Assembly (NCBI RefSeq): GCF_900156895.1
Contig: NZ_FTPD01000023.1
Span: 192,892 to 256,891 of the forward strand
Direction of reading: 5' to 3'
DNA from: Mesorhizobium prunaredense
Lineage (GTDB): Bacteria > Pseudomonadota > Alphaproteobacteria > Rhizobiales > Rhizobiaceae
Length of the DNA: 64,000 nucleotides
In this document: positions 1 to 64,000 of the stretch, piece after piece
Numbering within the stretch: position 1 is the stretch's first letter
Layout of the letters: each line of letters opens with the position of its first letter
The notes under the pieces: model-generated
Seen by the model: only the letters and a program-made list of their open reading frames with translations
Told to the model about the DNA's origin: nothing
Database searches by the model: none
Program-made: the position numbers and the translations under genes

Positions 1-721
1 ATTCGTCCTTCGGAATGCGCGCTAAGAAGCACGGGTTGGCGATCTTGTACCCGTTGAGGTGAAGAATGGGCAGCACGCAGCCATCGCGGGCCGGATTCAG
101 GAATTTGTTTCCATGCCAGCCGGTCGCGAGAGGCCCGGTCTCGGCTTCGCCGTCGCCAACGACACAGGCGACGATCAGGTCCGGGTTGTCGAAGGCCGCA
201 CCAAAGGCGTGGCTCAAGGCGTAACCGAGTTCCCCGCCCTCATGAATGCTGCCGGGCGTCTCCGGGGCAACGTGACTGGGAATGCCACCGGGAAAGCTGA
301 ACTGCTTGAACAGTCTCTTCATACCCTCCGCGTCTTGGCTGATATTTGGGTATACCTCGCTGTAGGTACCTTCCAGATAGGCGTGAGCAACCAGGGCAGG
401 GCCGCCGTGTCCCGGTCCGATGATGTAGATCATGTTGAGGTCGTCGCGTTTGATGACCCGGTTTAGGTGGACATAGAGCATGTTCAGACCGGGCGTCGTG
501 CCCCAGTGGCCGAGCAGGCGAGGCTTGATGTGCTCGCGTTTCAGCGGCTCCTTCAACAATGGGTTGTCGAGAAGATAGATCTGGCCAACCGACAGATAGT
601 TGGATGCCCGCCAGCAGGCGTCCATCGCCTGTAATTCGTCAGTCGAGAGGGCGCTAACGGCCGCCGCCGAAATTTCGCCAGAACGACCTTTCTTTTTCGT
701 TGCGGTCTTAATCGATGCCAT
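1..721 (-). CDS. xfp: Phosphoketolase, N-terminal part (3' end beyond window)
   Basis: Reading the minus strand from ATG at 721 gives an uninterrupted frame of 240 codons running off the left edge. It matches the N-terminal thiamine-diphosphate region of xylulose-5-phosphate/fructose-6-phosphate phosphoketolase, with [47 protein letters not shown] and [10 protein letters not shown] in order. The GDGEAETG stretch is the ThDP/metal-binding type motif. The enzyme cleaves ketose phosphates with phosphate to acetyl phosphate plus an aldose phosphate in the cytosol. AGAGGAG lies just upstream of the ATG, which supports this start. The pta and ackA genes on the other strand use the same product, acetyl phosphate. 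About two thirds of a normal phosphoketolase of roughly 800 aa is not visible. Confidence 0.93.
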
Positions 722-1074
722 CGTTCGCTCCTCTTCCAGAATGGGATCGGTCGCGTTGACACGGTCTTGGCAAGCCGCAGTTACTGCGCAGTTGGCATGG
801 ATATGAGCACGATGAACCGATACGGCTTATCCGAGGCCGACTTGGACGCTAGTATAGACCAAAATGGGCAAGGATGCTCGCGATTTCGCCTGGCGTTCTG
901 ACCTTGGCGGGACCGCGGGTGTCGTCACAAATCTGCCATCACCGGCACCGCATAGTTCTCATTGACCCGCCGCGGTGCTAATCAGGCCGAGCCTACTATC
1001 AGAGGGGATCGTGCTGGGAAAAGCTCCTTCTAGGCTGGATCAGCCACTCCACAAGTGTTTGCAGAGGAGACGTC
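722..1074. promoter_or_regulatory. Divergent intergenic region between xfp and the DUF3141 operon
   Basis: This gap of about 350 bp must hold the promoters of both the phosphoketolase gene (leftward) and the DUF3141-pta-ackA-fabI operon (rightward). I scanned by eye for a FixK/FNR-type box (TTGAT-N4-ATCAA) and for a sigma-54 -24/-12 pair and found no convincing match. No ORF or RNA gene is supported here. Confidence 0.5.
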
Positions 1075-3321
1075 ATGATCGCTCGCAGAAGTCAGATCGC
1101 CGGCGGCGACTTTGCCAACCCGTTCTCCCCCTTTGCTCCGGCGCTCAACTATCTTGTCGATGCGGCACAGCGGAGCGTTCTGTTCTGGGATGTCATGGGG
1201 AAGCGCGCCAACCAGTATCACGAGCATCTGGCCAAGGAGGCGCCGCACGTCCTGAATTACGAGACCGAGGTGGTGATGGACGGGCGCACGCTCGACCGGC
1301 CCGTCAACTATGCTCTGGTCCGCATCATTCCGCCGGCGGGCGCCACTGTCAGTCAAGACCGCCGTCCATTCGTCGTCGTTGATCCTCGCGCTGGACATGG
1401 TCCGGGGATCGGAGGCTTCAAGGCAGACAGCGAGATAGGCGTCGCTTTCAAGGCCGGGCATCCCTGTTATTTCGTAGGCTTCCTGCCAGAACCCGTGCCC
1501 GGACAGACGATCGAAGATATTGCGCTGGCGGAGGCGATCTTCCTTGAAAAAGTGATCGCGCTGCATCCGCAGGCCGATGGCAAGCCCTGCGTGATTGGGA
1601 ACTGCCAGGCGGGTTGGGCGATGATGATGCTCGCGGCCCTGCGTCCCGAACTCTTCGGAACGATCATCCTAGCCGGCTCTCCGCTCTCCTACTGGGCCGG
1701 AGTGCATGGCAAGAATCCGATGCGCTACTCTGGCGGACTGTTGGGCGGCAGCTGGCTCACGGCGCTGACAAGCGATCTTGGCGCGGGCAAGTTCGATGGC
1801 GCATGGCTGGTGCAGAATTTCGAGAACCAAAATCCGGCCAACACGCTTTGGAGCAAGCAATACAATCTGTATTCCAAGATCGACACCGAAGCGCCTCGAT
1901 ATCTGGGTTTCGAGCGATGGTGGGGTGGTCATGTCAATCTGAACGCTGAAGAAATCCAGTTCATCGTTGACGAACTTTTTATCGGGAACAACCTCGCGGC
2001 CGGCCGCATCAAAACGTCCGACGGGGCCACGATTGACCTGCGCAACATTCAGGCCCCGATCGTCGTGTTCTGTTCAAAGGGAGACAACATCACACCGCCG
2101 CAGCAGGCGCTCGGGTGGATCCTCGATCTCTACGACGACGTGGGCGAGATCCGCTCGCACGGACAGACGATCGTCTACACGGTTCACGAAACCGTCGGTC
2201 ATTTGGGAATCTTCGTTTCGGCGGGCGTTGCCCGCAAGGAGCACGGGGAGTTCTCCAGCAACATCGATCTCATCGATGTGCTGCCGCCCGGATTATACGA
2301 AGCGGTGTTTGAGGAAAAGACTGACGAGACTGCGGGATCCGACATCGTCATCGGTGATTGGGTGATGCGTTGCGAAGCGCGGACACTCGATGACATACGG
2401 TCCCTGGGTGGGAATGATACGGCAGACGAACGCCGGTTCGCCACGGCGGCCAGAGTATCCGAGATCAACCTTGCCCAATATCGGACGTTTGCCCAGCCGT
2501 TCGTTCGCGCCTTTATGCCGGAGGCGGCGGCCGATCAACTGCGGCAGTTCCACCCGCTTCGACTTCAGTACGAAATTTTCTCGGATACGAATCCTCTGAT
2601 GACTTGGGTCAACGCATTGGCCGATCACGTTCGGGACGATCGCAAACCCATCGCGGCCGAGAATCCCTTCGTCGCTCTGGAGCAGACCGTATCCAGGCAG
2701 ATTGAAACGGGCCTCGACGCGTGGCGCGTCATGACCGAAGCGTTGGCAGAGGCTACATTTCTGTCGGTCTATGGATCGCCGGCTCTACAGGCTGCGGTCG
2801 GCATAGATCCCGCGGATTATGGTCCGCAAAGGAGGGCCGGAAAAACCCACCTCCATTGGCAAGTCCTGCAATCCCGGATCGAGGAACTGCGGTCGCGCAT
2901 TTCTTCGGGCGGCCTTCGCGAATGCATGGCGCGAGCCCTGCTTTATGTCGGCGCGGCGCGTGGCGGCGCTGACGAGCGGGGATTCGCTGCCATTCGCCGC
3001 CTGCGCGCTATGAAGGACGGCGGCCTGCGGATGACGCTGGCCGAGTTCAAGGCTCTCATACGTGAGCAATTTCTGATGCTGCTCATGGATCAGGAGGCAA
3101 CGCTTAAGGCTATCCCCAATCTGCTGCCTGCGGACGAGGACGCACGCCGCCAGGGCCTCGCCGCGCTCCACGAGGTGCTCAGTGCACGCGGTGACATGTC
3201 CGGGGAGGCGGCGGAGCGGTGGCAGCGAATTATCGGCCTGTTCGGCATCGACGCGGAGGCGGCCGTTTCCGAACTGTCGGGCAAAGCGATCAAGCCAGCC
3301 CGATTGGTCAAGGTATCCTAG
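1075..3321 (+). CDS. DUF3141 family alpha/beta-hydrolase (PHA synthase/depolymerase-like)
   Basis: A 748-aa protein preceded by GAGGAG at good spacing to ATG 1075. The N-terminal half has an alpha/beta-hydrolase pattern, with VVVDPRAGHGPGIGG (residues about 100-114) and a nucleophile elbow VIGNCQAGWA in which Cys177 takes the nucleophile position. A Cys in G-x-C-x-x-G resembles polyhydroxyalkanoate synthases rather than the Ser of ordinary lipases. A later GHLGIF segment could supply the catalytic His. The C-terminal 300 residues are helical and unlike characterised enzymes. The family is often annotated as poly(3-hydroxyalkanoate) synthetase-like, but its reaction is not established. It is the first gene of the pta-ackA-fabI operon, so a role in acyl-CoA or storage-carbon handling is a reasonable inference. 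Confidence 0.8.
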   Translation: MIARRSQIAGGDFANPFSPFAPALNYLVDAAQRSVLFWDVMGKRANQYHEHLAKEAPHVLNYETEVVMDGRTLDRPVNYALVRIIPPAGATVSQDRRPFVVVDPRAGHGPGIGGFKADSEIGVAFKAGHPCYFVGFLPEPVPGQTIEDIALAEAIFLEKVIALHPQADGKPCVIGNCQAGWAMMMLAALRPELFGTIILAGSPLSYWAGVHGKNPMRYSGGLLGGSWLTALTSDLGAGKFDGAWLVQNFENQNPANTLWSKQYNLYSKIDTEAPRYLGFERWWGGHVNLNAEEIQFIVDELFIGNNLAAGRIKTSDGATIDLRNIQAPIVVFCSKGDNITPPQQALGWILDLYDDVGEIRSHGQTIVYTVHETVGHLGIFVSAGVARKEHGEFSSNIDLIDVLPPGLYEAVFEEKTDETAGSDIVIGDWVMRCEARTLDDIRSLGGNDTADERRFATAARVSEINLAQYRTFAQPFVRAFMPEAAADQLRQFHPLRLQYEIFSDTNPLMTWVNALADHVRDDRKPIAAENPFVALEQTVSRQIETGLDAWRVMTEALAEATFLSVYGSPALQAAVGIDPADYGPQRRAGKTHLHWQVLQSRIEELRSRISSGGLRECMARALLYVGAARGGADERGFAAIRRLRAMKDGGLRMTLAEFKALIREQFLMLLMDQEATLKAIPNLLPADEDARRQGLAALHEVLSARGDMSGEAAERWQRIIGLFGIDAEAAVSELSGKAIKPARLVKVS

Positions 3322-3364
3322 CGACGGGGGAAGCCCTCAAAGGACTGTCTCGGAGGACACGCTT

Positions 3365-4330
3365 TTGGTCCAGATTGACTCAGACAAAGCCGAAACTGCT
3401 CACGAAAAATACGAGCGCTTGATTGCGCGCGCGAAGCTTGTGCCGGCAACGAAGACCATCGTCGTGCACCCTTGCGACGAGACTTCATTGCGTGGCGCTG
3501 TTGAGGCAGCCGACGAAAGCCTGATCGTACCGATCCTGGTGGGACCATGCCGCAAAATCCGCGCGGTGGCGGAGGAACACAGTCTCGACATCGGTCGTTT
3601 CCAGCTTGTCGACATGGCGCACAGCGATGCCGCGGCCGCGAAGGGTGTTGAACTGATCCAGGAGGCGAAGGGAGAGCTACTGATGAAGGGCAGCCTCCAC
3701 ACCGATGAGTTGATGCGGGCCGTCACCGCGTCCGCAACGGGGTTGCGCACGGCGCGGCGGATCAGCCATGTGTTTGTGATGGATGTGCCAGCCTATGCCG
3801 AGACATTGTTCATCACCGATGCGGCGATCAATATCTTTCCCGATCTCGACGCCAAGCGCGACATCATCCAGAACGCCATCGATCTCTTCACTCAGGTCGG
3901 TCTCGGCGAGCCGCGTGTCGCTATACTTTCCGCCGTGGAAACCGTCACCTCGAAAATACCGTCAACCATCGAGGCCGCGGCGCTGTGCAAGATGGCCGAT
4001 CGCGGCCAGATCACGGGCGGCGTGCTGGATGGTCCGCTCGCCTTCGACAACGCCATTGACCCGGAGGCGGCTAGAATCAAGGGCATCCGGTCCGTCGTGG
4101 CGGGGCGCGCGCAGATCCTGGTGGTTCCCGATCTCGAAGCCGGCAACATGCTTGCCAAGAATCTAACCTTCCTTGCCAAGGCGGACGCCGCCGGCATCGT
4201 GCTCGGCGCGCGCGTCCCGATCATCCTCACATCGCGGGCTGATTCCATTCGCACGCGGCTGGCTTCCTGCGCAGTCGCAGTGCTCCTTGCCGACGCGCGC
4301 CGTCGCTCGGCAGCCTTGCCGGCAACGTAG
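3365..4330 (+). CDS. pta: Phosphate acetyltransferase (PTA/PTB family)
   Basis: A 321-aa protein that interconverts acetyl-CoA plus phosphate with acetyl phosphate plus CoA. The PTA_PTB domain fills the whole protein, with VPILVGP near residue 55, [13 protein letters not shown] in the middle and [14 protein letters not shown] near the C-terminus, all typical of the family. The open frame extends upstream into the previous gene, but TTG 3365 is preceded by GGAGG at 8-nt spacing and lies 43 bp after the DUF3141 stop, so I take it as the start. It is 2 bp from ackA, implying translational coupling. A phosphotransbutyrylase activity cannot be excluded on sequence alone. The xfp/ackA neighbourhood favours acetyl phosphate. 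Confidence 0.88.
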
Positions 4331-4332
4331 CC

Positions 4333-5565
4333 ATGGATGCGATCCTGGTCCTCAATGCCGGCTCCTCGAGTCTGAAGTTCCAGGTATTCGGATTTGACGG
4401 GTCGGGCGGTCTGCAAAGGCAAGTCAAGGGTCAGATCGATGGCGTCGGCACATCACCGCGACTGCTTGCCATCGGGCCTGACAAGAAGCCGTTGGTAGAT
4501 CAAGCCTATTCCCCGGGCGATGTCCCGGATCTTCCCGCCGCCACAAACGTCGCGGGAACCTGGCTGCGGAAGACGCAGGGATTCAAACTCACCGCTGTCG
4601 GCCACCGCGTCGTTCATGGCGGGCCGGACTATGCTGAGCCCATACAGGTGGACGAGGACGTCCTACGAAATCTTGAACGTTACGTCCCGCTTGCTCCGCT
4701 GCACCAGCCGAATAACCTGGCGCCTATCCGCGCCCTGTTCGAGCGACGTCCGGAACTGCCGCAAGTTGCCTGCTTCGACACGGCATTCCATCGAGGCCAC
4801 AGCGCGTTAGCCGACCACTATGCGATTCCTGAGCGCTTTTATGCGGAGGGGGTGCGGCGGTACGGGTTTCACGGACTGTCCTACGAGTATGTCTCCGGAC
4901 GTCTGCGCGAGATTGCACCCAATATCGCGAGCGGACGTGTGATCATCGCGCACCTCGGAAGCGGCGCCTCCATGTGCGCGCTATCAGAAGGCCGCAGCGT
5001 TGAAAGCACGCTTGGATTTACGGCGCTCGACGGACTACCGATGGGAACGCGCTGCGGACAGATCGATCCGGGCGTGATCCTCTACCTCATTACGGAAAAG
5101 GGCATGACGGCGGCGCAGGTGCAGGATTTGCTGTACCGTGAATGCGGCCTGAAGGGGCTGTCTGGAATCAGCAATGACGTTCGCGACCTGCTGAAGAGCG
5201 ATGATGCCTACGCCGCCTTCGCATTGGACTATTTCGTTTACCGTATCGGCCTGTACGCAGGGACGTTGGCGGCAGCGCTGGGTGGTCTCGACGCCTTCGT
5301 ATTCACGGCAGGGATCGGCGAGAACTCGGCCGAGATCCGGGCGCGCATAGTCGAGAAACTTGGCTGGCTTGGCGCCGAGCTGGATCAAGCCGCCAATACA
5401 GCCGGAGAGTTAGTGATCTCGAGCGAGGCAAGCCGTATTGCGCTGTTCGCGGTCCCGACAGACGAAGAACTGATGATCGCGCGTCTCACACTGGAACTTA
5501 TCGGGGCGGACAAAAAGGACGGTCTGGGCGAAAGCACGCGTATCAGTGCGGAGCGTTCGCCCTAG
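4333..5565 (+). CDS. ackA: Acetate kinase
   Basis: A 410-aa protein, the usual length, that converts acetyl phosphate plus ADP to acetate plus ATP. Family signatures are intact: [11 protein letters not shown] (6-16, Asn8), HRVVHGG (91-97, Arg92), CFDTAFH with Asp149, [10 protein letters not shown] (175-184, His180), AHLGSGAS (206-213), [10 protein letters not shown] (Arg240) and FTAGIGENS near 325. These cover the ATP-binding ASKHA fold and the residues known to bind phosphate and acetate. It follows pta after 2 bp and precedes fabI by 67 bp. With phosphoketolase and Pta it completes a route from sugar phosphates to acetate with substrate-level ATP, or back to acetyl-CoA. Confidence 0.96.
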
Positions 5566-5632
5566 AACCACTACTGTCGATCGCAAAGTAAGGCTTGCCC
5601 GGCGGCAAGCCCACGGAGGAAAGGCCCGTCGC

Positions 5633-6415
5633 ATGATTCCCGTCGCAAAAGCGCAATTGCTTGAAGGCAAGAAGGGGCTCATCGTTGGCATCGCGAATGA
5701 CCAATCAATCGCGTGGGGCTGCGCCAAGGCTTTCCGCGCACTGGGTGCGGAGCTCGCTGTCACTTATCTGAATGACAAGGCGAGAAAGTACGTCGAACCG
5801 CTTGCTCAGGAGTTGGAAGCGCCGATCATGATGCCGTTGGACGTCGGTGTGCCGGGTCAGATAGAGGCGGTCTTCGAGCGCATTGAGAAAGCCTGGGGCG
5901 AACTCGATTTTCTCGTCCACTCGATCGCCTTCTCACCGAAGGATACACTCCAGGGCCGCGTGGTCGATGCGCCGCGGGAAGGTTTTCTCACGACCATGGA
6001 CGTGTCTTGCTGGTCGTTCATCCGTATGGCGCATTTGGCGGAGCCGCTGATGAGACAAGGCGGCACGCTGTTCACGATGACGTACTACGGCAGCCAGATG
6101 GTAGTGGAAAACTACAACATCATGGGCGTGGCGAAAGCAGCACTTGAAAGCGCAGTGCGCTATCTGGCGGCCGAGCTCGGTCCCAAGGGTATTCGCGTGC
6201 ATGCCATTTCCCCTGGGCCGCTGGCGACGCGAGCCGCTTCCGGGATCCCTGAGTTCGATGAATTGCTCGACAAAGCTAAAGCAAAGGCGCCAGCGCGCAG
6301 CCTTGTCAGCATTGACGACGTCGGCATGGCGACAGCGTTCCTTGCCCACGACGCCGCGCGCCTCATTACTGGCGAGACGCTCTACGTCGATGGTGGCTAC
6401 CACATCATCGACTAG
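5633..6415 (+). CDS. fabI: Enoyl-[acyl-carrier-protein] reductase, FabI type
   Basis: A 260-aa short-chain dehydrogenase/reductase of the FabI class, reducing enoyl-ACP with NAD(P)H in the last step of fatty-acid elongation. The N-terminal GLIVGIANDQSIAWG (15-29) is the FabI-type nucleotide-binding stretch. Tyr151, Tyr161 and Lys168 form the Y-x9-Y-x6-K catalytic pattern, followed by the ISPGPLATRAASGI loop that contacts substrate and triclosan-type inhibitors. The frame is open further upstream, but ATG 5633 follows GGAGGAAAGG and gives the normal FabI N-terminus. As last gene of the acetyl-phosphate operon it is probably a second FabI beside a housekeeping copy elsewhere, perhaps an NADH sink. 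That role is inference. Confidence 0.93.
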   Translation: MIPVAKAQLLEGKKGLIVGIANDQSIAWGCAKAFRALGAELAVTYLNDKARKYVEPLAQELEAPIMMPLDVGVPGQIEAVFERIEKAWGELDFLVHSIAFSPKDTLQGRVVDAPREGFLTTMDVSCWSFIRMAHLAEPLMRQGGTLFTMTYYGSQMVVENYNIMGVAKAALESAVRYLAAELGPKGIRVHAISPGPLATRAASGIPEFDELLDKAKAKAPARSLVSIDDVGMATAFLAHDAARLITGETLYVDGGYHIID

Positions 6416-6625
6416 AGGCATGGTCGTCCTCGTGCACAGGGCAAGGTGGCGGATCCGGATCCGCACCGGCCGCAAGCAGCAATCCGCCGCGTTTCGTCAG
6501 GACACGAAACACGATGAGGACCAGAAGGTGGTATGCAAACGATCACGACAGTTATCCATCTGATTTTCTTTTGGTGTTGAACAGCGAACACGGTAGCGGT
6601 TCACACATCGCTTGTCGCAGCACCA

Positions 6626-7150
6626 GTGGGCGGCATTCGAACAAGCGCCTCAGCCAAGCCCGCGTCCGGGCCAATGGCGCGGCTGCGGCCCACGCGTGGA
6701 TACGCTTTGGCAGAAGGGGGTGCGGATTCGAAGTTGCTGCGGCGCGTCGGCGCTTGGATTTTGTATGAGTTGCGCGGAGCATTGCGGCCGACAAAATTTT
6801 TCTTTGTAGGCTTCAACTTCATCGTTCTGACGACGAACCTCCTAGTCGCCGACTATGCCGTGGCCGTTAGTAATTTCATGCTCGGCACCGTCGCGGCGCT
6901 TGTCGTCGGAAAGGCCGTGATCCCCGCGAACGCGATGCCCTTCCTCAAACCCTTCGACCGGGCCCCGCTCATCCAACCAATCTTGTTCAAGACGGCGATC
7001 TATTGGATTGCGACATTCATTGCTGGCGGAGCGCTTCGTGCATTTCTGGATCGTTGAAGGGAACCGGCCGGGCGATTTCGCGACCTATCTGATCTCCGAC
7101 TTCTTGTGGCAGCGCTTCAGCGCCATCTCCCTCTGGATACTCATCAGAGA
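6626..7150 (+). pseudogene. Frameshifted rhizobial membrane protein of unknown function
   Basis: The first frame (stop at 7055-7057) contains LRRVGAWILYELRGALRPTKFFFVGFNFIVLTT and two hydrophobic segments ending FKTAIYWIATFI. The continuation, ERFVHFWIVEGNRPGDFATYLISDFLWQRFSAISLWILI, lies in another frame from about 7020 to 7145. The two parts read as one polypeptide, so a small deletion near 7020-7025 appears to have broken the gene. Beyond 7150 the reading degenerates. I recognise the arrangement as that of a conserved hypothetical inner-membrane protein but cannot name a function. The start is uncertain: ATG 6626, ATG 6674 and a TTG following AAGGGGGTG near 6735 are all possible. No other gene is evident between 7151 and 7398. 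Confidence 0.6.
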
Positions 7151-7398
7151 GTCCGCGTCGACGTCTCCGGGATTGATCTCGCGGGATGATTTTCGACTGG
7201 TCGGCTGTTGCGCTGTTCGAGCATGCCAGCGACCTTGTCCAAGCCTGCCAGTCGACCTCTGCGTTCCTCACGCAGTAAGGGATCTTACACCGCGCCAGGA
7301 AACGGCCCGATACGGCAGGGGCGGTATGCAGCTAGTAAGATATTACTGTCGAGATCGGTGATCCACCGCTTACCTTTTGCTGACGCCGGACAATTGGC

Positions 7399-7842
7399 CT
7401 ACGCGCGGGTTGACTGCGCGGCGATCCATTTGGCGGTGACCTGCTGGACAGCGGAGATGAAGAGGGCCGTGGTGATCCCGAACATCATCAGACCATTGGC
7501 AGCCTGAAGCGGCCCAAGCAGCCGCATCCGACCATCTAGCACGATGTCACCATAACCGAGCGAGGTGAAGGTCACGCCCGAAAAATACATCGCCGTTTCA
7601 AAGTCCTCAAATGCACCGAGCAGTTTGTAGAGCAATGCCCAAAACGCAACCTGGACGATGTTGCCGATCATGAGCACCACCATCAGAATCGAGAATTGCA
7701 GGAAAATCCCGCGCAACGGCTTTGGGCCGAGCGGTTGCTTCGAGGCCTGGGCGAAGTAACGGGCGGCGAACACCGATGCCAGCACCTGAAGTGCAAGGCA
7801 TGCCAACATCGCCAGCAAGCCGAGAGCAATAACCGCGATCAT
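7399..7842 (-). CDS. Small two-TM ion channel (potassium-channel pore family)
   Basis: A 147-aa membrane protein with hydrophobic helices at about 3-25, 48-72 and 110-132 and a pore loop carrying TFTSLGYGDIV (101-111). GYGD is the potassium-channel selectivity signature, although the residues before it (TSL rather than TV) are less usual. No cytosolic RCK domain is present. The start chosen is ATG 7842, whose ATGA overlaps the stop of the upstream permease gene by 4 bp, so the two genes are translationally coupled. A longer upstream frame exists but lies inside the permease. Passive K+ or other cation flux is the likely role. Confidence 0.75.
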   Translation of the reverse strand: MIAVIALGLLAMLACLALQVLASVFAARYFAQASKQPLGPKPLRGIFLQFSILMVVLMIGNIVQVAFWALLYKLLGAFEDFETAMYFSGVTFTSLGYGDIVLDGRMRLLGPLQAANGLMMFGITTALFISAVQQVTAKWIAAQSTRA

Positions 7843-8945
7843 GGCCGGGGATCGTCGGTTTGCGGCCTGCCCTCGATGGGGTCGTACCGCAGCCACTCCA
7901 TAAGCAGTACGTAGCCAACGGCCAGGAGCACAGGCCCCACAAACAGGCCGAGAAGCCCGTCAGCGATCATGCCGCCAATCACACCAATGAGAATGACCGG
8001 CATTGGAACTTCAAGTCCGCGGCCGAGCATCAATGGCTTGAGGAAGTTGTCGCTGAGCCCCGCAATGACGGTCCAGATCGAAAAGATGATCGCCGGCGTG
8101 GTCGCTTCGGTCGCAAGAACATAGGCTATGACAGGAAGTGTTACCAGCACCGCCGGCACCTGCACGATGGCAAACAATAGCACCACGAGCGTCAAAACTC
8201 CGGCCGATGAAAGACCTATGGCGAAAAAGCCTACCCCGATCAGCAGCGACTGGATGACCGCTACGCCGACTACGCCGACCGCCACACCGCGGATCGTAGC
8301 GGCGGTCATCTCAACCAGCCGCGGGCCTTGTGCCTTGCTGCCAGTGATACGTTCCAACAGGCGACTGGCGAATTCGGTAGCGCCGTCGCTATAGGCGATG
8401 AGCACGGCAGCGACTGCGAACGAAAGTACGAAAGACAATTGACCGGCGGCTAAACCGGCCGCGAACGACGCCAGCCATGCTGCAATCCCGCTTAGCTGCT
8501 GGCCGTACTTGGCAAGCGCCGCAGGCATGTTTGTTGCCACGAGTGACCATGTCTCTGTTAGCTTTTGGCCGACCAGTGGCAGGTCTGCGAGCCGCGGAGG
8601 CGGTGGCGGCACGGTCAGGCTGCCGTCTTGCAAGCCCGAGACGAACGCAAGAATGGACGATCCAAGCGACGTCACCACCATTACCAACGGCACCAGCATC
8701 AGCGCAACGCTGACCAGCCCGATCAACATCGCTGACCAGCGATTGCCGACCCGGAGGACCAAGCGTTGGTGCAGCGGATAAAGCATCACCGCGAGGATCA
8801 CCGACCAGAGCAGGATGCCAGTAAAGGGCAATATGATGCGGCTACAGGCAAAGATCAGTAAGGCCACAAGTGCGATCTGAAGCACCGCGTCGAGCATTCT
8901 CAAGAGCGACGGTGGGCGCTCAGGGATTGTCACGTTCGGGTCCAT
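7839..8945 (-). CDS. AI-2E family (UPF0118) permease
   Basis: A 368-aa polytopic inner-membrane protein with about eight hydrophobic segments. FTGILLWSVILAVMLYPLHQRL near the N-terminus and a C-terminal GLEVPMPVILIGVIGG with FVGPVLLAVGY are typical of the AI-2E/PerM superfamily. Members export or exchange small molecules or Na+/H+; the substrate cannot be told from sequence. ATG 8945 has AAGGGGGGC upstream and is preferred over ATG 8969, which has no good ribosome-binding site. It is first in a two-gene operon with the channel gene. Confidence 0.82.
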   Translation of the reverse strand: MDPNVTIPERPPSLLRMLDAVLQIALVALLIFACSRIILPFTGILLWSVILAVMLYPLHQRLVLRVGNRWSAMLIGLVSVALMLVPLVMVVTSLGSSILAFVSGLQDGSLTVPPPPPRLADLPLVGQKLTETWSLVATNMPAALAKYGQQLSGIAAWLASFAAGLAAGQLSFVLSFAVAAVLIAYSDGATEFASRLLERITGSKAQGPRLVEMTAATIRGVAVGVVGVAVIQSLLIGVGFFAIGLSSAGVLTLVVLLFAIVQVPAVLVTLPVIAYVLATEATTPAIIFSIWTVIAGLSDNFLKPLMLGRGLEVPMPVILIGVIGGMIADGLLGLFVGPVLLAVGYVLLMEWLRYDPIEGRPQTDDPRP

Positions 8946-9251
8946 GTAGCTGCCCCCCTTCCCAGCCATCTGGATTTCCCAGGTAGCTCCGTGCTCCGCC
9001 TGACTATTTACCTGTTTCGGCCTTTCTGCAAGACGGGCGCTGGTGCCCGCGAAGACGCGAGGCCCATTGAGAAACCTGATGTAGCCTCAGCCTGCCGCGG
9101 CTGTATGGGTGGATTCCTTGGACTAGGCATCGCGTTTGTGCCCGTTGCGATGGCGACGGCTGAGGACTAAGTTGCAATTCCAACGCAGGTGCCGACGCTC
9201 GATGATATCAAGCCGTGGCGCGATGGCCGCGTGACCATAAGGGGAAACGTC
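8946..9251. promoter_or_regulatory. Divergent intergenic region, permease operon and efflux operon
   Basis: About 305 bp between the leftward permease-channel operon and the rightward HlyD-DUF2955 operon, presumably holding both promoters. I see no clear operator palindrome and no RNA gene. An in-frame extension of the efflux gene to 9189 lies here but lacks a ribosome-binding site. Confidence 0.4.
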
Positions 9252-10376
9252 ATGGCGTCGGAAGCAACTGAGGCCTCTCGTGATCATGCTCCAGATGTAG
9301 TGGGCCCGCCTCAGAAAGAGAAAAACCCGCAGCGCACGGTCGCAATTACCGTGCTCCTGGTGGCTTTCCTGCTGTTTGTCGTGACGGTTTTCATGGAGCG
9401 GCGCACTCCTTCATCCTCGCAGGCGACCGTCAGTGCATATGTCGTCGGCGTAGCGCCGGAGGTTACCGGGCGGGTCATTGAAGTGGGCGTGACTGACAAC
9501 AGCGCCGTGACGCCCGGCCAGATGCTGTTTCGCCTGGACCCGGAACAGTACCGGCTTGCCGTTGCGGAGGCGGAAGCACGCCTTGCAGGGGTAGGTCAGT
9601 CGATCGGCGCTTCGACTGCGGCCGTCGATGTCGCCCAGGCTCGGGTGGTGGAGGCAAAGGCAGTCCGCGTCAACGTCCAGGATCAAGCCACCCGCGCGAT
9701 GGAACTTGTCAGGCGCGGTGTCTATGCCCAGGCGAAGTATGATGAGGCCGCGGCCGCGCTGGATCAGGCAGATGCAGGCGTGGATGCAGCCGAAGCCGAC
9801 CTCGCGCGGGCTCAGGAGGAGCTTGGACCCGCAGGAAAGGACAATCCGCAGTTGAAGGAGGCGCTCGCGGCGCTTGAAAGCGCTCAGCTTGATCTGCTGC
9901 GCACGACGGTTTCAGCGCCGGCGGAAGGCGTGGTCACCAATCTTCAGCTTTCCGTCGGAGGCATGGTCAGCGCTGGCGAGAGTGCAATGACCTTCATCGA
10001 TACCGGCACGATTTGGATCACGGCCGCGTTCAAGGAAAACAGCCTCGAGATGGTTGCCGCAGGCGACCGTGCGGAGGTGTTTTTCGATATCCTCCCCGGT
10101 CAGATTTTTGCCGCCACCGTTGAGGGCATCGGGATGGGGGTGGCTCAGGGAAGCGTCGACCCAGCGACGGGCCTGCCGAAGATTTCCACAGACACTGGAT
10201 GGGTGAGAACACCGCAGAGCTTTCCCATCCGCCTGGTTCTCGACGAAGGGCGGCCCAAGGGCGTGCGGTACGGTTCGCAGGCGAATGTGGTGATCTATAC
10301 CGGGGACCATCCGGTCACCAATGCCCTCGGCAGCATCTGGATCCGAGTTCTGTCGATCCTTACCTATGTCAGTTGA
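9252..10376 (+). CDS. HlyD/EmrA-type membrane fusion protein
   Basis: A 374-aa periplasmic adaptor with one N-terminal membrane anchor (AITVLLVAFLLFVVTVF, about 29-46). A barrel-sandwich first half follows (YVVGVAPEVTGRVIEVGV and LFRLDPEQYRLAV), then a long coiled hairpin rich in Ala/Glu, and the second lipoyl half (LLRTTVSAPAEGVVTNLQ). It would link an inner-membrane exporter to the periplasm. ATG 9252 follows AGGGGAAAC and is preferred to the upstream frame start. The gene overlaps the DUF2955 gene by 11 bp. The pairing resembles AaeA/AaeB-type exporters of aromatic acids, but the substrate is unknown. Confidence 0.87.
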   Translation: MASEATEASRDHAPDVVGPPQKEKNPQRTVAITVLLVAFLLFVVTVFMERRTPSSSQATVSAYVVGVAPEVTGRVIEVGVTDNSAVTPGQMLFRLDPEQYRLAVAEAEARLAGVGQSIGASTAAVDVAQARVVEAKAVRVNVQDQATRAMELVRRGVYAQAKYDEAAAALDQADAGVDAAEADLARAQEELGPAGKDNPQLKEALAALESAQLDLLRTTVSAPAEGVVTNLQLSVGGMVSAGESAMTFIDTGTIWITAAFKENSLEMVAAGDRAEVFFDILPGQIFAATVEGIGMGVAQGSVDPATGLPKISTDTGWVRTPQSFPIRLVLDEGRPKGVRYGSQANVVIYTGDHPVTNALGSIWIRVLSILTYVS

Positions 10377-11397
10377 CACGCATCTTTTGCACGAGGCGGA
10401 CCGCGTTAATGTAAGGCGCAAGGGTCTGCGCATAGCGCTTGCCGTTGCGGTCGGCTTTTCCTGGTTGGTCTATTCGGGGGCTATCATCCCCTTCCTTGGG
10501 CCGTTGTTTGCGGCACAGTTTCTAATCTCCAGTTCCCGCCCTATGCCGTTGCAAAAGGCGTTGGCAGTCACGGTGCTCATTCTTGTTGTCGGAGCACTTT
10601 TGCAATTCGTAGCGGTGCTGACTGGCGACCGGCCGCCGGTTCTGCTGCTGCTGCTCGGGCTGATTTACTTTGGATGTTTCTACCAGCAGGCGAACGGCAA
10701 GGGCGGCCCCACAATCTTTCTTGTCCTGGTCATAGCGGTTATGGTGCCGCTCCTCACAATTCTGAACGAGGATCTCGGCGACACCATTCTTATGATCCTG
10801 GTTCAGAGTGTGGTGACCGGAATGCTTTTGATGTGGCTGGCCCATGTACTAATCCCGGACAGAGGTAGCCCCGCCCTTAAGGCCGCGACGGCGACGACAT
10901 ATCCGCATGCGGCACGCTACGCTGCCGCCAACACCGCCATACTCCTGATCGCGGTGGTTGCCTGTCTGACACGCGAAGGGCTGGCAACGGCGATTGTCAT
11001 TCCGATAACAGTCGTGTCACTGCTGTCCCAATTCGACGTCGCAGCCAGCACGCGCGCGGCCTTGGGGATCGTGATAACCAATATTACTGGAGGCTTGGCC
11101 GGGTCCGTCGCATTCGGATTGCTTCAGGTATGGCCGTCCCACATTTTCCTCTTTCTATTGGTACTGCTGGCCGGGTTGGTATTTGGCGGTCGTGCTGCCA
11201 TGCGTGCGCCGGCCGCCAAACTTTACGCTGGCGCCTTGACGATCTTCCTCCTCGTATTCGGAACAGGCGTGTCACCGCTTCCGGGGTCTGCCGCCGAGTC
11301 CTTTTCCACCCGGGTCACTTACATACTGGTGGCCATCGCCTATGCGATCTTCATGACAACGTTGCTTTGGCCTCGGCAGGAAGACAGTCGCGATTGA
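10366..11397 (+). CDS. DUF2955 family (FUSC-like) inner-membrane exporter
   Basis: A 343-aa protein with around ten hydrophobic helices in two clusters, such as IALAVAVGFSWLVYSGAIIPFLGP and ALTIFLLVFGTGVSPLPG. It matches DUF2955, a relative of the FUSC/AaeB exporters. ATG 10366 lies inside the end of the upstream adaptor gene, so the two are coupled. Together they probably form a proton-driven efflux pump for small organic acids or aromatics; this follows from family context only. Confidence 0.8.
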   Translation: MSVDTHLLHEADRVNVRRKGLRIALAVAVGFSWLVYSGAIIPFLGPLFAAQFLISSSRPMPLQKALAVTVLILVVGALLQFVAVLTGDRPPVLLLLLGLIYFGCFYQQANGKGGPTIFLVLVIAVMVPLLTILNEDLGDTILMILVQSVVTGMLLMWLAHVLIPDRGSPALKAATATTYPHAARYAAANTAILLIAVVACLTREGLATAIVIPITVVSLLSQFDVAASTRAALGIVITNITGGLAGSVAFGLLQVWPSHIFLFLLVLLAGLVFGGRAAMRAPAAKLYAGALTIFLLVFGTGVSPLPGSAAESFSTRVTYILVAIAYAIFMTTLLWPRQEDSRD

Positions 11398-11821
11398 ACG
11401 CTTGTCGGCGGCCGACGCGCGCCGATTGATCGGCCTCCCGCGAGCAGCCGCCGTGTACGAAACGGCGGGCCTCCTGGAGTTGTCAGTCGAGCGATCGACA
11501 ATGCGGACAATAACGAAATCGCCCACTCCTGTAGGCGAACGGCCCATGGCCCGAAGTTCGATTTTGCGGGCAAACTCGGTAGAGTCCGCAATTGGCGGAT
11601 ATCGTTGAAAAAGTCGCCAGCTATGCCACCGGCGACGCTCGCTTAGAATATCGGTTCATGAGGACTGGAATCGCGAATCTTGATTCCAGGAGGAGCCTCA
11701 TCAAGAAATGGGATTCAGCGCTTGTTTCGCCACGGATCGGACTTTTTCAACATTGGGTAATGGGCGGCGGCTCTTCGCGGAGACCGATAAGATCGGCTCC
11801 GATTTGAAGAGGAGACCGACC
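11398..11821. other. Gap without a supported gene; left noncoding part of the IS110 remnant
   Basis: No ORF here has a convincing ribosome-binding site or recognisable product. The right part (from about 11600) directly precedes the IS110-type transposase. In this family the noncoding left end of the element specifies the bridge RNA, so it probably derives from that. I could not place the element boundary or a core dinucleotide by eye. Confidence 0.35.
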
Positions 11822-12777
11822 ATGGAGTATTTTGCAGGTTTGGATATCTCAATGGAAGAGACGCATGTCTGCGTTCTCGACCGTGAGGGTGCAGTCGTTC
11901 ACGAAGCGAGGACGATTTCGACGGCTGAGGCGATCTTTGCTTCGCTGGCGAAGGCGCCCAGTTGCCGACGGGTCGTGTTCGAGACCGGTCGCATGACTCC
12001 GATGCTCTACCACGGCCTGCGAGAACGCGACGTCCCTGTCGTCTGCATCGAGAGCCGCCAAGCCTAGCAGGCGCTGAAGTCGCTGGCGACCCACAAGACC
12101 GACCGCAACGATGCTCGTGGCCATCTCGCCCGCACCGGGTTCTTCAAACCGCCCCATGTGAAGTCTCTTCCGGCGCATGCCATCCGCTCATTGGTCATCG
12201 CGCGCAAGAAGCTGGTCGGCCAGCACGTCATGCTGGAGAACCAGATCCGCAGCCTCGCCGTGGTGTTCGGCGTCCGGCTACCACGGGCACTCAGCCCGGC
12301 CTTCATCGATCAGGCGCTCTGGGCCAGCGAAGGGATCGACGGACTGTCCGCCACCATGCGAGGCCTCATCGCGGCGCGAGCTGCCGTGCTTTCGGCTGTC
12401 TCGGCAATCGATACCGACATGAAGAAGATGGCCAAGGCTTCCAGCGTAGGCGGCTGATGGCCGTTCCCGGCGTCGGCAAGCTCACTGCGCTCGCCTTCGC
12501 GGCCGCCGTCGATGATCCTGAGAGCTTTCGCCGGTCTCGCGACATCGGCGCCTATCTCGGCCTGGTGCCGCGTCACTACCAGTCGGGCGAAGTGGACTAC
12601 ACCGGCAGCATCTCAAAGTGCGGCCACCGGCGAACGCGATCGCTGCTCTATGAAGCGGCGAACGTCATGCTGACGCGCTACAAGGGGCCGCTCAAGCTGA
12701 AGGACTGGGCGCTGGCCATCGCGGCGCGGTGCACGATGCGAGAGGCGCGCATTGCTCTGGCCCGGCGGCTTGCAATT
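11822..12777 (+). pseudogene. IS110 family transposase, inactivated and truncated
   Basis: ATG 11822 follows GAAGAGGAGACC. The N-terminal GLDISMEETHVCV, FETGRMTPMLYHGL and HKTDRNDARG are the RuvC-like DEDD nuclease region of IS110 transposases. The frame is interrupted by an in-frame TAG at 12065-12067 (after IESRQA), lacks two codons after NDARG, and shifts frame near 12455. There it passes from MKKMAKASS to RLMAVPGVGKLTALAFAAAVDDPESF, the C-terminal transposase_20 part. Homology ends abruptly at about 12777 after ARIALARRLAI, so the last residues and right end are missing. The element cannot transpose by itself. Confidence 0.9.
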
Positions 12778-12834
12778 AGCCTGCCGGTTCACTTCGTCGG
12801 CACAGCAATCCTGACAGAACCGCTGGCCGAATCG

Positions 12835-13617
12835 TCACTCGCTGGCGCGCTCCTGCGTTACGGGAACGGCAGCGCTCTGGCTGAATTGCATCACCTCCTC
12901 GGCGATTTCTCCGTTCAGTATCTCTTCGAACCTGTGGAGCGCGCGGGCGACGTTGGCGCCGTCCATCACCCGGTGGTCGTAAAGGATGCGGACGGTCACC
13001 GATCCGTCCTCGCCGATCGGCCCGTAATTGAGCAGCGTGGTCAGCGGCGTAAGCGGGTTGAGGGATTCGGCCCCGAGGCCCGAATAGACGGAGAACTGGA
13101 ACGTGCCGAAATAGTTCGGCCTCTGCCGGGCGATGTTCAGCCCGAGCCACATCAGCGCCCTGCGGATCGGCGTCGGCACGCGGGCCATCGTCAAGGCGCG
13201 CCGGAACTCCTTGATCTCCATGACGGGGCGTGACCGCGCCGCGTGGATCGATGCATGCAGTTCGGCGATCGAGCAGCGCTCTGGTCCCTTGATGCGGCTC
13301 AAAAGTACAGCCCGCTCGCCCTCATATTCGCGCTCATGCGCGATCGAGGCGACGCTCACCGGGTATTCGTAGAATTGCGGCCAGGGAAACTTGACGTAGG
13401 CACGCCGGAACTCGGGCGTTTCCCGGGCGAGAAGCGCGTATCCCTTCACGAAGATCGCGCTCCAGGACGGTTTGGGCTGCTGCGCCATTCTGGCTGCCAC
13501 GAGCGGCGCGAGATTCATGTGACGCTGCACGGTTACCCGCGGTACTCCGATCGAAAATCGCATCAGGTCGCCGACCAGGCGTCGGGGCGCCGAAATCTTT
13601 AGTGCTCGGCCTCGCAT
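12835..13617 (-). CDS. Stand-alone 2-oxoacid dehydrogenase-type acyltransferase domain protein
   Basis: A 260-aa protein containing only the catalytic domain of the lipoate acyltransferase/chloramphenicol acetyltransferase superfamily. The C-terminal ILYDHRVMDGANVARALHRFEEIL holds the H-x-x-x-D-G active-site motif, but there is no lipoyl or E1/E3-binding domain. AGAGGT precedes ATG 13617. Stand-alone members transfer acyl groups to small molecules or are of unknown function, so an E2 role is unlikely. It is followed on the plus side by the 3' edge of the IS110 remnant and is transcribed in the same direction as the methyltransferase-like gene just upstream. Confidence 0.72.
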   Translation of the reverse strand: MRGRALKISAPRRLVGDLMRFSIGVPRVTVQRHMNLAPLVAARMAQQPKPSWSAIFVKGYALLARETPEFRRAYVKFPWPQFYEYPVSVASIAHEREYEGERAVLLSRIKGPERCSIAELHASIHAARSRPVMEIKEFRRALTMARVPTPIRRALMWLGLNIARQRPNYFGTFQFSVYSGLGAESLNPLTPLTTLLNYGPIGEDGSVTVRILYDHRVMDGANVARALHRFEEILNGEIAEEVMQFSQSAAVPVTQERASE

Positions 13618-13644
13618 GACAGGACCTCTAGTAAATATAAGGGA

Positions 13645-14220
13645 TTATTCTTTTGGTCCCTCCATATAGACCCGATATTGCGGGCCGAAATTCTCCAGCA
13701 TCATACGCTCTTCCTTGTCCACTCGCAGGAAAAAAGGATTGCGAAGCCGACAAGCCCTGCCAGGCCCGCGACCCAGTTCGACAGCAGAAATGCCTGGCCG
13801 AGGCCCATCAGCATGAAAGAGGTGTACATCGGGTGACGGATGACGGCGTATGGCCCGGCGCAGACCAGCGCGTGCCTCTCGCGGATCTCAAGCGTGATCG
13901 ACCAGTTCCGACCGAGTTCCTTGTGCGACCCTGCGAAACACCCACTGCGCCAGGGCGAAGATGATAGCCCCGAGCGCGACCGCCCACCATCTCGCCGTAA
14001 AGTCGGCTGACTCGGAGATTCCGGTCGCGACATAGAAGCCGGGCAGAATCGCCAGGCCGAAGAGAGCCGAGACAAGTCCGACGATTTCGGAAGGCGAGCG
14101 GCGATTGGTTACGACTCGCACGCGCTTGGCCCGGTGCTCGAAAGGATATCGAATCACATACCAGCCGACGATCCCGAGCACCCATACGATCTCGCCGACT
14201 GAACTCGCTTCCATGCTCAA
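13645..14220 (-). pseudogene. Isoprenylcysteine carboxyl methyltransferase-like protein, two frameshifts
   Basis: The start (SMEASSVGEIVWVLGIVGWYVIRYPFEHRAKR) and first membrane helices read in one frame to about 13935. The diagnostic ICMT core ERHALVCAGPYAVIRHPMYTSFMLMG is in a second frame. The C-terminus KEERMMLENFGPQYRVYMEGPKE, ending at TAA 13645-13647, is in a third. The second break falls in a run of six T residues on the coding strand; one extra T would restore the frame. The family methylates membrane-associated thiol or carboxyl groups using SAM. The gene is either newly inactivated or affected by homopolymer sequencing errors, because the protein pattern on both sides is well preserved. 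Confidence 0.75.
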
Positions 14221-14293
14221 TTTAGCTCACCGGCGCCCTTTCGGCGGTATGGACGTCTTGAGGAGGCGCGGCCGCCTCGACATTCTCGATCTG

Positions 14294-14965
14294 CTAACGG
14301 GGGGCCGTTGCGACGGGGGCATTTCCGGATTCAACCCCCGGCGGGCCGGTATAGCCGATCGCATTCGGCCCGCCATTCATCTGTCGAAGCTTTGTGATGA
14401 AATCACGCGGCATAAGCCAGATACTTGGCGTCTTGTAGCCCATGAAGCTTGCGATGTCGGCCACGAAGGCGTTGCAATTGTAGAGCGACGCGTGCCAGAG
14501 CGGCGACTTGGCCTGCAGCTTGCGTATATATGCCACGACCCTCCTGTATTCAGGTTCGGTAAGCGGAACTGTCCAGCTCGCCGACCGGTAGGCGATTTCC
14601 AGATCGCCGTCGGTCCATCCGGTCGAGGCCGGCACCGGCGCGAGATGGCCGAGCATATAGATATTGGGATCGTTGGATTTCGGCGCGAGCCCGGCGACTT
14701 CGGCATTGATCATCTTTCCCGATTTGTCCATGCGCCCGAAAATCACGAAGGAGTGCCCGTATGTATAGGCGTAGCGGGAGCGGAACTCGATGAAGTACCG
14801 GCCTTCTGCTGAATTCACCGTGCTCGTCGGCGCCCCGGCAGCCGCTAGGGTCCGTTCATCGGACGTGAAATTCAGTTGAGGTTTATCCTGCGATTGCGAT
14901 TGGCATGATGCCGCCGCGAGCGCGAACAGGGCCACGGACAGTGAACGGCCACTTACAAGCGTCAT
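14294..14965 (-). CDS. Putative lipoprotein with H...C papain-like motif
   Basis: A 223-aa protein. Residues 1-21 form a lipoprotein signal (SLSVALFALAAASC), with lipobox Cys near position 21. The mature part contains YAYTYGHSFVIFGR and, about 90 residues later, LYNCNAFVADIA. A His before a Cys in this order resembles circularly permuted NlpC/P60 or DUF4105-like folds, so a peptidase or amidase role in the cell envelope is possible. That is inference from two short motifs. The protein ends in a Pro/Gly/Ala-rich tail. I do not recognise a named family. Confidence 0.65.
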   Translation of the reverse strand: MTLVSGRSLSVALFALAAASCQSQSQDKPQLNFTSDERTLAAAGAPTSTVNSAEGRYFIEFRSRYAYTYGHSFVIFGRMDKSGKMINAEVAGLAPKSNDPNIYMLGHLAPVPASTGWTDGDLEIAYRSASWTVPLTEPEYRRVVAYIRKLQAKSPLWHASLYNCNAFVADIASFMGYKTPSIWLMPRDFITKLRQMNGGPNAIGYTGPPGVESGNAPVATAPR

Positions 14966-15067
14966 TTCATTCCCGAACTCCGAGGAGCGCAGATCAAAAG
15001 CGGGTCCTGCCCGCCACTGCTGACCTCACGACCGAGCCGAAGAGTCGCCCGATCCGGATTGCTGGCT

Positions 15068-15098
15068 GATGGGGAAAGGCCAGCGGCCTTTCCCCATC
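15068..15098. terminator. Perfect 14-bp stem hairpin
   Basis: Two perfect 14-nt arms (15068-15081 and 15085-15098) are separated by a 3-nt loop (agc). It lies 15 bp beyond the stop of the small lipoprotein gene on the minus strand. There is no T-run, so this may be an RNA-stabilising or Rho-assisted terminator hairpin rather than a classical intrinsic terminator. Confidence 0.6.
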
Positions 15099-15113
15099 CC
15101 GACCTAGGCCGGT

Positions 15114-15260
15114 TTACTTGTACACGGGCGCCGGTGCAGGCTCTTCGACGACGACAGGCGGCGGAGCCTTCCCCTTCCCTTTGCCGATGTCCATATTTGC
15201 GCAGCCGCTTAGGCTGGCGACGGCGAGCGCCGCGACCACTGCGATTAGAATTCTGCTCAT
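15114..15260 (-). CDS. Small lipoprotein, 48 aa
   Basis: Reading from ATG 15260 gives MSRILIAVVAALAVASLSGC, a complete lipoprotein signal with lipobox LSGC and Cys20 as the acylation site. A short Lys/Gly then Pro/Val/Glu-rich mature peptide ends PAPAPVYK. GAGGGGAA lies upstream at good spacing. It is shorter than most gene callers accept. The pattern of a tiny lipoprotein with a Pro-rich tail is common in rhizobia; the function is unknown. It is followed by the hairpin at 15068-15098. Confidence 0.72.
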   Translation of the reverse strand: MSRILIAVVAALAVASLSGCANMDIGKGKGKAPPPVVVEEPAPAPVYK

Positions 15261-15394
15261 CACATATTCCCCTCGGGCGAATCGGTTCAAGGTACAACAC
15301 GCAAACTAACGGGGGACCACACCGCAGCTAGTGCAGGAAAGACACACCTAGCCAGTTTAACTGTCGGTTGATGGTTGGGAGAGGCATTCTGTCG

Positions 15395-15412
15395 GGTTCC
15401 GTTGCAAAATTG
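15395..15412 (+). repeat. IS6 left terminal inverted repeat
   Basis: 18 bp, identical in inverted orientation to 16227-16244. Confidence 0.95.
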
Positions 15413-15481
15413 GGCTGTGTTGCAAAGTTTTCGGTAACCAGGCGCATGGCATGGCCTCTGGTGGTTCGCCGGAGAGTTCAG

Positions 15482-16189
15482 ATGTTCAAGGGCCGCCATT
15501 TCGACCAGTCCGTCATTCTGCTTTCTGCTTTGCGCTCGCTGGTATCTGGCCTACGGCTTGAGCCTTCGCGATTTGAAGGAAATGATGGCCGAGCGCGGCA
15601 TCAGTATCGATCATTCGACGATCCACCGCTGGGTCGTTCACTTCTCGCCCTTGCTGCTGAAACGCTTCAATCGGCGCAAGCGTGCCGTCAGCGGAAGGTG
15701 GCATATCGACGAAACCTATATCAAGGTTCGCGGCCGCTGGATGTATCTCTATCGCGCCATCGACAGCGTCGGCGACACCGTCGAGTTCTGGTTCAGCGAG
15801 CATCGTGATCTGCCGGCGGCCAAACGCTTCCTGCGCAAGGCGTTGCAGCGTCACGGCCACCCCGAGCGCATCGTCATCGACGGCAGCCAGACGAATCGCG
15901 AGGCAATCCTTTCCTGTGACGCGGAAAGCCGGCTGCGGGATCGGTCGCGGCGGCAGCTCAAGCCGATCCGCATCCGAAAGAGCCAGTACCTCAACAGCCG
16001 CATCGAGCAGGATCACCGGCGCATCAAGTGTCGTGTGCGGCCTATGCTCGGTTTCAAATCATTCGCAAGCGCTATCGCCACGCTGGGCGGGATCGAGATG
16101 ATCCACATGATGCGAAAACGACAGCCGAGGTACGCCTTCAATCCAAATCCGCCATCGTCGAGCAATTGGAAATCATCGCCGCCGCGTGA
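15482..16189 (+). pseudogene. IS6 family transposase, two frameshifts
   Basis: ATG 15482 begins MFKGRHFDQSVILL. The next 7 bp, TCTGCTT (15517-15523), are tandemly duplicated at 15524-15530, shifting the frame away from RWYLAYGLSLRDLKEMM. The rest reads in the new frame, including the DDE core: GRWHIDETY, then IVIDGSQTN, then SRIEQDHRRIK. A second shift near 16145 moves the C-terminus (AIVEQLEIIAAA) and its TGA at 16187-16189 into a third frame. The product would be inactive, although the internal ORF from 15558 keeps all three catalytic acids and lacks only the N-terminal DNA-binding start. Confidence 0.92.
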
Positions 16190-16226
16190 GGCTGGGGTCG
16201 TTCCCAGAGTTTCTATTGCCAGACGA

Positions 16227-16244
16227 CAATTTTGCAACGGAACC
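16227..16244 (-). repeat. IS6 right terminal inverted repeat
   Basis: 18 bp, the perfect inverted partner of 15395-15412. Confidence 0.95.
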
Positions 16245-16583
16245 GTTCAGATCATTGCTGCACCCTCACCACGGCGCCATTGCCGCGCGAGCGGCTTAGT
16301 CCAAGGGTCAATTCTTCCGGTCTGCGAACAGGAAGGACGCGCCATTTCTTGACATTGCCGGCGCTTCTCCGAAGCTGACCTTCCCCGAGGCAAGAGCATG
16401 GGCAAGTCATGACCTCAGAGCAGGCATCCTTTCGAGAAGCGCGATGCTCGTCGTCAGGCCACCCGTTCCACGCCGATATCTCCGTTTCAGCGGCCTCTTC
16501 CAAAGAGATTCCGCCTACTCCATCGATTTGGGATATAGTTGGGAGAACAGGGCAGCCCCCCGCAGCCGAAGAGGAGAAGGGGC
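16245..16583. other. Gap between IS6 element and cyclase remnant
   Basis: Overlapping short ORFs exist on both strands, but none has a persuasive ribosome-binding site or recognisable product. The last 60 bp would contain the promoter and AGAGGAGAAGGG ribosome-binding site of the cyclase remnant. Confidence 0.4.
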
Positions 16584-17030
16584 GTGGATATCGCGAAATG
16601 GCTACGGAGCCTCGGCCTGCAGCAATACGAGCAGGCTTTTCGCGACAACGACATTGAAGCTGAAACGCTTCCCCAGCTCACGGCCGACGATCTCGTGGCG
16701 CTCGGGGTCACATCGATTGGTCATCGCCGCAAGCTGCTCGCCGCTATCGCCGCCCTGCGCGCGAATTCGGATACAGCGGCCACCTCGACCACGCGATCCC
16801 TGGCGGCGATCTCAGGGACAGCCCCGCCGCTTCCAGAGGCTGAGCGGCGGCAGCTAACGGTCATGTTCGTTGACGTCGTCGGCTCGACGGCACTCGCAGG
16901 CCGCCTGGATCCGGAGGACATGCGCGAGGTCATCGGAACCTACCATCGCTGCGTCGCCAGACTGAACCGAAATTCCTGGAGTAGGATACAGTTAAGTACC
17001 TTCCTTGCCGAGGAGTTACGCCCTAGCTAG
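16584..17030 (+). pseudogene. Truncated SAM-domain class III adenylate/guanylate cyclase
   Basis: GTG 16584 follows AGAGGAGAAGGG. Residues about 1-60 are a SAM domain ([20 protein letters not shown] through [12 protein letters not shown]). After a linker, [19 protein letters not shown] and [18 protein letters not shown] form the start of a class III nucleotide cyclase domain, including the first metal-binding Asp in FVDVVGST. Homology stops at about 16960; the remaining residues are unrelated to the family, so the rest of the catalytic domain and the usual large ATPase/TPR C-terminus are lost. This is a deletion remnant near an IS element. Confidence 0.82.
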
Positions 17031-17096
17031 ACTAGGTTGAGAACCCATAACTGACATCGGCAAGGTCGCTCGATTGACGAGCGCTGGCAAAGCGGC

Positions 17097-18740
17097 GTGA
17101 AAAAGCCCTCGATTGTTGCAATCCAACGCCTCGACGTGGTCGCAGGCCTGACGGCCGCAGCCGTCGTCCTGCCAAAGGCGATGGCCTACGCGACGGTTGC
17201 GGGCCTGCCGGTGAGTGTCGGACTTTACACGGCCTTCGTGCCGATGATCGTCTACGCGTTGCTTGGCACATCGCGCGTCCTGAGTGTAAGCTCTACGACC
17301 ACCCTTGCGATCCTCACTGGGACACAGCTCGGGTTCGCAGTTCCGGACGGTGATCCGGATAAGCTGATCACGGCAACTGCGACGCTCACCGCGCTGACCG
17401 GAGCCCTGCTGATCGGGGCCTCAGTGCTTCGCCTCGGGTTCGTCGCCAATTTCATTTCGTCTCCCGTTCTGACCGGCTTCAAGGCCGGTATCGGTCTTGT
17501 GATCGTACTCGATCAGGTGCCGAAGCTGCTCGGCGTGCACATTGCGAAGGAAGGCTTCCTCCGCGACATTCTGAGTGTGGCGCACCATTTACCCAACACG
17601 TCGCTGCTCACTCTGACCATCGCCATCGCGGCAATACTGGCGCTGTTGGCGATGGAGCGGCTCTGGCCCCATTCGCCGGCTCCCCTCGTAGCGGTGAGCG
17701 CGGGGATTGGGCTCTCATGGTTCGTCGGTTTGGATTCTGCGGGCGTCGCGATTGTGGGGTTCATCCCACAGTCGCTCCCGTCGATCACCCTACCGACTCT
17801 CAGCCTCGTCCAGCAACTCTTGCCGGGCGCGCTCGGCATCGCATTGATGAGCTTCACTGAATCGATCGCCGCCGGGCGAGCCTTCGCCGCCCCCGCCGAG
17901 CCGCTCATCAAGGCCGACCGCGAGCTTCTTGCAACAGGGGCCGCCAACTTGGCGGGTGCGTTGTTCGGCGCCATGCCGGCGGGCGGTGGTACGTCCCAGA
18001 CTGCCGTGGTCCGCGCGGTCGGAGGACAAACGCAGAAGGCATCTCTCGTCACGGCCTGTGCCGCGGCGGCCACCATGCTGCTCCTGGCCCCGCTGCTCAG
18101 CCTGTTGCCTCAGGCTGTGCTGGCGGCAATCGTGATCGTCTACTCGATCGGACTGATCAAGCCGGCCGAGTTCGTGTCGATCCGCAAGGTACGGCGAATG
18201 GAGTTTCGATGGGCGCTGGCGGCCTTCCTTGGCGTACTTGCCTTCGGCACGCTGCAGGGCATCGTCGTGGCGATCGTTCTGTCGCTCGTTGGCTTGGCCA
18301 GTCAGTCGGCCAACCCAAATGTCTACGTGATCGGCCGCAAGCGGGGCACCGACGTAATCCGTCCGTTGTCACCCGAGCACCCGGACGATGAGACATTCGA
18401 GGGCCTGCTTATCCTCCGGCCGGAGGGACGGCTCTTCTTCGCCAATGCCCAACGGGTCGCGGATCAGATCCAGGCCCTGGTCGTCGAGCACAAGCCGCGC
18501 GTCGTCGCGCTCGACATGAGCCGGGTCTTCGACATCGAGTATTCCGCCCTCCAGATGATAATGGAGGGCGAACGCCGCATAACCGAGCAAGGAATGACGT
18601 GTTGGATAGTGGCGCTGAACCCCAGCGTACTCGAATACATCCGGGCCTCTGGCTTCGCCGATCGACTAGGACCCGAGCGCCTATTCTCCAGCGTACGGGG
18701 AGCCATCCAGCACTATACGACGAGTTTCAATCAAAACTAG
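17097..18740 (+). CDS. SulP family anion transporter with STAS domain (first copy)
   Basis: A 547-aa inner-membrane transporter. Ten or more hydrophobic segments start at RLDVVAGLTAAAVVLPKAMAYATVAGLPVSVGLYTAF, which holds the SulP pattern of a Pro/Ala-rich first helix. A cytosolic STAS domain occupies the last 130 residues (LLILRPEGRLFFANAQRV, VVALDMSRVFDIEYSAL). SulP proteins carry sulfate, bicarbonate, phosphate-like or dicarboxylate anions. The annotated GTG 17097 has no strong ribosome-binding site; an in-frame TTG at 17076 behind CAAGG is an alternative. It converges with the CYTH-CHAD gene downstream. Confidence 0.88.
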   Translation: MKKPSIVAIQRLDVVAGLTAAAVVLPKAMAYATVAGLPVSVGLYTAFVPMIVYALLGTSRVLSVSSTTTLAILTGTQLGFAVPDGDPDKLITATATLTALTGALLIGASVLRLGFVANFISSPVLTGFKAGIGLVIVLDQVPKLLGVHIAKEGFLRDILSVAHHLPNTSLLTLTIAIAAILALLAMERLWPHSPAPLVAVSAGIGLSWFVGLDSAGVAIVGFIPQSLPSITLPTLSLVQQLLPGALGIALMSFTESIAAGRAFAAPAEPLIKADRELLATGAANLAGALFGAMPAGGGTSQTAVVRAVGGQTQKASLVTACAAAATMLLLAPLLSLLPQAVLAAIVIVYSIGLIKPAEFVSIRKVRRMEFRWALAAFLGVLAFGTLQGIVVAIVLSLVGLASQSANPNVYVIGRKRGTDVIRPLSPEHPDDETFEGLLILRPEGRLFFANAQRVADQIQALVVEHKPRVVALDMSRVFDIEYSALQMIMEGERRITEQGMTCWIVALNPSVLEYIRASGFADRLGPERLFSSVRGAIQHYTTSFNQN

Positions 18741-18902
18741 GCACCCATTGGCGCTCGGTCGTGAGCCACCACTCGGTGGGCGTGAATATTAGCAGGATTG
18801 CGGGGAAACGCCATCAGCGCAAAGTTTGGTCTGTCAAGTATACAATCGCCGCGTCTTCCGGAGGCCAAAGCCGGGCCAGCGATCTCCATCCAGCGGGGCC
18901 GG

Positions 18903-20453
18903 TCACTTCCAGAAGGGGCGGGTCTCGTCGAGGCTTCCCCACAAGGTTTTTGCGCCAGCCCAGCCAAATTCGGCGCGCGCCTGACTCGCTCCGATCACCC
19001 ATCCGATGGCGCGTTGCGCGGCCGGATCGCCGGCGCCGGGCGCTTCCGCTCCCGTCAACATGGCTCTGACGGCCGCCGCGTCGTTCAGATCGCCGAAGAC
19101 CGTCTGAAGTTTCTTCAAGCGTTTCAGGAATGGATCGACACGCTTGGCCGGGTACAAGGGAGAGAAGAACTCGACCGCATAGCGCAGCTTCTTTAGTTCC
19201 TTGCGCAACTCGTGGCGCTGCTCCACATCGAGAGTCTCCAGTCCACGTGCGTGCTTGCTAACTTTCTTCCAGCGCTTGCTGAGTGCCTTGCCAGCCAACT
19301 CGACGACCGGCGCTGCAAGCCGCTCGGTCTGGCCAAAATCTTGAGGAACGAGCCAGCCTCGCGCCTCCACGAAACGCGCCAGGTCGAGCAGGAACGCCTG
19401 CACGCGCGCGTCGGGGAGAACCTTGCGAAGGTGATCGCGCAGTCCCCCCGCCTGCCTCGAGAGAGCATCGGCAAGGGGCGGCAGACCCGGTTCATCCGCG
19501 TGGGCCTCGGCCTCCCGTCGTACGATATTGTTCGCCACCACATCGATATCCCTGAGACGCCCGACCTCCTGGCCAAGCCAGCGGGCTTCCATGCTGAGCC
19601 GCGTCATTTCCGGGCTCTTCAGAACGGAAGCGCAGACAGAGAACGCGCTTCGCAATCGGCGCAGGCCGATCCGCAACTGGTGCGGCCCTTCGGGATCGTC
19701 CAGCTCCCGGATCACCACGACATTCGTGGCGACCTGATCGAGGCACTCGCGAAGGACGTCGCGTGCCGCCTGCTCGGCGATCTGAGCCCGATCGAGTGCA
19801 ACGTCCTCGGCATTGCGGGGCGCGAGCGGCGGGTCGATCCATCCCTGTTCCGCGAGCAGATAGCCGCGCGCCGCCTTGGAAAGGCGGGAGAACCTCAGGC
19901 CCCCCACAGGAAACAGTAGATGTGCAATGTCGAACAGTCCGCCCAGGCTGCCCTCGATGAGTTCGATCTCGAGTTCACGCAACTCGGCCGAGCGCCCCCC
20001 GGCGTGGATTTCGCCGATGTCTATTGCCAACTCCGCGCGTGTGCCGTCGTCAAGCGAAAGTTCGCTGGCGGAGCGCCTGATCACGGTCTCGCAGACCGGC
20101 TGAAGCGGCGCGCCACTCACGCGATGGACGACCTCCTCTCGGACTGCTGCGTCCGGAATCGCATCGAGACACAGCCGCCCACCCGGAGCCGGGTTCTCCA
20201 CCTCGCCAACCTGCGAGAGGCCGCCATGCAGCTCGGCCCTGGTCTTGACAGTCTGTATCCATCGCCGCCCGTCGCGCCGGAGTCTGAGCGCGATCCCCGC
20301 CTTCTTCAGCGCGTGTTCGGGAGTGTCCAAATAGATGCTTCTGAGCGTTCTCGTTTTTGGGCTGCCGCTGGCCAGCTTCAGCGCCTTCGCGCGCCCCCAA
20401 AGCTCGCTCGACGTCAGTTCGTCGAGGAGAAATTTTAGCTCGATCTCGCTCAT
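18903..20453 (-). CDS. CYTH-CHAD domain protein (triphosphatase/polyphosphate-binding)
   Basis: A 516-aa protein. The N-terminal CYTH domain (about 1-200) begins EIELKF, with Glu3, Glu5 and Lys7 forming the ExExK signature, and contains RSIYLDTPEHALKKAGIALRLRRDG, the YxDTxxxxL and RxR strands of the triphosphate tunnel. The C-terminal part (about 215-510) is a CHAD domain rich in conserved His and basic residues (GPHQLRIGLRRLRSAF, EQRHELRKELKKLRYAVEFF). CYTH proteins hydrolyse inorganic triphosphate or related substrates, and CHAD domains bind polyphosphate. It lies between two SulP genes and close to ppk2, which supports a role in polyphosphate turnover. Confidence 0.9.
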   Translation of the reverse strand: MSEIELKFLLDELTSSELWGRAKALKLASGSPKTRTLRSIYLDTPEHALKKAGIALRLRRDGRRWIQTVKTRAELHGGLSQVGEVENPAPGGRLCLDAIPDAAVREEVVHRVSGAPLQPVCETVIRRSASELSLDDGTRAELAIDIGEIHAGGRSAELRELEIELIEGSLGGLFDIAHLLFPVGGLRFSRLSKAARGYLLAEQGWIDPPLAPRNAEDVALDRAQIAEQAARDVLRECLDQVATNVVVIRELDDPEGPHQLRIGLRRLRSAFSVCASVLKSPEMTRLSMEARWLGQEVGRLRDIDVVANNIVRREAEAHADEPGLPPLADALSRQAGGLRDHLRKVLPDARVQAFLLDLARFVEARGWLVPQDFGQTERLAAPVVELAGKALSKRWKKVSKHARGLETLDVEQRHELRKELKKLRYAVEFFSPLYPAKRVDPFLKRLKKLQTVFGDLNDAAAVRAMLTGAEAPGAGDPAAQRAIGWVIGASQARAEFGWAGAKTLWGSLDETRPFWK

Positions 20454-20534
20454 GGCTGTGTTGTCAGGCCCGGTGCAAGACTATAGAGTATCTGAAGCTA
20501 ATAAAATAGCTATGCCAGCTAAGGATTCAACCCG

Positions 20535-22214
20535 GTGGGCTTGCGCCTTCCTGTGCTTACGAGCCTTTCCGGTTATCAACCGGGCTGGGTGCGGAGCGAT
20601 GTCTCTGCCGGGCTTGCAGTTGCCGCGGTTGGGCTTCCCAGTGCTATCGCCTATCCTGCGATAGCGGGCCTGCCGCCTGAGACCGGCATCTACGCGAGCA
20701 TCGCGCCGCTGGTTGCCTACGCGATCTTTGGCCCCTCGCGTCAGCTCATAGTCGGCCCGGACGCGGCTACGATGACGGTGCTTGCGGCGGTTTTGGTCGC
20801 GGTTACCGCGAGCGTGCCAGTCGGGCTCGAAGTGGACCGAACTGCGATCGCAGCAATCCTCGCGCTTGGTGTCGGTTTGTTTTGCCTGGCGGCGTGGGTG
20901 CTTCGGCTCGGCGTTCTTGCAACCTTCCTGTCGCGTCCCATCCTGACGGGGTTCTTCATCGGCATCTCGCTTTCGATCCTGATCGGCCAAATCGGTCGCT
21001 TCACCGGAGTCAAGATCGAGGCGGAAGGCCTGCTCGCACCGGTCCTCGAACTTCTGCGCAAGGCCGGATCGATACATTGGCCGTCTCTTCTGCTGGCCTT
21101 GGGGATGTTCGGTTTGTTGCAGATCGCGCGGGCCATGCGTTTTCCGGTTCCCGGGCCAGTGCTGGTCGTGGTCCTCTCCGTAGTGCTTTCGGCCGTTTTC
21201 GACTTTGAAGGACGCGGCATCGCCGTAGTCGGCGATATTCCGACAGGGTTGCCCTCGTTGTCGTTGCCAGCGATCGCTGACCTTCCGATCCAGACATTGG
21301 CCCTCGGCGCCGCGGCGATCTTCCTCGTGAGCTACGGCGCCGGCATCATTACGGCCCGCAGCTTTGGGGCAATAGGCGGCTACCCGGTCGATCCAAACCG
21401 CGAACTCATCGGATTTGGCGCTGCGAACATAGGGGCGGGCCTTTTCGGCGCCTTCCCGGTGACGGCCTCTGACTCGCGCACGGCGGTCAACCTTACCGTT
21501 GGCGGACGCTCGCAGGTGACGAGCATCGTGGCTGCCGCGACCCTGATCGCGACACTGCTGTTTCTCGGTCCGACCCTAAGGATTATCCCGATCCCTGCGC
21601 TCGGGGCGATTCTTGCGGCTACTGCTATCAGCCTGATAGATCTCGCCGCCCTTAGGCAGATTTGGCGCATCAGCCGCATGGAGTTCGTCTTCGCCCTCAT
21701 TGCGATGTGGGGTCCGATCGGTCTGGGCGTCCTTAACGGGGTTGTCATCGCGATCGGCGTGACGCTGGTCTATGTTTTGCGCAAGCTGATGTTTCCCCGC
21801 GACGCTATGCTCGGCCGTGTTCCAGGCCATGACGGTTTCTACAAACTGCATCGAACGCCCGAGGCCCGTCAGGTACCCGGCCTCGCCGTATGCCTCATTC
21901 AAGGCAGCCTGCTGTTCTTCAACACTGACTACGTCGCATCGCGGCTGCGGTCCATTGCCGAGGAATTGCCGGCAGACACACGCTGGCTGCTGATTGATGC
22001 AAGTGCAATTTCCCAGATCGACAGCTCGGCAGCGGCAATGCTGGAGGAGCTATGTGACGAATTGCGCAATCGCGGGATCAGGCTTGGCGTAGCGGAGCTT
22101 CACGCCGAAGCGCGCGATATCCTTGTTCGCGCCGGCGTGATCGAGCGCATTGGCTCCGACATGGTCTTCGACATTCTCGAAGAGGCGTATCATGCGTTCG
22201 AGGCCCAAGCGTGA
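20535..22214 (+). CDS. SulP family anion transporter with STAS domain (second copy)
   Basis: A 559-aa paralogue of the transporter at 17.1-18.7 kb but clearly diverged. The first-helix region reads VSAGLAVAAVGLPSAIAYPAIAGLPPETGIYASI, and the STAS domain (CLIQGSLLFFNTDYVASRL, LLIDASAISQIDSSAAAMLEEL) keeps the Asp-x-Ser turn around the regulatory position. The start is GTG 20535, preceded by AAGGA; it is divergent from the CYTH-CHAD gene with 81 bp between starts. The stop overlaps the hairpin at 22211. Substrate unknown; inorganic anion transport is expected. Confidence 0.88.
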   Translation: MGLRLPVLTSLSGYQPGWVRSDVSAGLAVAAVGLPSAIAYPAIAGLPPETGIYASIAPLVAYAIFGPSRQLIVGPDAATMTVLAAVLVAVTASVPVGLEVDRTAIAAILALGVGLFCLAAWVLRLGVLATFLSRPILTGFFIGISLSILIGQIGRFTGVKIEAEGLLAPVLELLRKAGSIHWPSLLLALGMFGLLQIARAMRFPVPGPVLVVVLSVVLSAVFDFEGRGIAVVGDIPTGLPSLSLPAIADLPIQTLALGAAAIFLVSYGAGIITARSFGAIGGYPVDPNRELIGFGAANIGAGLFGAFPVTASDSRTAVNLTVGGRSQVTSIVAAATLIATLLFLGPTLRIIPIPALGAILAATAISLIDLAALRQIWRISRMEFVFALIAMWGPIGLGVLNGVVIAIGVTLVYVLRKLMFPRDAMLGRVPGHDGFYKLHRTPEARQVPGLAVCLIQGSLLFFNTDYVASRLRSIAEELPADTRWLLIDASAISQIDSSAAAMLEELCDELRNRGIRLGVAELHAEARDILVRAGVIERIGSDMVFDILEEAYHAFEAQA

Positions 22215-22254
22215 CAGTTCAGGGACTCTCCTGCTGTCACCCAACTGTCATTTT
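22211..22254 (+). terminator. Alternative hairpins in the sulP-ppk2 gap (possible attenuator)
   Basis: Hairpin A pairs GTGACAG (22211-22217) with CTGTCAC (22234-22240), extended by CAGG/CCTG inside. Hairpin B pairs TGACAGTT (22212-22219) with AACTGTCA (22243-22250) and is followed by TTTT. They share the same 5' arm, so only one can form at a time. B plus the T-run has the look of a weak intrinsic terminator between the transporter gene and ppk2. Confidence 0.45.
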
Positions 22255-22286
22255 AATGGCTGCGTGCCAGTGGAGTGGAGGAAGAC

Positions 22287-23120
22287 ATGAGTAAGAAGAA
22301 TAGAGACAGGGCGGCGGCTACGATATCCGAACCGGCGGAGGAAGCGAAATCGGGAGGAAAAAAATATGCGAAGGAACTCGCCCGGTTGCATGTTGAGCTT
22401 GCCCACCTTCAGGCCTGGGTGAAGAAGTCTGGTGCCCGCATCGCGATCATTTTCGAGGGCCGTGACGCCGCCGGGAAAGGCGGCGTGATCAAGCGCCTGA
22501 CCGAGCGGGTCAGCCCACGAGTGTTCCGCGTCGTCGCCCTGCCGGCTCCGACCGATCGAGAGAAGACCCAGATCTACATGCAGCGCTACATCCAGCACCT
22601 GCCCGCCGGAGGCGAGATCGTGATATTCGACCGCTCCTGGTACAACCGTCCTGGCGTCGAACGCGTCATGGGTTTCTGTAGCGAGAAGCAGGCGCGGCGC
22701 TTTCTCGAACAGGCACCGACGTTTGAAACCGCCCTGGTCGAAAGCGGCATAACGCTGCTCAAATACTTCCTCGATGTGAGTGATGAAGAACAGGAGCGGC
22801 GTTTCCGACAGCGGGCCGACGACCCCCTTCGACAGTGGAAACTGAGCCCGATGGATGTCGAATCGTACAACCGCTGGTGGGATTACACCCGCGCTTACGA
22901 CGAGATGATCCGTGCAACAGACACAAGGCATGCGCCCTGGTGGATTGTGCCGTCAAACGACAAGAAGCGCGCGCGCATCAACTGCATTTCGCACATTCTG
23001 AGCTCCATCCCCTATGAGCGCGTCGAGTTCGAAAAACCTAACTTCAGCAAACGCCAGAAGCGGCCCGACAACTTCGTGGACGATGCAACTCCGCGCAACC
23101 TGGTGCCGGACGTGTTCTGA
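22287..23120 (+). CDS. ppk2: Polyphosphate kinase 2 family protein
   Basis: A 277-aa protein of the PPK2 class, which uses polyphosphate to phosphorylate nucleotides (or the reverse). Walker A is GRDAAGKGG (58-66) and Walker B IVIFDRSWYNR (111-121); a lid region with RFRQRADDPLRQWKLSPMD follows, as in single-domain PPK2 enzymes of about 270-300 aa. ATG 22287 has GGAGG at ideal spacing, better than the in-frame GTG 22275. It follows the second SulP gene by 72 bp and converges with a hypothetical gene. NDP versus NMP preference cannot be decided here. Confidence 0.93.
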   Translation: MSKKNRDRAAATISEPAEEAKSGGKKYAKELARLHVELAHLQAWVKKSGARIAIIFEGRDAAGKGGVIKRLTERVSPRVFRVVALPAPTDREKTQIYMQRYIQHLPAGGEIVIFDRSWYNRPGVERVMGFCSEKQARRFLEQAPTFETALVESGITLLKYFLDVSDEEQERRFRQRADDPLRQWKLSPMDVESYNRWWDYTRAYDEMIRATDTRHAPWWIVPSNDKKRARINCISHILSSIPYERVEFEKPNFSKRQKRPDNFVDDATPRNLVPDVF

Positions 23121-23135
23121 CCGAGTGGCACTCGG
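23121..23135. terminator. Short hairpin between convergent genes
   Basis: CCGAGT-GGC-ACTCGG directly follows the ppk2 stop and lies 3 bp from the stop of the convergent gene. It is a candidate weak bidirectional terminator; no T-run. Confidence 0.4.
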
Positions 23136-23138
23136 AAC

Positions 23139-23615
23139 CTATTTAGTTTCCGGGGCCCAACTGAGAAAGAAGCCGATGTCACCAGGCATTCCGCCTGGGA
23201 AGTTAATAACCATGGCCTTGAGTTTGTAACCCTGCGGCTTCGCATTCTTAACATAACGTTCGTACAACTGCTTGGCCTTACCCTGGAGCGTTTCAGTCCA
23301 TTGCGGATCAGCACTGTTGATAGCCCGGCCGCTGTCGGTGCAAAGCTCCGACGGAAAGCTGTATACTAGTGCTTCGTACTTGCCGTTCTTGACGGCATTC
23401 ATCACGAGGCGGCGAACCATTGCAAGTTCATCATTACTCACTTGGTCCTTTAGGAAGCTGTTTGTGAACTTCGTGAGTTCCTCATTCTGCCGCGCTCGCA
23501 GCTTTTCCTGCTTGTCTGCCTCCGCCATCTGCTCCTCTAGGAGAGCCATTCGCAGTTGCTCAGCGCTCGGCGGCGCCGCATTTATGTCTAAAGCTGTGTC
23601 TTTGATGTTGGCCAT
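23139..23615 (-). CDS. Conserved hypothetical protein, 158 aa
   Basis: ATG 23615 follows GGAGGAG closely and is preferred to an ATG four codons upstream. The N-terminal third is charged and helical (AEQLRMALLEEQMAEADKQEKLRARQNEEL, probably coiled coil). The C-terminal part has DPQWTETLQGKAKQLYERYVKNAKPQGYKLKAMVINFPGGMPGDIGFFLSW. No signal peptide or membrane segment. I do not recognise the family or function. It ends 18 bp from the end of ppk2, convergently. Confidence 0.65.
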   Translation of the reverse strand: MANIKDTALDINAAPPSAEQLRMALLEEQMAEADKQEKLRARQNEELTKFTNSFLKDQVSNDELAMVRRLVMNAVKNGKYEALVYSFPSELCTDSGRAINSADPQWTETLQGKAKQLYERYVKNAKPQGYKLKAMVINFPGGMPGDIGFFLSWAPETK

Positions 23616-23890
23616 TTTCTCCTCCACTCGAAACCGTTCGAGAATAGAACACAGAGGCAGATCGACGTCTTGCCAATCTCGTTCGTTGGGCTCAATTCAT
23701 GCCCACCCAACCGCAAGACGTAAATCAGCAGGGTAGTCGACTGAGGCAGGCTGCCAGCCGCACGTTGAAGGGATCGGCCGCCGCGGCAAGAAGTCTTGTC
23801 TTCGCAGTCCAGCTACCATTCCATGATGCCATGTGGGCACATCAAGGTCAAATTCGCGATAGGCGGTAGAATGTGTCGCGACAGGCCGCG

Positions 23891-24445
23891 CTAGTAGCAA
23901 TTACCGGAATCGGCTTCCCGGGGCGAGCATGGGCGATAGGACCTGTTTGAGTGATACCCATTGCCATAATACCGGTCGCCATAATACCGGTTGCGGTAAT
24001 ACCGGTCGCGGTAATACGGTTCGCCATAATAAGATCCGCCATAATAGGATCCGCCATAATAAGGTCTGCCATAATAAGGTCTGCCGTAATAGGGTCTGCC
24101 GTAATAGGGTCTGCCGTAATAGGGTCCGCCGTAATACGGATCGCCGTAGAAGCCGCTTCGGTAATACCCGCCGTAGTAGCCGTTGTTGTTGGCGATCATG
24201 CTGCCGAGCAGCGCTCCAGCGACAAATGCGCCGGCGGGGAACCAAAAGTCGTTGTGCCTATGGTATCCCGGACGATAGTGGCGGTAGCCGCGATAACCCC
24301 TGTACCAGCCATCTCGAATTTGAATGACATCGGACTGCGCGCTTTGTGCCCTGGGCACGAAGATCGGTGCGGCATCAACTGGAACAGTGCTCGTAAGTGC
24401 AAAAGTGGCGACCAGGGAGGTCGCTATACCTGACAGGAACCTCAT
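23891..24445 (-). CDS. Secreted Tyr/Gly-rich repeat protein, BA14K-like
   Basis: A 184-aa protein. ATG 24445 gives a clean signal peptide (RFLSGIATSLVATFALTSTVPVDAAP). The mature part has RGYRGYRHYRPGYHRHNDFWFPAGAFVAGALLGSMIANN, a Gly-rich hydrophobic stretch seen in BA14K-like surface proteins. Fourteen consecutive pentapeptides of the YYGxP type follow, and a Cys-containing tail (RPCSPREADSGNCY). An extended envelope or cell-surface role is likely. The longer upstream frame (to 24553) lacks a signal at its start, so the inner ATG behind GAGGACG is preferred. The repeat array may vary in length between strains. Confidence 0.7.
   Translation of the reverse strand: MRFLSGIATSLVATFALTSTVPVDAAPIFVPRAQSAQSDVIQIRDGWYRGYRGYRHYRPGYHRHNDFWFPAGAFVAGALLGSMIANNNGYYGGYYRSGFYGDPYYGGPYYGRPYYGRPYYGRPYYGRPYYGGSYYGGSYYGEPYYRDRYYRNRYYGDRYYGNGYHSNRSYRPCSPREADSGNCY
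23942..24151 (-). repeat. 15-bp tandem repeat, 14 units (coding)
   Basis: The stretch divides exactly into fourteen 15-bp units, each encoding a pentapeptide. From the N-terminal side they are FYGDP, YYGGP, four YYGRP, two YYGGS, YYGEP, YYRDR, YYRNR, YYGDR, YYGNG and YHSNR. The four YYGRP units are nearly identical at DNA level. Confidence 0.9.
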
Positions 24446-24666
24446 GATCGCGTCCTCGCTGGTGGCAATGTTTGCCGTATGCGAAACGTCGTCATTAACT
24501 GGAAGAAACGTCGTCGATCCAAATTTGTTCCCGAGACCGGCAAATTGTCTCAAGCCGCTCCGAACCTTTGACGGTCAGACAGGCCGCCGTCCCGCCCAGA
24601 TATACGCTTGGGTGGCCCGCTGGAAATACATGTCGTCGACCGCTTTGTCACTGCGGGCGATCCGAC

Positions 24667-24992
24667 CTAAGCCTCCTTCACGGACAAGACATTGCCTTCG
24701 GTATCCACCAGGCAGCTTGGCTTCTTGCCGCTGGCATCGAGTTCGACCTGATAGGTTTTGGAATCGATCTTGTTCGAGGAAACCGGAAGGATCTTGGTGC
24801 TGTCGACGCCGCTCGCCTTGGCGGCCGCATTGGCGCAAAGAAGCTGCAGATCGGCTGGAGCCGTCTCGACCTGCGTCCTCGACATCTGCTCCTGAGGCGG
24901 CGGCGCCGCGCTGACGCAGGCGCTCAGGGCCCCGCCAGGCATCCAATTGCTGTTGCCCGGATCGAAGTTCCCACTGCACGTTTTGCCGACAT
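24667..24992 (-). pseudogene. Small lipoprotein gene with a G-run frameshift
   Basis: ATG 24992 follows AGAGGGACA and reads MSAKRAVGTSIRATAIGCLAG, then hits TGA (24924-24926). The other frame continues exactly where it should, as ALSACVSAAPPPQEQMSRTQ through LCANAAAKASGVDSTKILPVSSN to LVDTEGNVLSVKEA. One additional G in the GGGG run at about 24929-24932 would give LAGALSAC, a proper lipobox, and one continuous protein of about 108 aa. The gene is therefore recently inactivated, phase variable or affected by a sequencing error. The mature protein has two Cys and no known catalytic motif. Confidence 0.7.
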
Positions 24993-25121
24993 TGCTTGTC
25001 CCTCTCCGAATGCCGCTTCACACACCCCTGTAAAGGGCGGCCCCTTGCATGAGAACGATGACCTTGGCGCCAACCTTGACGCGGGATGCGAGATTGGTGC
25101 GTCGCATTGAGAAGGCCGCCC

Positions 25122-25313
25122 ACCCGTATCGCCCGTCTTGGTCGCCACCGACCCGGTGGCGTAGTTCAGCAGCGCGGCCAGCGGCACGATCGCCAGCACG
25201 GAAAGCACAAAAAGCAGCGTGTGTGCTTCGGGCTCGAGTGCTTGGGCGACGAACACCGCAGGCACAAAGGCCAACAACCAGAGAACGGGATTGTCACGGA
25301 TTTCTTTGAGCAA
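25122..25313 (-). pseudogene. N-terminal fragment of a Ca2+/H+ antiporter (ChaA/CaCA type)
   Basis: The fragment begins LKEIRDNPVLWLLAFVPAVFVAQALEPEAHTLLFVLSVLAIVPLAALL and continues to SVATKTGDT, the start of ionic transporter ChaA. The next residues of the family (GGLLNAT) are present only in a shifted frame and then homology ends near 25095. At least 300 residues are missing, so no transporter can be made. A frame with ATG at 25323 would join it if the run of six C were five. This is a deletion remnant. Confidence 0.75.
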
Positions 25314-25570
25314 GGGGGGCCATGGATACGATCAGCGAAATACTGCTTGTCTTAGAACGAGCGCTGGCTGGTCCATGGCTTCAACCCCGCTAGCAGGCTT
25401 CCGAGCCATCAGTGCTGGTTGCCAAAAATGTCAGCTATCAGGCAGCGAAATGGGCTGATGAAGGGCGGCTTCGGGTCAACTTATTCCGTAGCGCGAGCGA
25501 TCTGGACGACTGGAACGGGGTCGAAATCGGTATTTCGTCTTCGGTACCATCAGATTTTCAACACTATTGT

Positions 25571-25885
25571 CTATTTCGCGCCGAGCCTGGCCAGCACGGC
25601 CTTGGGAATATTGTATTCCCGGATCACTGCGTCGTGCTTGCGCAAGCCGCACAATTCGCGCTGGATGAAATAGCCGTGGACCGCCTCCGCCGCGTCCTTG
25701 AGCAGCCGAGCACGATGTTCGCCGTCGTCGCCATGTTCACGCAACTTCGCCAGCGTTTCATCCACGCGCCGGCCGGCGCGGCCGAGCGCCGCCGCCTTTT
25801 CGCCGAGGATTTCATGGCCGAGCAGGTCGAGCGCGCTCTCCCGCGCTCCCGACCGTCCGAAATTCGATGGCATTCTCACCGACAT
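25571..25885 (-). CDS. Conserved hypothetical protein, DUF6665-like
   Basis: A 104-aa soluble, helical protein containing LDLLGHEILGEKAAALGRAGRRVDETLAKL and EAVHGYFIQRELCGLRKHDAVIREYNIPKAVLARLG, the conserved ends of a small alphaproteobacterial family that I recall as DUF6665. GGAG precedes ATG 25885. No catalytic motif or membrane segment. It lies 32 bp upstream (in coordinates) of the ABC exporter genes and in the same direction, so it may be the last gene of that transcription unit. Function unknown. Confidence 0.7.
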   Translation of the reverse strand: MSVRMPSNFGRSGARESALDLLGHEILGEKAAALGRAGRRVDETLAKLREHGDDGEHRARLLKDAAEAVHGYFIQRELCGLRKHDAVIREYNIPKAVLARLGAK

Positions 25886-25916
25886 GCTTCACTCCGGTTT
25901 TTGCTGAAATCTGGCC

Positions 25917-27800
25917 CTACTCCGCCGGCCGCGTCTCCTCCAGCACGCTCTCCTCGTTGAACAGGAAGCCGCCGGACTGCCGCTTCCACAGCCGCGCATA
26001 AAGCCCGTCGATAGCGACCAGTTCGTCATGCGTGCCTTGTTCGACGATGCGGCCGCCGTCGAGCACCACCAGGCGATCGAGTGCCGCGATGGTCGACAGC
26101 CGGTGCGCGATGGCGATGACCGTCTTGTTCTCCATCAGCCGCGCCAGATTTTCCTGGATGGCCGCCTCGATGTCGGAATCGAGCGCCGACGTCGCCTCGT
26201 CGAGTATCAGGATCGGCGCGTCCTTGAGGAAGACGCGGGCGATCGCCACGCGCTGGCGCTGGCCGCCAGACAATTTCACGCCGCGCTCGCCGACAAAGGC
26301 CTCATAGCCCTGGCGATCGCGATTGTCGCGCAAGTCGAGGATGAAGTCGTGCGCCTCGGCCTTCTTCGCGGCCGCGATCACCGCGGCGTCGGTTGCTTCC
26401 GGCATGCCGAGCTTGATGTTGTCGCGCAAGGAACGGTGGAAAAGCGCGGTATCCTGGCTGACGACGCCGATGTTGGCACGCAGCGAATTCTGCGTCACCT
26501 TTGAGACGTCCTGGCCGTCGATGGTGATCTTGCCGCCCTCGAGGTCGTAGAGGCGCAGGATCAGATTGGCCAGCGTCGTCTTGCCGGCGCCGGACGGCCC
26601 GACCAGTCCAACCTTCTCGCCCGGCCGCACGACAAGGTCGATGCCATTGAGCACGCCGAACCCCTTGCCGTAGTGGAACTCGACGTTCTTCACTTCGATC
26701 CGGCCGCCGGTCACGACAAGCTCCTTGGCGTCGGGCGCATCGGTCAGGCCGAGCGGCTGCGAGATCAGCGCCTTCGAGTTTTCCAGCACGCCGAGATTCC
26801 GCAGGATGCTGTTGAGCTGCATCATCAGCCGGCCGAGCAACATGTTGAGCCGCAACACCAGGGACAGCGTGAAGGCGACGGCGCCGACTGTGATCGAGCC
26901 TTCGATCCAGAGATAGACGGCAAAACAGGCGATCGCGGTGATCATGATCCCCGACAGCGTCGTCAGCGCCATGCGCACGCCGGTCAGCCTGCGGGTGAAC
27001 GGGCGCAGCGCATCGAGATAGATATCGAAGCCGCTCCTGATGTAACGGTCGTCGCCATCGGCGGAGAACAGCTTCAGCGTCTGCACGTTCGAGTAGGAAT
27101 CGACGAAGCGGCCGGTGATCATCGAACCGGCCTCTGCGGTTTGCTCGGCATGCTTGCGGATCGCCGGCAGATAGCGCCTGGCCAGCCAGCCGAAGGCGGT
27201 GATCCAGATCACCACCAGCACCGCCAGCCGCAAGTCGAGGCCGGCGACCAGCACCAGCGTCGTCACCGTATAGACGACCATGAACCAGACGACCTCGATG
27301 AAGCTTTGCATCAAATCGCCGGTCGCCTGCCCGGCCTGCCAGACTTTTGTTGCGATGCGGCCGGCGAAATCGTTCTGGAAGAAGGCGTAGGACTGGCGCG
27401 AGACATGGCGGTGCGCCTGCCAGCGCACCAGATTGTAGAAGCCAGGGGTGATCGTCTGCTCGTCGACCAGCGCCGCCAGGCCGACGACGATGGTGCGGAC
27501 GACCAGCACCACGGCGGCCATGAAGACAAGTTCGGGACCGGCGGCAGTCCACAGCGCGTCCCAGCTGCGCTCGCCGGGGAGCTGGTCGAGAATGTCGACC
27601 AGCCTGCCGACGAAGTAGAACAGCCCAGCCTCGACCAGCGGCGCAATGCCGCCGATGACAAGCATGGCGAAGAAGGCGACCTTCGCCTGGCCGACATAGT
27701 GCCAGAGGAAACCGCTGACGCTGACCGGTGGCCGAAGGCCCGCGGGCTCCCTGAACGGATAGACCCAGTTCTCGAACCAGCGGTAGACGGCAATCATCAT
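25917..27800 (-). CDS. ABC exporter half-transporter (permease-ATPase fusion), second of pair
   Basis: A 627-aa protein with an N-terminal six-helix ABC transmembrane domain (about 40-330) and a C-terminal nucleotide-binding domain. Walker A is GPSGAGKTT, the Q-loop lies in GVVSQDTALFHRSLRDNI, the signature is LSGGQRQR, Walker B is ILILDEATSALD and the switch His is in AIAHRLSTI. All ATPase residues look canonical. ATG 27800 is preferred because the longer frame overlaps the upstream exporter gene. It starts 25 bp after that gene and has the same architecture, so the two products probably form a heterodimeric lipid, peptide or drug exporter. Confidence 0.9.
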   Translation of the reverse strand: MMIAVYRWFENWVYPFREPAGLRPPVSVSGFLWHYVGQAKVAFFAMLVIGGIAPLVEAGLFYFVGRLVDILDQLPGERSWDALWTAAGPELVFMAAVVLVVRTIVVGLAALVDEQTITPGFYNLVRWQAHRHVSRQSYAFFQNDFAGRIATKVWQAGQATGDLMQSFIEVVWFMVVYTVTTLVLVAGLDLRLAVLVVIWITAFGWLARRYLPAIRKHAEQTAEAGSMITGRFVDSYSNVQTLKLFSADGDDRYIRSGFDIYLDALRPFTRRLTGVRMALTTLSGIMITAIACFAVYLWIEGSITVGAVAFTLSLVLRLNMLLGRLMMQLNSILRNLGVLENSKALISQPLGLTDAPDAKELVVTGGRIEVKNVEFHYGKGFGVLNGIDLVVRPGEKVGLVGPSGAGKTTLANLILRLYDLEGGKITIDGQDVSKVTQNSLRANIGVVSQDTALFHRSLRDNIKLGMPEATDAAVIAAAKKAEAHDFILDLRDNRDRQGYEAFVGERGVKLSGGQRQRVAIARVFLKDAPILILDEATSALDSDIEAAIQENLARLMENKTVIAIAHRLSTIAALDRLVVLDGGRIVEQGTHDELVAIDGLYARLWKRQSGGFLFNEESVLEETRPAE

Positions 27801-27825
27801 TCGGCGGCCATCATTCTGCTGCCCG

Positions 27826-29715
27826 TCATTCTGCTGCTTGACCCTTGACGATGGATTCGTTGGCGGCCGCACCCTCGTCGAGCAGGAAGCCGCCCGACTG
27901 ACGCTGCCAAAGCTGCGCATAAAGCCCGCCGCTGGCGACGAGTTGCTCATGCGAACCCTCCTCGATGACGCGGCCCTTGTCCATGACGACGAGCCGGTCC
28001 ATCGCCGCGATGGTCGAGAGCCGGTGTGCGATGGCGATGACGGTCTTGCCTTGCATGAGTTTGTAAAGGTTCTCCTGGATCGCCGCCTCGGCCTCTGAAT
28101 CCAGCGCAGACGTCGCCTCGTCGAGGATGAGGATCGGTGCGTCCTTCAGCATAACACGGGCAATCGCGATGCGTTGCCGCTGGCCGCCGGACAATTTGAC
28201 GCCGCGATCGCCGACATGCGCATCGAAACCCGTGCGGCCACTGGCGTCCGAAAGCTTTGATATGAAATCGAGCGCCTCGGCGCGGCGTGCTGCCTCGACC
28301 AGCATCTCGTTGCTGGCGTCCGGTCGGCCATAAAGGATGTTCTCGCGCACCGAGCGATGCAGCAGCGAGGTATCCTGCGTGACCATGGCGATCTGGGCGC
28401 GCAGCGAATCCTGCGTCACCGCCGCGATTTCCTGGCCGTCGATCAGGATCTTGCCGCTTTCAAGGTCGTAGAAGCGCAACAGTAGGTTGACCAGCGTCGA
28501 CTTGCCGGCGCCCGAGCGGCCGACGATGCCGACCTTTTCGCCCGGCTTCACCGTCAGCGAGAGGCTTTCGATCATGCCTTTCTGCTTGCCGTAGTGGAAG
28601 CGGATGTCCTCGAAACGGATCTCGCCCTTGGTCACGACAATGTCCTTGGCGCCCGGCCTGTCTTCGACGACGCGCGGCAGCGAGATCGAGCTGATGCCGT
28701 CCTGCACCGTGCCGATATTCTCGAACAGGGTGGACATCTCCCACATGATCCATTGCGACATGCCCCAGAGCCGAAGAACGAGGCCGATGACCAGGGCGAC
28801 GGCGCCGATCGTCACTACCTGGCCGAGCCACAGCCACAGCGAGATCGCAGTGACCGAAAACAACAGCAGTGAGTTCAGGACGTAGAGCAGGCCATAGAGC
28901 TGCGTCACCAGCCGCATCGACTGGTAGACCGTATCGAGAAAGCCGGCCATGCCTTCCCGGGCGAAGGACGCCTCGCGCCGCGCATGCGAGAACAGCTTGA
29001 CCGTCTGGATGTTGGAGTAGCTGTCGACGACGCGGCCGGTCATGGTCGAGCGCGCGTTGGCCTGCTCCTCGCCGACCTTGCCCAATCGCGGGATGAAATA
29101 GCGCAGGAGCAAGACATAGCCGGCAAGCCAGACGGCAAGCGGTGCCGCCAGCCGCCAGTCGGCCGAGCCGACAATCAACAGCATGCCGAGGAAATAGACC
29201 ACGACATAATTGAGCACGTCGATGAGCTTGATGACGCATTCGCGTACGGCGAGCGCCGTCTGCATCAGCTTGGTCGCGATGCGTCCGGCGAACTCGTCCT
29301 GGTAGAAGGCCATCGACTGCTTGAGCAGGTAGCGATGCACCTGCCAGCGGATACGCATCGGATAGTTGCCCATCAGCGTCTGCTGGTTGAGGAGCGCATG
29401 GAACCAGACCGTCGCCGGCAGCGCGAAAACCACGATGAAAGCCATGCCTGCGAGCTTCCAGCCCTCGGTCTGCAGGAATGTCTCGCGATTCTGCACCGAC
29501 AGCCAGTCGACGATCCGGCCCATGAAGCCGAACATCCACACCTCGGCAAGGGCGATAGCCGTCACCAGCATCGCATCGATTGCGATGTAGGGCCAAGCGC
29601 CGCGCGTATAGTGGACGCAGAAGGCGATCAGCGTCTTCGGCGGCTCGACCGGCTCCTCGGCAGGGAACGGATCGAGCCTTGTTTCAAACCAGCGGAACAT
29701 TGTCTTGGTACTCAC
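27826..29715 (-). CDS. ABC exporter half-transporter (permease-ATPase fusion), first of pair
   Basis: A 629-aa protein of the same type as the next gene. The transmembrane domain is about 30-330, then a complete ATPase: Walker A GRSGAGKST, Q-loop in AMVTQDTSLLHRSVREN, signature LSGGQRQR, Walker B ILILDEATSALD and switch AIAHRLSTI. The frame starts at GTG 29715; ATG 29700 (FRWFETRLDPF) is an alternative. The two proteins share the N-terminal WFE pattern, consistent with an old tandem duplication. Substrate unknown. Confidence 0.9.
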   Translation of the reverse strand: MSTKTMFRWFETRLDPFPAEEPVEPPKTLIAFCVHYTRGAWPYIAIDAMLVTAIALAEVWMFGFMGRIVDWLSVQNRETFLQTEGWKLAGMAFIVVFALPATVWFHALLNQQTLMGNYPMRIRWQVHRYLLKQSMAFYQDEFAGRIATKLMQTALAVRECVIKLIDVLNYVVVYFLGMLLIVGSADWRLAAPLAVWLAGYVLLLRYFIPRLGKVGEEQANARSTMTGRVVDSYSNIQTVKLFSHARREASFAREGMAGFLDTVYQSMRLVTQLYGLLYVLNSLLLFSVTAISLWLWLGQVVTIGAVALVIGLVLRLWGMSQWIMWEMSTLFENIGTVQDGISSISLPRVVEDRPGAKDIVVTKGEIRFEDIRFHYGKQKGMIESLSLTVKPGEKVGIVGRSGAGKSTLVNLLLRFYDLESGKILIDGQEIAAVTQDSLRAQIAMVTQDTSLLHRSVRENILYGRPDASNEMLVEAARRAEALDFISKLSDASGRTGFDAHVGDRGVKLSGGQRQRIAIARVMLKDAPILILDEATSALDSEAEAAIQENLYKLMQGKTVIAIAHRLSTIAAMDRLVVMDKGRVIEEGSHEQLVASGGLYAQLWQRQSGGFLLDEGAAANESIVKGQAAE

Positions 29716-30166
29716 ATGCTCGTTTTCGCTCTCGCCGCGCGGGAGCGTGTAGCGTCCTGGGAGCGCATGGCGTCCTGGGTAGCGTCATGGGTCGCGTGGC
29801 AGCAAAGACCGGCGTCCCGGAATCACCCGGGCCGCCGATCCTGCTTCGCCCAATATAGGATGTTGCGGGCTTTTCGCCGACAGGCTCGTTTGACGATCCT
29901 GACAGCGCTGTGTCGACGACCCGGAGTTTCGCGCCGGTTTTTGCGCCAGGGCGGATCAGCCTGATGATCCGGCGCACCAGCGACGGCCGGCTGCGGTCGG
30001 GAACCGCGCGCGAGAAATCGACGTCCGGCAGCATGCCGCGATGCGGGCGCCGGCGGGTTTCGGCGTGAACCGCCGACGAGTAGGTTTCGCCGACCAAAAG
30101 CGCCCAGGTCGCCATCCTGCGCTCGTGCAGGTTTCTTGAACCGGGAATTTTGCAGGGATCGAACAT
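29684..30166 (-). CDS. Hypothetical protein upstream of the ABC exporters
   Basis: A 160-aa frame from ATG 30166, which has GGAGGAC at good spacing. The first half (FDPCKIPGSRNLHERRMATWALLVGETYSSAVHAETRRRPHRG) looks protein-like, whereas the second half is low in complexity and Arg/Pro/Gly-rich, with internal near-repeats in the DNA around 29740-29800. It overlaps the start of the exporter gene by about 32 bp, which would couple translation. I do not recognise a family. The C-terminal part may not be under selection. Confidence 0.45.
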   Translation of the reverse strand: MFDPCKIPGSRNLHERRMATWALLVGETYSSAVHAETRRRPHRGMLPDVDFSRAVPDRSRPSLVRRIIRLIRPGAKTGAKLRVVDTALSGSSNEPVGEKPATSYIGRSRIGGPGDSGTPVFAATRPMTLPRTPCAPRTLHAPARRERKRACEYQDNVPLV

Positions 30167-30365
30167 CGGTCCGTCCTCCATGTGAAAATAGGGAAAAAAA
30201 TCCGGCCTGTTCGCAGGTGAATGGCCGGCGAAAGGCGGGGGTTGAACAGCAGCGTGCTCAGGCGGGGCGTTCAGCCCCTTCGACAGCTTGAAAAACATCG
30301 CAGGATTCCTTCGAAGACCGAAAAAGTGTTTCGGCTAAGAATCGGTGCGATCGAAGTCTAAAAGG

Positions 30366-30443
30366 TCAGGAGAATCGTCGAACCGAAACCGCCGGCAGGC
30401 TGGTAAGCCCACATGAGGGGCGCTGGTTGTGCATGATCATCAT
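30366..30443 (-). CDS. Possible 25-aa leader peptide with strong ribosome-binding site
   Basis: On the minus strand GGAGGGG lies 7 nt before ATG 30443, and the frame MMIMHNQRPSCGLTSLPAV runs 25 codons to TGA 30366-30368. It lies upstream of the hypothetical/ABC exporter unit on the same strand. A strong ribosome-binding site in front of a very short ORF suggests a leader peptide, but there is no codon run typical of amino-acid attenuation and no obvious terminator hairpin. Expression is unproven. Confidence 0.3.
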   Translation of the reverse strand: MMIMHNQRPSCGLTSLPAVSVRRFS

Positions 30444-30583
30444 GAATTACCCCTCCATCGGTTCGGGTTGACAATGCCCGGCGTATAACCGACTTCGCAG
30501 AAAATGACCACCCGCCGGTCCAGAAATTTCCAAAACCGCGAACCTGTTGTGGCCGATCTGCCACTTATTAGAAGGATGCGGAA

Positions 30584-31042
30584 ATGAACAACCGTCTCCG
30601 CATCGCGCTCTACCAGCCGGATATCGCCGGCAACACCGGGACAATCCTGCGCTTCGCGGCTTGCCTCGGTCTCGGCGTCGACATCATCGAACCGGCCGGC
30701 TTCCCGCTCTCCGACCGGGCGCTGAAACGGGCCGGCATGGACTATCTCGAAATGGCGGCGCTGACCCGGCATGTCGACTGGCAAGGCTTCGAGCACTGGC
30801 GCAGAGGCGAAGCGCGGCGGCTGGTGCTGCTGTCGACCAGAGCCGCGACCGCCTATACGGATTTCGCCTTCGCCGATGCCGACATTCTTTTGTTCGGCCG
30901 CGAATCCGCAGGCGTGCCGGATCCTGTCCACGAGGCGGCGGATGCGCGACTGATCATCCCGATGCAGCCGGGCGCGCGCAGCATCAACGTCGCGCTTTCC
31001 GTCGCCATGGTGGCCGGCGAGGCGATTCGGCAGCTCGGATAG
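30584..31042 (+). CDS. trmL: tRNA (cytidine/uridine-34-2'-O)-methyltransferase TrmL
   Basis: A 152-aa SpoU/TrmD (SPOUT) methyltransferase that 2'-O-methylates the wobble base of tRNA-Leu. Family motifs are present: LYQPDIAGNTGTILRFAACLG (motif 1, about 9-29), ILLFGRESAGVPD (motif 2, about 101-113) and LIIPMQPGARSINVALSVAMVAGEA (motif 3, SAM-binding trefoil knot). AGAAGGATGCGG precedes ATG 30584. Size and order match the minimal TrmL type without extra RNA-binding domains. Upstream 30444-30583 has no other recognised gene. Confidence 0.94.
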   Translation: MNNRLRIALYQPDIAGNTGTILRFAACLGLGVDIIEPAGFPLSDRALKRAGMDYLEMAALTRHVDWQGFEHWRRGEARRLVLLSTRAATAYTDFAFADADILLFGRESAGVPDPVHEAADARLIIPMQPGARSINVALSVAMVAGEAIRQLG

Positions 31043-31167
31043 GATTTGCAGAGGCGCAGCGAACATGGCCGCTTTCTGGCCGACGACTGCACCGTCTCTT
31101 GTCATTCTTACCCAGGCGCACATCGCCTTCTCCTGCGGTTTGCATATCAAGGGTTTCTTCGTTACAA

Positions 31168-31185
31168 GCCCAACTTAACTTGAGG
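31168..31185 (+). promoter_or_regulatory. SoxR box upstream of soxR
   Basis: GCCCAACTTAACTTGAGG matches the E. coli soxS-type SoxR box (CCTCAAGTTAACTTGAGG, from memory) at 15 of 18 positions, with the whole right half intact. It lies 18 bp before the soxR start codon, so autoregulation by SoxR is likely. Confidence 0.65.
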
Positions 31186-31202
31186 TCAAGCGGAAAATTC
31201 AA

Positions 31203-31655
31203 ATGGCTGCGGTGACGGAATTGACGGTCGGCCACGTGGCCACGCGCAGCGGGGTCGCAGTGTCGGCGCTGCATTTCTACGAGGCGCGCGGACTGATCCG
31301 CAGCCACCGCACATCAGGCAACCAGCGGCGCTACGGCCGCGACGTGCTGCGGCGGGTGGCGATCATCAAGGTGGCACAGGAGGTCGGCATCTCGCTGGCC
31401 GAGATCGGCGAGGCATTGGCATCCCTGCCCGAAGGCCGCACGCCGACGCGCGAGGACTGGAATGTGCTTTCAACCGCCTGGCGCGACCAACTCGATCGCA
31501 AGATTGCCCAGCTGAAGAAGCTGCGCGACGGGCTGACCGACTGCATCGGCTGCGGCTGCATGTCGATCGACAAATGCCCGCTGCGGAACAAGGGCGACCG
31601 GCTGGCGAAGGAAGGGACTGGGGCTAGAAGACTAGTGGTCCCTTCATCCCGCTGA
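31203..31655 (+). CDS. soxR: Redox-sensitive MerR-family activator SoxR
   Basis: A 150-aa protein. The N-terminal winged helix-turn-helix ([25 protein letters not shown]) is of MerR type, with a dimerisation helix at about 85-112. Cys114, 117, 119 and 125 form the C-x2-C-x-C-x5-C pattern that binds the [2Fe-2S] redox sensor, which separates SoxR from other MerR proteins. It senses redox-cycling compounds or nitric oxide and activates genes with overlong promoter spacers. No soxS lies nearby, as expected outside enterics. Its own box is just upstream, and targets may include exporters elsewhere. Confidence 0.95.
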
Positions 31656-31668
31656 CGTCAGCGCTGCC

Positions 31669-31765
31669 CTCAATTCTGCGGCGTTGCTGATTGGCGAAAC
31701 CATTGACGACGGTGTCCTCCCCGTCACTATACGGGGAGAAATGTCCGGCAGGACAATGAGGGGCA
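31669..31765 (+). repeat. Mosaic intergenic repeat, copy 1
   Basis: The copy contains GTTGCTGATTGGCGAAA, then the hairpin CTCCCCGT-cactat-ACGGGGAG, then a second small hairpin around GTCCGGCAGGAC and GAGGGGCAGC. The same order of modules recurs at about 60.05-60.15 kb, with the hairpin and its flank nearly identical. Confidence 0.85.
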
Positions 31766-31813
31766 GCGCCGGCCTTGGCAATTTGCCCTGGGGAAGGTAC
31801 GTCCCGCCAGGTT

Positions 31814-32071
31814 CTAATCCGCCGCCGGCAATCGCCTGATGGTGAATTCGATGACGTCGCCCGGCCGCTCGAACCAGCTTTCGATCTCGGTCCAGTAGGC
31901 CTGCTTGGGAAAGCGCTCGAACCATTCCTTCGCCTTGAGCCGCGCATCGGAGCGCGGCAGGACGAAGGTCTCGCGCAAAAACCCGTCGCGCGGCATGCGT
32001 TCGCGCTCGGCGCGCGAACGGTCGAGCCTCTTCTTCAGGCCATCCAGCGGCGGTCTTGCCGGGGTGCGCAC
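31814..32071 (-). CDS. Conserved hypothetical protein, 85 aa
   Basis: GTG 32071 has GGAG at 7-nt spacing and yields a basic, soluble 85-aa protein (RTPARPPLDGLKKRLDRSRAERERMPRDGF, ARLKAKEWFERFPKQAYWTEIESWFERPGDVIEF). The open frame continues upstream but becomes Arg/Ala/Ser-rich shadow sequence overlapping hemF. It is divergent from hemF with about 107 bp between starts. The Trp/Phe/Glu-rich C-terminus looks like a real small fold; no function is known to me. Confidence 0.62.
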   Translation of the reverse strand: MRTPARPPLDGLKKRLDRSRAERERMPRDGFLRETFVLPRSDARLKAKEWFERFPKQAYWTEIESWFERPGDVIEFTIRRLPAAD

Positions 32072-32178
32072 GAAAGAGCTCCATTCACACTTGACCCTTG
32101 CACCTAAGAGATTAGGGATCGCGGCCGGAAAAGACGAGTCATTTGTCGGGGTACGCGCCCGACAACCGGAGACAGCAT

Positions 32179-33093
32179 TTGCAACGACCCGAAATACCGG
32201 CGGGGCTGCCGGCCGACATCGAGCAGAAGAAGATGAAGGCGCGGCTGTGGTTCGAGACGCTGCGCGAGCGCATCTGCGCCGCCTTCGAGCAGATCGAGCA
32301 GGACCTGCAGGGGCCGCAGGCTTCATGGTCGCCCGGCCGCTTCGAAAAGACGCCGTGGGAGCGCGACGCCGGCAAGGGCGGCGGCGGCACCATGTCGATG
32401 ATGCGCGGCCGCGTCTTCGAGAAGGTCGGCGTCCACACCTCGACGGTCTATGGCGAGTTCTCGCCGGAGTTCAGGAAGCAGATGCCGGGCGCCGAGGAAG
32501 ACCCGCGCTTCTGGGCGAGCGGCATTTCGCTGATCGCCCATCCGTGGAACCCCAACGTGCCGGCGGTGCACATGAACACGCGCATGGTCGTCACCTCGCG
32601 CCAATGGTTCGGCGGCGGCGCCGACCTGACGCCGGTGCTCGACCGTCGCCGCAGCCAGGAGGACCCGGACACGGTCGCCTTCCACCGCGCCATGCAATTT
32701 GCCTGCGAGAAGCACGCTGGCGTCGCCGACCACGCGACATTCAAGGCCTGGTGCGACGAGTATTTCTATCTGCCGCACCGCAACGAACCGCGCGGCACCG
32801 GCGGCATCTTCTTCGACTGGCTTCATTCGGACGAGGACAGAGGCGGCTGGAACGCCGATTTCAACTTCGTCCAGGATGTCGGGCGCACTTTTCTCGTCGT
32901 CTACGGGCATCTGGTGCGGGCCAATTTCAACGACAACTGGACCGACGGCGACCGCGAAGAACAGCTCATTCGCCGCGGCCGCTATGTCGAATTCAACTTG
33001 CTTCACGATCGCGGCACCATCTTCGGGCTGAAGACCGGCGGCAACGTTGCCGCGATCCTGTCCAGCCTGCCGCCAGAGGTGAAATGGCCGTAA
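32179..33093 (+). CDS. hemF: Oxygen-dependent coproporphyrinogen III oxidase
   Basis: A 304-aa enzyme that decarboxylates coproporphyrinogen III to protoporphyrinogen IX using O2. Family blocks include [50 protein letters not shown] (conserved His and Arg of the active site), [21 protein letters not shown], and [25 protein letters not shown] near the end. I prefer TTG 32179, with GGAGA six bases upstream, over the longer TTG 32143 because it gives the usual [14 protein letters not shown]-terminus. Haem biosynthesis under aerobic conditions; a hemN elsewhere would serve low oxygen. Confidence 0.95.
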
Positions 33094-33339
33094 AATCTCG
33101 GTGAGTTGGATGTGAGTCGCAATCAGGTCCAAATCGCAGGATTCTGGCGGCGAATGTGGCGCGCATAATTTCTTTTTCGTCTAATATCCATTTGAAAAAG
33201 CAGGACTATTTTTCGTTACGGGCCGGGAAACGCCGGCGGTTCTTGCCTCCCTGGAACCGCGACCCGACGCGACCGGACGGCCCATGATTGAGTGGGGCAC
33301 CTTCCAAAAATGGTGCCTTCATTTCCAGGAGAGCATGCC

Positions 33340-33600
33340 ATGCGCAAGCTTATAATGTCGGTTGCGGCTGCTGCCGTCCTTGCCTCTGGTGGCGCTGCCT
33401 TCGCAGCGGTCAAGCACACCACGGGCACGGTCAAGACCTATGATGGAACGGCGATGAGCCTTGTTCTGGATAACGGATCTACCTTTACGCTGCCCAAGGC
33501 CTTCAAGAATCCTGGCCTGAAGGCCGGCGAAAAGGTCCGCGTTTCGTGGGACATGAGCGGCAAGCACAAAATTGCCGAGGCAGTCAGGATCGTGAAGTGA
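33340..33600 (+). CDS. DUF1344 family periplasmic protein
   Basis: An 86-aa protein with an N-terminal signal peptide (RKLIMSVAAAAVLASGGAAFA) and a short beta-rich mature domain (TTGTVKTYDGTAMSLVLDNGSTFTLP, GEKVRVSWDMSGKHKIAEAVRIV). It matches DUF1344, common in Rhizobiales and of unknown function. AGGAGA precedes ATG 33340; the longer frame from 33292 would spoil the signal peptide. It is followed by an intrinsic terminator, so it is a monocistronic gene. Confidence 0.82.
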   Translation: MRKLIMSVAAAAVLASGGAAFAAVKHTTGTVKTYDGTAMSLVLDNGSTFTLPKAFKNPGLKAGEKVRVSWDMSGKHKIAEAVRIVK

Positions 33601-33653
33601 TGGCCTGCCCGCTGGAGCAAGACGAGGTCTTGCCTCCGGGGTAGCGTCAAGAG

Positions 33654-33680
33654 GGCGGAGCAGCGATGCTCCGCCTTTTT
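33654..33680 (+). terminator. Rho-independent terminator after DUF1344 gene
   Basis: GGCGGAGCA-gcga-TGCTCCGCC is followed immediately by TTTTT; a 9-bp GC-rich stem with a tetraloop. Confidence 0.88.
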
Positions 33681-33847
33681 CGGTCTCTGCAGCAACCAAA
33701 ACCATCCGATCGTGTTATGCTGGTTCGGCCAGCGCATGACCCGTATACCGAACCGGTTTCCGACAGAGATCATGCGTCGATCAAAGGTGCTGGAGCTTCC
33801 GTGTCAGAGCAGATGCGGCGCTTCGAGGAGGAAAAGGGAGAAATCCG

Positions 33848-34033
33848 ATGAAGGAATTCCACTGCGGCTCGCTCGTTCCGGGTTGTGACTGGCATACGCG
33901 CGCCGACGAGGAAGCCGAGATCATGCGTCGTGCGGTCGAGCACATGCGTGAGACGCATGGCGAGACGATCATTCGCGAGACGATGATCGAAGCGATCCGT
34001 TCGCGCATCGAAAAGGCTCGCGACGCGGCCTGA
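33848..34033 (+). CDS. DUF1059 family protein
   Basis: A 61-aa protein (KEFHCGSLVPGCDWHTRADEEAEIMRRAVEHMRETHGE) of the DUF1059 family. His and Cys near the start (FHC, GCDWH) could bind a metal; the remainder is one amphipathic helix. AGGAGGAAAAGGGAG is upstream. It is probably expressed singly, and is followed after 5 bp by a hairpin repeat that could also act as a terminator. Function unknown. Confidence 0.85.
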   Translation: MKEFHCGSLVPGCDWHTRADEEAEIMRRAVEHMRETHGETIIRETMIEAIRSRIEKARDAA

Positions 34034-34038
34034 TTGCC

Positions 34039-34163
34039 TAAAGCGCGTCGCGTTTGAAGGGATTCATGCGACGCGCTTTAAGTTCCGTTTTGTGCATGTC
34101 GTTATCGCAAAACCGCTGCGCATCCTCGGTTCAAGCCCGAGGCCGTGCTTTTGCGCGACATGC
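34039..34163 (+). repeat. Composite two-hairpin repeat, copy 1
   Basis: Hairpin one pairs TAAAGCGCGTCGC (34039-34051) with its complement at 34068-34080. Hairpin two is bounded by GCATGTCG (34094) and CGACATGC (to 34163) and contains ATCGCAAAACCGCTGCGCA. Between CGCTGCGCA and CTTTTGCGCG is an extra segment of about 25 bp carrying its own small palindrome (CCTCGG...CCGAGG). The element abuts the cca stop codon and occurs inverted at 56031-56111 without the extra segment. Confidence 0.88.
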
Positions 34164-34164
34164 A

Positions 34165-35433
34165 TCAGTTTTCGAGTGCTTCTGCGGCGCGCTTGAGAAG
34201 TGCGCCGCGATCCAGCGCAAAGCCGGATTCGATCCACTCGTTTTCGAGGTTCTTCAGGGTTGCGCCGAGTTTTGGCCCGGGCGACGCGCCAAGCCTCGTC
34301 AGATCGGCGCCCTTGAGCGGAAAGTCGGGCTTTTTCCATTTTCCGGCAAAGGCCAGCAGCCGCGAGAAGCCGCCAGCTTCGAGCAGCGCGTCGTTGTCCT
34401 CGACCGCGCGGGCTCGAGCGGAAGCGAGCGACAGCCGCAAGCGATCGACAAGGCCTTGACGATCGCCACGATAGAGCCGTTTTGCGAGTTCCGCTTCGGT
34501 CGTCTTCGGCTCGACGGGCGCTGTCAGCGCCCACTGCCTGAGACGACCGGCGTCGCTGACGGAGAACCTCAACCGCTCGGCGAGCGTCTTCATCCGCGCT
34601 GCGTCCGGCGGCACGATCGCTTCCAGCCTGAGCAGTGGGTCCGGCGTCCAGCCGAGATCCTTCTCGGCCCTGGTCAGCGCATGGATCGCATCGATGCCCC
34701 ATTTCTCGCTCTCCGGCAGAACGCTGGTGAGCACGCCCGCCTGGCGCATCCACAGCAGGGCGCGCGATGGATCGGGGGCCGACAGCAGCTTCTTCAGTTC
34801 GGACCAGACGCGCTCGACCGAGAGTTGGCCAAGCCCCTCCTTGAGCCGGGCGCAAGCCTTCAGCCCTTCGGCATCCGGCCGGCCGTCGCCATACCAGGCG
34901 AAGAAGCGGAAAAAGCGCAGGATGCGCAGATAATCCTCGCGGATGCGCGCCTCCGGATCGCCGATGAAGCGCAGCCGGCGCGCCTCGATATCGGCAATGC
35001 CGCCGACCAGGTCGACGATCGTGCCGTCGGCCTCGGCATAGAGCGCGTTGATGGTGAAATCGCGCCGTTCCGCATCGGCCTTCCAGTCGCGCCCGAACAA
35101 CACTTTTGCCCGCCGTCCGTCGGTCTCGATGTCGGCGCGCAGCGTTGTCACCTCGAACGGCTTCCCGCCGGCGACAATCGTGATGGTGCCGTGCTCGATG
35201 CCGGTCGGCACGGCCTTGAAACCCGCCGCCTCGGCGCGGCGGATGGTCTCATTAGGCACGGTCGTGGTGGCGATATCGACGTCGGCGACCGGCTGGCCGA
35301 TGAGCGCATTGCGCACCGCACCGCCGGCGACGCGCGCCTCCTCGCCGCCATCCGCCAGCGCCGCCAGCAGGCGCTGCAAATGCCGTTCCCCGAGCCAGTC
35401 GGCTTTGCCCGCGAGCGACACTCGGCCGCTCAC
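34165..35433 (-). CDS. cca: CCA-adding tRNA nucleotidyltransferase
   Basis: A 422-aa class II nucleotidyltransferase of the poly(A) polymerase/CCA-adding family. The head has VAGGAVRNALIG (36-46) and catalytic Asp51/Asp53 in DVDIAT; further motifs are RRDFTINALY and GDPEARIREDYLRILRFFRFFAWYG, with an alpha-helical tail typical of the longer alphaproteobacterial enzymes. It adds or repairs the 3' CCA of tRNAs. The start overlaps the stop of the upstream Nudix gene by 4 bp (ATGA), so they are co-translated, as in other rhizobia. Confidence 0.93.
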   Translation of the reverse strand: MSGRVSLAGKADWLGERHLQRLLAALADGGEEARVAGGAVRNALIGQPVADVDIATTTVPNETIRRAEAAGFKAVPTGIEHGTITIVAGGKPFEVTTLRADIETDGRRAKVLFGRDWKADAERRDFTINALYAEADGTIVDLVGGIADIEARRLRFIGDPEARIREDYLRILRFFRFFAWYGDGRPDAEGLKACARLKEGLGQLSVERVWSELKKLLSAPDPSRALLWMRQAGVLTSVLPESEKWGIDAIHALTRAEKDLGWTPDPLLRLEAIVPPDAARMKTLAERLRFSVSDAGRLRQWALTAPVEPKTTEAELAKRLYRGDRQGLVDRLRLSLASARARAVEDNDALLEAGGFSRLLAFAGKWKKPDFPLKGADLTRLGASPGPKLGATLKNLENEWIESGFALDRGALLKRAAEALEN

Positions 35434-36062
35434 GTATAGAGCCTTTCATAGAGCGTGCGGATGATGCCCGCGGTGACGCCCCAGATGCGTTGTCCGTCAT
35501 AGGGCATTTCGTAGAAGACCCATTCGAGATCGTTCCACATGCGGCTGTCGCGGCCGTGGTTGGCCGGGTCCATCAGAAAGCGCAGCGGCACTTCGAAGGC
35601 GGCGTCGACCTCCTCGGAATTCAGCGTCAGTGAAAAATCCGGCCGCACGATTCCCAGCACCGGGGCGATCCGGTAGCCGCTGCCGGAGACGTAATCGGGC
35701 ATGCGGCCGATGATCGCGACCCGGTCCTGACCAAGCCCGATCTCCTCGAATGTCTCGCGCAATGCCGCCGCCTCCGGGCTCGGGTCGGTAGGATCGATCG
35801 TGCCGCCGGGAAAGGCCACCTGCCCCGAATGGTTGCGCAGCTTTTCCGCCCGCTTGGTCAGCAGAACCGTGGCGTCGCGTCCGTGATCGACCACCGGGAT
35901 CAGCACGGCGGCATCGCGCAGCGCCTTTGCGGGCTTCAAACGCGGATGTCCGGGGTTGAAGCGATGGTCGCCATAATCGTCGGCGGCATGCGCCAGCGGC
36001 TGCGCCGCGACGCGGGCGCGAAAATCCGCGGCCGAAAACGGCGCCCCGGTCACTTGGTCCAT
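35430..36062 (-). CDS. CoA pyrophosphatase, Nudix family
   Basis: A 210-aa Nudix hydrolase. GGTIDPTDPSPEAAALRETFEEIGL holds the Nudix box RExxEEIG with metal-binding Glu residues, preceded by HSGQVAFPGG, the CoA-type UPF0035 motif (LLTKRAEKLRNHSGQVAFPGG). It would hydrolyse CoA or acyl-CoA pyrophosphate bonds. It sits between the DUF1285 and cca genes in one operon; the neighbours are probably conserved across Rhizobiales. Confidence 0.9.
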   Translation of the reverse strand: MDQVTGAPFSAADFRARVAAQPLAHAADDYGDHRFNPGHPRLKPAKALRDAAVLIPVVDHGRDATVLLTKRAEKLRNHSGQVAFPGGTIDPTDPSPEAAALRETFEEIGLGQDRVAIIGRMPDYVSGSGYRIAPVLGIVRPDFSLTLNSEEVDAAFEVPLRFLMDPANHGRDSRMWNDLEWVFYEMPYDGQRIWGVTAGIIRTLYERLYT

Positions 36063-36123
36063 AGCGTCACCTGGTCCATCATGCCCCGGTTCATTTGGCC
36101 CCGGTCCATTTGGCGCTGCCCTC

Positions 36124-36759
36124 TCATGCGCTCAGCCGCTGCAGTTTTTCCGCCGGCATGATCGGATAGACCGCACCCTTCGAGCGGACCGCAAACATCC
36201 TTCGGCCGCCGACCTCGATCTCCTCGCCATGCTCGACCAATTCATACATGACCGGCCGCGCCACCAGCGCCTCCAGCCGTCCGCGCACCAGCACATAGGG
36301 TTTCAGGCCGCCAGTCGCCTCCTCGTCGACAAAGCGCACCGGATGCTCCGGTCCGGCCTCGACCACGTCGCCGACATTGGTACGAAAGGTGATGACTTGG
36401 CCATCGCCGGTGCCGCAAACATCCATCTCGACGGCGATGAACGGCGCATCGACGACGCGGATGCCGACCCTTTCCACCGGCGTCACCAGGTAGGTCCTCC
36501 CGTCTTCGTCCTTGCGCAGCACGGAGGAAAACAGCTGCACCAGCGGCATGCGGCCGATCGGCGTGCCCTGGTAGAACCAGGTGCCGTCCTGCCTGATCTC
36601 CATGTCGAGATCGCCGCAAAAGGCCGGATTCCAACGATCCACCGGCGCCGGCCCTTTGCCCGCGCGGGCGGCACGCGAGATCAGCGCCTCCAATCCGCGC
36701 GCCTCGGTCGCGGTCGTCAAACTTCCTTCACGATCGTCGGCGCGTTCTGTCATGGTCAC
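36124..36759 (-). CDS. DUF1285 family protein
   Basis: A 211-aa soluble protein with DRWNPAFCGDLDMEIRQDGTWFYQGTPIGR, then LVQLFSSVLRKDEDGRTYLVTPVERVGI and DAPFIAVEMDV, all typical of DUF1285. The fold is beta-rich; known members have only structural-genomics annotation. First gene of the DUF1285-Nudix-cca unit, spaced 61 bp from the Nudix gene; divergent from the MoxR operon. Confidence 0.88.
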   Translation of the reverse strand: MTMTERADDREGSLTTATEARGLEALISRAARAGKGPAPVDRWNPAFCGDLDMEIRQDGTWFYQGTPIGRMPLVQLFSSVLRKDEDGRTYLVTPVERVGIRVVDAPFIAVEMDVCGTGDGQVITFRTNVGDVVEAGPEHPVRFVDEEATGGLKPYVLVRGRLEALVARPVMYELVEHGEEIEVGGRRMFAVRSKGAVYPIMPAEKLQRLSA

Positions 36760-36901
36760 GAAATAGTCACTGTTGTTCCGCTTGTCAGCCTAAGTCTGTG
36801 ATTTAAGTTCAAAGACAGGCGCCACGCGAGGCCGAATCGCGGCACTCTGTGTGGCGTCGAAGCTGCAAGCCGGTATTTCCAACGAGAAGGATCGATGCTG
36901 C

Positions 36902-37905
<1,004 letters not shown>

Positions 37906-37906
<1 letters not shown>

Positions 37907-38820
37907 TGGCGCGTATAGGCGAGGCCCAGGCACCGGCGGCGACGCGTGACGCGCTCGCCCGCGGCCGGTTGCGGGCTTCGCTGGTGCCGGACCTGCTGGT
38001 CGAGGCGCGTCGCATCGTCAACACGGTGATCGCCGGCTGGCACGGCCGCCGCAAGCGCGGCATCGGCGAGAATTTCTGGCAGTTCCGGCCCTATGTCGAG
38101 GGCGACTCCTCGCGCATCGACTGGCGCCGCTCGGCCCGCGACGACCACATCTATGTGCGAGACCGCGAATGGGAGGCCGCCCATACGGTGTGGCTGTGGG
38201 CAGATCCCTCGCCTTCAATGCTCTACAAATCGACCGGCGCCACCGTCTCGAAGGAGTCCCGAGCGCTGGTGCTGGCGCTGGCCATGGCCGAGCTTCTGTC
38301 GCGCAGCGGCGAGCGCATCGCCTGGCCCGGGCTGACCGATCCGTTCACCGCCCGCAACGGCGCCGAGCGGATCGCAGCACAACTCAGCCATGCCGGCGAG
38401 CTGCCGGCAAAGCCCGACCTGTCCGCCATCCGCCGCTTCTGCGACATCGTCATCGTCAGCGACTTCCTCGACCCGGTCGAGGACACCATAGCCTGGCTCG
38501 ACGTGCTCGCCCGCCACGGCGTGCGCGCCCATCTGATCGAGGTCGCCGACCCGGCCGAGGAGAGATTCCCCTATGCCGGCCGCACCGAATTCACCGATCC
38601 CGAGACCGGCGACAAGCTGACCGCCGGCCGCGCCGAAACGCTGGGCGATGACTACCGACTGCTTTACATCGCCCGCCGCCAGGAACTGACCGACTGGTGC
38701 AAGCGCCTCGGCTGGAGCTTTACCGTCAACCACACCGACCGCCTCGCCTCCGATGCGCTGGTGCGTGTCCACATGGCGATGACCGTCGATGGCAGCTCAG
38801 CCGGGAGGATCCGCGGATGA
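37906..38820 (+). CDS. DUF58 domain protein, MoxR partner
   Basis: A 304-aa protein with the DUF58 hallmark FRPYVEGDSSRIDWR (60-74), followed by a vWA-like region (HTVWLWADPSPSMLY, where DPSPSM resembles a MIDAS D-x-S-x-S loop). No transmembrane segment. DUF58 proteins are nearly always next to moxR, and the pair is thought to form a chaperone complex. Its stop overlaps the next gene by 4 bp (ATGA). Confidence 0.9.
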
Positions 38821-41660
38821 GCTGGCTGCCGCTCTCCTTCGGGGCGCCGATGGTGCTGTGGGGCTTTCTGGCCCTGCCGGTGATCTGGTGGCTTTTGCGG
38901 TTCACCCCGCCCAAGCCGCAGACCGAGGTCTTCCCGCCGCTGAAGATCCTGGCCCGCGTGCTGAAGCGCGAGGAGACCCCGCAACAGAGTCCGTGGTGGC
39001 TGACGCTGCTCAGGCTGCTGATGGCGGCCCTTATCGTTGCGGCGCTGGCCGAACCTGTGTTCAACCCGCGTGAAAGACTGCCGGCCGAGGGCGCCGCTCT
39101 TGCGCTGGTCATCGACAATAACTGGGCAAGTGCCGCCGACTGGGGCCAGCGCGTCGCCACTGCCGAACGGCTGATCGCCGATGCCAGCTCCAACGACGTG
39201 CCTGTCATCATCGCCTTCACCGCCGAAAAACCGAATGCCGAGATCGGCCCGTTCGACGCCGCCACCGCGCTCGACCGGCTGCGCGCAGCAAAGCCGCGGC
39301 CGATCCCGACCGACCGCCCGGCCGTCTACGCCCGCGTCGCGGCAACCCTGGAGAGCTTGCCGGGCGCCAGCGTCGCCGTGCTCGCCGACGGTCTGGCGGC
39401 GGAAGGCGACGAGGCCGCCTTCAACACGCTTTTGTCGAAGAACGCCGCCCGTGTCGTCTGGGCCGCCTCCGACCGGCCTGGCCTGATCGGCCTGACTGGC
39501 GCCGACAACCAGGTGGACGGCTTCGAGCTGACCACCATCCGCCCACCGGGCGATCCGGCGCCGGCTCAGGTGATCGCCGGCGCCTTCGACGACAAGGGCC
39601 GCCGCATCGCCGACGCCACGCTGACCTTCTCGCCGGGCGAATCCACCGCCACCGGCACGATGGCGGTGCCTTTCGAGCTGCGCAACGACTTCGCCTCGAT
39701 CGCGCTCGACGGTCAGCGGCAGGCCGGCGCCGTCCGCGTGCTCGACGAGAGTTCCAAGCGCCGCCGCGTCGGACTGCTGTCGCAGGCCGAAGCCGACCAG
39801 GCGCAGCCGCTTCTGTCGCCGCTGTACTACATCCGCCGCGCGCTGCAGCCCTTCGCCGATCTGGCCGAGCCGTCGAGCGCCGACCTTGCCGACGCCATCC
39901 CGCAGCTCCTCGACCAGAAGCCGGCGATGATCGTCATGGCCGATGTCGGCACCATTCCGCAGCAGGTGCGGCAAAGGCTGGTCGACTGGGTCGACAATGG
40001 CGGCACGCTGGTGCGGTTCGCCGGCTCGCGGCTGGTCGCCGCCGGCAATGACGACGACCTGCTGCCGGTCAGGCTGCGCACCGGCGAGCGCTCGCTCGGC
40101 GGCGCGCTGTCGTGGACGACGCCGCAGCCGGTCACCGATTTTCCGAAGACCGGCCCCTTCGCCGATCTCGCACCGCCCGCCGAGGTCACCGTCACCAGGC
40201 AGGTGCTGGCCGAGCCGACGCCCGATATCGTCGAGCGCAGCTGGGCCACGCTTGCCGACGGCACGCCGCTGGTGACCGGGATGAAGAAGGGCAAAGGCAC
40301 GCTTGTCCTGTTTCATGTCACGCCGGAGGCGACCTGGTCGAACCTGCCGATCTCCGGCAGCTTCGTCGAGATGCTGCGCCGCATCGTGCAACTGTCGCGC
40401 AACCAGGGCGCGGCGGTCGCCAATGCAGAAGCCGCCGCCGCCTCGCTGGCGCCCTACCGCATGATATCAGCCGACGGCACGCTGGTGCCGCCGACGCCGG
40501 ATGCACGGCCGCTGGTGCCGGGTGCCGGCCCGCTGCCGGTGACGTTCGAGAATCCGCCCGGCCTGTACGGCTCCGACACCGGCGTCATCGCTCACAATCT
40601 GCTCAATGCCGAAAGCAGCTTCGCACCGTTGGTGCGTCCTCAGATCACCGTGCCGGTCACCACCATCCAGTACGCTTTCGACGAATCGCACAATTTGAAG
40701 GGCCCACTGGTGGCGGCAGCTCTCCTGCTGATGGTGCTCGACACGCTGGCGGTGTTCTGGATGGGCGGCCTGTTATCGCGCCGGCCGCGGCGCCGCGCCG
40801 GCACAGCCGCCGCAACCACCGCGGCCCTGCTGATTGCGCTCGGCGCCCTGGTCGGCCACACCGACATCGCCCGCGCCGACGATGCCAAACCTGGCGACGC
40901 CAAACCCGGTGATGAGCGGGCTATCGAGGACATTTCGAAGACCCGGATCGGCTATGTGCAGACCGGCGACCGGAGCGTCGATTCGATCAGCCAGGCCGGG
41001 CTGGAAGGCCTGACCCGCTTCCTGATCGAGAAGACCGCGCTCGAGCCGGGCGCGCCTGCCAGCGTCGATATCTCGAAGGACCAGCTTGCCTTCTATCCGC
41101 TGATCTACTGGCCGATCGACCCTGCCGCACCGATGCCGAGCCAGGCCGCGATTGCCCGCGTCGACGCCTATATGCAGCAGGGCGGCACGGTGCTGTTCGA
41201 CACGCGCGACCAGTTCGCCACCGGCATCGGCGCGGAGCAGGCCAGCCCGGCGACGGAGCGGCTGCGCGACATCCTCGGCAACCTCAACGTGCCGGCGCTG
41301 GAGCCGGTGCCGTCGGACCATGTGCTGACCAAATCCTTCTACATACTGCCTGAGTTTCCCGGACGCTTCGCCGGTGGCCCGCTCTGGGTCGCGGCGTCGC
41401 TCGAAGCCAGCAACACCGAGAACCGCCCGGTACGCACCGGCGACGGCGTCTCGCCGATCATGATCACCGCCAATGATTTCGCCGGCGCCTGGGCGGTCGA
41501 CGAGAACGGCGACCCGCTTTTGCCGACTGTGCCGTCGGATCCGATGCAGCGCATTTATGCCCTGCGCGCCGGCGTCAACATCATGATGTACATGCTGACC
41601 GGCAACTACAAATCCGATCAGGTGCATGTGCCGGTGCTGCTCGAACGGCTGGGGCAGTAA
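38817..41660 (+). CDS. BatA N-terminal/DUF4159 membrane protein, 947 aa
   Basis: ATG 38817 overlaps the DUF58 stop. The N-terminal WLPLSFGAPMVLWGFLALPVIWWLLRFTPPKP and LLRLLMAALIVAALAEP are the two membrane helices of the BatA/aerotolerance N-terminal domain. A long periplasmic or vWA-like part follows (LALVIDNNWASAADWG; MIVMADVGTIPQQVRQRLVDWVDNGG). Further membrane helices lie around 640-700, and a C-terminal DUF4159 domain (about 710-947) carries RIGYVQTGDRSVDSISQAGLEGL and QQGGTVLFDTRD. The earlier start at 38697 lies inside DUF58. It is probably the inner-membrane core of the MoxR complex. Confidence 0.86.
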   Translation: MSWLPLSFGAPMVLWGFLALPVIWWLLRFTPPKPQTEVFPPLKILARVLKREETPQQSPWWLTLLRLLMAALIVAALAEPVFNPRERLPAEGAALALVIDNNWASAADWGQRVATAERLIADASSNDVPVIIAFTAEKPNAEIGPFDAATALDRLRAAKPRPIPTDRPAVYARVAATLESLPGASVAVLADGLAAEGDEAAFNTLLSKNAARVVWAASDRPGLIGLTGADNQVDGFELTTIRPPGDPAPAQVIAGAFDDKGRRIADATLTFSPGESTATGTMAVPFELRNDFASIALDGQRQAGAVRVLDESSKRRRVGLLSQAEADQAQPLLSPLYYIRRALQPFADLAEPSSADLADAIPQLLDQKPAMIVMADVGTIPQQVRQRLVDWVDNGGTLVRFAGSRLVAAGNDDDLLPVRLRTGERSLGGALSWTTPQPVTDFPKTGPFADLAPPAEVTVTRQVLAEPTPDIVERSWATLADGTPLVTGMKKGKGTLVLFHVTPEATWSNLPISGSFVEMLRRIVQLSRNQGAAVANAEAAAASLAPYRMISADGTLVPPTPDARPLVPGAGPLPVTFENPPGLYGSDTGVIAHNLLNAESSFAPLVRPQITVPVTTIQYAFDESHNLKGPLVAAALLLMVLDTLAVFWMGGLLSRRPRRRAGTAAATTAALLIALGALVGHTDIARADDAKPGDAKPGDERAIEDISKTRIGYVQTGDRSVDSISQAGLEGLTRFLIEKTALEPGAPASVDISKDQLAFYPLIYWPIDPAAPMPSQAAIARVDAYMQQGGTVLFDTRDQFATGIGAEQASPATERLRDILGNLNVPALEPVPSDHVLTKSFYILPEFPGRFAGGPLWVAASLEASNTENRPVRTGDGVSPIMITANDFAGAWAVDENGDPLLPTVPSDPMQRIYALRAGVNIMMYMLTGNYKSDQVHVPVLLERLGQ

Positions 41661-41663
41661 GCC

Positions 41664-43751
41664 ATGAACTTGTCGCTCGCCTTCGAACCGCTCATCTCCT
41701 GGCCGCTGCTCGGCCTGGTGCTGGCGCCGCTGTTGCTGCTGGCATTTGTCGGCCTGTGGTTTCGCCAGCGCGGCGCAGTCTTCCGTTTTGCCGCCCTGCT
41801 GGCGCTGACTGCGGCCCTGCTCAACCCGGTGTTGCTCGACGAAGAGCGCGAGGCGCTGAAAAGCGTCGTCGCCGTCGTCGTCGACCGCAGCCAGAGCCAG
41901 GACATTGGCGAGCGCACCAAGCAGACCGACGAGGCGCTGGCCGGGCTTCAGCAGCGTCTCGGCCGCTTCAAGCAGTTCGACGTCCGTGTCGTCGAGGCCG
42001 GCAAGTCGGAAGCCGCCGAGGAGCGCACCGAAACGCGGCTTTTCGGGGCGCTTGAGAGCGCTTTCCGCGACGTCCCGCCTTCGCGCATCGGCGGCGCCAT
42101 CATGATCACCGACGGCGAGGTGCATGACGCCCCAGGCGGCACGCCCGACTTCAACGCCCCTCTGCACGCGCTGATCACCGGCAACGACCAGGAAAAGGAT
42201 CGCCGCATCCGCTTCGAGAATGCGCCGCGCTTCGGTCTGGTCGGCAAGCCGCTGGAAATGACCTATCGCGTCATCGGCACCAACAACGAGGCCGGCTCGG
42301 TCGATGTGCGCGTCTCGGTCAATGGCGAGCAGGTTTCGGTCGAGCGCGCCACCATCGGCCAGGCCATGCCGCTGCAGGTGACCATTCCCGGCGCCGGCCG
42401 CAACATCGTCGAACTCGCCATCGAACCCGAGCCCGACGAACTCACCGACACCAACAACCGCGCCATCGCGCTGATCGACGGCATCCGCGAGAATTTGCGC
42501 GTGCTGCTGGTCTCGGGCGAACCGCACGCCGGCGAACGCACGTGGCGCAATTTGCTGAAATCCGACGCCTCGGTCGATCTGGTCCACTTCACCATTCTGC
42601 GGCCGCCGGAAAAGCAGGACGGCACGCCGATCAACGAATTGTCGCTGATCGCCTTCCCGACGCGCGAACTGTTCGTCGAGAAGATCAAGGATTTCGACCT
42701 GATCATCTTCGACCGCTACCAGCACCGCGACGTGCTGCCGGTCCTTTATTACGACTACATCGCCGAATATGTCGAAAAGGGCGGCGCGCTGCTGATCGCG
42801 GCAGGACCCGAATATGCCGGCGAAAGTTCCATCGCCCGCACGCCTTTGATGTCGGCGCTGCCGGCGATGCCGACCGGCGAAGTCGTCGAAAAGGCCTTTT
42901 ATCCGCGCCTCACCGAGCTCGGCCAGCGCCATCCGGTGACGCGCGGGCTTGACGGCTCCGCCACCGAGCCGCCGCACTGGAGCCGCTGGTTCCGCACCAT
43001 CGGCGTCGAGAACCCCGGGGGCGAGGCGGTGATGAAGGGCGCCGACAACCGTCCGCTGCTGCTGCTCGACCGCAAGGGTGAAGGCCGCGTCGGCATGTTC
43101 TTGTCCGACCAGGGCTGGTTGTGGGCGCGCGGCTTCGAGGGCGGCGGCCCGCATGTCCAGCTCTATCGCCGCATCGCCCACTGGCTGATGAAGGAGCCCG
43201 AACTCGAGGAGGAGCGGCTGACTGCCGACGGCCGCGGCATGATGCTGGAAATCCGCCGCCAGACGATGAGCGACGATCCCGGCCCGGCGCAAATCATCAC
43301 CCCGTCCGGCAAGGCGATGACCGTCAAGCTCGAGAGAGCCGAACCCGGCGTCTTCCTGGGCAGCATCGAGACCAGCGAGATCGGCCTCTATCAGGTCGGC
43401 AATGGCGACCTGAAAGCGCTTGCCCATGTCGGCCCGGTCAACGCACCGGAATTCACCGACGTCGTCTCCACCGAGAACCGGCTGAGAGCCCCGGCCGAGG
43501 CCACCGGCGGCAGCGTGCGCCGGCTGGCGCAATCGTCGACCCTTGGCAATCTCGCCGGCGGCGTCACGCTGCCGTCGGTCGTCCCGGTCCGCTCCACGGG
43601 CGCGGCGGCCGGCAACGACTGGATCGGCCTGCGCACCACCGACGACAGCGTGCTGAAGGCCGTCTCGCGCGTGCCACTGTTCGGCGGGTTCCTAGGCCTC
43701 GGCCTGCTGCTTCTGGCATTGGGCTCGATGTGGTACCGCGAGGGGCGGTAG
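41664..43751 (+). CDS. Membrane protein with vWA/glutamine-amidotransferase-like domain, MoxR operon
   Basis: A 695-aa protein with two N-terminal helices (LISWPLLGLVLAPLLLLAFVGLWF and FRFAALLALTAALLNPVLL). A region starting SVVAVVVDRSQSQDIGE follows, where D-x-S-x-S looks like a vWA MIDAS. A middle part resembles the class I glutamine amidotransferase-like fold (LRVLLVSGEPHAGERTWRNLL; EYVEKGGALLIAAGPEYAG), and there is one C-terminal helix (VPLFGGFLGLGLLLLALGSMWY). No catalytic Cys is evident in the amidotransferase-like part, so it is probably a binding module. It begins 3 bp after the DUF4159 stop and ends the operon. Confidence 0.84.
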   Translation: MNLSLAFEPLISWPLLGLVLAPLLLLAFVGLWFRQRGAVFRFAALLALTAALLNPVLLDEEREALKSVVAVVVDRSQSQDIGERTKQTDEALAGLQQRLGRFKQFDVRVVEAGKSEAAEERTETRLFGALESAFRDVPPSRIGGAIMITDGEVHDAPGGTPDFNAPLHALITGNDQEKDRRIRFENAPRFGLVGKPLEMTYRVIGTNNEAGSVDVRVSVNGEQVSVERATIGQAMPLQVTIPGAGRNIVELAIEPEPDELTDTNNRAIALIDGIRENLRVLLVSGEPHAGERTWRNLLKSDASVDLVHFTILRPPEKQDGTPINELSLIAFPTRELFVEKIKDFDLIIFDRYQHRDVLPVLYYDYIAEYVEKGGALLIAAGPEYAGESSIARTPLMSALPAMPTGEVVEKAFYPRLTELGQRHPVTRGLDGSATEPPHWSRWFRTIGVENPGGEAVMKGADNRPLLLLDRKGEGRVGMFLSDQGWLWARGFEGGGPHVQLYRRIAHWLMKEPELEEERLTADGRGMMLEIRRQTMSDDPGPAQIITPSGKAMTVKLERAEPGVFLGSIETSEIGLYQVGNGDLKALAHVGPVNAPEFTDVVSTENRLRAPAEATGGSVRRLAQSSTLGNLAGGVTLPSVVPVRSTGAAAGNDWIGLRTTDDSVLKAVSRVPLFGGFLGLGLLLLALGSMWYREGR

Positions 43752-43896
43752 CTCCCTTCTCCCCGTCACCGGCAGGCGGATGAGGGGCGGCGCAGGCTGC
43801 GGAGTTTTCTTCAAACATCGCGCTGCCCCTCACCCTGCTCCGCCCGGCGGGCCGGGCTTCGCTTCCCTCTCCCGTAAACGGGGCGAGGGAGGAGCA
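43752..43896. repeat. Palindromic repeats between convergent genes
   Basis: The stretch is filled with modules of the CTTCTCCCCGT / GAGGGGC / CCCTCTCCC...GGGCGAGGG type, related to the other intergenic hairpins here. It separates the MoxR operon from the convergent clpS gene and may serve as a bidirectional terminator. Confidence 0.65.
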
Positions 43897-44202
43897 CTAC
43901 TCCTCCGGTTCCGTCGTGAACATCAGCGGGTAGCCCTTGGCCTTGCCGGCATCGGTCGCCCGTGTCGCCTTGGTCTCGGCGACGTCCCTGGTGAAGACGG
44001 CGACGACGCAGACGCCGCGCTGGTGCGCGGTGATCATCACCCTCCGCGCCTGGTCCTCGCTCAGCTTGAATTCGCCCTTGAGCACCGTCACCACGAACTC
44101 GCGCGGCGTGAAATCGTCATTGAGGAGGATGACCTTGTAGAGCTTCGGCCGTTCGATTTGCGGCTTCGTTTTGGTGCGGGGTTTTGTGACGATTTCAGGC
44201 AT
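43897..44202 (-). CDS. clpS: ATP-dependent Clp protease adaptor ClpS (paralogue type)
   Basis: A 101-aa ClpS protein: RPKLYKVILLNDDFTPREFVV (LLNDDxTP motif), ITAHQRGVCVVAVFTRDVAETKATRATDAG and the hydrophobic tail YPLMF. It delivers N-degron substrates to ClpAP. No clpA is adjacent, whereas the housekeeping clpS usually sits beside clpA; with its divergent sequence this suggests the second alphaproteobacterial paralogue (ClpS2). The frame starts at TTG 44214; ATG 44202 is preferred. Confidence 0.88.
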   Translation of the reverse strand: MPEIVTKPRTKTKPQIERPKLYKVILLNDDFTPREFVVTVLKGEFKLSEDQARRVMITAHQRGVCVVAVFTRDVAETKATRATDAGKAKGYPLMFTTEPEE

Positions 44203-44393
44203 CGGAACCGGCAATTGTGCGCAAGAATTTCGCTTTTATTCTGACATGGACGAAAGCGATCGTCCATTTTGGACCGCCCGCAAACCGCCTTCCCGGCGGG
44301 CGCGGCCGTTCACAAGTCCGTGCCCATATGGGACCGCCGCCAAGCCGCGCAGACCGCGAAGAAACGATACGGGCCGTTTCGTTTAGAAAATAG

Positions 44394-45575
44394 CTACCGC
44401 CGCAACACCGCCGACAGCACGTCCCTGATGCCGATGGCGCCGACGAAGCGCGACTGGTCGTCGAACAGCGCCACGGGTGCGGTCTGCGAGCGGTGCATGG
44501 CCAGCATCACCGTCTTCAGCGAGGTGCCGGGATTGGCCCAGAAGACCTGCGTCGTCTCCTCCGGCTGCGCCTCGACATCGGCGCACGACACCCAGAACGC
44601 CGGCTTGCCGTCGCGCTCGGCCGCCGCCACCAGCCCGTGCGCGTCGATCTTGAAACGCGTCGTCTTGCGGCGGTCGAGCCATACCCAGCCGTCCTCGCCG
44701 TGGTCGAGGTCGCGGCGGTCGCGCATCACGTTCCAGGCAGTCAGCACCGAGAGCGGATTCACATTGGCGATGAAGTCGCGGACATAGTCGTTGGCGGGGC
44801 GCAGCACGATGTCTTCCGGCGCGCCGGTCTGCACGATACGCCCGCCTTCCATGATGGTGATGTGGCTGCCGATCTTCAGCGCCTCCTCGAGATCGTGGCT
44901 GACGAAGATGATGGTCTTCTTCAACTCGGCCTGAAGCTGCAGCAATTCGTCCTGCAGCTTGGTCCGGATCAGCGGGTCGAGCGCCGAGAACGGCTCGTCC
45001 ATCAGCAGGATCGGCGCTTCGGTGGCAAACGCACGCGCCAGCCCGACGCGCTGCTGCATGCCGCCGGAAAGCTCGTGGGCGTATTTCGACGCCCACTGGT
45101 CGAGGCCGACGAGCTTCAACTGGCGCTCGACGCGCGCCTTGCGCTCGGCTTCGGGCACGCCCGAAAGCTCGAGGCCGAAGCCGACATTTTCCGCGACGGT
45201 GCGCCAGGGCAGAAGGCCGAACTGCTGGAACACCATGGCGACCCGCGTCTGTCGGATGTGGCGCAGCGTGGCGGCGTCGCAGGCCGCGACATCGATCATG
45301 CGGTCGCCGTCCTTGACCATGACGTTGCCGCGCGCCGGCACGTTGAGCAGGTTGACGGCGCGGAGCAGCGTCGATTTGCCGGAGCCGGAGAGGCCCATCA
45401 GGACGGAAATCTCGCCCTCGTTGACGGTCAAATTGGCGCCGGCGCAGCCGAGCACGGCGCCGGTCTTTTCCAGGATTTCCTGACGCGTCGCGCCCCTGTC
45501 TACGAGTGCCAGCGCTTCCTTGCGCGCCGCGCCGAAGACGATGTCGACATTCTTGAAATCGACCGCGGCGCTCAT
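44394..45575 (-). CDS. choV: Choline ABC transporter ATP-binding protein ChoV
   Basis: A 393-aa ATPase of the ProV/OpuA class. Walker A is GLSGSGKST (61-69), the Q-loop lies in VFQQFGLLPWRTV, the signature is LSGGMQQRVGLARA and Walker B ILLMDEPFSALD; FVSHDLEEALKIG holds the switch His. A C-terminal regulatory (CBS-like) part follows, with PVALFDDQSRFVGAIGIRDVL. ATG 45575 overlaps the choW stop by 4 bp. Together with choX and choW it forms the high-affinity choline importer that feeds glycine-betaine synthesis. Confidence 0.93.
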   Translation of the reverse strand: MSAAVDFKNVDIVFGAARKEALALVDRGATRQEILEKTGAVLGCAGANLTVNEGEISVLMGLSGSGKSTLLRAVNLLNVPARGNVMVKDGDRMIDVAACDAATLRHIRQTRVAMVFQQFGLLPWRTVAENVGFGLELSGVPEAERKARVERQLKLVGLDQWASKYAHELSGGMQQRVGLARAFATEAPILLMDEPFSALDPLIRTKLQDELLQLQAELKKTIIFVSHDLEEALKIGSHITIMEGGRIVQTGAPEDIVLRPANDYVRDFIANVNPLSVLTAWNVMRDRRDLDHGEDGWVWLDRRKTTRFKIDAHGLVAAAERDGKPAFWVSCADVEAQPEETTQVFWANPGTSLKTVMLAMHRSQTAPVALFDDQSRFVGAIGIRDVLSAVLRR

Positions 45576-46426
45576 TTGGCGGCTCCCGTGCCGATGCGGC
45601 TGATGCGGTCGAGGATGATGGCGAGCACGACGATGGCGAGGCCGGCTTCGAGGCCGAGCGGGATATTGACCGAGTTCAGCGCGCGCACCACCGGCTTGCC
45701 AAGGCCGTTGGCGCCGATGAGCGCAGCGATCACGACCATGGAGAGGCAGAGCATGATGCACTGCGTCAGCCCCGCCATGATGGTCGGCAGCGCCGCCGGC
45801 AGCTCTACTTTCCACAGCAACTGGCGTTTTGTCGCGCCGAAGGCTTCGCCGGCCTCGATCATCGGTTTCGGCACCGAGGTGATGCCGAGATGCGTCAGGC
45901 GGATCGGCGCAGGAGCGGCGAAGATGACGGTGACGATGAGGCCGGGAGCGATGCCGAGGCCGAAGAGAATGAGCACCGGGATCAGGTAGACGAAGGTCGG
46001 CATGGTCTGCATCAGGTCGAGGACTGGCTGGAGATAGCGGTAGCCGCGCTCGTTATGCGCCGCCCAGATGCCGATCGGAACGCCGATGGCCATCGAGGCC
46101 GCAGCAGCGCCCACGACCAACACCAGCGTCTCGACGGTTTCCTGCCAGAGATCCTGGTTGACGATAAAGAGCAGGCCGAGCGCGACAGCAAGCGCCAGCT
46201 TCCATGATTTCTGCAGGTACCAGGCAAGCCCGGCTATGGCGGCGACCAGGAGAACCGGGGGGACGAGCAGCAAAAGATCGACCAGCCCGTCGAGAACGAC
46301 GGTGAGCCCGTCGGCGATACTGTCGAAAAACCACTCGAAATTGGTGGTCAGAAAGTCGAAGAAGGTCTTGCCCCACCGCCCGATCGGGATCTTGAAGCTC
46401 GAAATCAGTTGCGAAACCGGATCCAT
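45572..46426 (-). CDS. choW: Choline ABC transporter permease ChoW
   Basis: A 284-aa permease of the ProW type. The N-terminal stretch WGKTFFDFLTTNFEWFFDSIADGLTVVLDGLVDLLL is typical, with five to six membrane helices and the cytoplasmic EAA-like loop EAGEAFGATKRQLLWKVELPAALPTIMAGL. ATG 46426 follows GAGGGGACA; an earlier ATG (46453) lacks a good site. It is separated from choX by about 153 bp of palindromic DNA but overlaps choV. Confidence 0.93.
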   Translation of the reverse strand: MDPVSQLISSFKIPIGRWGKTFFDFLTTNFEWFFDSIADGLTVVLDGLVDLLLLVPPVLLVAAIAGLAWYLQKSWKLALAVALGLLFIVNQDLWQETVETLVLVVGAAAASMAIGVPIGIWAAHNERGYRYLQPVLDLMQTMPTFVYLIPVLILFGLGIAPGLIVTVIFAAPAPIRLTHLGITSVPKPMIEAGEAFGATKRQLLWKVELPAALPTIMAGLTQCIMLCLSMVVIAALIGANGLGKPVVRALNSVNIPLGLEAGLAIVVLAIILDRISRIGTGAAK

Positions 46427-46579
46427 GGCAAATGTCCCCTCATTCTTCTTCACCTCTCCCCTGACGGGGTGGGTCGAACTGCGCAGCCTAGCGGGGTGGG
46501 ATGGTCACGGCTATGCTCCGTTCCGAACCATCCCAACCGCGGCGCGTGCCGCGCCGAACCTCCCCGCAAGGGGAGCCTG
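46427..46579. repeat. Palindromic repeat spacer inside choX-choW
   Basis: The stretch contains CTCTCCCCTGACGGGG, GGGATGGTCACGG...CCGAACCATCCC and CCTCCCCGCAAGGGGAG. Such hairpins after the binding-protein gene of an ABC operon could protect the upstream mRNA and raise ChoX over ChoWV, as known for malE-malF REPs. Confidence 0.65.
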
Positions 46580-47527
46580 CTACGAACCCAGTGCGGTTTT
46601 CACGGCGGCCGCGGCGTCGCCGCCGTCGAAGGTCGTCACGCCGGCGAGCCATGGTGTCATCGCGTCCGGATTGGCCTTGAGCCATTCGGTGGCCGCGGCT
46701 TTCGGGTCGGCGCCGTCATTGAGGATCGCACCCATGATCTCGTTTTCCATCTTGAGCGAGAACACCATGTTCTTGAGCAGCGCGCCGACGTTCGGGCATT
46801 CGGTGGTGTAGCCGGCCCGGACATTGGTGGCGACGGTCGCGCCGCCGAAATTCGCGCCGAACACTTCGTCGCCACCTGACAGATAGGCCATCTTGATGTT
46901 GGCGTTCATCGGATGCGGCTCCCAGCCGAGGAAGACCACGTCTTCGCCCGATGCGGCCGCCTTCTGCACCGCTGACAGCATGCCGGCCTCGGAGCTTTCG
47001 ACAAGCTCGAAATCCTTCAGGCCGAACTTGTCGGCGGTGATCATGTCGAGGATCAGGCGGTTGCCGTCATTGCCGGCTTCGATGCCGTAAATCTTGCCGT
47101 CGAGCTTGTCCTTGAATTTGGCGATATCGGCGAAATCCTTGAGACCGGCGTCATAGGTGTGCTGCGGAACGGCGAGCGTATATTTCGCGCCTTCGAGGTT
47201 GGTCACGACCGTCTCGACCGACTTGTCTTCGAGATAGGGCTTGATGTCGGCTTCCATGGTCGGCATCCAATTGCCGAGGAAGACGTCGACGTCCTTGTTC
47301 TTCAGCGAGGTATAGGTGACCGGAACCGACAGCACCTGCACGTCGGGCTCGTAGCCGAGCGCTTCGAGGATGACGCTGGCGGTAGCGGTGGTGGCGGTGA
47401 TGTCGGTCCAGCCGACATCGGCAAAACGCACCGGCTTGCAGCTTTCCGGCTCGGCGGCGAGTGCGCCGCTCGCCGAAAGAAATGCCGCCAGACCGAAGCC
47501 GGCGGCGAATAGTTTCATACGCGACAT
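46580..47527 (-). CDS. choX: Choline ABC transporter substrate-binding protein ChoX
   Basis: A 315-aa periplasmic protein. The signal peptide MSRMKLFAAGFGLAAFLSA ends near ALAAEPE (about 25). The mature protein starts SCKPVRFADVGWTDITATTATASVILEALGY and contains VDVFLGNWMPTMEADIKPYL and VVFLGWEPHPMNANI, the aromatic-rich segments of the OpuAC/ProX type that hold the quaternary ammonium of choline. ATG 47527 follows GGGAGAA; the far longer upstream frame is not coding. First gene of choXWV. Confidence 0.94.
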   Translation of the reverse strand: MSRMKLFAAGFGLAAFLSASGALAAEPESCKPVRFADVGWTDITATTATASVILEALGYEPDVQVLSVPVTYTSLKNKDVDVFLGNWMPTMEADIKPYLEDKSVETVVTNLEGAKYTLAVPQHTYDAGLKDFADIAKFKDKLDGKIYGIEAGNDGNRLILDMITADKFGLKDFELVESSEAGMLSAVQKAAASGEDVVFLGWEPHPMNANIKMAYLSGGDEVFGANFGGATVATNVRAGYTTECPNVGALLKNMVFSLKMENEIMGAILNDGADPKAAATEWLKANPDAMTPWLAGVTTFDGGDAAAAVKTALGS

Positions 47528-47764
47528 CTGTATTCTCCCATTGTGATCTATCGGCGAAGCGAAATTGCGGTTTTGTCTCCGCCTTGTTTCGTCAGCCAAA
47601 CACCATTCTGGTGCGGTTTCAAGCGATAAGACAATCGCGAGCAACGGCGCGGGCTGGCCGACCAGCGACAGATTCGCCGCTTTTCCGGTGGCCAGGCGCT
47701 TTTCCGGTGGAACGTCGGGACGCCCCCTCCCCGCGCCGGGACAACTCGGCTTAAAAGGGGCGGC

Positions 47765-48376
47765 ATGGCCAAGCTGTACTTCCACTACGCGACGATGAAT
47801 GCCGGCAAGACGACGATGCTGCTGCAGGCCTCCTACAATTACCGCGAGCGCGGCATGACGACGATGCTGTTCGTCGCCGGCCACTACCGCAAGGGCGACA
47901 CCGGGCTGATCTCGTCGCGCATCGGCCTGGAGACGGAGGCCGAGATGTTCCGCGACGGCGACGACCTGTTCGCCCGGGTCGCCGAGCATCACGACCACAC
48001 GACCGTGCATTGCGTCTTCGTCGACGAGGCGCAGTTCCTCGAGGAGGAGCAGGCGTGGCAGCTTGCCCGCATCGCCGACCGGTTGAACATCCCGGTGATG
48101 TGCTATGGCCTGCGCACGGATTTCCAGGGCAAGCTGTTTTCCGGCTCGCGCGCGCTCCTGGCGATAGCAGACGATCTGCGCGAGGTGCGCACCATCTGCC
48201 GCTGTGGCCGCAAGGCGACGATGGTTGTGCGCCTCGGCGCGGACGGCAAGGTGGCGAGACAGGGCGAACAGGTGGCGATCGGCAAGGATGTTTATGTCTC
48301 GCTCTGCCGCCGCCACTGGGAAGAAGAAATGGGCCGCGCCGCGCCCGACGATTTCATCGGGTTCACCAAAGCCTGA
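47765..48376 (+). CDS. tdk: Thymidine kinase
   Basis: A 203-aa type II thymidine kinase, salvaging thymidine with ATP. ATMNAGKTT (9-17) is the P-loop and FVDEAQFL (85-92) holds the catalytic-metal Asp/Glu. The lasso/zinc region has CRCGRKATMVVR and, toward the end, SLCRRHW, giving four zinc-ligand candidates. Divergent from choX, with about 237 bp between starts. It is followed by a long hairpin. Confidence 0.94.
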   Translation: MAKLYFHYATMNAGKTTMLLQASYNYRERGMTTMLFVAGHYRKGDTGLISSRIGLETEAEMFRDGDDLFARVAEHHDHTTVHCVFVDEAQFLEEEQAWQLARIADRLNIPVMCYGLRTDFQGKLFSGSRALLAIADDLREVRTICRCGRKATMVVRLGADGKVARQGEQVAIGKDVYVSLCRRHWEEEMGRAAPDDFIGFTKA

Positions 48377-48397
48377 CCAGCGCCGTCGGCGAAGCTG

Positions 48398-48436
48398 CCG
48401 ATCTCCCCCGCAAGGGCCCGCAAGGGGGGAGATCGG
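48398..48436. terminator. Long hairpin after tdk
   Basis: CCGATCTCCCCC (48398-48409) pairs perfectly with GGGGGAGATCGG (48425-48436), a 12-bp stem with a 15-nt loop. No T-run. It is followed at about 48452-48470 by CGCCAATCACCAGCGTTG, the reverse complement of a module in the repeats at 31.7 and 60.05 kb, so it may be both repeat and terminator. Confidence 0.65.
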
Positions 48437-48597
48437 GTGTCGCTTCGGCTTTTCGCCAATCACCAGCGTTGGAAGGCAGGCCGATGGGTCGGGTTTTGTT
48501 TGAGGTATCGCGGCATCTTCCGCCTTTCCTTCCCCCCTTGCCATACATATATTCGCGGCGTTCGCGACACGAACAATTGCCGAAGCGGGAGGCTCCT

Positions 48598-49686
48598 ATG
48601 GCGACATTGCAGAATTTCGATGCCGAAATTGCCAAGACCAATCAGGTCGTGCAGGACATGCGCACCAAGATCGAGCAGTCCGGCGCCGTGCTCGACACGC
48701 TTGCCAAGACCGACAAGAAGATCGGCGACGCCAATTTCGACCTCGAGAACGCCCGCATCGAGGATGTGCTGAAGCAGCAGAAGGTGATGGAAGGCAACAT
48801 CGCCGACCTGATCATCGGGCTGGAGGACGCCACCAACGTCTTCGGCGCCGAATTCGAGAGCATGAAGAACTACACCGGCTGGGAAAGCTTCGTCGGCATA
48901 TTTTCCGACCAGAGCAAGCAGCGAATGCGCACCGACCGCGTCCGCAACATGTCGCTGGCCGGCAATCTGCAGGAGCTTTTGGCGAAATCCGACACCATCG
49001 TCGGCATCCTCAAGGCGCAGAAGCAGATCCTCGACCAGCGTTACAAGACCTCCGAGGCCAGCCTGTCGCAGGTGATCGAGCGCCGCAAGGCGACCATGTC
49101 GAATCTCGAGACCGTGCAGAAGCGCATCGAGGAGCTCAATCCGATGCTGCTCGACATCGAGAACAAGATCGCCGCCTCGACCAGCCAGAAGGAGCGCACC
49201 GAGCTTGAAGGCGAGCGTTCGAAACTCGCCACCGAGTACAACGAGAAGCAGGCCAAGGAGCAGGAGCTGCTGGCCGAAAGCCAGACGCTGGAGCGCTACA
49301 CCTCGATGTTCCAGACCTTCGTCGATTCGCTCAACAACCAGATCGCGGCGCAGTCGACGCTGATCAACAAGCTGACCATCGATACCGAACAACGCATCGT
49401 GCTCTACAAGGCCCTGGAAGATTCGCTGAAGACCGCCGCCCAGCAGGACGTCGCCCACAAGATCAACACGCTGGGCAGCCAGGTCGACAACACCGCCGAG
49501 GAAACCATGGCCGGCATCGGCGCGGCCTCGCAGAAGCACATTGGCGATCTCCTCGAAATGCACGAGAAGAACATGGTGGCGACCGCCGACATCCAGCGCC
49601 GCAAGAAGCTGGCCGACGATGCCTTTGCCCGCCGCTTCGACGACGTGCTGAAAAAGCACAATGCGGCAAACTACGTGCAGTCGTAA
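48598..49686 (+). CDS. Coiled-coil protein, first gene of uncharacterised AAA+ operon
   Basis: A 362-aa soluble protein; CGGGAGGCTCCT precedes ATG 48598. Almost the entire length is charged helix with heptad character, from FDAEIAKTNQVVQDMRTKIEQSG to DIQRRKKLADDAFARRFDDVLKK, for example QRMRTDRVRNMSLAGNLQELLAKSD and NKIAASTSQKERTELEGERSKLATEYNEKQAKEQEL. The overall look is vaguely like TelA/toxic-anion-resistance coiled-coil proteins, but I see no diagnostic motif. No signal peptide or membrane segment. It is 29 bp before the next gene. It could be a scaffold or substrate adaptor of the AAA+ protein; that is inference. Confidence 0.78.
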   Translation: MATLQNFDAEIAKTNQVVQDMRTKIEQSGAVLDTLAKTDKKIGDANFDLENARIEDVLKQQKVMEGNIADLIIGLEDATNVFGAEFESMKNYTGWESFVGIFSDQSKQRMRTDRVRNMSLAGNLQELLAKSDTIVGILKAQKQILDQRYKTSEASLSQVIERRKATMSNLETVQKRIEELNPMLLDIENKIAASTSQKERTELEGERSKLATEYNEKQAKEQELLAESQTLERYTSMFQTFVDSLNNQIAAQSTLINKLTIDTEQRIVLYKALEDSLKTAAQQDVAHKINTLGSQVDNTAEETMAGIGAASQKHIGDLLEMHEKNMVATADIQRRKKLADDAFARRFDDVLKKHNAANYVQS

Positions 49687-49715
49687 TTGCTGCACCCGCT
49701 CCAAGGGCTGGCTGC

Positions 49716-50861
49716 ATGACCCCCGAAAACGAAGCGGCAACGCGTTATTTCTCGGCGATCACGGCGGCGCTCAGCGGCCTCGAAGTGTTCATGCGCGACG
49801 ATCGCTCGCCGCTCTACCGGCACGGCATCGTCGCCAAGATCGTCGCCGAATACATCGCGCGGCTCGACAACTCGTTTTCCTGCTGGCGCAACCGGCTGGG
49901 CTTCATGGAGACGTTCCGCATCTCGCGCGCCGAAAGCGGCTTTCCGGTCTTCCAGAACGTGCTCGAACTGGAAAACGACCGCCGCCAGGCAGATACGCGT
50001 CTCGCCAACATACCGCTGGCCGACGAGTTGCGCGAGGAAATGGCCGATTTCATCCTGCGCCACAAGGAATTCCCCGAGGCGCTGCAGAAGTCGATGGCCG
50101 AGCGGCTCTATCTGGAGGGCGTCAGGAGCGAGACGACCTTCGGGCCGTTCACCTTGGCGCAGACGGCAAAAGTCTCGGTCAATCCGAAGACCGGACGGCC
50201 TTACTACCTCGTCCATTGGGCCGCCTTCGACGGCAGCGCCAACCTGCCGCTGGTCTACATGGTGACTGTCGAGGATTCCTCCGAAGAGATGATCGGGCAG
50301 CTTGTCGACCGCAATGGCAAGCTCAACGACAAGGTCGACATTCCGCTTCCCGTTGAAGGACTGCTCAATCCCGAGCTTGCGCACCGCTTCGACGACTTCA
50401 CCGAGAAGAACTCCGCCTATACGCTGTCGCCGGCTACCATCGCGGTCAACCTCGACAAGGATTTCGAGCAACTCCACCCCAAGCAACTGCGCCGCGTCGT
50501 GCTCGGCCCGTTCTATTCGGCCGGGATCACCGACAACAATTCGACGGTCACCGACATTCTGGACAAGGTGCGCAAGCCGGAAAACGCCTGGCTGCTGACC
50601 TGGACCATCCAGGAGGTCTATTCGAAGTCCGAAAAGCCCGGCCGCAAAGGTCTGTTTTCGAGCGAGAAGGCGACGCAGGAATTCTTCATCGACACCGACG
50701 ATCTGGAGGCCGCGCGGCAAGGCGTGTCGAGCTACGAGAAGCATGCGCTGATCCCGCATGAGGCCTACCAGGCACTCTACGCCGCCGGCGAGGCGCAGAA
50801 GATCTTTTCCGGCTACAAGGTCCACATCCTGTCCAAAGGGCAGGTCATCAGTGACGTCTGA
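49716..50861 (+). CDS. Hypothetical protein, 381 aa, AAA+ operon
   Basis: The product begins TPENEAATRYFSAITAALSGLEVFMRDDRSPLYRHG and includes LVHWAAFDGSANLPLVYMVTVEDSSEEMIGQL and LRRVVLGPFYSAGITDNNSTVTDIL, with a C-terminal YKVHILSKGQVISDV. It appears to be a mixed alpha/beta cytosolic protein without membrane segments, with no known family or catalytic motif that I can identify. It starts 29 bp after the coiled-coil gene and ends 24 bp before the AAA+ gene, so it is clearly part of the same transcription unit. Confidence 0.75.
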   Translation: MTPENEAATRYFSAITAALSGLEVFMRDDRSPLYRHGIVAKIVAEYIARLDNSFSCWRNRLGFMETFRISRAESGFPVFQNVLELENDRRQADTRLANIPLADELREEMADFILRHKEFPEALQKSMAERLYLEGVRSETTFGPFTLAQTAKVSVNPKTGRPYYLVHWAAFDGSANLPLVYMVTVEDSSEEMIGQLVDRNGKLNDKVDIPLPVEGLLNPELAHRFDDFTEKNSAYTLSPATIAVNLDKDFEQLHPKQLRRVVLGPFYSAGITDNNSTVTDILDKVRKPENAWLLTWTIQEVYSKSEKPGRKGLFSSEKATQEFFIDTDDLEAARQGVSSYEKHALIPHEAYQALYAAGEAQKIFSGYKVHILSKGQVISDV

Positions 50862-50885
50862 CCGTCAAACCGCGGAGCATCCTTC

Positions 50886-52796
50886 ATGGACACCGGCCTG
50901 ACCACGATTTCGGAAGCGGCAATCGAAAAGCACCGCGCTACCGCGCAGAGCTTCATCACCCGCATCGTCGTGCTGGAGGACCCGTCGCGGGAATCCGGGA
51001 CCGCGCTTGCCGGCACCAACCGCCGCTTCGTCTCGACCGTCTCGGTCGGCTCGGTGCGCCGCACGCGCGAGGTCGAGCTTTCCAAGACCGTGGCCGCCGT
51101 CCATCCCGACGACCAGTTGCTGAGCATTGCACAGCACATGCTGCTTTATCGCACCCGGCGCGGGCTGGCGATCGCGCTGGCCATCGCCGATGTCTTCGCC
51201 GAAGGCTCAGATCTCGAGAGCCTGAAGGCGAAAAACGCCCGCGCGCCGCTCGAAGGCGACGAGGCCGCCGCCTTCAAGAAGCTGCTGTCGGCCTCGGCCT
51301 ATATTTCGGCCTTCAGCCTCGCCTCCTATCTGTTCCAGCTGATCGACAGCGATGGCGAGGCGCCGAACGACACACCCGAGCCGGACTTCTTGTTCGACAC
51401 GCCGCAGGATGCGGTGAAATCGATCGTGGCCGGCCTCGACAGGGCGATAGCGGGCGCCAAGGACGATGCCGACCTGATGACCCGGGCGCGCGCCTTCGCC
51501 CGTGTCGCCATCGACGGGCTTTTGGCGCGAAAGGGCCGCTTCGACGGCATCGGTCCGTTCGAGAACGCGCATATCCGCATCGACGTCGACGACTTCACCC
51601 TTGACGGCTTCGACGTCGCACCGGGCAAGCGGTCGAAGCCGCTGGTGATGACCTTCAAGAATCCGGAAGAGGTCGTCGGCAACCACATCGCCAAATACCA
51701 GTCGGTGAAGCTCGCCAAGATGCTGATGGCTTACGATTTCGAGCGCGAGCTGAACCCGTTCGTCGAGCTCGGCGGCTTCCTGTTCACCTTCATCGGCGAC
51801 GGCGCGCCCGGCACCGGCAAGACGACGCTGATCCAGATGATCGCCGGTCTCGTCAACGGCTACTGCCAGGTCGCCGGCTATCCCTTCGCCTACGAGAATT
51901 TCGGCGTCGACCAGATCTCCTCCTACCAGGGCAAGTCGGGCCAGAACTGCCGCCAGTTCATCAACAATGTGCTGAACCCGCGCGTCATCGGCTTCGGCAC
52001 CATCGACGACATCGACCAGGTGGCGGCCCGACGCTCCGACGATCGTGCCTCGGCCGGCCAGCAGGAAATCACCGGCGTTTTGATGGACGCATTCGGGGGT
52101 GCGGCCACGGTGGTGCGCGGCAACTGCTCCTTCGGCATGTTCTCCAACTATCCCGAAAACGTCGACGACGCGCTGCGCCAGCGCGCCGGCGCCCGCTGGC
52201 TGGTCGATGGGCCACAAACGCGCGACGACTATATCGACATCTTCGTGCTGCTCGCCGGCAAGAACCACAAGATCCCGCTCGGCGACCACAAGCTCTACGC
52301 CGCCCAGGAAATCCAGCGCGCGGTGATGGAGGCCTATGAAGAGCACGAGAAGCCCAGGGAAGACGGGCTGATGAAGGTCTATGAGCGCTACATGAAGGAG
52401 AACGGCGCGCCGAAGTCGATGGCTGACATCGGCACCTATCTGCATATGATCAAGGAGGCCGAGCCGCGCTTCACCGGCCGCGCCATCAAGAACGTCACCG
52501 ACGCGATCAAGATGCGCGCCATGGACATCGAGCTGCCGGACGAATGGTTCGAGAAGCCGGAAGTCTTCATGCACAAGGGCTACGACGACAAGAAGGCGAT
52601 GATCGAGGAACTGCGCGGCCCGTTCTCGATGGACATGGCCATGCAGGAGGTCAACCGTTACGCCGACTCGGAGTTCCGCTACTCCGACAGATCCGACGAC
52701 GCAGCGGTGACCAAGATGATCCGCGACACCCGCCTGCGCGACCGCGCGATGCGCGAGATCGAGGAGCTGAAGAACAAGGGCCTGTGGAATGCATGA
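50886..52796 (+). CDS. AAA+ ATPase of uncharacterised operon, 636 aa
   Basis: A helical N-terminal region of about 290 residues without a known domain is followed by one AAA+ module. Walker A is GDGAPGTGKTT (304-314), Walker B-like GTIDDIDQ (371-378) with two adjacent Asp, sensor 1 near Asn421 (MFSNYPE) and an arginine-finger candidate in DDALRQRAGARW (428-439). The C-terminal helical part (about 460-636) carries the lid. The layout of a long N-domain plus single AAA+ ring module suggests a hexameric remodelling ATPase. The neighbours (coiled-coil, two unknowns, DUF2333) would be its partners or substrates. AGCATCCTTC precedes ATG 50886. Confidence 0.85.
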   Translation: MDTGLTTISEAAIEKHRATAQSFITRIVVLEDPSRESGTALAGTNRRFVSTVSVGSVRRTREVELSKTVAAVHPDDQLLSIAQHMLLYRTRRGLAIALAIADVFAEGSDLESLKAKNARAPLEGDEAAAFKKLLSASAYISAFSLASYLFQLIDSDGEAPNDTPEPDFLFDTPQDAVKSIVAGLDRAIAGAKDDADLMTRARAFARVAIDGLLARKGRFDGIGPFENAHIRIDVDDFTLDGFDVAPGKRSKPLVMTFKNPEEVVGNHIAKYQSVKLAKMLMAYDFERELNPFVELGGFLFTFIGDGAPGTGKTTLIQMIAGLVNGYCQVAGYPFAYENFGVDQISSYQGKSGQNCRQFINNVLNPRVIGFGTIDDIDQVAARRSDDRASAGQQEITGVLMDAFGGAATVVRGNCSFGMFSNYPENVDDALRQRAGARWLVDGPQTRDDYIDIFVLLAGKNHKIPLGDHKLYAAQEIQRAVMEAYEEHEKPREDGLMKVYERYMKENGAPKSMADIGTYLHMIKEAEPRFTGRAIKNVTDAIKMRAMDIELPDEWFEKPEVFMHKGYDDKKAMIEELRGPFSMDMAMQEVNRYADSEFRYSDRSDDAAVTKMIRDTRLRDRAMREIEELKNKGLWNA

Positions 52797-52976
52797 AATG
52801 CGCCGACGCCCCCTTCTCCCCTTGTGGGGTCCGAAGAACGGGGCGAGACCAGTGGCTCGCCCCCGGGCGGTGTCTCCGAAGGCGACGGATGAGGGGTTTT
52901 CGTCAAGCTGGAACACCCCTCATCCGTCTTGGCGCTGCGCGCCAATCCACCTTCTCCCACAAGGGGAGAAGGGAGA
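52797..52976. repeat. Palindromic repeats inside the AAA+ operon
   Basis: 180 bp composed of CCTTCTCCCC / ACGGATGAGGGGTTTT / CCCCTCATCCGTC / CTTCTCCCACAAGGGGAGAAG arms, including inverted copies of GACGGATGAGGGG and AACACCCCTCATCCGT. The last hairpin ends in the ribosome-binding site (GGGAGA) of the next gene, so folding could modulate its translation. Confidence 0.75.
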
Positions 52977-54281
52977 ATGAGCCCCGCCAAATCATCCGAT
53001 CTGCTGCGCGAGAACGAGCTGATCTACGGCCGGCTGCTGACCATCGACGAGCCGCATCTGATCCAGCGCTACAACAAGGCTTTGGTCGCCTTCGGCCTGA
53101 AGCCGACGAAGTTGAAAAGCTTCGAGATCGATCGCACCGGCTTCTCGCCGCAGGTGGCCGAGGAATGCGGCGACTACAGCTACCTCGATCCCAACGAGAT
53201 CAACCGCCGTTTCATCATCCTGACCCCGTCGCAGATCGACCTGCCGGTGGTGCACACCGCCTTTTCCAACACGTCGCAACTGATGTTCGAGTTCATGTCG
53301 ACGAACCAGCGCGCCATCGACGCGCTGACCATCAAGGATGTCATCTATGGCGAGATCGAGGATTCGGTCCCCAAGATCGACGACATCGAGGACCTGCTGT
53401 CGATCAACCAGGTCGAGTTCAAGGTTCTGTCGGCGGAGGACGTGCTCGGCAAGGCCGCCGAACTCGGCAAGCTCGTCGACCGATTGAAGCAGGAACCGGA
53501 CGCCTGGCGCGACAGTGCCATGCTCACCCGCATGGTCGAGCTGGCCAAGATCTGCGGCGACATCCGCGAGAACGCGCTGGTGCCGGATCAGGTGATCTTT
53601 CGCCACAGCGCCTATTGGACCAGCCATTTCGGCGGGCTCTATGCGTTTATCGACCCCGACATGACGACGGTGATCAGCGACCCCGCAGCCCCCGGCTTCC
53701 GCCGCTCGCGGCCGTGGCAGGTGAGCTACCTCTCGATAAACGATGCCGACAGGGTGTTCAAGTTCCTCGCCGCGACCGGCCGCATCGAACTGCCGCGGGC
53801 CTCGTGGATCGAAACATCAGGCTATCTCGAGCACCGCGCCGAAATGGTGGTGCGCGCGCTGATCCGCGACGCCGAGCCCGACCGCAACCTGACCGACGTC
53901 GACAAGGTCTGGCTGCAGACCTGGATCCACGGCCATGCCGACCTAATCACCAGGGACGGCAGTTTCCCCTTTCTCAACGCCGCCAAGCGCGAGATCGCTC
54001 ACCTCGGCTATCTCAAGATCGAGGACGTATTCCCGCAGCAGCGTTTTCTGGTGATCCGGGCCAAGCCCGGCCATCCCGACGCCTGGCTGACCAACCAGCT
54101 GATCTCGGATTTCGTGCCGCAGGATTTCGTCTCGCGCTACGTCTTCAACAAACCGGGTTTTTACAAGGACTATGACGGCTTCAGCGACGCCTGGCGATCG
54201 CATGTTGTGGACGTTCTGAAAACCACATATCTGAAAGACAAGGTGGCGTTTCGCACACGCCTCTACGGCCTTACCGATTGA
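52977..54281 (+). CDS. Hypothetical protein, 434 aa, AAA+ operon
   Basis: ATG 52977 follows GGGAGA directly; a longer frame runs into the repeats and is not credible. The protein begins SPAKSSDLLRENELIYGRLLTIDEPHLIQRYNKAL and has RFIILTPSQIDLPVVHTAFSNTSQLMFEFMSTNQRAID, a Trp-rich middle (YWTSHFGGLYAFIDPDMTTV) and a C-terminal DFVSRYVFNKPGFYKDYDGFSDAWRSHVV. Soluble, no known domain, no obvious catalytic motif. It follows the AAA+ gene after the 180-bp repeat spacer and precedes the DUF2333 gene by 50 bp. I cannot assign a function. Confidence 0.75.
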   Translation: MSPAKSSDLLRENELIYGRLLTIDEPHLIQRYNKALVAFGLKPTKLKSFEIDRTGFSPQVAEECGDYSYLDPNEINRRFIILTPSQIDLPVVHTAFSNTSQLMFEFMSTNQRAIDALTIKDVIYGEIEDSVPKIDDIEDLLSINQVEFKVLSAEDVLGKAAELGKLVDRLKQEPDAWRDSAMLTRMVELAKICGDIRENALVPDQVIFRHSAYWTSHFGGLYAFIDPDMTTVISDPAAPGFRRSRPWQVSYLSINDADRVFKFLAATGRIELPRASWIETSGYLEHRAEMVVRALIRDAEPDRNLTDVDKVWLQTWIHGHADLITRDGSFPFLNAAKREIAHLGYLKIEDVFPQQRFLVIRAKPGHPDAWLTNQLISDFVPQDFVSRYVFNKPGFYKDYDGFSDAWRSHVVDVLKTTYLKDKVAFRTRLYGLTD

Positions 54282-54331
54282 ATGCCTAACCTTATCGAAT
54301 TCTTGGCTGACTGACGAGGGGTGACATCGCC

Positions 54332-55474
54332 ATGCTTGATCCGATCGTGAATTTCTTCACACGGATGTTCCAGTGGATTGGCCGCGGCATCGGCTTCGCC
54401 GTCGGCGTGATCCTGTGGCCGTTCATGTGGGCCGGGCGCTGGTATACGCAGCGCGGCTGGATCCTGAAGGCAGTGCTCGGCCTCGCTCTGCTCATGCTGA
54501 TCGGCCTCTACGGCTATTTCATCTGGAACACGCAGGTCTGGAGCAATTTCAATCCCGCCTATGCGGAAGCATATAAGTTCACGCGGCCGGCCGGAACCGC
54601 CCCGGCACAGCCCGCTCCTTCCGCCACCGGGGAAACCGCTGGCGTCGAGGGAGAGGTCAAGACCTGCACCCACTCGGCCATTGTCCAGGTTACGGCCGAT
54701 CTCATCGACTTCAACGTCAACGAGAATGCCTGGATCTCGTCGATGATACTCTACAAGCTCGGGCTCTTCGGCATGGACTGGGACCGTACGCCGTTTCTCG
54801 ACAACAAGGCCTCGTTCCAGCGCGGCGTCAATCAAGCCATCCGGCGCACCACGGTCGAGCTTGTCGACACGCTGGGCCGCGTCCGCGGCACCAGCCAGAT
54901 CGACCAGAACCTGCAGGATGCGCGCGGCGCGATCACCTTCGACGAGGAAACCTGGTATTTCGGCCTCAGGCCCTTTGGTCCGAAAACCCCGACGCCGAGT
55001 TTCTATCGCACGGCGGCGAGCAGCCTTCGCGCCTTCAACGACCGGCTCATGAAATGCGAGGTTGTCTTCAACGCGCGCGCCGACAATCTGTTGCAGTTCG
55101 TCGATCGGATCGCGAGTGACATAGGCTCGACGTCCGACCTGATCCGTGACCGTTCGCAGAACTTCAACAGCGGCTGGTTCGACACGCGCGCTGACGACCG
55201 CTTCTGGTTCGCCTACGGCCAGCTCTACGGCTATTACGGCATCCTGACGGCGGCGCATCACGACTTCCAGCAGGTTCTCGACAATCGCGGCCTCACGCCG
55301 CTTTGGAACAGCGTGGAAGGCCAGCTCAAGGCAGCGCTCGCCATCCAGCCTCTGATAATATCCAACGGCCGCGAGGATGGCTGGATCATGCCCACCCACC
55401 TCACCACGATGGGATTCTATGTGCTTAGGGTGCGATCGAACCTCGTCGAGGTCAGGTCCGTCCTGGATCGGTGA
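54332..55474 (+). CDS. DUF2333 family membrane-anchored protein
   Basis: A 380-aa protein with an N-terminal amphipathic/hydrophobic pair (IGFAVGVILWPFMWAGRW, about 20-37; ILKAVLGLALLMLIGLYGYFIW, 44-65) that anchors it in the inner membrane. A large periplasmic domain follows, with ITADLIDFNVNENAW-like segments, ARGAITFDEETWYFGLRPFGPKTPTPSFYRTAASSLRAFNDRL and ILTAAHHDFQQVLDNRG. It matches DUF2333, found in proteobacteria with no known biochemical activity. GACGAGGGGTGACATCGCC precedes ATG 54332. Last gene of the five-gene unit, and probably its link to the envelope. Confidence 0.85.
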   Translation: MLDPIVNFFTRMFQWIGRGIGFAVGVILWPFMWAGRWYTQRGWILKAVLGLALLMLIGLYGYFIWNTQVWSNFNPAYAEAYKFTRPAGTAPAQPAPSATGETAGVEGEVKTCTHSAIVQVTADLIDFNVNENAWISSMILYKLGLFGMDWDRTPFLDNKASFQRGVNQAIRRTTVELVDTLGRVRGTSQIDQNLQDARGAITFDEETWYFGLRPFGPKTPTPSFYRTAASSLRAFNDRLMKCEVVFNARADNLLQFVDRIASDIGSTSDLIRDRSQNFNSGWFDTRADDRFWFAYGQLYGYYGILTAAHHDFQQVLDNRGLTPLWNSVEGQLKAALAIQPLIISNGREDGWIMPTHLTTMGFYVLRVRSNLVEVRSVLDR

Positions 55475-55633
55475 AGGGGCCGAATAGTGAAAGACGTCCT
55501 GGCTTGAAATCACCGCTGCCGTTGGTCGAGATCGGCAACGTCCTGCCGCAGCTGTTCGGCGCGCATCTCCGGGAGCGGAACCTGATCGTCTCGCCGTCGT
55601 TCAACCATGGGCGGCAGTCAGCGAGGACACGCG

Positions 55634-56029
55634 ATGGATATCCGGGAGATTGCTCGAAATTTCTATGCCACGATCGATGCGCAAGACTGGGATAAACTGG
55701 CCAGTCTGGTCTCTCCGGATCTCACAGTTCATCTCGCCAGCGCCAGTCCGATCGGCTTCGATGACTGGCGAAAATCGCTGACCGAATTCTTTGTTGGATT
55801 CCCGGACGGACATCACGTCATCGACGACTTTGTCAGCGATGCCGACAAGGTGGTCACGCGCGGTCGCTTTCAGGGCACGCACACCGGCATGTTCCACGGC
55901 GTCGAACCGAGCGGAAATTGCGTGTCGGTTGGTGTGATTAACATTGATTGCGTTGAGAACGGCATCGTGGTCGAACATTTCGGCCAGCTTGACGGCTTGG
56001 GGCTGATGCACCAGATCGGCGCATTCTAA
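55634..56029 (+). CDS. SnoaL-like/ester cyclase-type NTF2-fold protein
   Basis: A 131-aa protein of the NTF2-like superfamily: DIREIARNFYATIDAQDWDKLASLVSPDLTVHL, PIGFDDWRKSLTEFFVGFPDGHHVIDDFVSDADKVVTRGRFQGTHTG and VVEHFGQLDGLGLMHQIGA. These short proteins isomerise, cyclise or simply bind small ligands; no substrate can be named. ATG 55634 behind GCGAGGA is preferred to 55607. Followed by the inverted composite repeat. Confidence 0.78.
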   Translation: MDIREIARNFYATIDAQDWDKLASLVSPDLTVHLASASPIGFDDWRKSLTEFFVGFPDGHHVIDDFVSDADKVVTRGRFQGTHTGMFHGVEPSGNCVSVGVINIDCVENGIVVEHFGQLDGLGLMHQIGAF

Positions 56030-56030
56030 T

Positions 56031-56111
56031 GCATGTCGCGCAAAAGTGCGCAGCGGTTTTGCGATAACGACATGCATCAAACAAGAAGTTAAAGCGCGTC
56101 GACGCGCTTTA
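56031..56111 (-). repeat. Composite two-hairpin repeat, copy 2 (inverted)
   Basis: 56031-56075 is bounded by GCATGTCG...CGACATGC and contains, on the minus strand, ATCGCAAAACCGCTGCGCA followed directly by CTTTTGCGCG. 56090-56111 is a perfect 22-bp palindrome starting TAAAGCGCGTC. Order and spacing match 34039-34163 in reverse, without the extra internal segment. Confidence 0.88.
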
Positions 56112-56430
56112 GCGCCACCGCTCAAAGCGCCGACCGGCGCTTGAACCCTGTCGCATTCCGTGCATTCCGCGGCTGTTTTGAGACGGCAGGACGGCGCGTG
56201 CTCTGGCTTCTATACGGCGCGACAACCGGGCACGAAGATCCGGGACAGGTCGACCGGGAAACAGACAGCCGTCTTTCTCTAGAGGAAACATAGTTGCATG
56301 CAAGTTGACGCCACGGCAGCGACAGGGGTAGAACGTGCCCTCGCCTGCAGCGCCAAGCTGTTCCGAACAGGCTTGCGACCACACTGATCAAACCCGTCCC
56401 CTCCACCGTCCAATCCAGAGGAAAGCCGCC
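56112..56430. promoter_or_regulatory. Leader/promoter region of fhs
   Basis: About 320 bp without a supported ORF. I looked for the ZTP (pfl) and tetrahydrofolate riboswitch cores and did not find a convincing match. AGAGGAAAG before ATG 56431 is the ribosome-binding site. The region must hold the fhs promoter. Confidence 0.4.
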
Positions 56431-58110
56431 ATGGCCGAAGTGAAGTCCGACATCGAGATCGCGCGCGCCGCCGACAAGAAGCAGATCCAGGCGATCGGCC
56501 AGAAGATCGGCATTCCAAGCGAGCATCTTTTGCCTTACGGCCACGACAAGGCGAAGATCTCGGCCGAGTTCATCAAGTCGGTGAAGGCAAACAAGGACGG
56601 CAAGCTGATCCTCGTCACCGCCATCAACCCGACGCCGGCCGGCGAAGGCAAGACGACGACGACGGTGGGCCTCGGCGACGGTCTCAATCGCATCGGCAAG
56701 AAGGCCATCGTCTGCATCCGCGAGGCTTCGCTCGGGCCGAATTTCGGCGTCAAGGGCGGCGCTGCCGGCGGCGGCTATGCGCAGGTCGTGCCGATGGAGG
56801 ACATGAACCTCCACTTCACCGGCGATTTCCATGCCATCACCACGGCGCACAACCTGCTTTCGGCGCTGATCGACAACCACATCTACTGGGGCAACGAGCT
56901 CGGCATCGACATCCGCCGCGTCGTCTGGCGCCGCGTCATGGACATGAACGACCGCTCACTGCGCGAGATCATTTGCTCGCTCGGCGGCGTCGCCAACGGC
57001 TTTCCTCGCGAGGCTGGCTTCGACATCACCGTCGCCTCGGAAGTCATGGCGATCCTCTGCCTCGCCACCGACCTGAAGGATTTGGAAAAGCGCCTCGGCG
57101 ACATCATCGTCGCCTATCGCCGCGACAAGTCGGCCGTCTACGCCCGCGACCTCAAGGCCGACGGCGCCATGGCCGTGCTGCTCAAGGACGCCATGCAGCC
57201 CAACCTCGTGCAGACGCTGGAGAACAACCCGGCCTTCGTCCATGGCGGCCCCTTTGCCAACATCGCGCATGGCTGCAACTCGGTCGTCGCCACCACGACG
57301 GCGCTAAAACTTGCCGACTATGTCGTCACCGAAGCCGGTTTCGGCGCCGATCTCGGCGCCGAAAAATTCTTCGATATCAAGTGCCGCAAGGCCGGCCTGA
57401 AGCCGGCGGCCACGGTCATCGTCGCCACCGTGCGCGCCATGAAGATGAATGGCGGCGTCAAGAAGGAAGACCTCGGCAAGGAGAACGTCGAGGCGGTCAA
57501 GAAGGGCTGCGCCAATCTCGGCCGTCACATCGAGAATGTCAGGCAGTTCGGCGTGCCTGCGGTGGTCGCCATCAACCATTTCTATTCCGATACCGACGCT
57601 GAAATCAGGGCGATGAAGGACTACGTCGCCTCGATGGGCGAAGAGGCGATCCTGTGCAAGCACTGGGCCCACGGCTCGGCCGGCATCGAAGAACTCGCCA
57701 ACAAGGTGGTGACGCTGGCCGAATCCGGCTCCTCGCAATTTGCGCCGCTCTATCCCGACGCCATGCCGCTGTTCGAGAAGATCAACACCATCGTCCAGCG
57801 CATCTATCGCGGATCAGAAGCGATCGCCGACAAGTCGGTGCGCGACCAACTCCACGCCTGGGAGCACGCCGGCTACGGCAACCTGCCGGTTTGCATGGCC
57901 AAGACGCAATATTCGTTCTCGACCGATCCGAACCTGCGCGGCGCGCCGACCGGCCACACCGTGCCGGTGCGCGAGGTCAGGCTGTCTGCCGGCGCCGGGT
58001 TCATCGTCGTCATCTGCGGCGAGGTCATGACCATGCCCGGCCTGCCCAAGGCGCCGTCCTCGGAGAAGATATTCCTGAACGAGATGGGCCAGATCGAAGG
58101 CCTGTTCTGA
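56431..58110 (+). CDS. fhs: Formate-tetrahydrofolate ligase
   Basis: A 559-aa enzyme that makes 10-formyl-THF from formate, THF and ATP in one-carbon metabolism. [18 protein letters not shown] (about 68-85) is the ATP-binding loop; [36 protein letters not shown] is the family signature, followed by [19 protein letters not shown] and [17 protein letters not shown] near the C-terminus. Length and motifs are complete. The frame opens upstream at 56335, but ATG 56431 has AGAGGAAAG. Transcribed alone and closed by a strong hairpin. Confidence 0.97.
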
Positions 58111-58134
58111 GAATTTTGAAGGCCGGAATGATAA

Positions 58135-58158
58135 GGGCGCCGCAGCGATGCGGCGCCC
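58135..58158. terminator. Bidirectional terminator hairpin between fhs and isochorismatase-like gene
   Basis: GGGCGCCGCA-gcga-TGCGGCGCCC forms a 10-bp GC-rich stem with a tetraloop, followed by ACTTTGCTC, a weak T-run. It lies 24 bp after the fhs stop and 24 bp before the convergent gene's stop. Confidence 0.78.
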
Positions 58159-58182
58159 ACTTTGCTCGGCCGCGCCAACCTT

Positions 58183-58830
58183 CTAAGCGGCGCTGCGTAC
58201 CAGCGCGCGCTGGTTGGAGGCATAGGGCGTATCGCGCTCGGGCAGCACGCCGGTCTTCAGGCAGTCGATCCATTCGGCGGTCTTGAGAACGGCGGCGAAG
58301 CGCGACTGCAGGACAACAGTCACCACGCGATGGATGTCCTCGGCCGAGGCGTAGCCGGCGCTGTTGGCATAGGGCAGCGACCCCGTCGCATCCGACAGGA
58401 ACTCGACGGCAAAGCCCATATGGACGGCGTGGATGACCGTCGACAGATCGCAATTGTGCGTCATGTAGCCGATGACCGTAATCGTATCGATAGCGTTGGC
58501 GCGCAGCCACTCCTCCAGGTCGGTGCCGGTGAAGGCGCTTGGCAAGGTCTTTTCGATGTAGTGGTCGCGGCGTCGCCTCGCGATCTCGGGATGCAATTCG
58601 CCGCCATGGCTGCCCTTGGCGAAGACCGGTGAGGTTTCCGGCGCCAACTGCTTGACGACCACCACCTTGACGCCCGCCTCGGCGGCCGCATCCATGGCGC
58701 GTGCCACATTGGCGACGGTGTCGCGGAAGGGCGGGTGCTTGATGGCGAGATTGCCGCCGTCATAGTCGTTCTGAACGTCGATGACGATGAGGGCACGGCG
58801 CGGCGCTTTGCCTTTGGCTGATTCCGACAT
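58183..58830 (-). CDS. Isochorismatase-like cysteine hydrolase
   Basis: A 215-aa protein of the isochorismatase superfamily. ALIVIDVQNDYDGGNLAI holds the catalytic Asp, the Lys candidate lies in VVVVKQL or IEKTLPSAF, and the nucleophile Cys is in VIGYMTHNCDLSTVIHAVHMGF, followed by VEFLSDATGSLPY. With a Cys these proteins act as amidases such as nicotinamidase-like or carbamoyl hydrolases; the substrate is unknown. ATG 58830 has GGAAAGGA upstream. It is divergent from an AraC regulator of the GlxA type. Confidence 0.86.
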   Translation of the reverse strand: MSESAKGKAPRRALIVIDVQNDYDGGNLAIKHPPFRDTVANVARAMDAAAEAGVKVVVVKQLAPETSPVFAKGSHGGELHPEIARRRRDHYIEKTLPSAFTGTDLEEWLRANAIDTITVIGYMTHNCDLSTVIHAVHMGFAVEFLSDATGSLPYANSAGYASAEDIHRVVTVVLQSRFAAVLKTAEWIDCLKTGVLPERDTPYASNQRALVRSAA

Positions 58831-58956
58831 GGAGTTTTCCTTTCCGTTGACAATGATGGTCGAGGATAGACTCGGCATCGGTCCGCAAAAGTGTCCCGAT
58901 TGACATTGTTCGAAATGATTGGGACATTCGGGTCTGACCCCTCATTGGTGCTCATC

Positions 58957-59934
58957 ATGGCCGATCCGATCGTTGCCGCCATCGCCTTCGATGGCATCAG
59001 CCCTTTCCACCTCTCTGTCCCGTGCCTTGTATTCGCAGAGGATCGCGCCGCACTTGGCCTGCCGCGCTTCGAGTTCCGGGTCTGCGCGATTGAGGGCGGG
59101 CCGATCCGCACCGATGCGGGGCTGACCATCAGCGTCCCGCACGGGCTTTCCGCGCTTGATGGCGCCGACATCGTCATCGTGCCCAGCTGGAAGAACCTCG
59201 AAGTCCCACCGCCGGCGGCACTGATCGAGGCGCTGCGTCGCGCGCACCGACGCGGCGCGCTGATTGTCGGACTGTGCTTGGGAACGTTCGCTGTTGCGGC
59301 GACCGGCCTGCTTTCGGGGCGGCGAGCCGCGACACACTGGGCTTTTTCCGACCAGCTGCAGGCCCTCTATCCCGACATTCTTGTCGAGCCGGAGGTGCTC
59401 TACATCGACAACGGCGATGTCCTGACCTCGGCCGGTGTCGCCGCCGGGCTCGACTGCTGTCTCCACATCATACGGGCTCGCTATGGCGCGGAGGCGGCAC
59501 TCCGGCTTGCCCGGCAGATCGTGCTTTCTCCTCATCGTCAGGGCGGGCAGGCGCAGTTCATAGAACGTCCAATCGCCAGGACCGGCAATGCCGACCGCTT
59601 CACCCAGGCGCTCGACACCGTGTGCAAGACGCTGGGCGAAACGCACAGCCTGGACAGTGTCGCCGCTACCGCCGGCCTCACCCGCCGGACATTCACGCGC
59701 CGCTTCCAGAAAACAATCGGCACCAGCTTCGGCGACTGGCTGATCGACCAGCGCGTCGCTCTGGCGCAGCGGTTGCTGGAAATAACGGAAAAATCGATGG
59801 ACATGATTGCCTTCGAGGCCGGCTTCGGCAGCGCCACCTCGCTGCGCCAGCATTTTGCGGCGCGGCTCAGAACCACGCCCGCGCAGTACCGGCGTGAATT
59901 CTCGAAGAACGCACAGGAGCGCGTGGCAAGATAG
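58957..59934 (+). CDS. GlxA-type transcriptional regulator (DJ-1/PfpI plus AraC HTH)
   Basis: A 325-aa regulator. The N-terminal DJ-1/PfpI-like domain (about 1-190) contains ALIVGLCLGTFAVAATGLLSG with Cys107 at the nucleophile elbow. The C-terminal double AraC HTH (about 220-320) has SLDSVAATAGLTRRTFTRRFQKTIGTSFGDWL and SMDMIAFEAGFGSATSLRQHF. Such regulators sense amino-acid or amine derivatives. Divergent transcription with the isochorismatase-like hydrolase (126 bp between starts) suggests it controls that gene. ATG 58957 is chosen; an in-frame start at 58891 is possible. Confidence 0.88.
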   Translation: MADPIVAAIAFDGISPFHLSVPCLVFAEDRAALGLPRFEFRVCAIEGGPIRTDAGLTISVPHGLSALDGADIVIVPSWKNLEVPPPAALIEALRRAHRRGALIVGLCLGTFAVAATGLLSGRRAATHWAFSDQLQALYPDILVEPEVLYIDNGDVLTSAGVAAGLDCCLHIIRARYGAEAALRLARQIVLSPHRQGGQAQFIERPIARTGNADRFTQALDTVCKTLGETHSLDSVAATAGLTRRTFTRRFQKTIGTSFGDWLIDQRVALAQRLLEITEKSMDMIAFEAGFGSATSLRQHFAARLRTTPAQYRREFSKNAQERVAR

Positions 59935-59969
59935 CTCCAACTCATGTTGGAACAATCACCGTCGATGTC

Positions 59970-60160
59970 GGCGCCGCCCCTCATCTGCCTGCCGGCATCT
60001 TCTCCCCGTATAGCGACGGGGAGAAGGGGCTGGCCGCAACCTCGGTACCCTTTCTGCAACGCTGGTGATTGGGGAAATTGCCGATGACGGCATCTTTCTC
60101 CCCGTCACTATACGGGGAGAAATGCCCGGCAGGGCAATGAGGGGCAGCTCAAACCTGGAG
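59970..60160. repeat. Mosaic intergenic repeats, two hairpin units
   Basis: Unit one is TCTCCCCGT-atagcg-ACGGGGAGA at about 60001-60024. Unit two repeats the module order of the 31.67-kb copy: AACGCTGGTGATTGGGGAAA, then CTCCCCGT-cactat-ACGGGGAG, then GCCCGGCAGGGC and GAGGGGCAGC. They fill the gap between the AraC gene and the toxin-antitoxin operon. Confidence 0.88.
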
Positions 60161-60201
60161 CGATTGCCCGCGCTCGATCCTGCCCTTCTTGAAAGGGCTT
60201 G

Positions 60202-60235
60202 CGTCATCTGTCATATTTTAGAATGACAGATGACG
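60202..60235. promoter_or_regulatory. Inverted-repeat operator of the Xre/RES operon
   Basis: CGTCATCTGTCAT (60202-60214) and its exact reverse complement (60223-60235) are separated by 8 AT-rich bp. It ends 2 bp before the AGGAGG ribosome-binding site of the antitoxin gene, a position suited to autorepression by the Xre-type antitoxin. Confidence 0.8.
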
Positions 60236-60250
60236 TTAGGAGGCAGACCC

Positions 60251-60736
60251 GTGGCGATGGCGTTGAAAAAGGCACCTGCGGCGCCAAAAAACAATGAACT
60301 GCAGAAGGTGGCCAGGTTGCTCGGCGGCACCCGCATTCTATCACGGAACCTCAGGAGCGCATTGGACGCCCATGAGTTGCTTGTGCACGGCCTGCCGGGT
60401 TCGGCGCTGGACCATCTCCTTGGACAGCTCGTCTTCATCCAGAAGACTGATTCGCTCGAGAAGGCCGTCGGCATGAGCTTGCGCACCTACCAGCGGCGGA
60501 AGGATGCCCCTTCCAAGCCGCTCAGCCAGGATCAGAGCGGACGAACCTGGAAATTCGCCGAGATCCTGTCGAAAGCGACCGACGTGTTCGGTTCACAGGC
60601 GGAAGCCGAGCAATGGCTGGAGCGCCCGGCGATCGGGCTCGACCAGCGGCGTCCCATCGATCTTCTGGCAACCCCGGCCGGTGTCGAGCTTGTGCAAGAC
60701 TATCTCGAGCGGCTTGAATACGGCGTTTATGCATGA
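60251..60736 (+). CDS. Xre/MbcA/ParS-type antitoxin (DUF2384)
   Basis: A 161-aa protein. GTG 60251 has AGGAGG at 7 nt and is preferred over upstream frame starts, which lie in the operator. A central helix-turn-helix-like part has GLPGSALDHLLGQLVFIQKTDSLEKAVGMSLRTYQRRK, and the C-terminal antitoxin domain has ATDVFGSQAEAEQWLERPAIGLDQRRPIDLLATPAGVELVQDYLERLEYGVY, the DUF2384 pattern. It should neutralise the RES toxin and bind the operator. The stop overlaps the toxin start by 4 bp. Confidence 0.9.
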   Translation: MAMALKKAPAAPKNNELQKVARLLGGTRILSRNLRSALDAHELLVHGLPGSALDHLLGQLVFIQKTDSLEKAVGMSLRTYQRRKDAPSKPLSQDQSGRTWKFAEILSKATDVFGSQAEAEQWLERPAIGLDQRRPIDLLATPAGVELVQDYLERLEYGVYA

Positions 60737-61242
60737 CGCCGCTGCCGGCGGTGCTTGGCGGCTCCGATCTCGTTGGCTGGCGTCTCGATCAGGCTGCGCT
60801 CGCGCCGACATGGGACAGTGGCGAGGGCGCATACAGGGTCGGCGGACGATGGAACAGCAGGGGCGTGCGCGCAGTCTACTGCTCAATCGAGCCTTCGACG
60901 GCGATTCTCGAGGTCGCAGTCCACAAAGGTTTTAGGGCGCTCGACACGATCGCGCATGTGATGACGGCGGCGATAATCAGCGATGTCACGGATGTGCATA
61001 TCGTCGACCCTGCCGCCGTTCCGAACCCCAACTGGCTGCGTCCGGGCATCCCGAGCTCCGGGCAACAGGGATTCGGCGACGATCTTCTCAAACGGCACCG
61101 TTTCGTGGTGATTCCGAGCGCGGTGTCCCAGAATAGCTGGAACCTGATCTTCGACGCGAGCGTCGCGAAGGGCGCCTATGCAATGAAGATCCAGGAGGCC
61201 TTTGCGCTCGATACGCGGTTGCATCCACCTCCTGCCAAATGA
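60733..61242 (+). CDS. RES domain toxin (NAD+ phosphorylase type)
   Basis: A 169-aa RES-domain protein. WRLDQAALAPTWDSGEGAYRVGGRWNSRG carries Arg17 and the GGRWN core (37-41), RAVYCS (46-51) follows and EPSTAILEVAVHKG carries Glu60; these R, Y, S and E residues give the family active site that degrades NAD+ with phosphate. QNSWNLIFDASVA is the conserved C-terminal block. The ATGA overlap with the antitoxin gene gives coupled translation. The toxin appears intact. Confidence 0.92.
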   Translation: MTPLPAVLGGSDLVGWRLDQAALAPTWDSGEGAYRVGGRWNSRGVRAVYCSIEPSTAILEVAVHKGFRALDTIAHVMTAAIISDVTDVHIVDPAAVPNPNWLRPGIPSSGQQGFGDDLLKRHRFVVIPSAVSQNSWNLIFDASVAKGAYAMKIQEAFALDTRLHPPPAK

Positions 61243-61316
61243 TCGTGCTTATCTCACCAATACCGTTCATGCTCATCGGGCCGCCGCTTCGCTGATCCAA
61301 CTTGGGCAAAGGATGC

Positions 61317-61874
61317 TCAGCCGCGCCTGACTGGCCGCGCCGGGTTGCCGACGACCGTGGTGTTTGCCGCGACGTCGCGCGTCACCACAGCACCCGCTCC
61401 GACGATCGCGCCGGCGCCGATGCTGATCCCGCCGAGAATGACGGCACTGCCGCCGATCCAGGCATTGCCGCCGATCTCGACTGGCTTCGCGATCTCCACC
61501 CCGGCTTGTCGACCGGTAGCCTCCTTGTGATGCTCTGCGCAGTAGATCTGCACGTTGGGACCGAGCAGCGTTGCCTTGCCGATGCGGACTGGCGCGGTAT
61601 CGAGAATGGTGCAGCCGGCATTGAGAAAGACGCCGTCGCCGAGAAAGAGATTGAAGCCGTAGGCGCAGTGGAACGGCGCTTCGATCCGGGCGCCCTCGCC
61701 CACAACGCCGAGCAGCGACTTCAAGGCAGGTCCGATGTTCCCACGTTGCCGGGGCGGCAGTGAATTATGCTCGAACATTGCGTCGCGCGCCATGACGCGC
61801 AGAGCCTCCAACTCCGGATCGAGGCAAGTGTACCACTCGCCCGCCGCCATTTTTGTGCGTTCGCTTCGAGCCAT
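61317..61874 (-). CDS. Sugar O-acetyltransferase (maltose/NodL type)
   Basis: A 185-aa left-handed beta-helix acetyltransferase. The N-terminal maltose-acetyltransferase segment reads EWYTCLDPELEALRVMARDAMFEHNSLPP. Hexapeptide repeats follow: FLNAGCTILDTAPVRIGKATLLGPNVQIYCAEHH (catalytic His) and IGGNAWIGGSAVILGGISIGAGAIVGAGAVVTRDV, ending VVGNPARPVR. It transfers acetyl from acetyl-CoA to a sugar. It resembles Maa, LacA and NodL; a nodulation role cannot be claimed because no nod genes are nearby. Confidence 0.9.
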   Translation of the reverse strand: MARSERTKMAAGEWYTCLDPELEALRVMARDAMFEHNSLPPRQRGNIGPALKSLLGVVGEGARIEAPFHCAYGFNLFLGDGVFLNAGCTILDTAPVRIGKATLLGPNVQIYCAEHHKEATGRQAGVEIAKPVEIGGNAWIGGSAVILGGISIGAGAIVGAGAVVTRDVAANTTVVGNPARPVRRG

Positions 61875-62008
61875 GGCGGCCCTCCCGTCTTACCCCTGCT
61901 ATTTCAATATGGTGAACGCCAGAGATCGCAGGCCTCTGGTCAAATGCCGAACCTATGCTAGCCTGCCCCGGCTGGGCTGTCCCAGACCGTGTGATCGAGG
62001 GGTCAATC

Positions 62009-62470
62009 ATGCTGTACATTCTTGCACTTCTGATCGGCGTCGTTGCCGGCCTTCGCGCCATGACCGCGCCTGCCGCCGTCGCCTGGGGCGGCTGGGTCGG
62101 CTGGCTGCCGGTCGCCGGAACCTGGGCCAGCTTCATGGGCCACTGGATCGCCGTCGGCATCTTCACCATCCTGGCCATTGCCGAATTGGTCACCGACCAG
62201 TTGCCATCGACGCCGAGCCGCAAGGTGCCGCAGCAGTTTGGCGCGCGCATCATCGTGGGCGCCTTCACCGGCGCGGTGATCGGCGCGACCGGCGGCGCCA
62301 CCGTCGGTGGCCTGATCGCCGGCGCCATCGGCGCGGTTATCGGCACGCTGGGCGGCGCCGAGCTGCGCAAACGCCTGGCGCTGGCTTTCGGCAAAGACCA
62401 GCCCGCCGCCCTCATCGAGGACGCGGTGGCGATCATTGGCGGTCTGCTGATCGTGGCGGCCGTGGCATGA
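62009..62470 (+). CDS. DUF4126 family membrane protein
   Basis: A 153-aa protein with four hydrophobic segments (YILALLIGVVAGLRAMTAPAAVAWGG; VGIFTILAIAELVTDQLPSTPSRK; GAFTGAVIGATGGATVGGLIAGAIGAVIGTLGGAELR; AIIGGLLIVAAVA), matching DUF4126. GAGGGGTC precedes ATG 62009; the frame to 61955 is longer but lacks this site. The ATGA overlap with the oxidoreductase gene implies coupling. Function unknown. Confidence 0.82.
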   Translation: MLYILALLIGVVAGLRAMTAPAAVAWGGWVGWLPVAGTWASFMGHWIAVGIFTILAIAELVTDQLPSTPSRKVPQQFGARIIVGAFTGAVIGATGGATVGGLIAGAIGAVIGTLGGAELRKRLALAFGKDQPAALIEDAVAIIGGLLIVAAVA

Positions 62471-63843
62471 CGGCAAAGACATTCGACGCCATCATCATCG
62501 GCGCCGGACAGGCCGGCCCGCCGCTCGCCGGTCGGCTGACGGCGGCTGGCATGAGCGTGGCGCTGATCGAGCGAAAGCTGGTCGGCGGTACCTGCGTCAA
62601 CACCGGCTGCATGCCGACCAAGGCCATGGTGGCCAGCGCCTATGCCGCGCATCTCGCCCGCCGCGCCGCCGACTACGGCGTGACGCTCTCCGGCCCGGTC
62701 GGCGTCGACTACACGGCGATCAAGGCGCGCAAGGACAAGGTGTCGAACGACGCCCGCGGCAACCTCGAAAGCTGGATTGCCGGCATGGACAGATGCACGC
62801 TCTATCGCGGCCATGCACGCTTCGAATCCGCCAACACCGTGCGCGTCGGCGACGACCTGCTGAGCGCCGAAAAAATATTCCTCAACACCGGCGGCCGTGC
62901 CTCGGTGCCTGACCTGCCGGGCGTCGACGACATTTCGTTCCTGACCAACGCGTCGATGATGGATCTCGACGTGCTGCCGCGCCACCTCGTCGTCATCGGC
63001 GGCAGCTACATCTCACTCGAATTCGCGCAGATGTTCCGCCGTTTCGGTTCACAGGTCACGGTGATCGAAAAGAGCCCGCGGCTGATCGGCCGCGAGGACG
63101 AGGATGTCTCGGCCGCCATCCTGTCCATCCTGGTGAACGAAGACATCACGGTTCATCTCGGCGCCGGCGACATCAGCTTTGCCAGAAAGGGCAACGACAT
63201 TGCCGTGACTTTTTCTGCCGGCAAAGCGCCGGCGATCGGCTCGCATGTGCTGCTGGCAGTAGGCCGGACGCCCAACACCGACGATCTCGGCCTCGACAAG
63301 GCCGGCGTCGAGGTCGACAAACGCGGCTTCATTGTCGTCGACGACCAGCTGCGCACCAGCGTGCCCGGCATCTGGGCGATGGGCGACTGCAACGGCAAGG
63401 GCGCCTTCACGCACACCTCCTACAATGACTACGAGATCGTCGCCGCCAATCTGCTCGACAACGACCCGCGCAGGGTGAGCGACCGCATCGAGGCCTATGC
63501 GCTCTATACCGACCCGCCGCTCGGCCGCTGCGGCATGACCGAGGCAGCGGTAAGAAAGTCCGGCCGCCGCGCGCTGGTCGGCCAGCGGCCGATGACCCGC
63601 GTCGGCCGCGCCGTCGAGAAAGGCGAGACGCAAGGTTTCATGAGGATCCTGGCCGATGCCGACACCAACGAAATCCTCGGCTGTTCGGTGCTCGGCCCCG
63701 GCGGCGACGAGGCGATACACTGCGTGCTCGATCTGATGTACGCCAAGGCGCCGATCAGCACGCTCGCGCGCGCCATGCACATCCACCCCAACGTCTCGGA
63801 ACTTCTGCCCACCATCGCCCAGGAGTTGAAGCCGCTGGCATAG
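62467..63843 (+). CDS. FAD-dependent pyridine nucleotide-disulfide oxidoreductase (mercuric reductase-like)
   Basis: A 458-aa class I flavin disulfide reductase. The N-terminal FAD motif is AIIIGAGQAGPPLAGRL (about 8-24). The redox disulfide GGTCVNTGCMPTK uses Cys43 and Cys48. The NAD(P) motif is VVIGGSYISLEFAQMFRRFGSQVTVIE, the second FAD motif VPGIWAMGDCNGKGAFTHTSYND, and the dimer interface HIHPNVSELLPT has the His-Glu pair near the end. There is no HMA domain or C-terminal Cys pair, so it is not a true MerA. The substrate is unknown; it is co-translated with the DUF4126 gene. Confidence 0.88.
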   Translation: MTAKTFDAIIIGAGQAGPPLAGRLTAAGMSVALIERKLVGGTCVNTGCMPTKAMVASAYAAHLARRAADYGVTLSGPVGVDYTAIKARKDKVSNDARGNLESWIAGMDRCTLYRGHARFESANTVRVGDDLLSAEKIFLNTGGRASVPDLPGVDDISFLTNASMMDLDVLPRHLVVIGGSYISLEFAQMFRRFGSQVTVIEKSPRLIGREDEDVSAAILSILVNEDITVHLGAGDISFARKGNDIAVTFSAGKAPAIGSHVLLAVGRTPNTDDLGLDKAGVEVDKRGFIVVDDQLRTSVPGIWAMGDCNGKGAFTHTSYNDYEIVAANLLDNDPRRVSDRIEAYALYTDPPLGRCGMTEAAVRKSGRRALVGQRPMTRVGRAVEKGETQGFMRILADADTNEILGCSVLGPGGDEAIHCVLDLMYAKAPISTLARAMHIHPNVSELLPTIAQELKPLA

Positions 63844-63971
63844 GCCGGGCAGGCGTTGGACCAGTATGTCCACCGCGCCCGGCCGAGCAGAGTCTTGCGC
63901 CCATAGCGTGAAAAGCTGGACCAATCGACAGCGTATCGACGAAAGGGCATGTGTTTTCCTGGAGGAATATC

Positions 63972-64000
63972 ATGCAGAAATCGATCGAGCGTATCGTCGG
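63972..64000 (+). CDS. Start of an unidentified gene (cut by window edge)
   Basis: GGAGGAATATC precedes ATG 63972, a strong ribosome-binding site, and MQKSIERIVG reads open to the last base. Nine to ten residues are too few to assign a family. Direction and spacing (128 bp after the oxidoreductase) are compatible with continuation of that operon. Confidence 0.45.

Follow-up and report, generated by a model that had tools for sequence, protein, structure and literature searches.

A conserved four-gene AAA ATPase core with exchangeable membrane partners: a candidate tail-docking machine in proteobacteria

INTRODUCTION

When a classical AAA ATPase is encoded next to a coiled-coil protein and a membrane protein, what does the ATPase act on? 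Such a locus lies in the window, by which we mean the whole 64,000-nucleotide stretch of Mesorhizobium prunaredense DNA that was analysed. A preliminary description of this DNA had proposed a five-gene module in which a cytosolic AAA+ protein and a coiled-coil protein act through a periplasm-facing membrane protein. Among the matches listed for DUF6638, DUF2333 and DUF1523 in the open-licence PMC literature, no publication dealt with this operon (genes A–E); the set of its first four genes (ABCD) is conserved yet undescribed among them.

RESULTS

Layout of the locus

The locus comprises the following features.

48524-48553, + strand: promoter-like pair CTTTCC...TATATT of fixed total length 30, preceding gene A
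48598-49686, + strand: gene A, 362 aa, all-helical coiled-coil protein
49716-50861, + strand: gene B, 381 aa, without a named family
50886-52796, + strand: gene C, 636 aa, a classical AAA ATPase whose N-terminal part is long (∼260–300 aa)
52797-52976, no strand: C–D spacer, 180 bp, holding an inverted repeat
52977-54281, + strand: gene D, 434 aa from the start at 52977 (a longer frame opens at 52929), DUF6638
54332-55474, + strand: gene E, 380 aa, DUF2333, with a single TM helix

The preliminary description of this layout was borne out. The ORF coordinates give five intact, co-directional genes with spacers of 29, 24, 180 and 50 bp, and the 180-bp spacer, described as repeat-filled, contains CCTTCTCCCCTTGTGGGG twice in inverted orientation, at 52812-52829 and, with one mismatch, at 52955-52972 (two matches observed against 0.03 expected). 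The A–E stretch is GC-typical as stated: its GC content is 0.617, where 6.9-kb slices taken from the window give 0.625 ± 0.023. In some relatives an IS or an endonuclease-like ORF also lies in the C–D spacer.

In 59 of 90 regions upstream of A, the pattern CTTTCA[AT]T-N16-TATATT spans exactly 30 nt, although the search accepted lengths of 24–32; the CTTTCC variant of the window was identified by eye and lies outside these 59 pattern matches. Of the stress-promoter motifs sought (EcfG, RpoH, LexA, CtrA and RpoE-like), each occurred in at most one of the 90 regions.

A conserved ABCD core with an exchangeable membrane partner

Of 80 named relatives, 77 keep the order A–E on one strand, which is beyond chance, and contig ends interrupt the loci of the remaining three (L071, L104, L118). 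The module is not spread throughout the Alphaproteobacteria: a strong AAA protein (C) was present in 5 of 289 class genomes, the window's own genome included. Among the 297 genomes examined, A was found in all 174 with a strong C, and DUF2333 in 172 of these. Two weak hits, one to C in G310 (E 6.5e-4) and one to A in G304 (E 4e-4), were not taken as genuine.

Beyond these relatives, the order A-B-C-D-DUF1523 was seen in all nine outside loci retrieved (L147–L155), which belong to four families, and in Vibrio A-B-C-D is present as a set. The core occurs in the window's family, in further proteobacterial families and on Vibrio megaplasmids. The conserved unit is a soluble four-gene core comprising the coiled-coil protein A, B, the classical AAA ATPase C and the DUF6638 protein D, and its membrane partner is exchangeable, being DUF2333 in Mesorhizobium and relatives and DUF1523 elsewhere. 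Thus, of the five-gene module first proposed, the ABCD part stands, but DUF2333 is no fixed member, as DUF1523 substitutes for it and DUF2333 often occurs without ABCD. Neither family adjoins ABCD in Vibrio and one Rhizobium plasmid; on pRlX5 of R. leguminosarum no membrane gene directly follows ABCD, and the distant DUF1523 there is without the tail motif described below.

DUF1523 was found in 48/48 DUF6638-positive and 40/52 DUF6638-negative genomes of the f24 set. The model that gave these 88 matches in 100 genomes gave none in the window's own genome, and the control genomes were empty too. In all 30 loci DUF1523 lies downstream of D on the same strand, and beside ABCD it is mostly accompanied by an unnamed 90-aa two-TM protein. 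A strict automatic pattern found this ∼90-aa protein in 46/57 ABCD-positive and only 10/26 ABCD-negative loci; reading gave 34/37, and BLAST found it in 6/6 ABCD-negative loci. On a Pseudomonas plasmid, DUF1523 adjoins a TerD-vWA gene.

Anti-phage defence by A–E is a very improbable reading of this distribution. PADLOC returned very weak matches to IetA and TRIP13 (E ∼5e-4, best 4.6e-4), confined to the AAA core; however, each of the five same-genus genomes listed has a single match at a conserved place, GC content is typical, A and C had no match in 50,697 phage records and C had no relative in viral contigs. The earlier preference for a conserved module over phage defence was therefore upheld.

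The presumed cytosolic ends of both partners co-vary with ABCD

Gene E matches DUF2333 (PF10095) with E 1e-18 (67.9 bits, cut-off 22), and its C112 and C242 are invariant among 17 sequences. Two segments of it are relevant here.

54332-54451, + strand: first 40 codons of E (MLDPIVNFFTRMFQWIGRGIG...), presumably cytosolic, the proposed docking tail, co-varying with ABCD
54470-54526, + strand: TM helix of E, residues 47–65, from hydropathy

Both partners also exist without ABCD, which allows their ends to be compared. Within each class, DUF2333 sequences were dereplicated at 92% domain identity, and L193 was dropped because of a broken extraction; the DUF1523 set was dereplicated by identical sequence, every sequence was cut at its stop, and L131 was included. 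The start M[LF][DE]P of DUF2333 is present in 58/58 ABCD-positive against 3/23 ABCD-negative representatives, and the DUF1523 tail W[LMIF]x[TSA][WF][RK] (like WLDTWR) in 43/54 against 0/26, counts that are not independent because the tips are related, and for which both motifs were selected after inspecting sequences. Among tails unseen when the motif was chosen, the DUF1523 motif was present in 30/40 ABCD-positive and 0/6 ABCD-negative cases. Besides the 11 of 54 ABCD-positive DUF1523 proteins without it, the motif is missing in the ABCD-positive loci L150 (f106), L152 (f165) and L155 (f24). A DUF1523 protein from another class, outside the test set (G624), carries it.

For DUF2333 the difference extends beyond the first residues. 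N-terminal identity is 0.60 with ABCD and 0.29–0.30 without, at equal domain identity (0.60–0.70); the terminal-branch ratio of N-terminus to domain is 1.39 with ABCD and 3.39 without (Mann–Whitney p 4e-4), and the motif is entirely lost in 9 of 12 maximal ABCD-negative clades. The Vibrio DUF2333, which does not adjoin ABCD, has no N-terminal extension. As for the control segments, the TM region of DUF2333 is slightly less alike without ABCD (identity 0.47 vs 0.55), and the N-terminus with TM1, and TM2, of DUF1523 are no better conserved with ABCD. Thus it is the presumed cytosolic ends of the two partners that co-vary with ABCD, control segments doing so little or not at all. Retention of the DUF2333 tail in genomes with a divergent A and no C was not significantly above that in genomes with neither A nor C (6 vs 32, p 0.13), a result that does not mark out A as the protein binding the tail.

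DUF2333 occurs with neither A nor C in 52 of 297 genomes, and without ABCD it also adjoins thymidine kinase, choline transporter and fhs genes. These other neighbourhoods, like the relatedness of the tips, would suit a reading in which common descent alone keeps the membrane gene beside ABCD and the tail changes are lineage effects. We consider this improbable, as the pattern recurs in two unrelated partners, mainly at the cytosolic end, over ∼10 (DUF2333) and ∼16 (DUF1523) changes of ABCD state, counted by parsimony on midpoint-rooted trees without support values.

Gene C is a classical AAA ATPase with an unusual Walker B

The match of C to AAA (PF00004) has an E of 1.3e-10 (42.2 bits, cut-off 21.2), and the nearest solved sequences are i-AAA, Afg2/Drg1 and Rpt2 chains. 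Three motifs were located, with conservation counted over 124 sequences that were not dereplicated.

51795-51824, + strand: Walker A, residues 304–313, GDGxPGTGKT in 124/124
51924-51938, + strand: YQGKS, residues 347–351, which we take to be pore loop 1, pattern in 124/124
51996-52016, + strand: Walker B, GTIDDID, residues 371–377, with Asp replacing the catalytic Glu

Both the Walker A (GDGAPGTGKT in the window) and the DDID Walker B noted earlier were confirmed. The form GT[IV]DD[ILV]D is found in 124/124 and the DE form in 0/124. The two SRH arginines, which we assume to be arginine fingers, are kept in 124/124 and the presumed sensor 1 Asn in 122/124, these positions being set by alignment. 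In HMMER alignments YQGKS aligns with the YVG/YLG of i-AAA and Afg2. A catalytic Glu in Walker B is usual for AAA proteins and no requirement for membership; its replacement by Asp may leave C a slow or non-cycling ATPase.

An aromatic pore loop in a classical AAA protein, together with tails that sit at a free terminus in both DUF2333 and DUF1523, would also fit an extraction or quality-control machine, Msp1-like or FtsH-like without the protease, for which the membrane proteins are substrates rather than anchors. The Pfam scan of C (E up to 1) gave only AAA, AAA_28, AAA_19 and ABC_tran, with no peptidase family and hence no FtsH-type protease domain, and the wide persistence of DUF2333 and DUF1523 without ABCD argues that they are not merely toxic clients. 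This reading seems rather unlikely to us.

Genes A, B and D

Neither A nor B has a convincing family in Pfam, NCBIfam, PADLOC or PHROG. D, described before as a 434-aa unknown, instead belongs to DUF6638 (PF20343; E 3.1e-67, 227.8 bits, cut-off 27). Its AF2 model (pLDDT 88.9, pTM 0.84) found no match in PDB or BFVD at E ≤ 0.001, and 0 of 994 aligned chains reached Z ≥ 5; as models of more than 400 residues can mask single-domain matches, a possibly unseen fold for DUF6638 is a lead only. PDB profile searches with the A, B, D and E alignments gave nothing convincing, and comparison of A, B, C, the C N-terminal part, D, E, DUF1523 and TelA in 28 profile pairs detected no homology except that of C with its own N-terminal part.

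TelA, a helical protein, had been considered since it co-occurred with ABCD in a first sample. The link was dropped after hhalign gave a probability of 0.7% for A against TelA (PF05816) and the f24 counts showed TelA in 44/48 DUF6638-positive and 45/52 DUF6638-negative genomes (p 0.53).

The AF2 model of A (pLDDT 71, pTM 0.56) is all-helical with long helices, and its structural neighbours include VIPP1 (Z 9.8) and F-BAR proteins amid many generic helical bundles, with Z scores of a size usual for such bundles. A could, on this view, form polymers at the membrane's inner face, which C would disassemble as in ESCRT-III/Vps4-like remodelling, with the membrane protein a mere recruiting anchor; PspA/Snf7 genes beside classical AAA+ and TM genes are described in PMC11237479. 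However, no PspA_IM30 or Snf7 profile matched A of the window, of L147 or of L150, the Pfam scan of C showed no MIT domain, and remodelling alone leaves two unrelated partners with ABCD-dependent tails unexplained. We regard it as unlikely.

DISCUSSION

We favour, as somewhat the more probable account, an AAA+ machine that docks on, pulls or clamps the cytosolic tail of a periplasm-facing inner-membrane protein. Docking on the tail is suggested by its co-variation with ABCD, a pattern in sequences. A, B, C and D would form a soluble AAA+ complex, with C as the motor and A, B and D as adaptors, one of which would bind the tail. Its target would be a protein of the inner membrane that has a periplasmic domain and is grasped by a cytosolic terminal tail: in this locus the N-terminal MLDP..FF..F..IGRGIG segment of DUF2333, and in other lineages the RWLxTWRxK-like segment at the C-terminus of DUF1523. 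The aromatic pore loop of C would pull or clamp this tail, and force driven by cytosolic ATP might then change how the periplasm-facing protein is assembled or which state it adopts. The physical A–D complex, the threading, the membrane topologies and the envelope role are what we infer; an envelope role is consistent with the data, and the proposal that a cytosolic AAA+ and coiled-coil protein are tied to a periplasm-facing membrane protein gained support.

More tentatively, the operon could represent a new class of envelope-directed AAA+ systems, a four-protein motor plugged at least twice into unrelated membrane proteins through dedicated docking tails and transmitting cytosolic ATP hydrolysis to the periplasm. 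If true, periplasmic events would be driven by cytosolic ATP, for which no described counterpart was found in the literature searched, and the system would exemplify a motor with a constant core and a swapped membrane target. DUF2333 and DUF1523, both uncharacterised membrane families, and DUF6638 gain a common testable partner, with a predicted contact site of 20–40 residues.

Several known systems share parts of this arrangement. Like TelA of the TelA/Ter stress modules, A is helical, but it is without TelA profile similarity. According to PMC11237479, PspA/Snf7 occurs with Vps4-like or other classical AAA+ and membrane genes; the operon likewise combines a coiled-coil protein, an AAA+ protein and a membrane gene, but lacks a PspA/Snf7 or MIT domain. 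By analogy with Msp1 and Pex1–Pex6, membrane-protein-directed AAA proteins, ABCD would pull a membrane protein from the cytosol; unlike them it has a soluble four-protein core and a separate membrane partner, the sequence relation being compared at the AAA domain only. With classical AAA ATPases (PF00004), C shares Walker A, the pore loop Y-x-G, the sensor 1 Asn and two arginine fingers, but it differs from them in having an invariant Asp where the catalytic Glu is usual, in its own long N-terminal part and in that, across the loci read, A, B and D constantly accompany it.

A conserved module

Genes A to D (the soluble core, ABCD) and a membrane partner form a genuine, well-conserved module. 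In the window the partner is E, and the five intact, co-directional genes of the preliminary description were confirmed in coordinates, strand and integrity, with spacers of 29 (A-B), 24 (B-C), 180 (C-D) and 50 bp (D-E):

48598-49686, + strand, gene A (coiled-coil), intact, no family assigned
49716-50861, + strand, gene B, intact, no family assigned
50886-52796, + strand, gene C, intact, classical AAA ATPase
52977-54281, + strand, gene D, intact, DUF6638 by Pfam
54332-55474, + strand, gene E, intact, DUF2333 by Pfam

Pfam thus agrees with the earlier assignment of E and places D, formerly called unknown, in a family; B, also called unknown, stayed without one. The typical GC reported for the operon was borne out by a composition check within the window. 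The host genome is 7.0 Mb, and the named genomes closest to it belong to Mesorhizobium.

The gene-neighbourhood check, set beforehand, found A-B-C-D-E together, in order and on one strand, in 77 of 80 named relatives (Mesorhizobium, Aminobacter, Aquamicrobium, Nitratireductor, Phyllobacterium and others), the locus being interrupted by contig ends in the remaining three. In a 297-genome sample of the window's family, C was present in 175 genomes (one, G310, matched at E 6.5e-4 only), A in 185 and DUF2333 in 235. The 174 genomes with a strong C all carried A, and 172 carried DUF2333. A occurred without C in 11 genomes, several of these A matches being weak or divergent, and DUF2333 with neither in 52. 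A strong C was found in just 5 of 289 genomes of a class-wide sample, own genome counted, and the module is therefore not a core function of the Alphaproteobacteria. Of the 'conserved core module' proposed earlier, the conservation of order among relatives stands, but not a class-wide core. DUF6638 was present in 26 of 398 genomes sampled across the phylum.

Upstream of A lies its own conserved promoter-like pair, of identical length in 59 of 90 cases; stress-promoter motifs were each found there in at most 1 of 90.

The C-D spacer in the window (52797-52976) is occupied by intergenic repeats, with an 18-mer present as an inverted pair (2 matches, 0.03 expected). In some relatives this spacer carries an endonuclease-like ORF, which we take to be DUF559-like, or an IS4-like element (fetched loci L043 9983-10450; L053 9962-10459; L184 8100-8504). 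The L184 ORF is annotated 'endonuclease domain-containing'; its record, CP090106.1, is labelled pSymB yet is 3.7 Mb, presumably too large for that replicon, and replicon labels may be swapped. Very long open frames containing A (810 in genome G563, 1122 in G560, about 800 in G301 and G532) are probably high-GC read-through rather than fusions.

Exchange of the membrane gene

ABCD makes up the core, whose membrane gene can be exchanged. The five-gene unit described earlier, with DUF2333 as a member, holds among the relatives but not beyond them: in the nine loci fetched from four further families (L147-L155) A-B-C-D is followed by DUF1523, and on Vibrio megaplasmids by mfd. All four C-bearing Vibrio records have a distant DUF2333 elsewhere on the same replicon. 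On Rhizobium leguminosarum pRlX5 ABCD has no membrane gene directly after it, and on another R. leguminosarum plasmid A and DUF2333 occupy the same thymidine kinase locus, with B, C and D absent. The ORF after ABCD on pRlX5 (L186 13734-15770) resembles, by eye, a primary sigma factor N-terminus.

Among 100 genomes of family f24, probably Rhodobacteraceae, DUF6638 was present in 48; DUF1523 was present in 88, and none of the 48 DUF6638 genomes lacked it. DUF1523 lay downstream of D on the same strand, at a gap of 285-364 bp, in 30 of 30 loci checked. In 34 of 37 loci read, this gap encodes a two-TM protein of ∼90 residues that carries a basic loop (absent from L135 and L150, not recovered in L218), two sequences of which matched no Pfam or NCBIfam family. 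By BLAST, similar ORFs adjoined DUF1523 in 6/6 loci of genomes lacking DUF6638; a strict automatic pattern recovered the protein in 46/57 loci with the core versus 10/26 without. Its sequence (YSRSVRREKLE...YD.S.RRKLILGVY) is conserved upstream of DUF1523 whether or not ABCD is present (L205-L231 and others).

DUF2333 neighbours elsewhere included sigma/anti-sigma genes and YqhA; at an hcp3 type VI secretion locus of Pseudomonas fluorescens MFE01 a neighbour is a muramoyl amidase gene (PMC5256989). On a Pseudomonas plasmid (L346 5001-6638) DUF1523 precedes a TerD-vWA (TerF-like) gene, which may connect it with Ter stress modules. The neighbours of both families give an anecdotal hint of envelope stress. 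Sigma-70-family/anti-sigma factor genes lie near DUF2333 at L343 and L344, with a YqhA-family gene immediately after DUF2333 in the Skermanella locus of these two, and a TIGR00645 gene, presumably YqhA-like, lies near DUF2333 at L185.

Membrane-partner tails co-vary with the core

In the window DUF2333, a single TM helix (47-65) follows an N-terminal segment of net positive charge, and two cysteines, C112 and C242, are invariant among 17 sequences; this suggests that the N-terminus lies in the cytosol and the domain in the periplasm. DUF2333 was compared between 132 sources with the core (ABCD+) and 38 without (ABCD−), 58 and 23 after dereplication, status being set, for sources with G handles, by the presence of C in the genome and resting, for L185, on the plasmid record alone. 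The start M[LF][DE]P was found in 58/58 ABCD+ and 3/23 ABCD− sequences, as was [LFI][DE]P[IVL] anywhere in residues 1-90. At equal periplasmic-domain identity (0.60-0.70), mean identity over the N-terminal 45 residues was 0.60 for ABCD+ pairs, 0.36-0.38 between classes and 0.29-0.30 for ABCD− pairs; the TM region differed slightly (0.55 versus 0.47, in a smaller first set). The terminal-branch ratio of N-terminus to domain had a median of 3.39 at ABCD− tips and 1.39 at ABCD+ tips (Mann-Whitney p 4e-4). The domain tree implies ∼10 changes of ABCD state, and of 12 maximal ABCD− clades, nine have no member with the motif, two, both single tips, retain it, and the remaining one is mixed. Sources with A and no C (6) did not keep the tail significantly better than those with neither (32; p 0.13).

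The same comparison in DUF1523, an unrelated family, agrees at the opposite end of the protein. In the DUF1523 of L147, TM helices lie at about 2-20 and 146-164, and the C-terminal tail should be cytosolic. Most ABCD+ genomes have an RWLDTWRxK-like sequence at the tail end, and W[LMIF]x[TSA][WF][RK] occurred in 43/54 ABCD+ and 0/26 ABCD− tails (30/40 and 0/6 among tails unseen when the motif was chosen). At periplasmic identity 0.5-0.6, tail identity was higher in ABCD+ (0.42 versus 0.33), while that of the N-terminus plus TM1 (0.38 versus 0.47) and of TM2 (0.37 versus 0.39) was not. The tree implies ∼16 state changes, and for 17 of the 26 ABCD− sequences the closest ABCD+ relative carries the motif, which is also present in a DUF1523 of another class, outside the test set (G624). 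The ABCD+ loci L150 (f106), L152 (f165) and L155 (f24) lack it. The tails look like additions, since Pseudomonas plasmid DUF1523 and Vibrio DUF2333 have no extension.

Because two unrelated membrane proteins keep a special cytosolic end mainly alongside ABCD, the simplest reading of these sequences is that ABCD would contact that end of its partner. The motor, its pore loop intact, may thread or clamp the tail.

Comparison with known systems

The D model is confident (AlphaFold2, mean pLDDT 88.9, pTM 0.84), with no convincing structural match in PDB or BFVD; A was modelled as all-helical with modest confidence. Literature searches in open-licence PMC papers brought up none on the ABCD operon among the results listed, and as far as these searches go the module is undescribed. 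Among 124 C sequences, many from close relatives and some from Vibrio, Walker A, the pore-loop motif YQGKS, the arginine-finger pattern and F[TS]GR were each present in all, and sensor 1 in 122. The unusual DDID-type Walker B noticed earlier recurs, with DD in 124/124 and DE in none, and is therefore a family trait rather than an error. The AAA domain of C aligns with those of i-AAA, Afg2 and Rpt2, from which it differs in having DD instead of DE in Walker B. The module is ordinary as to motor family; unusual are the exchange of its membrane partner and the co-variation of the tails.
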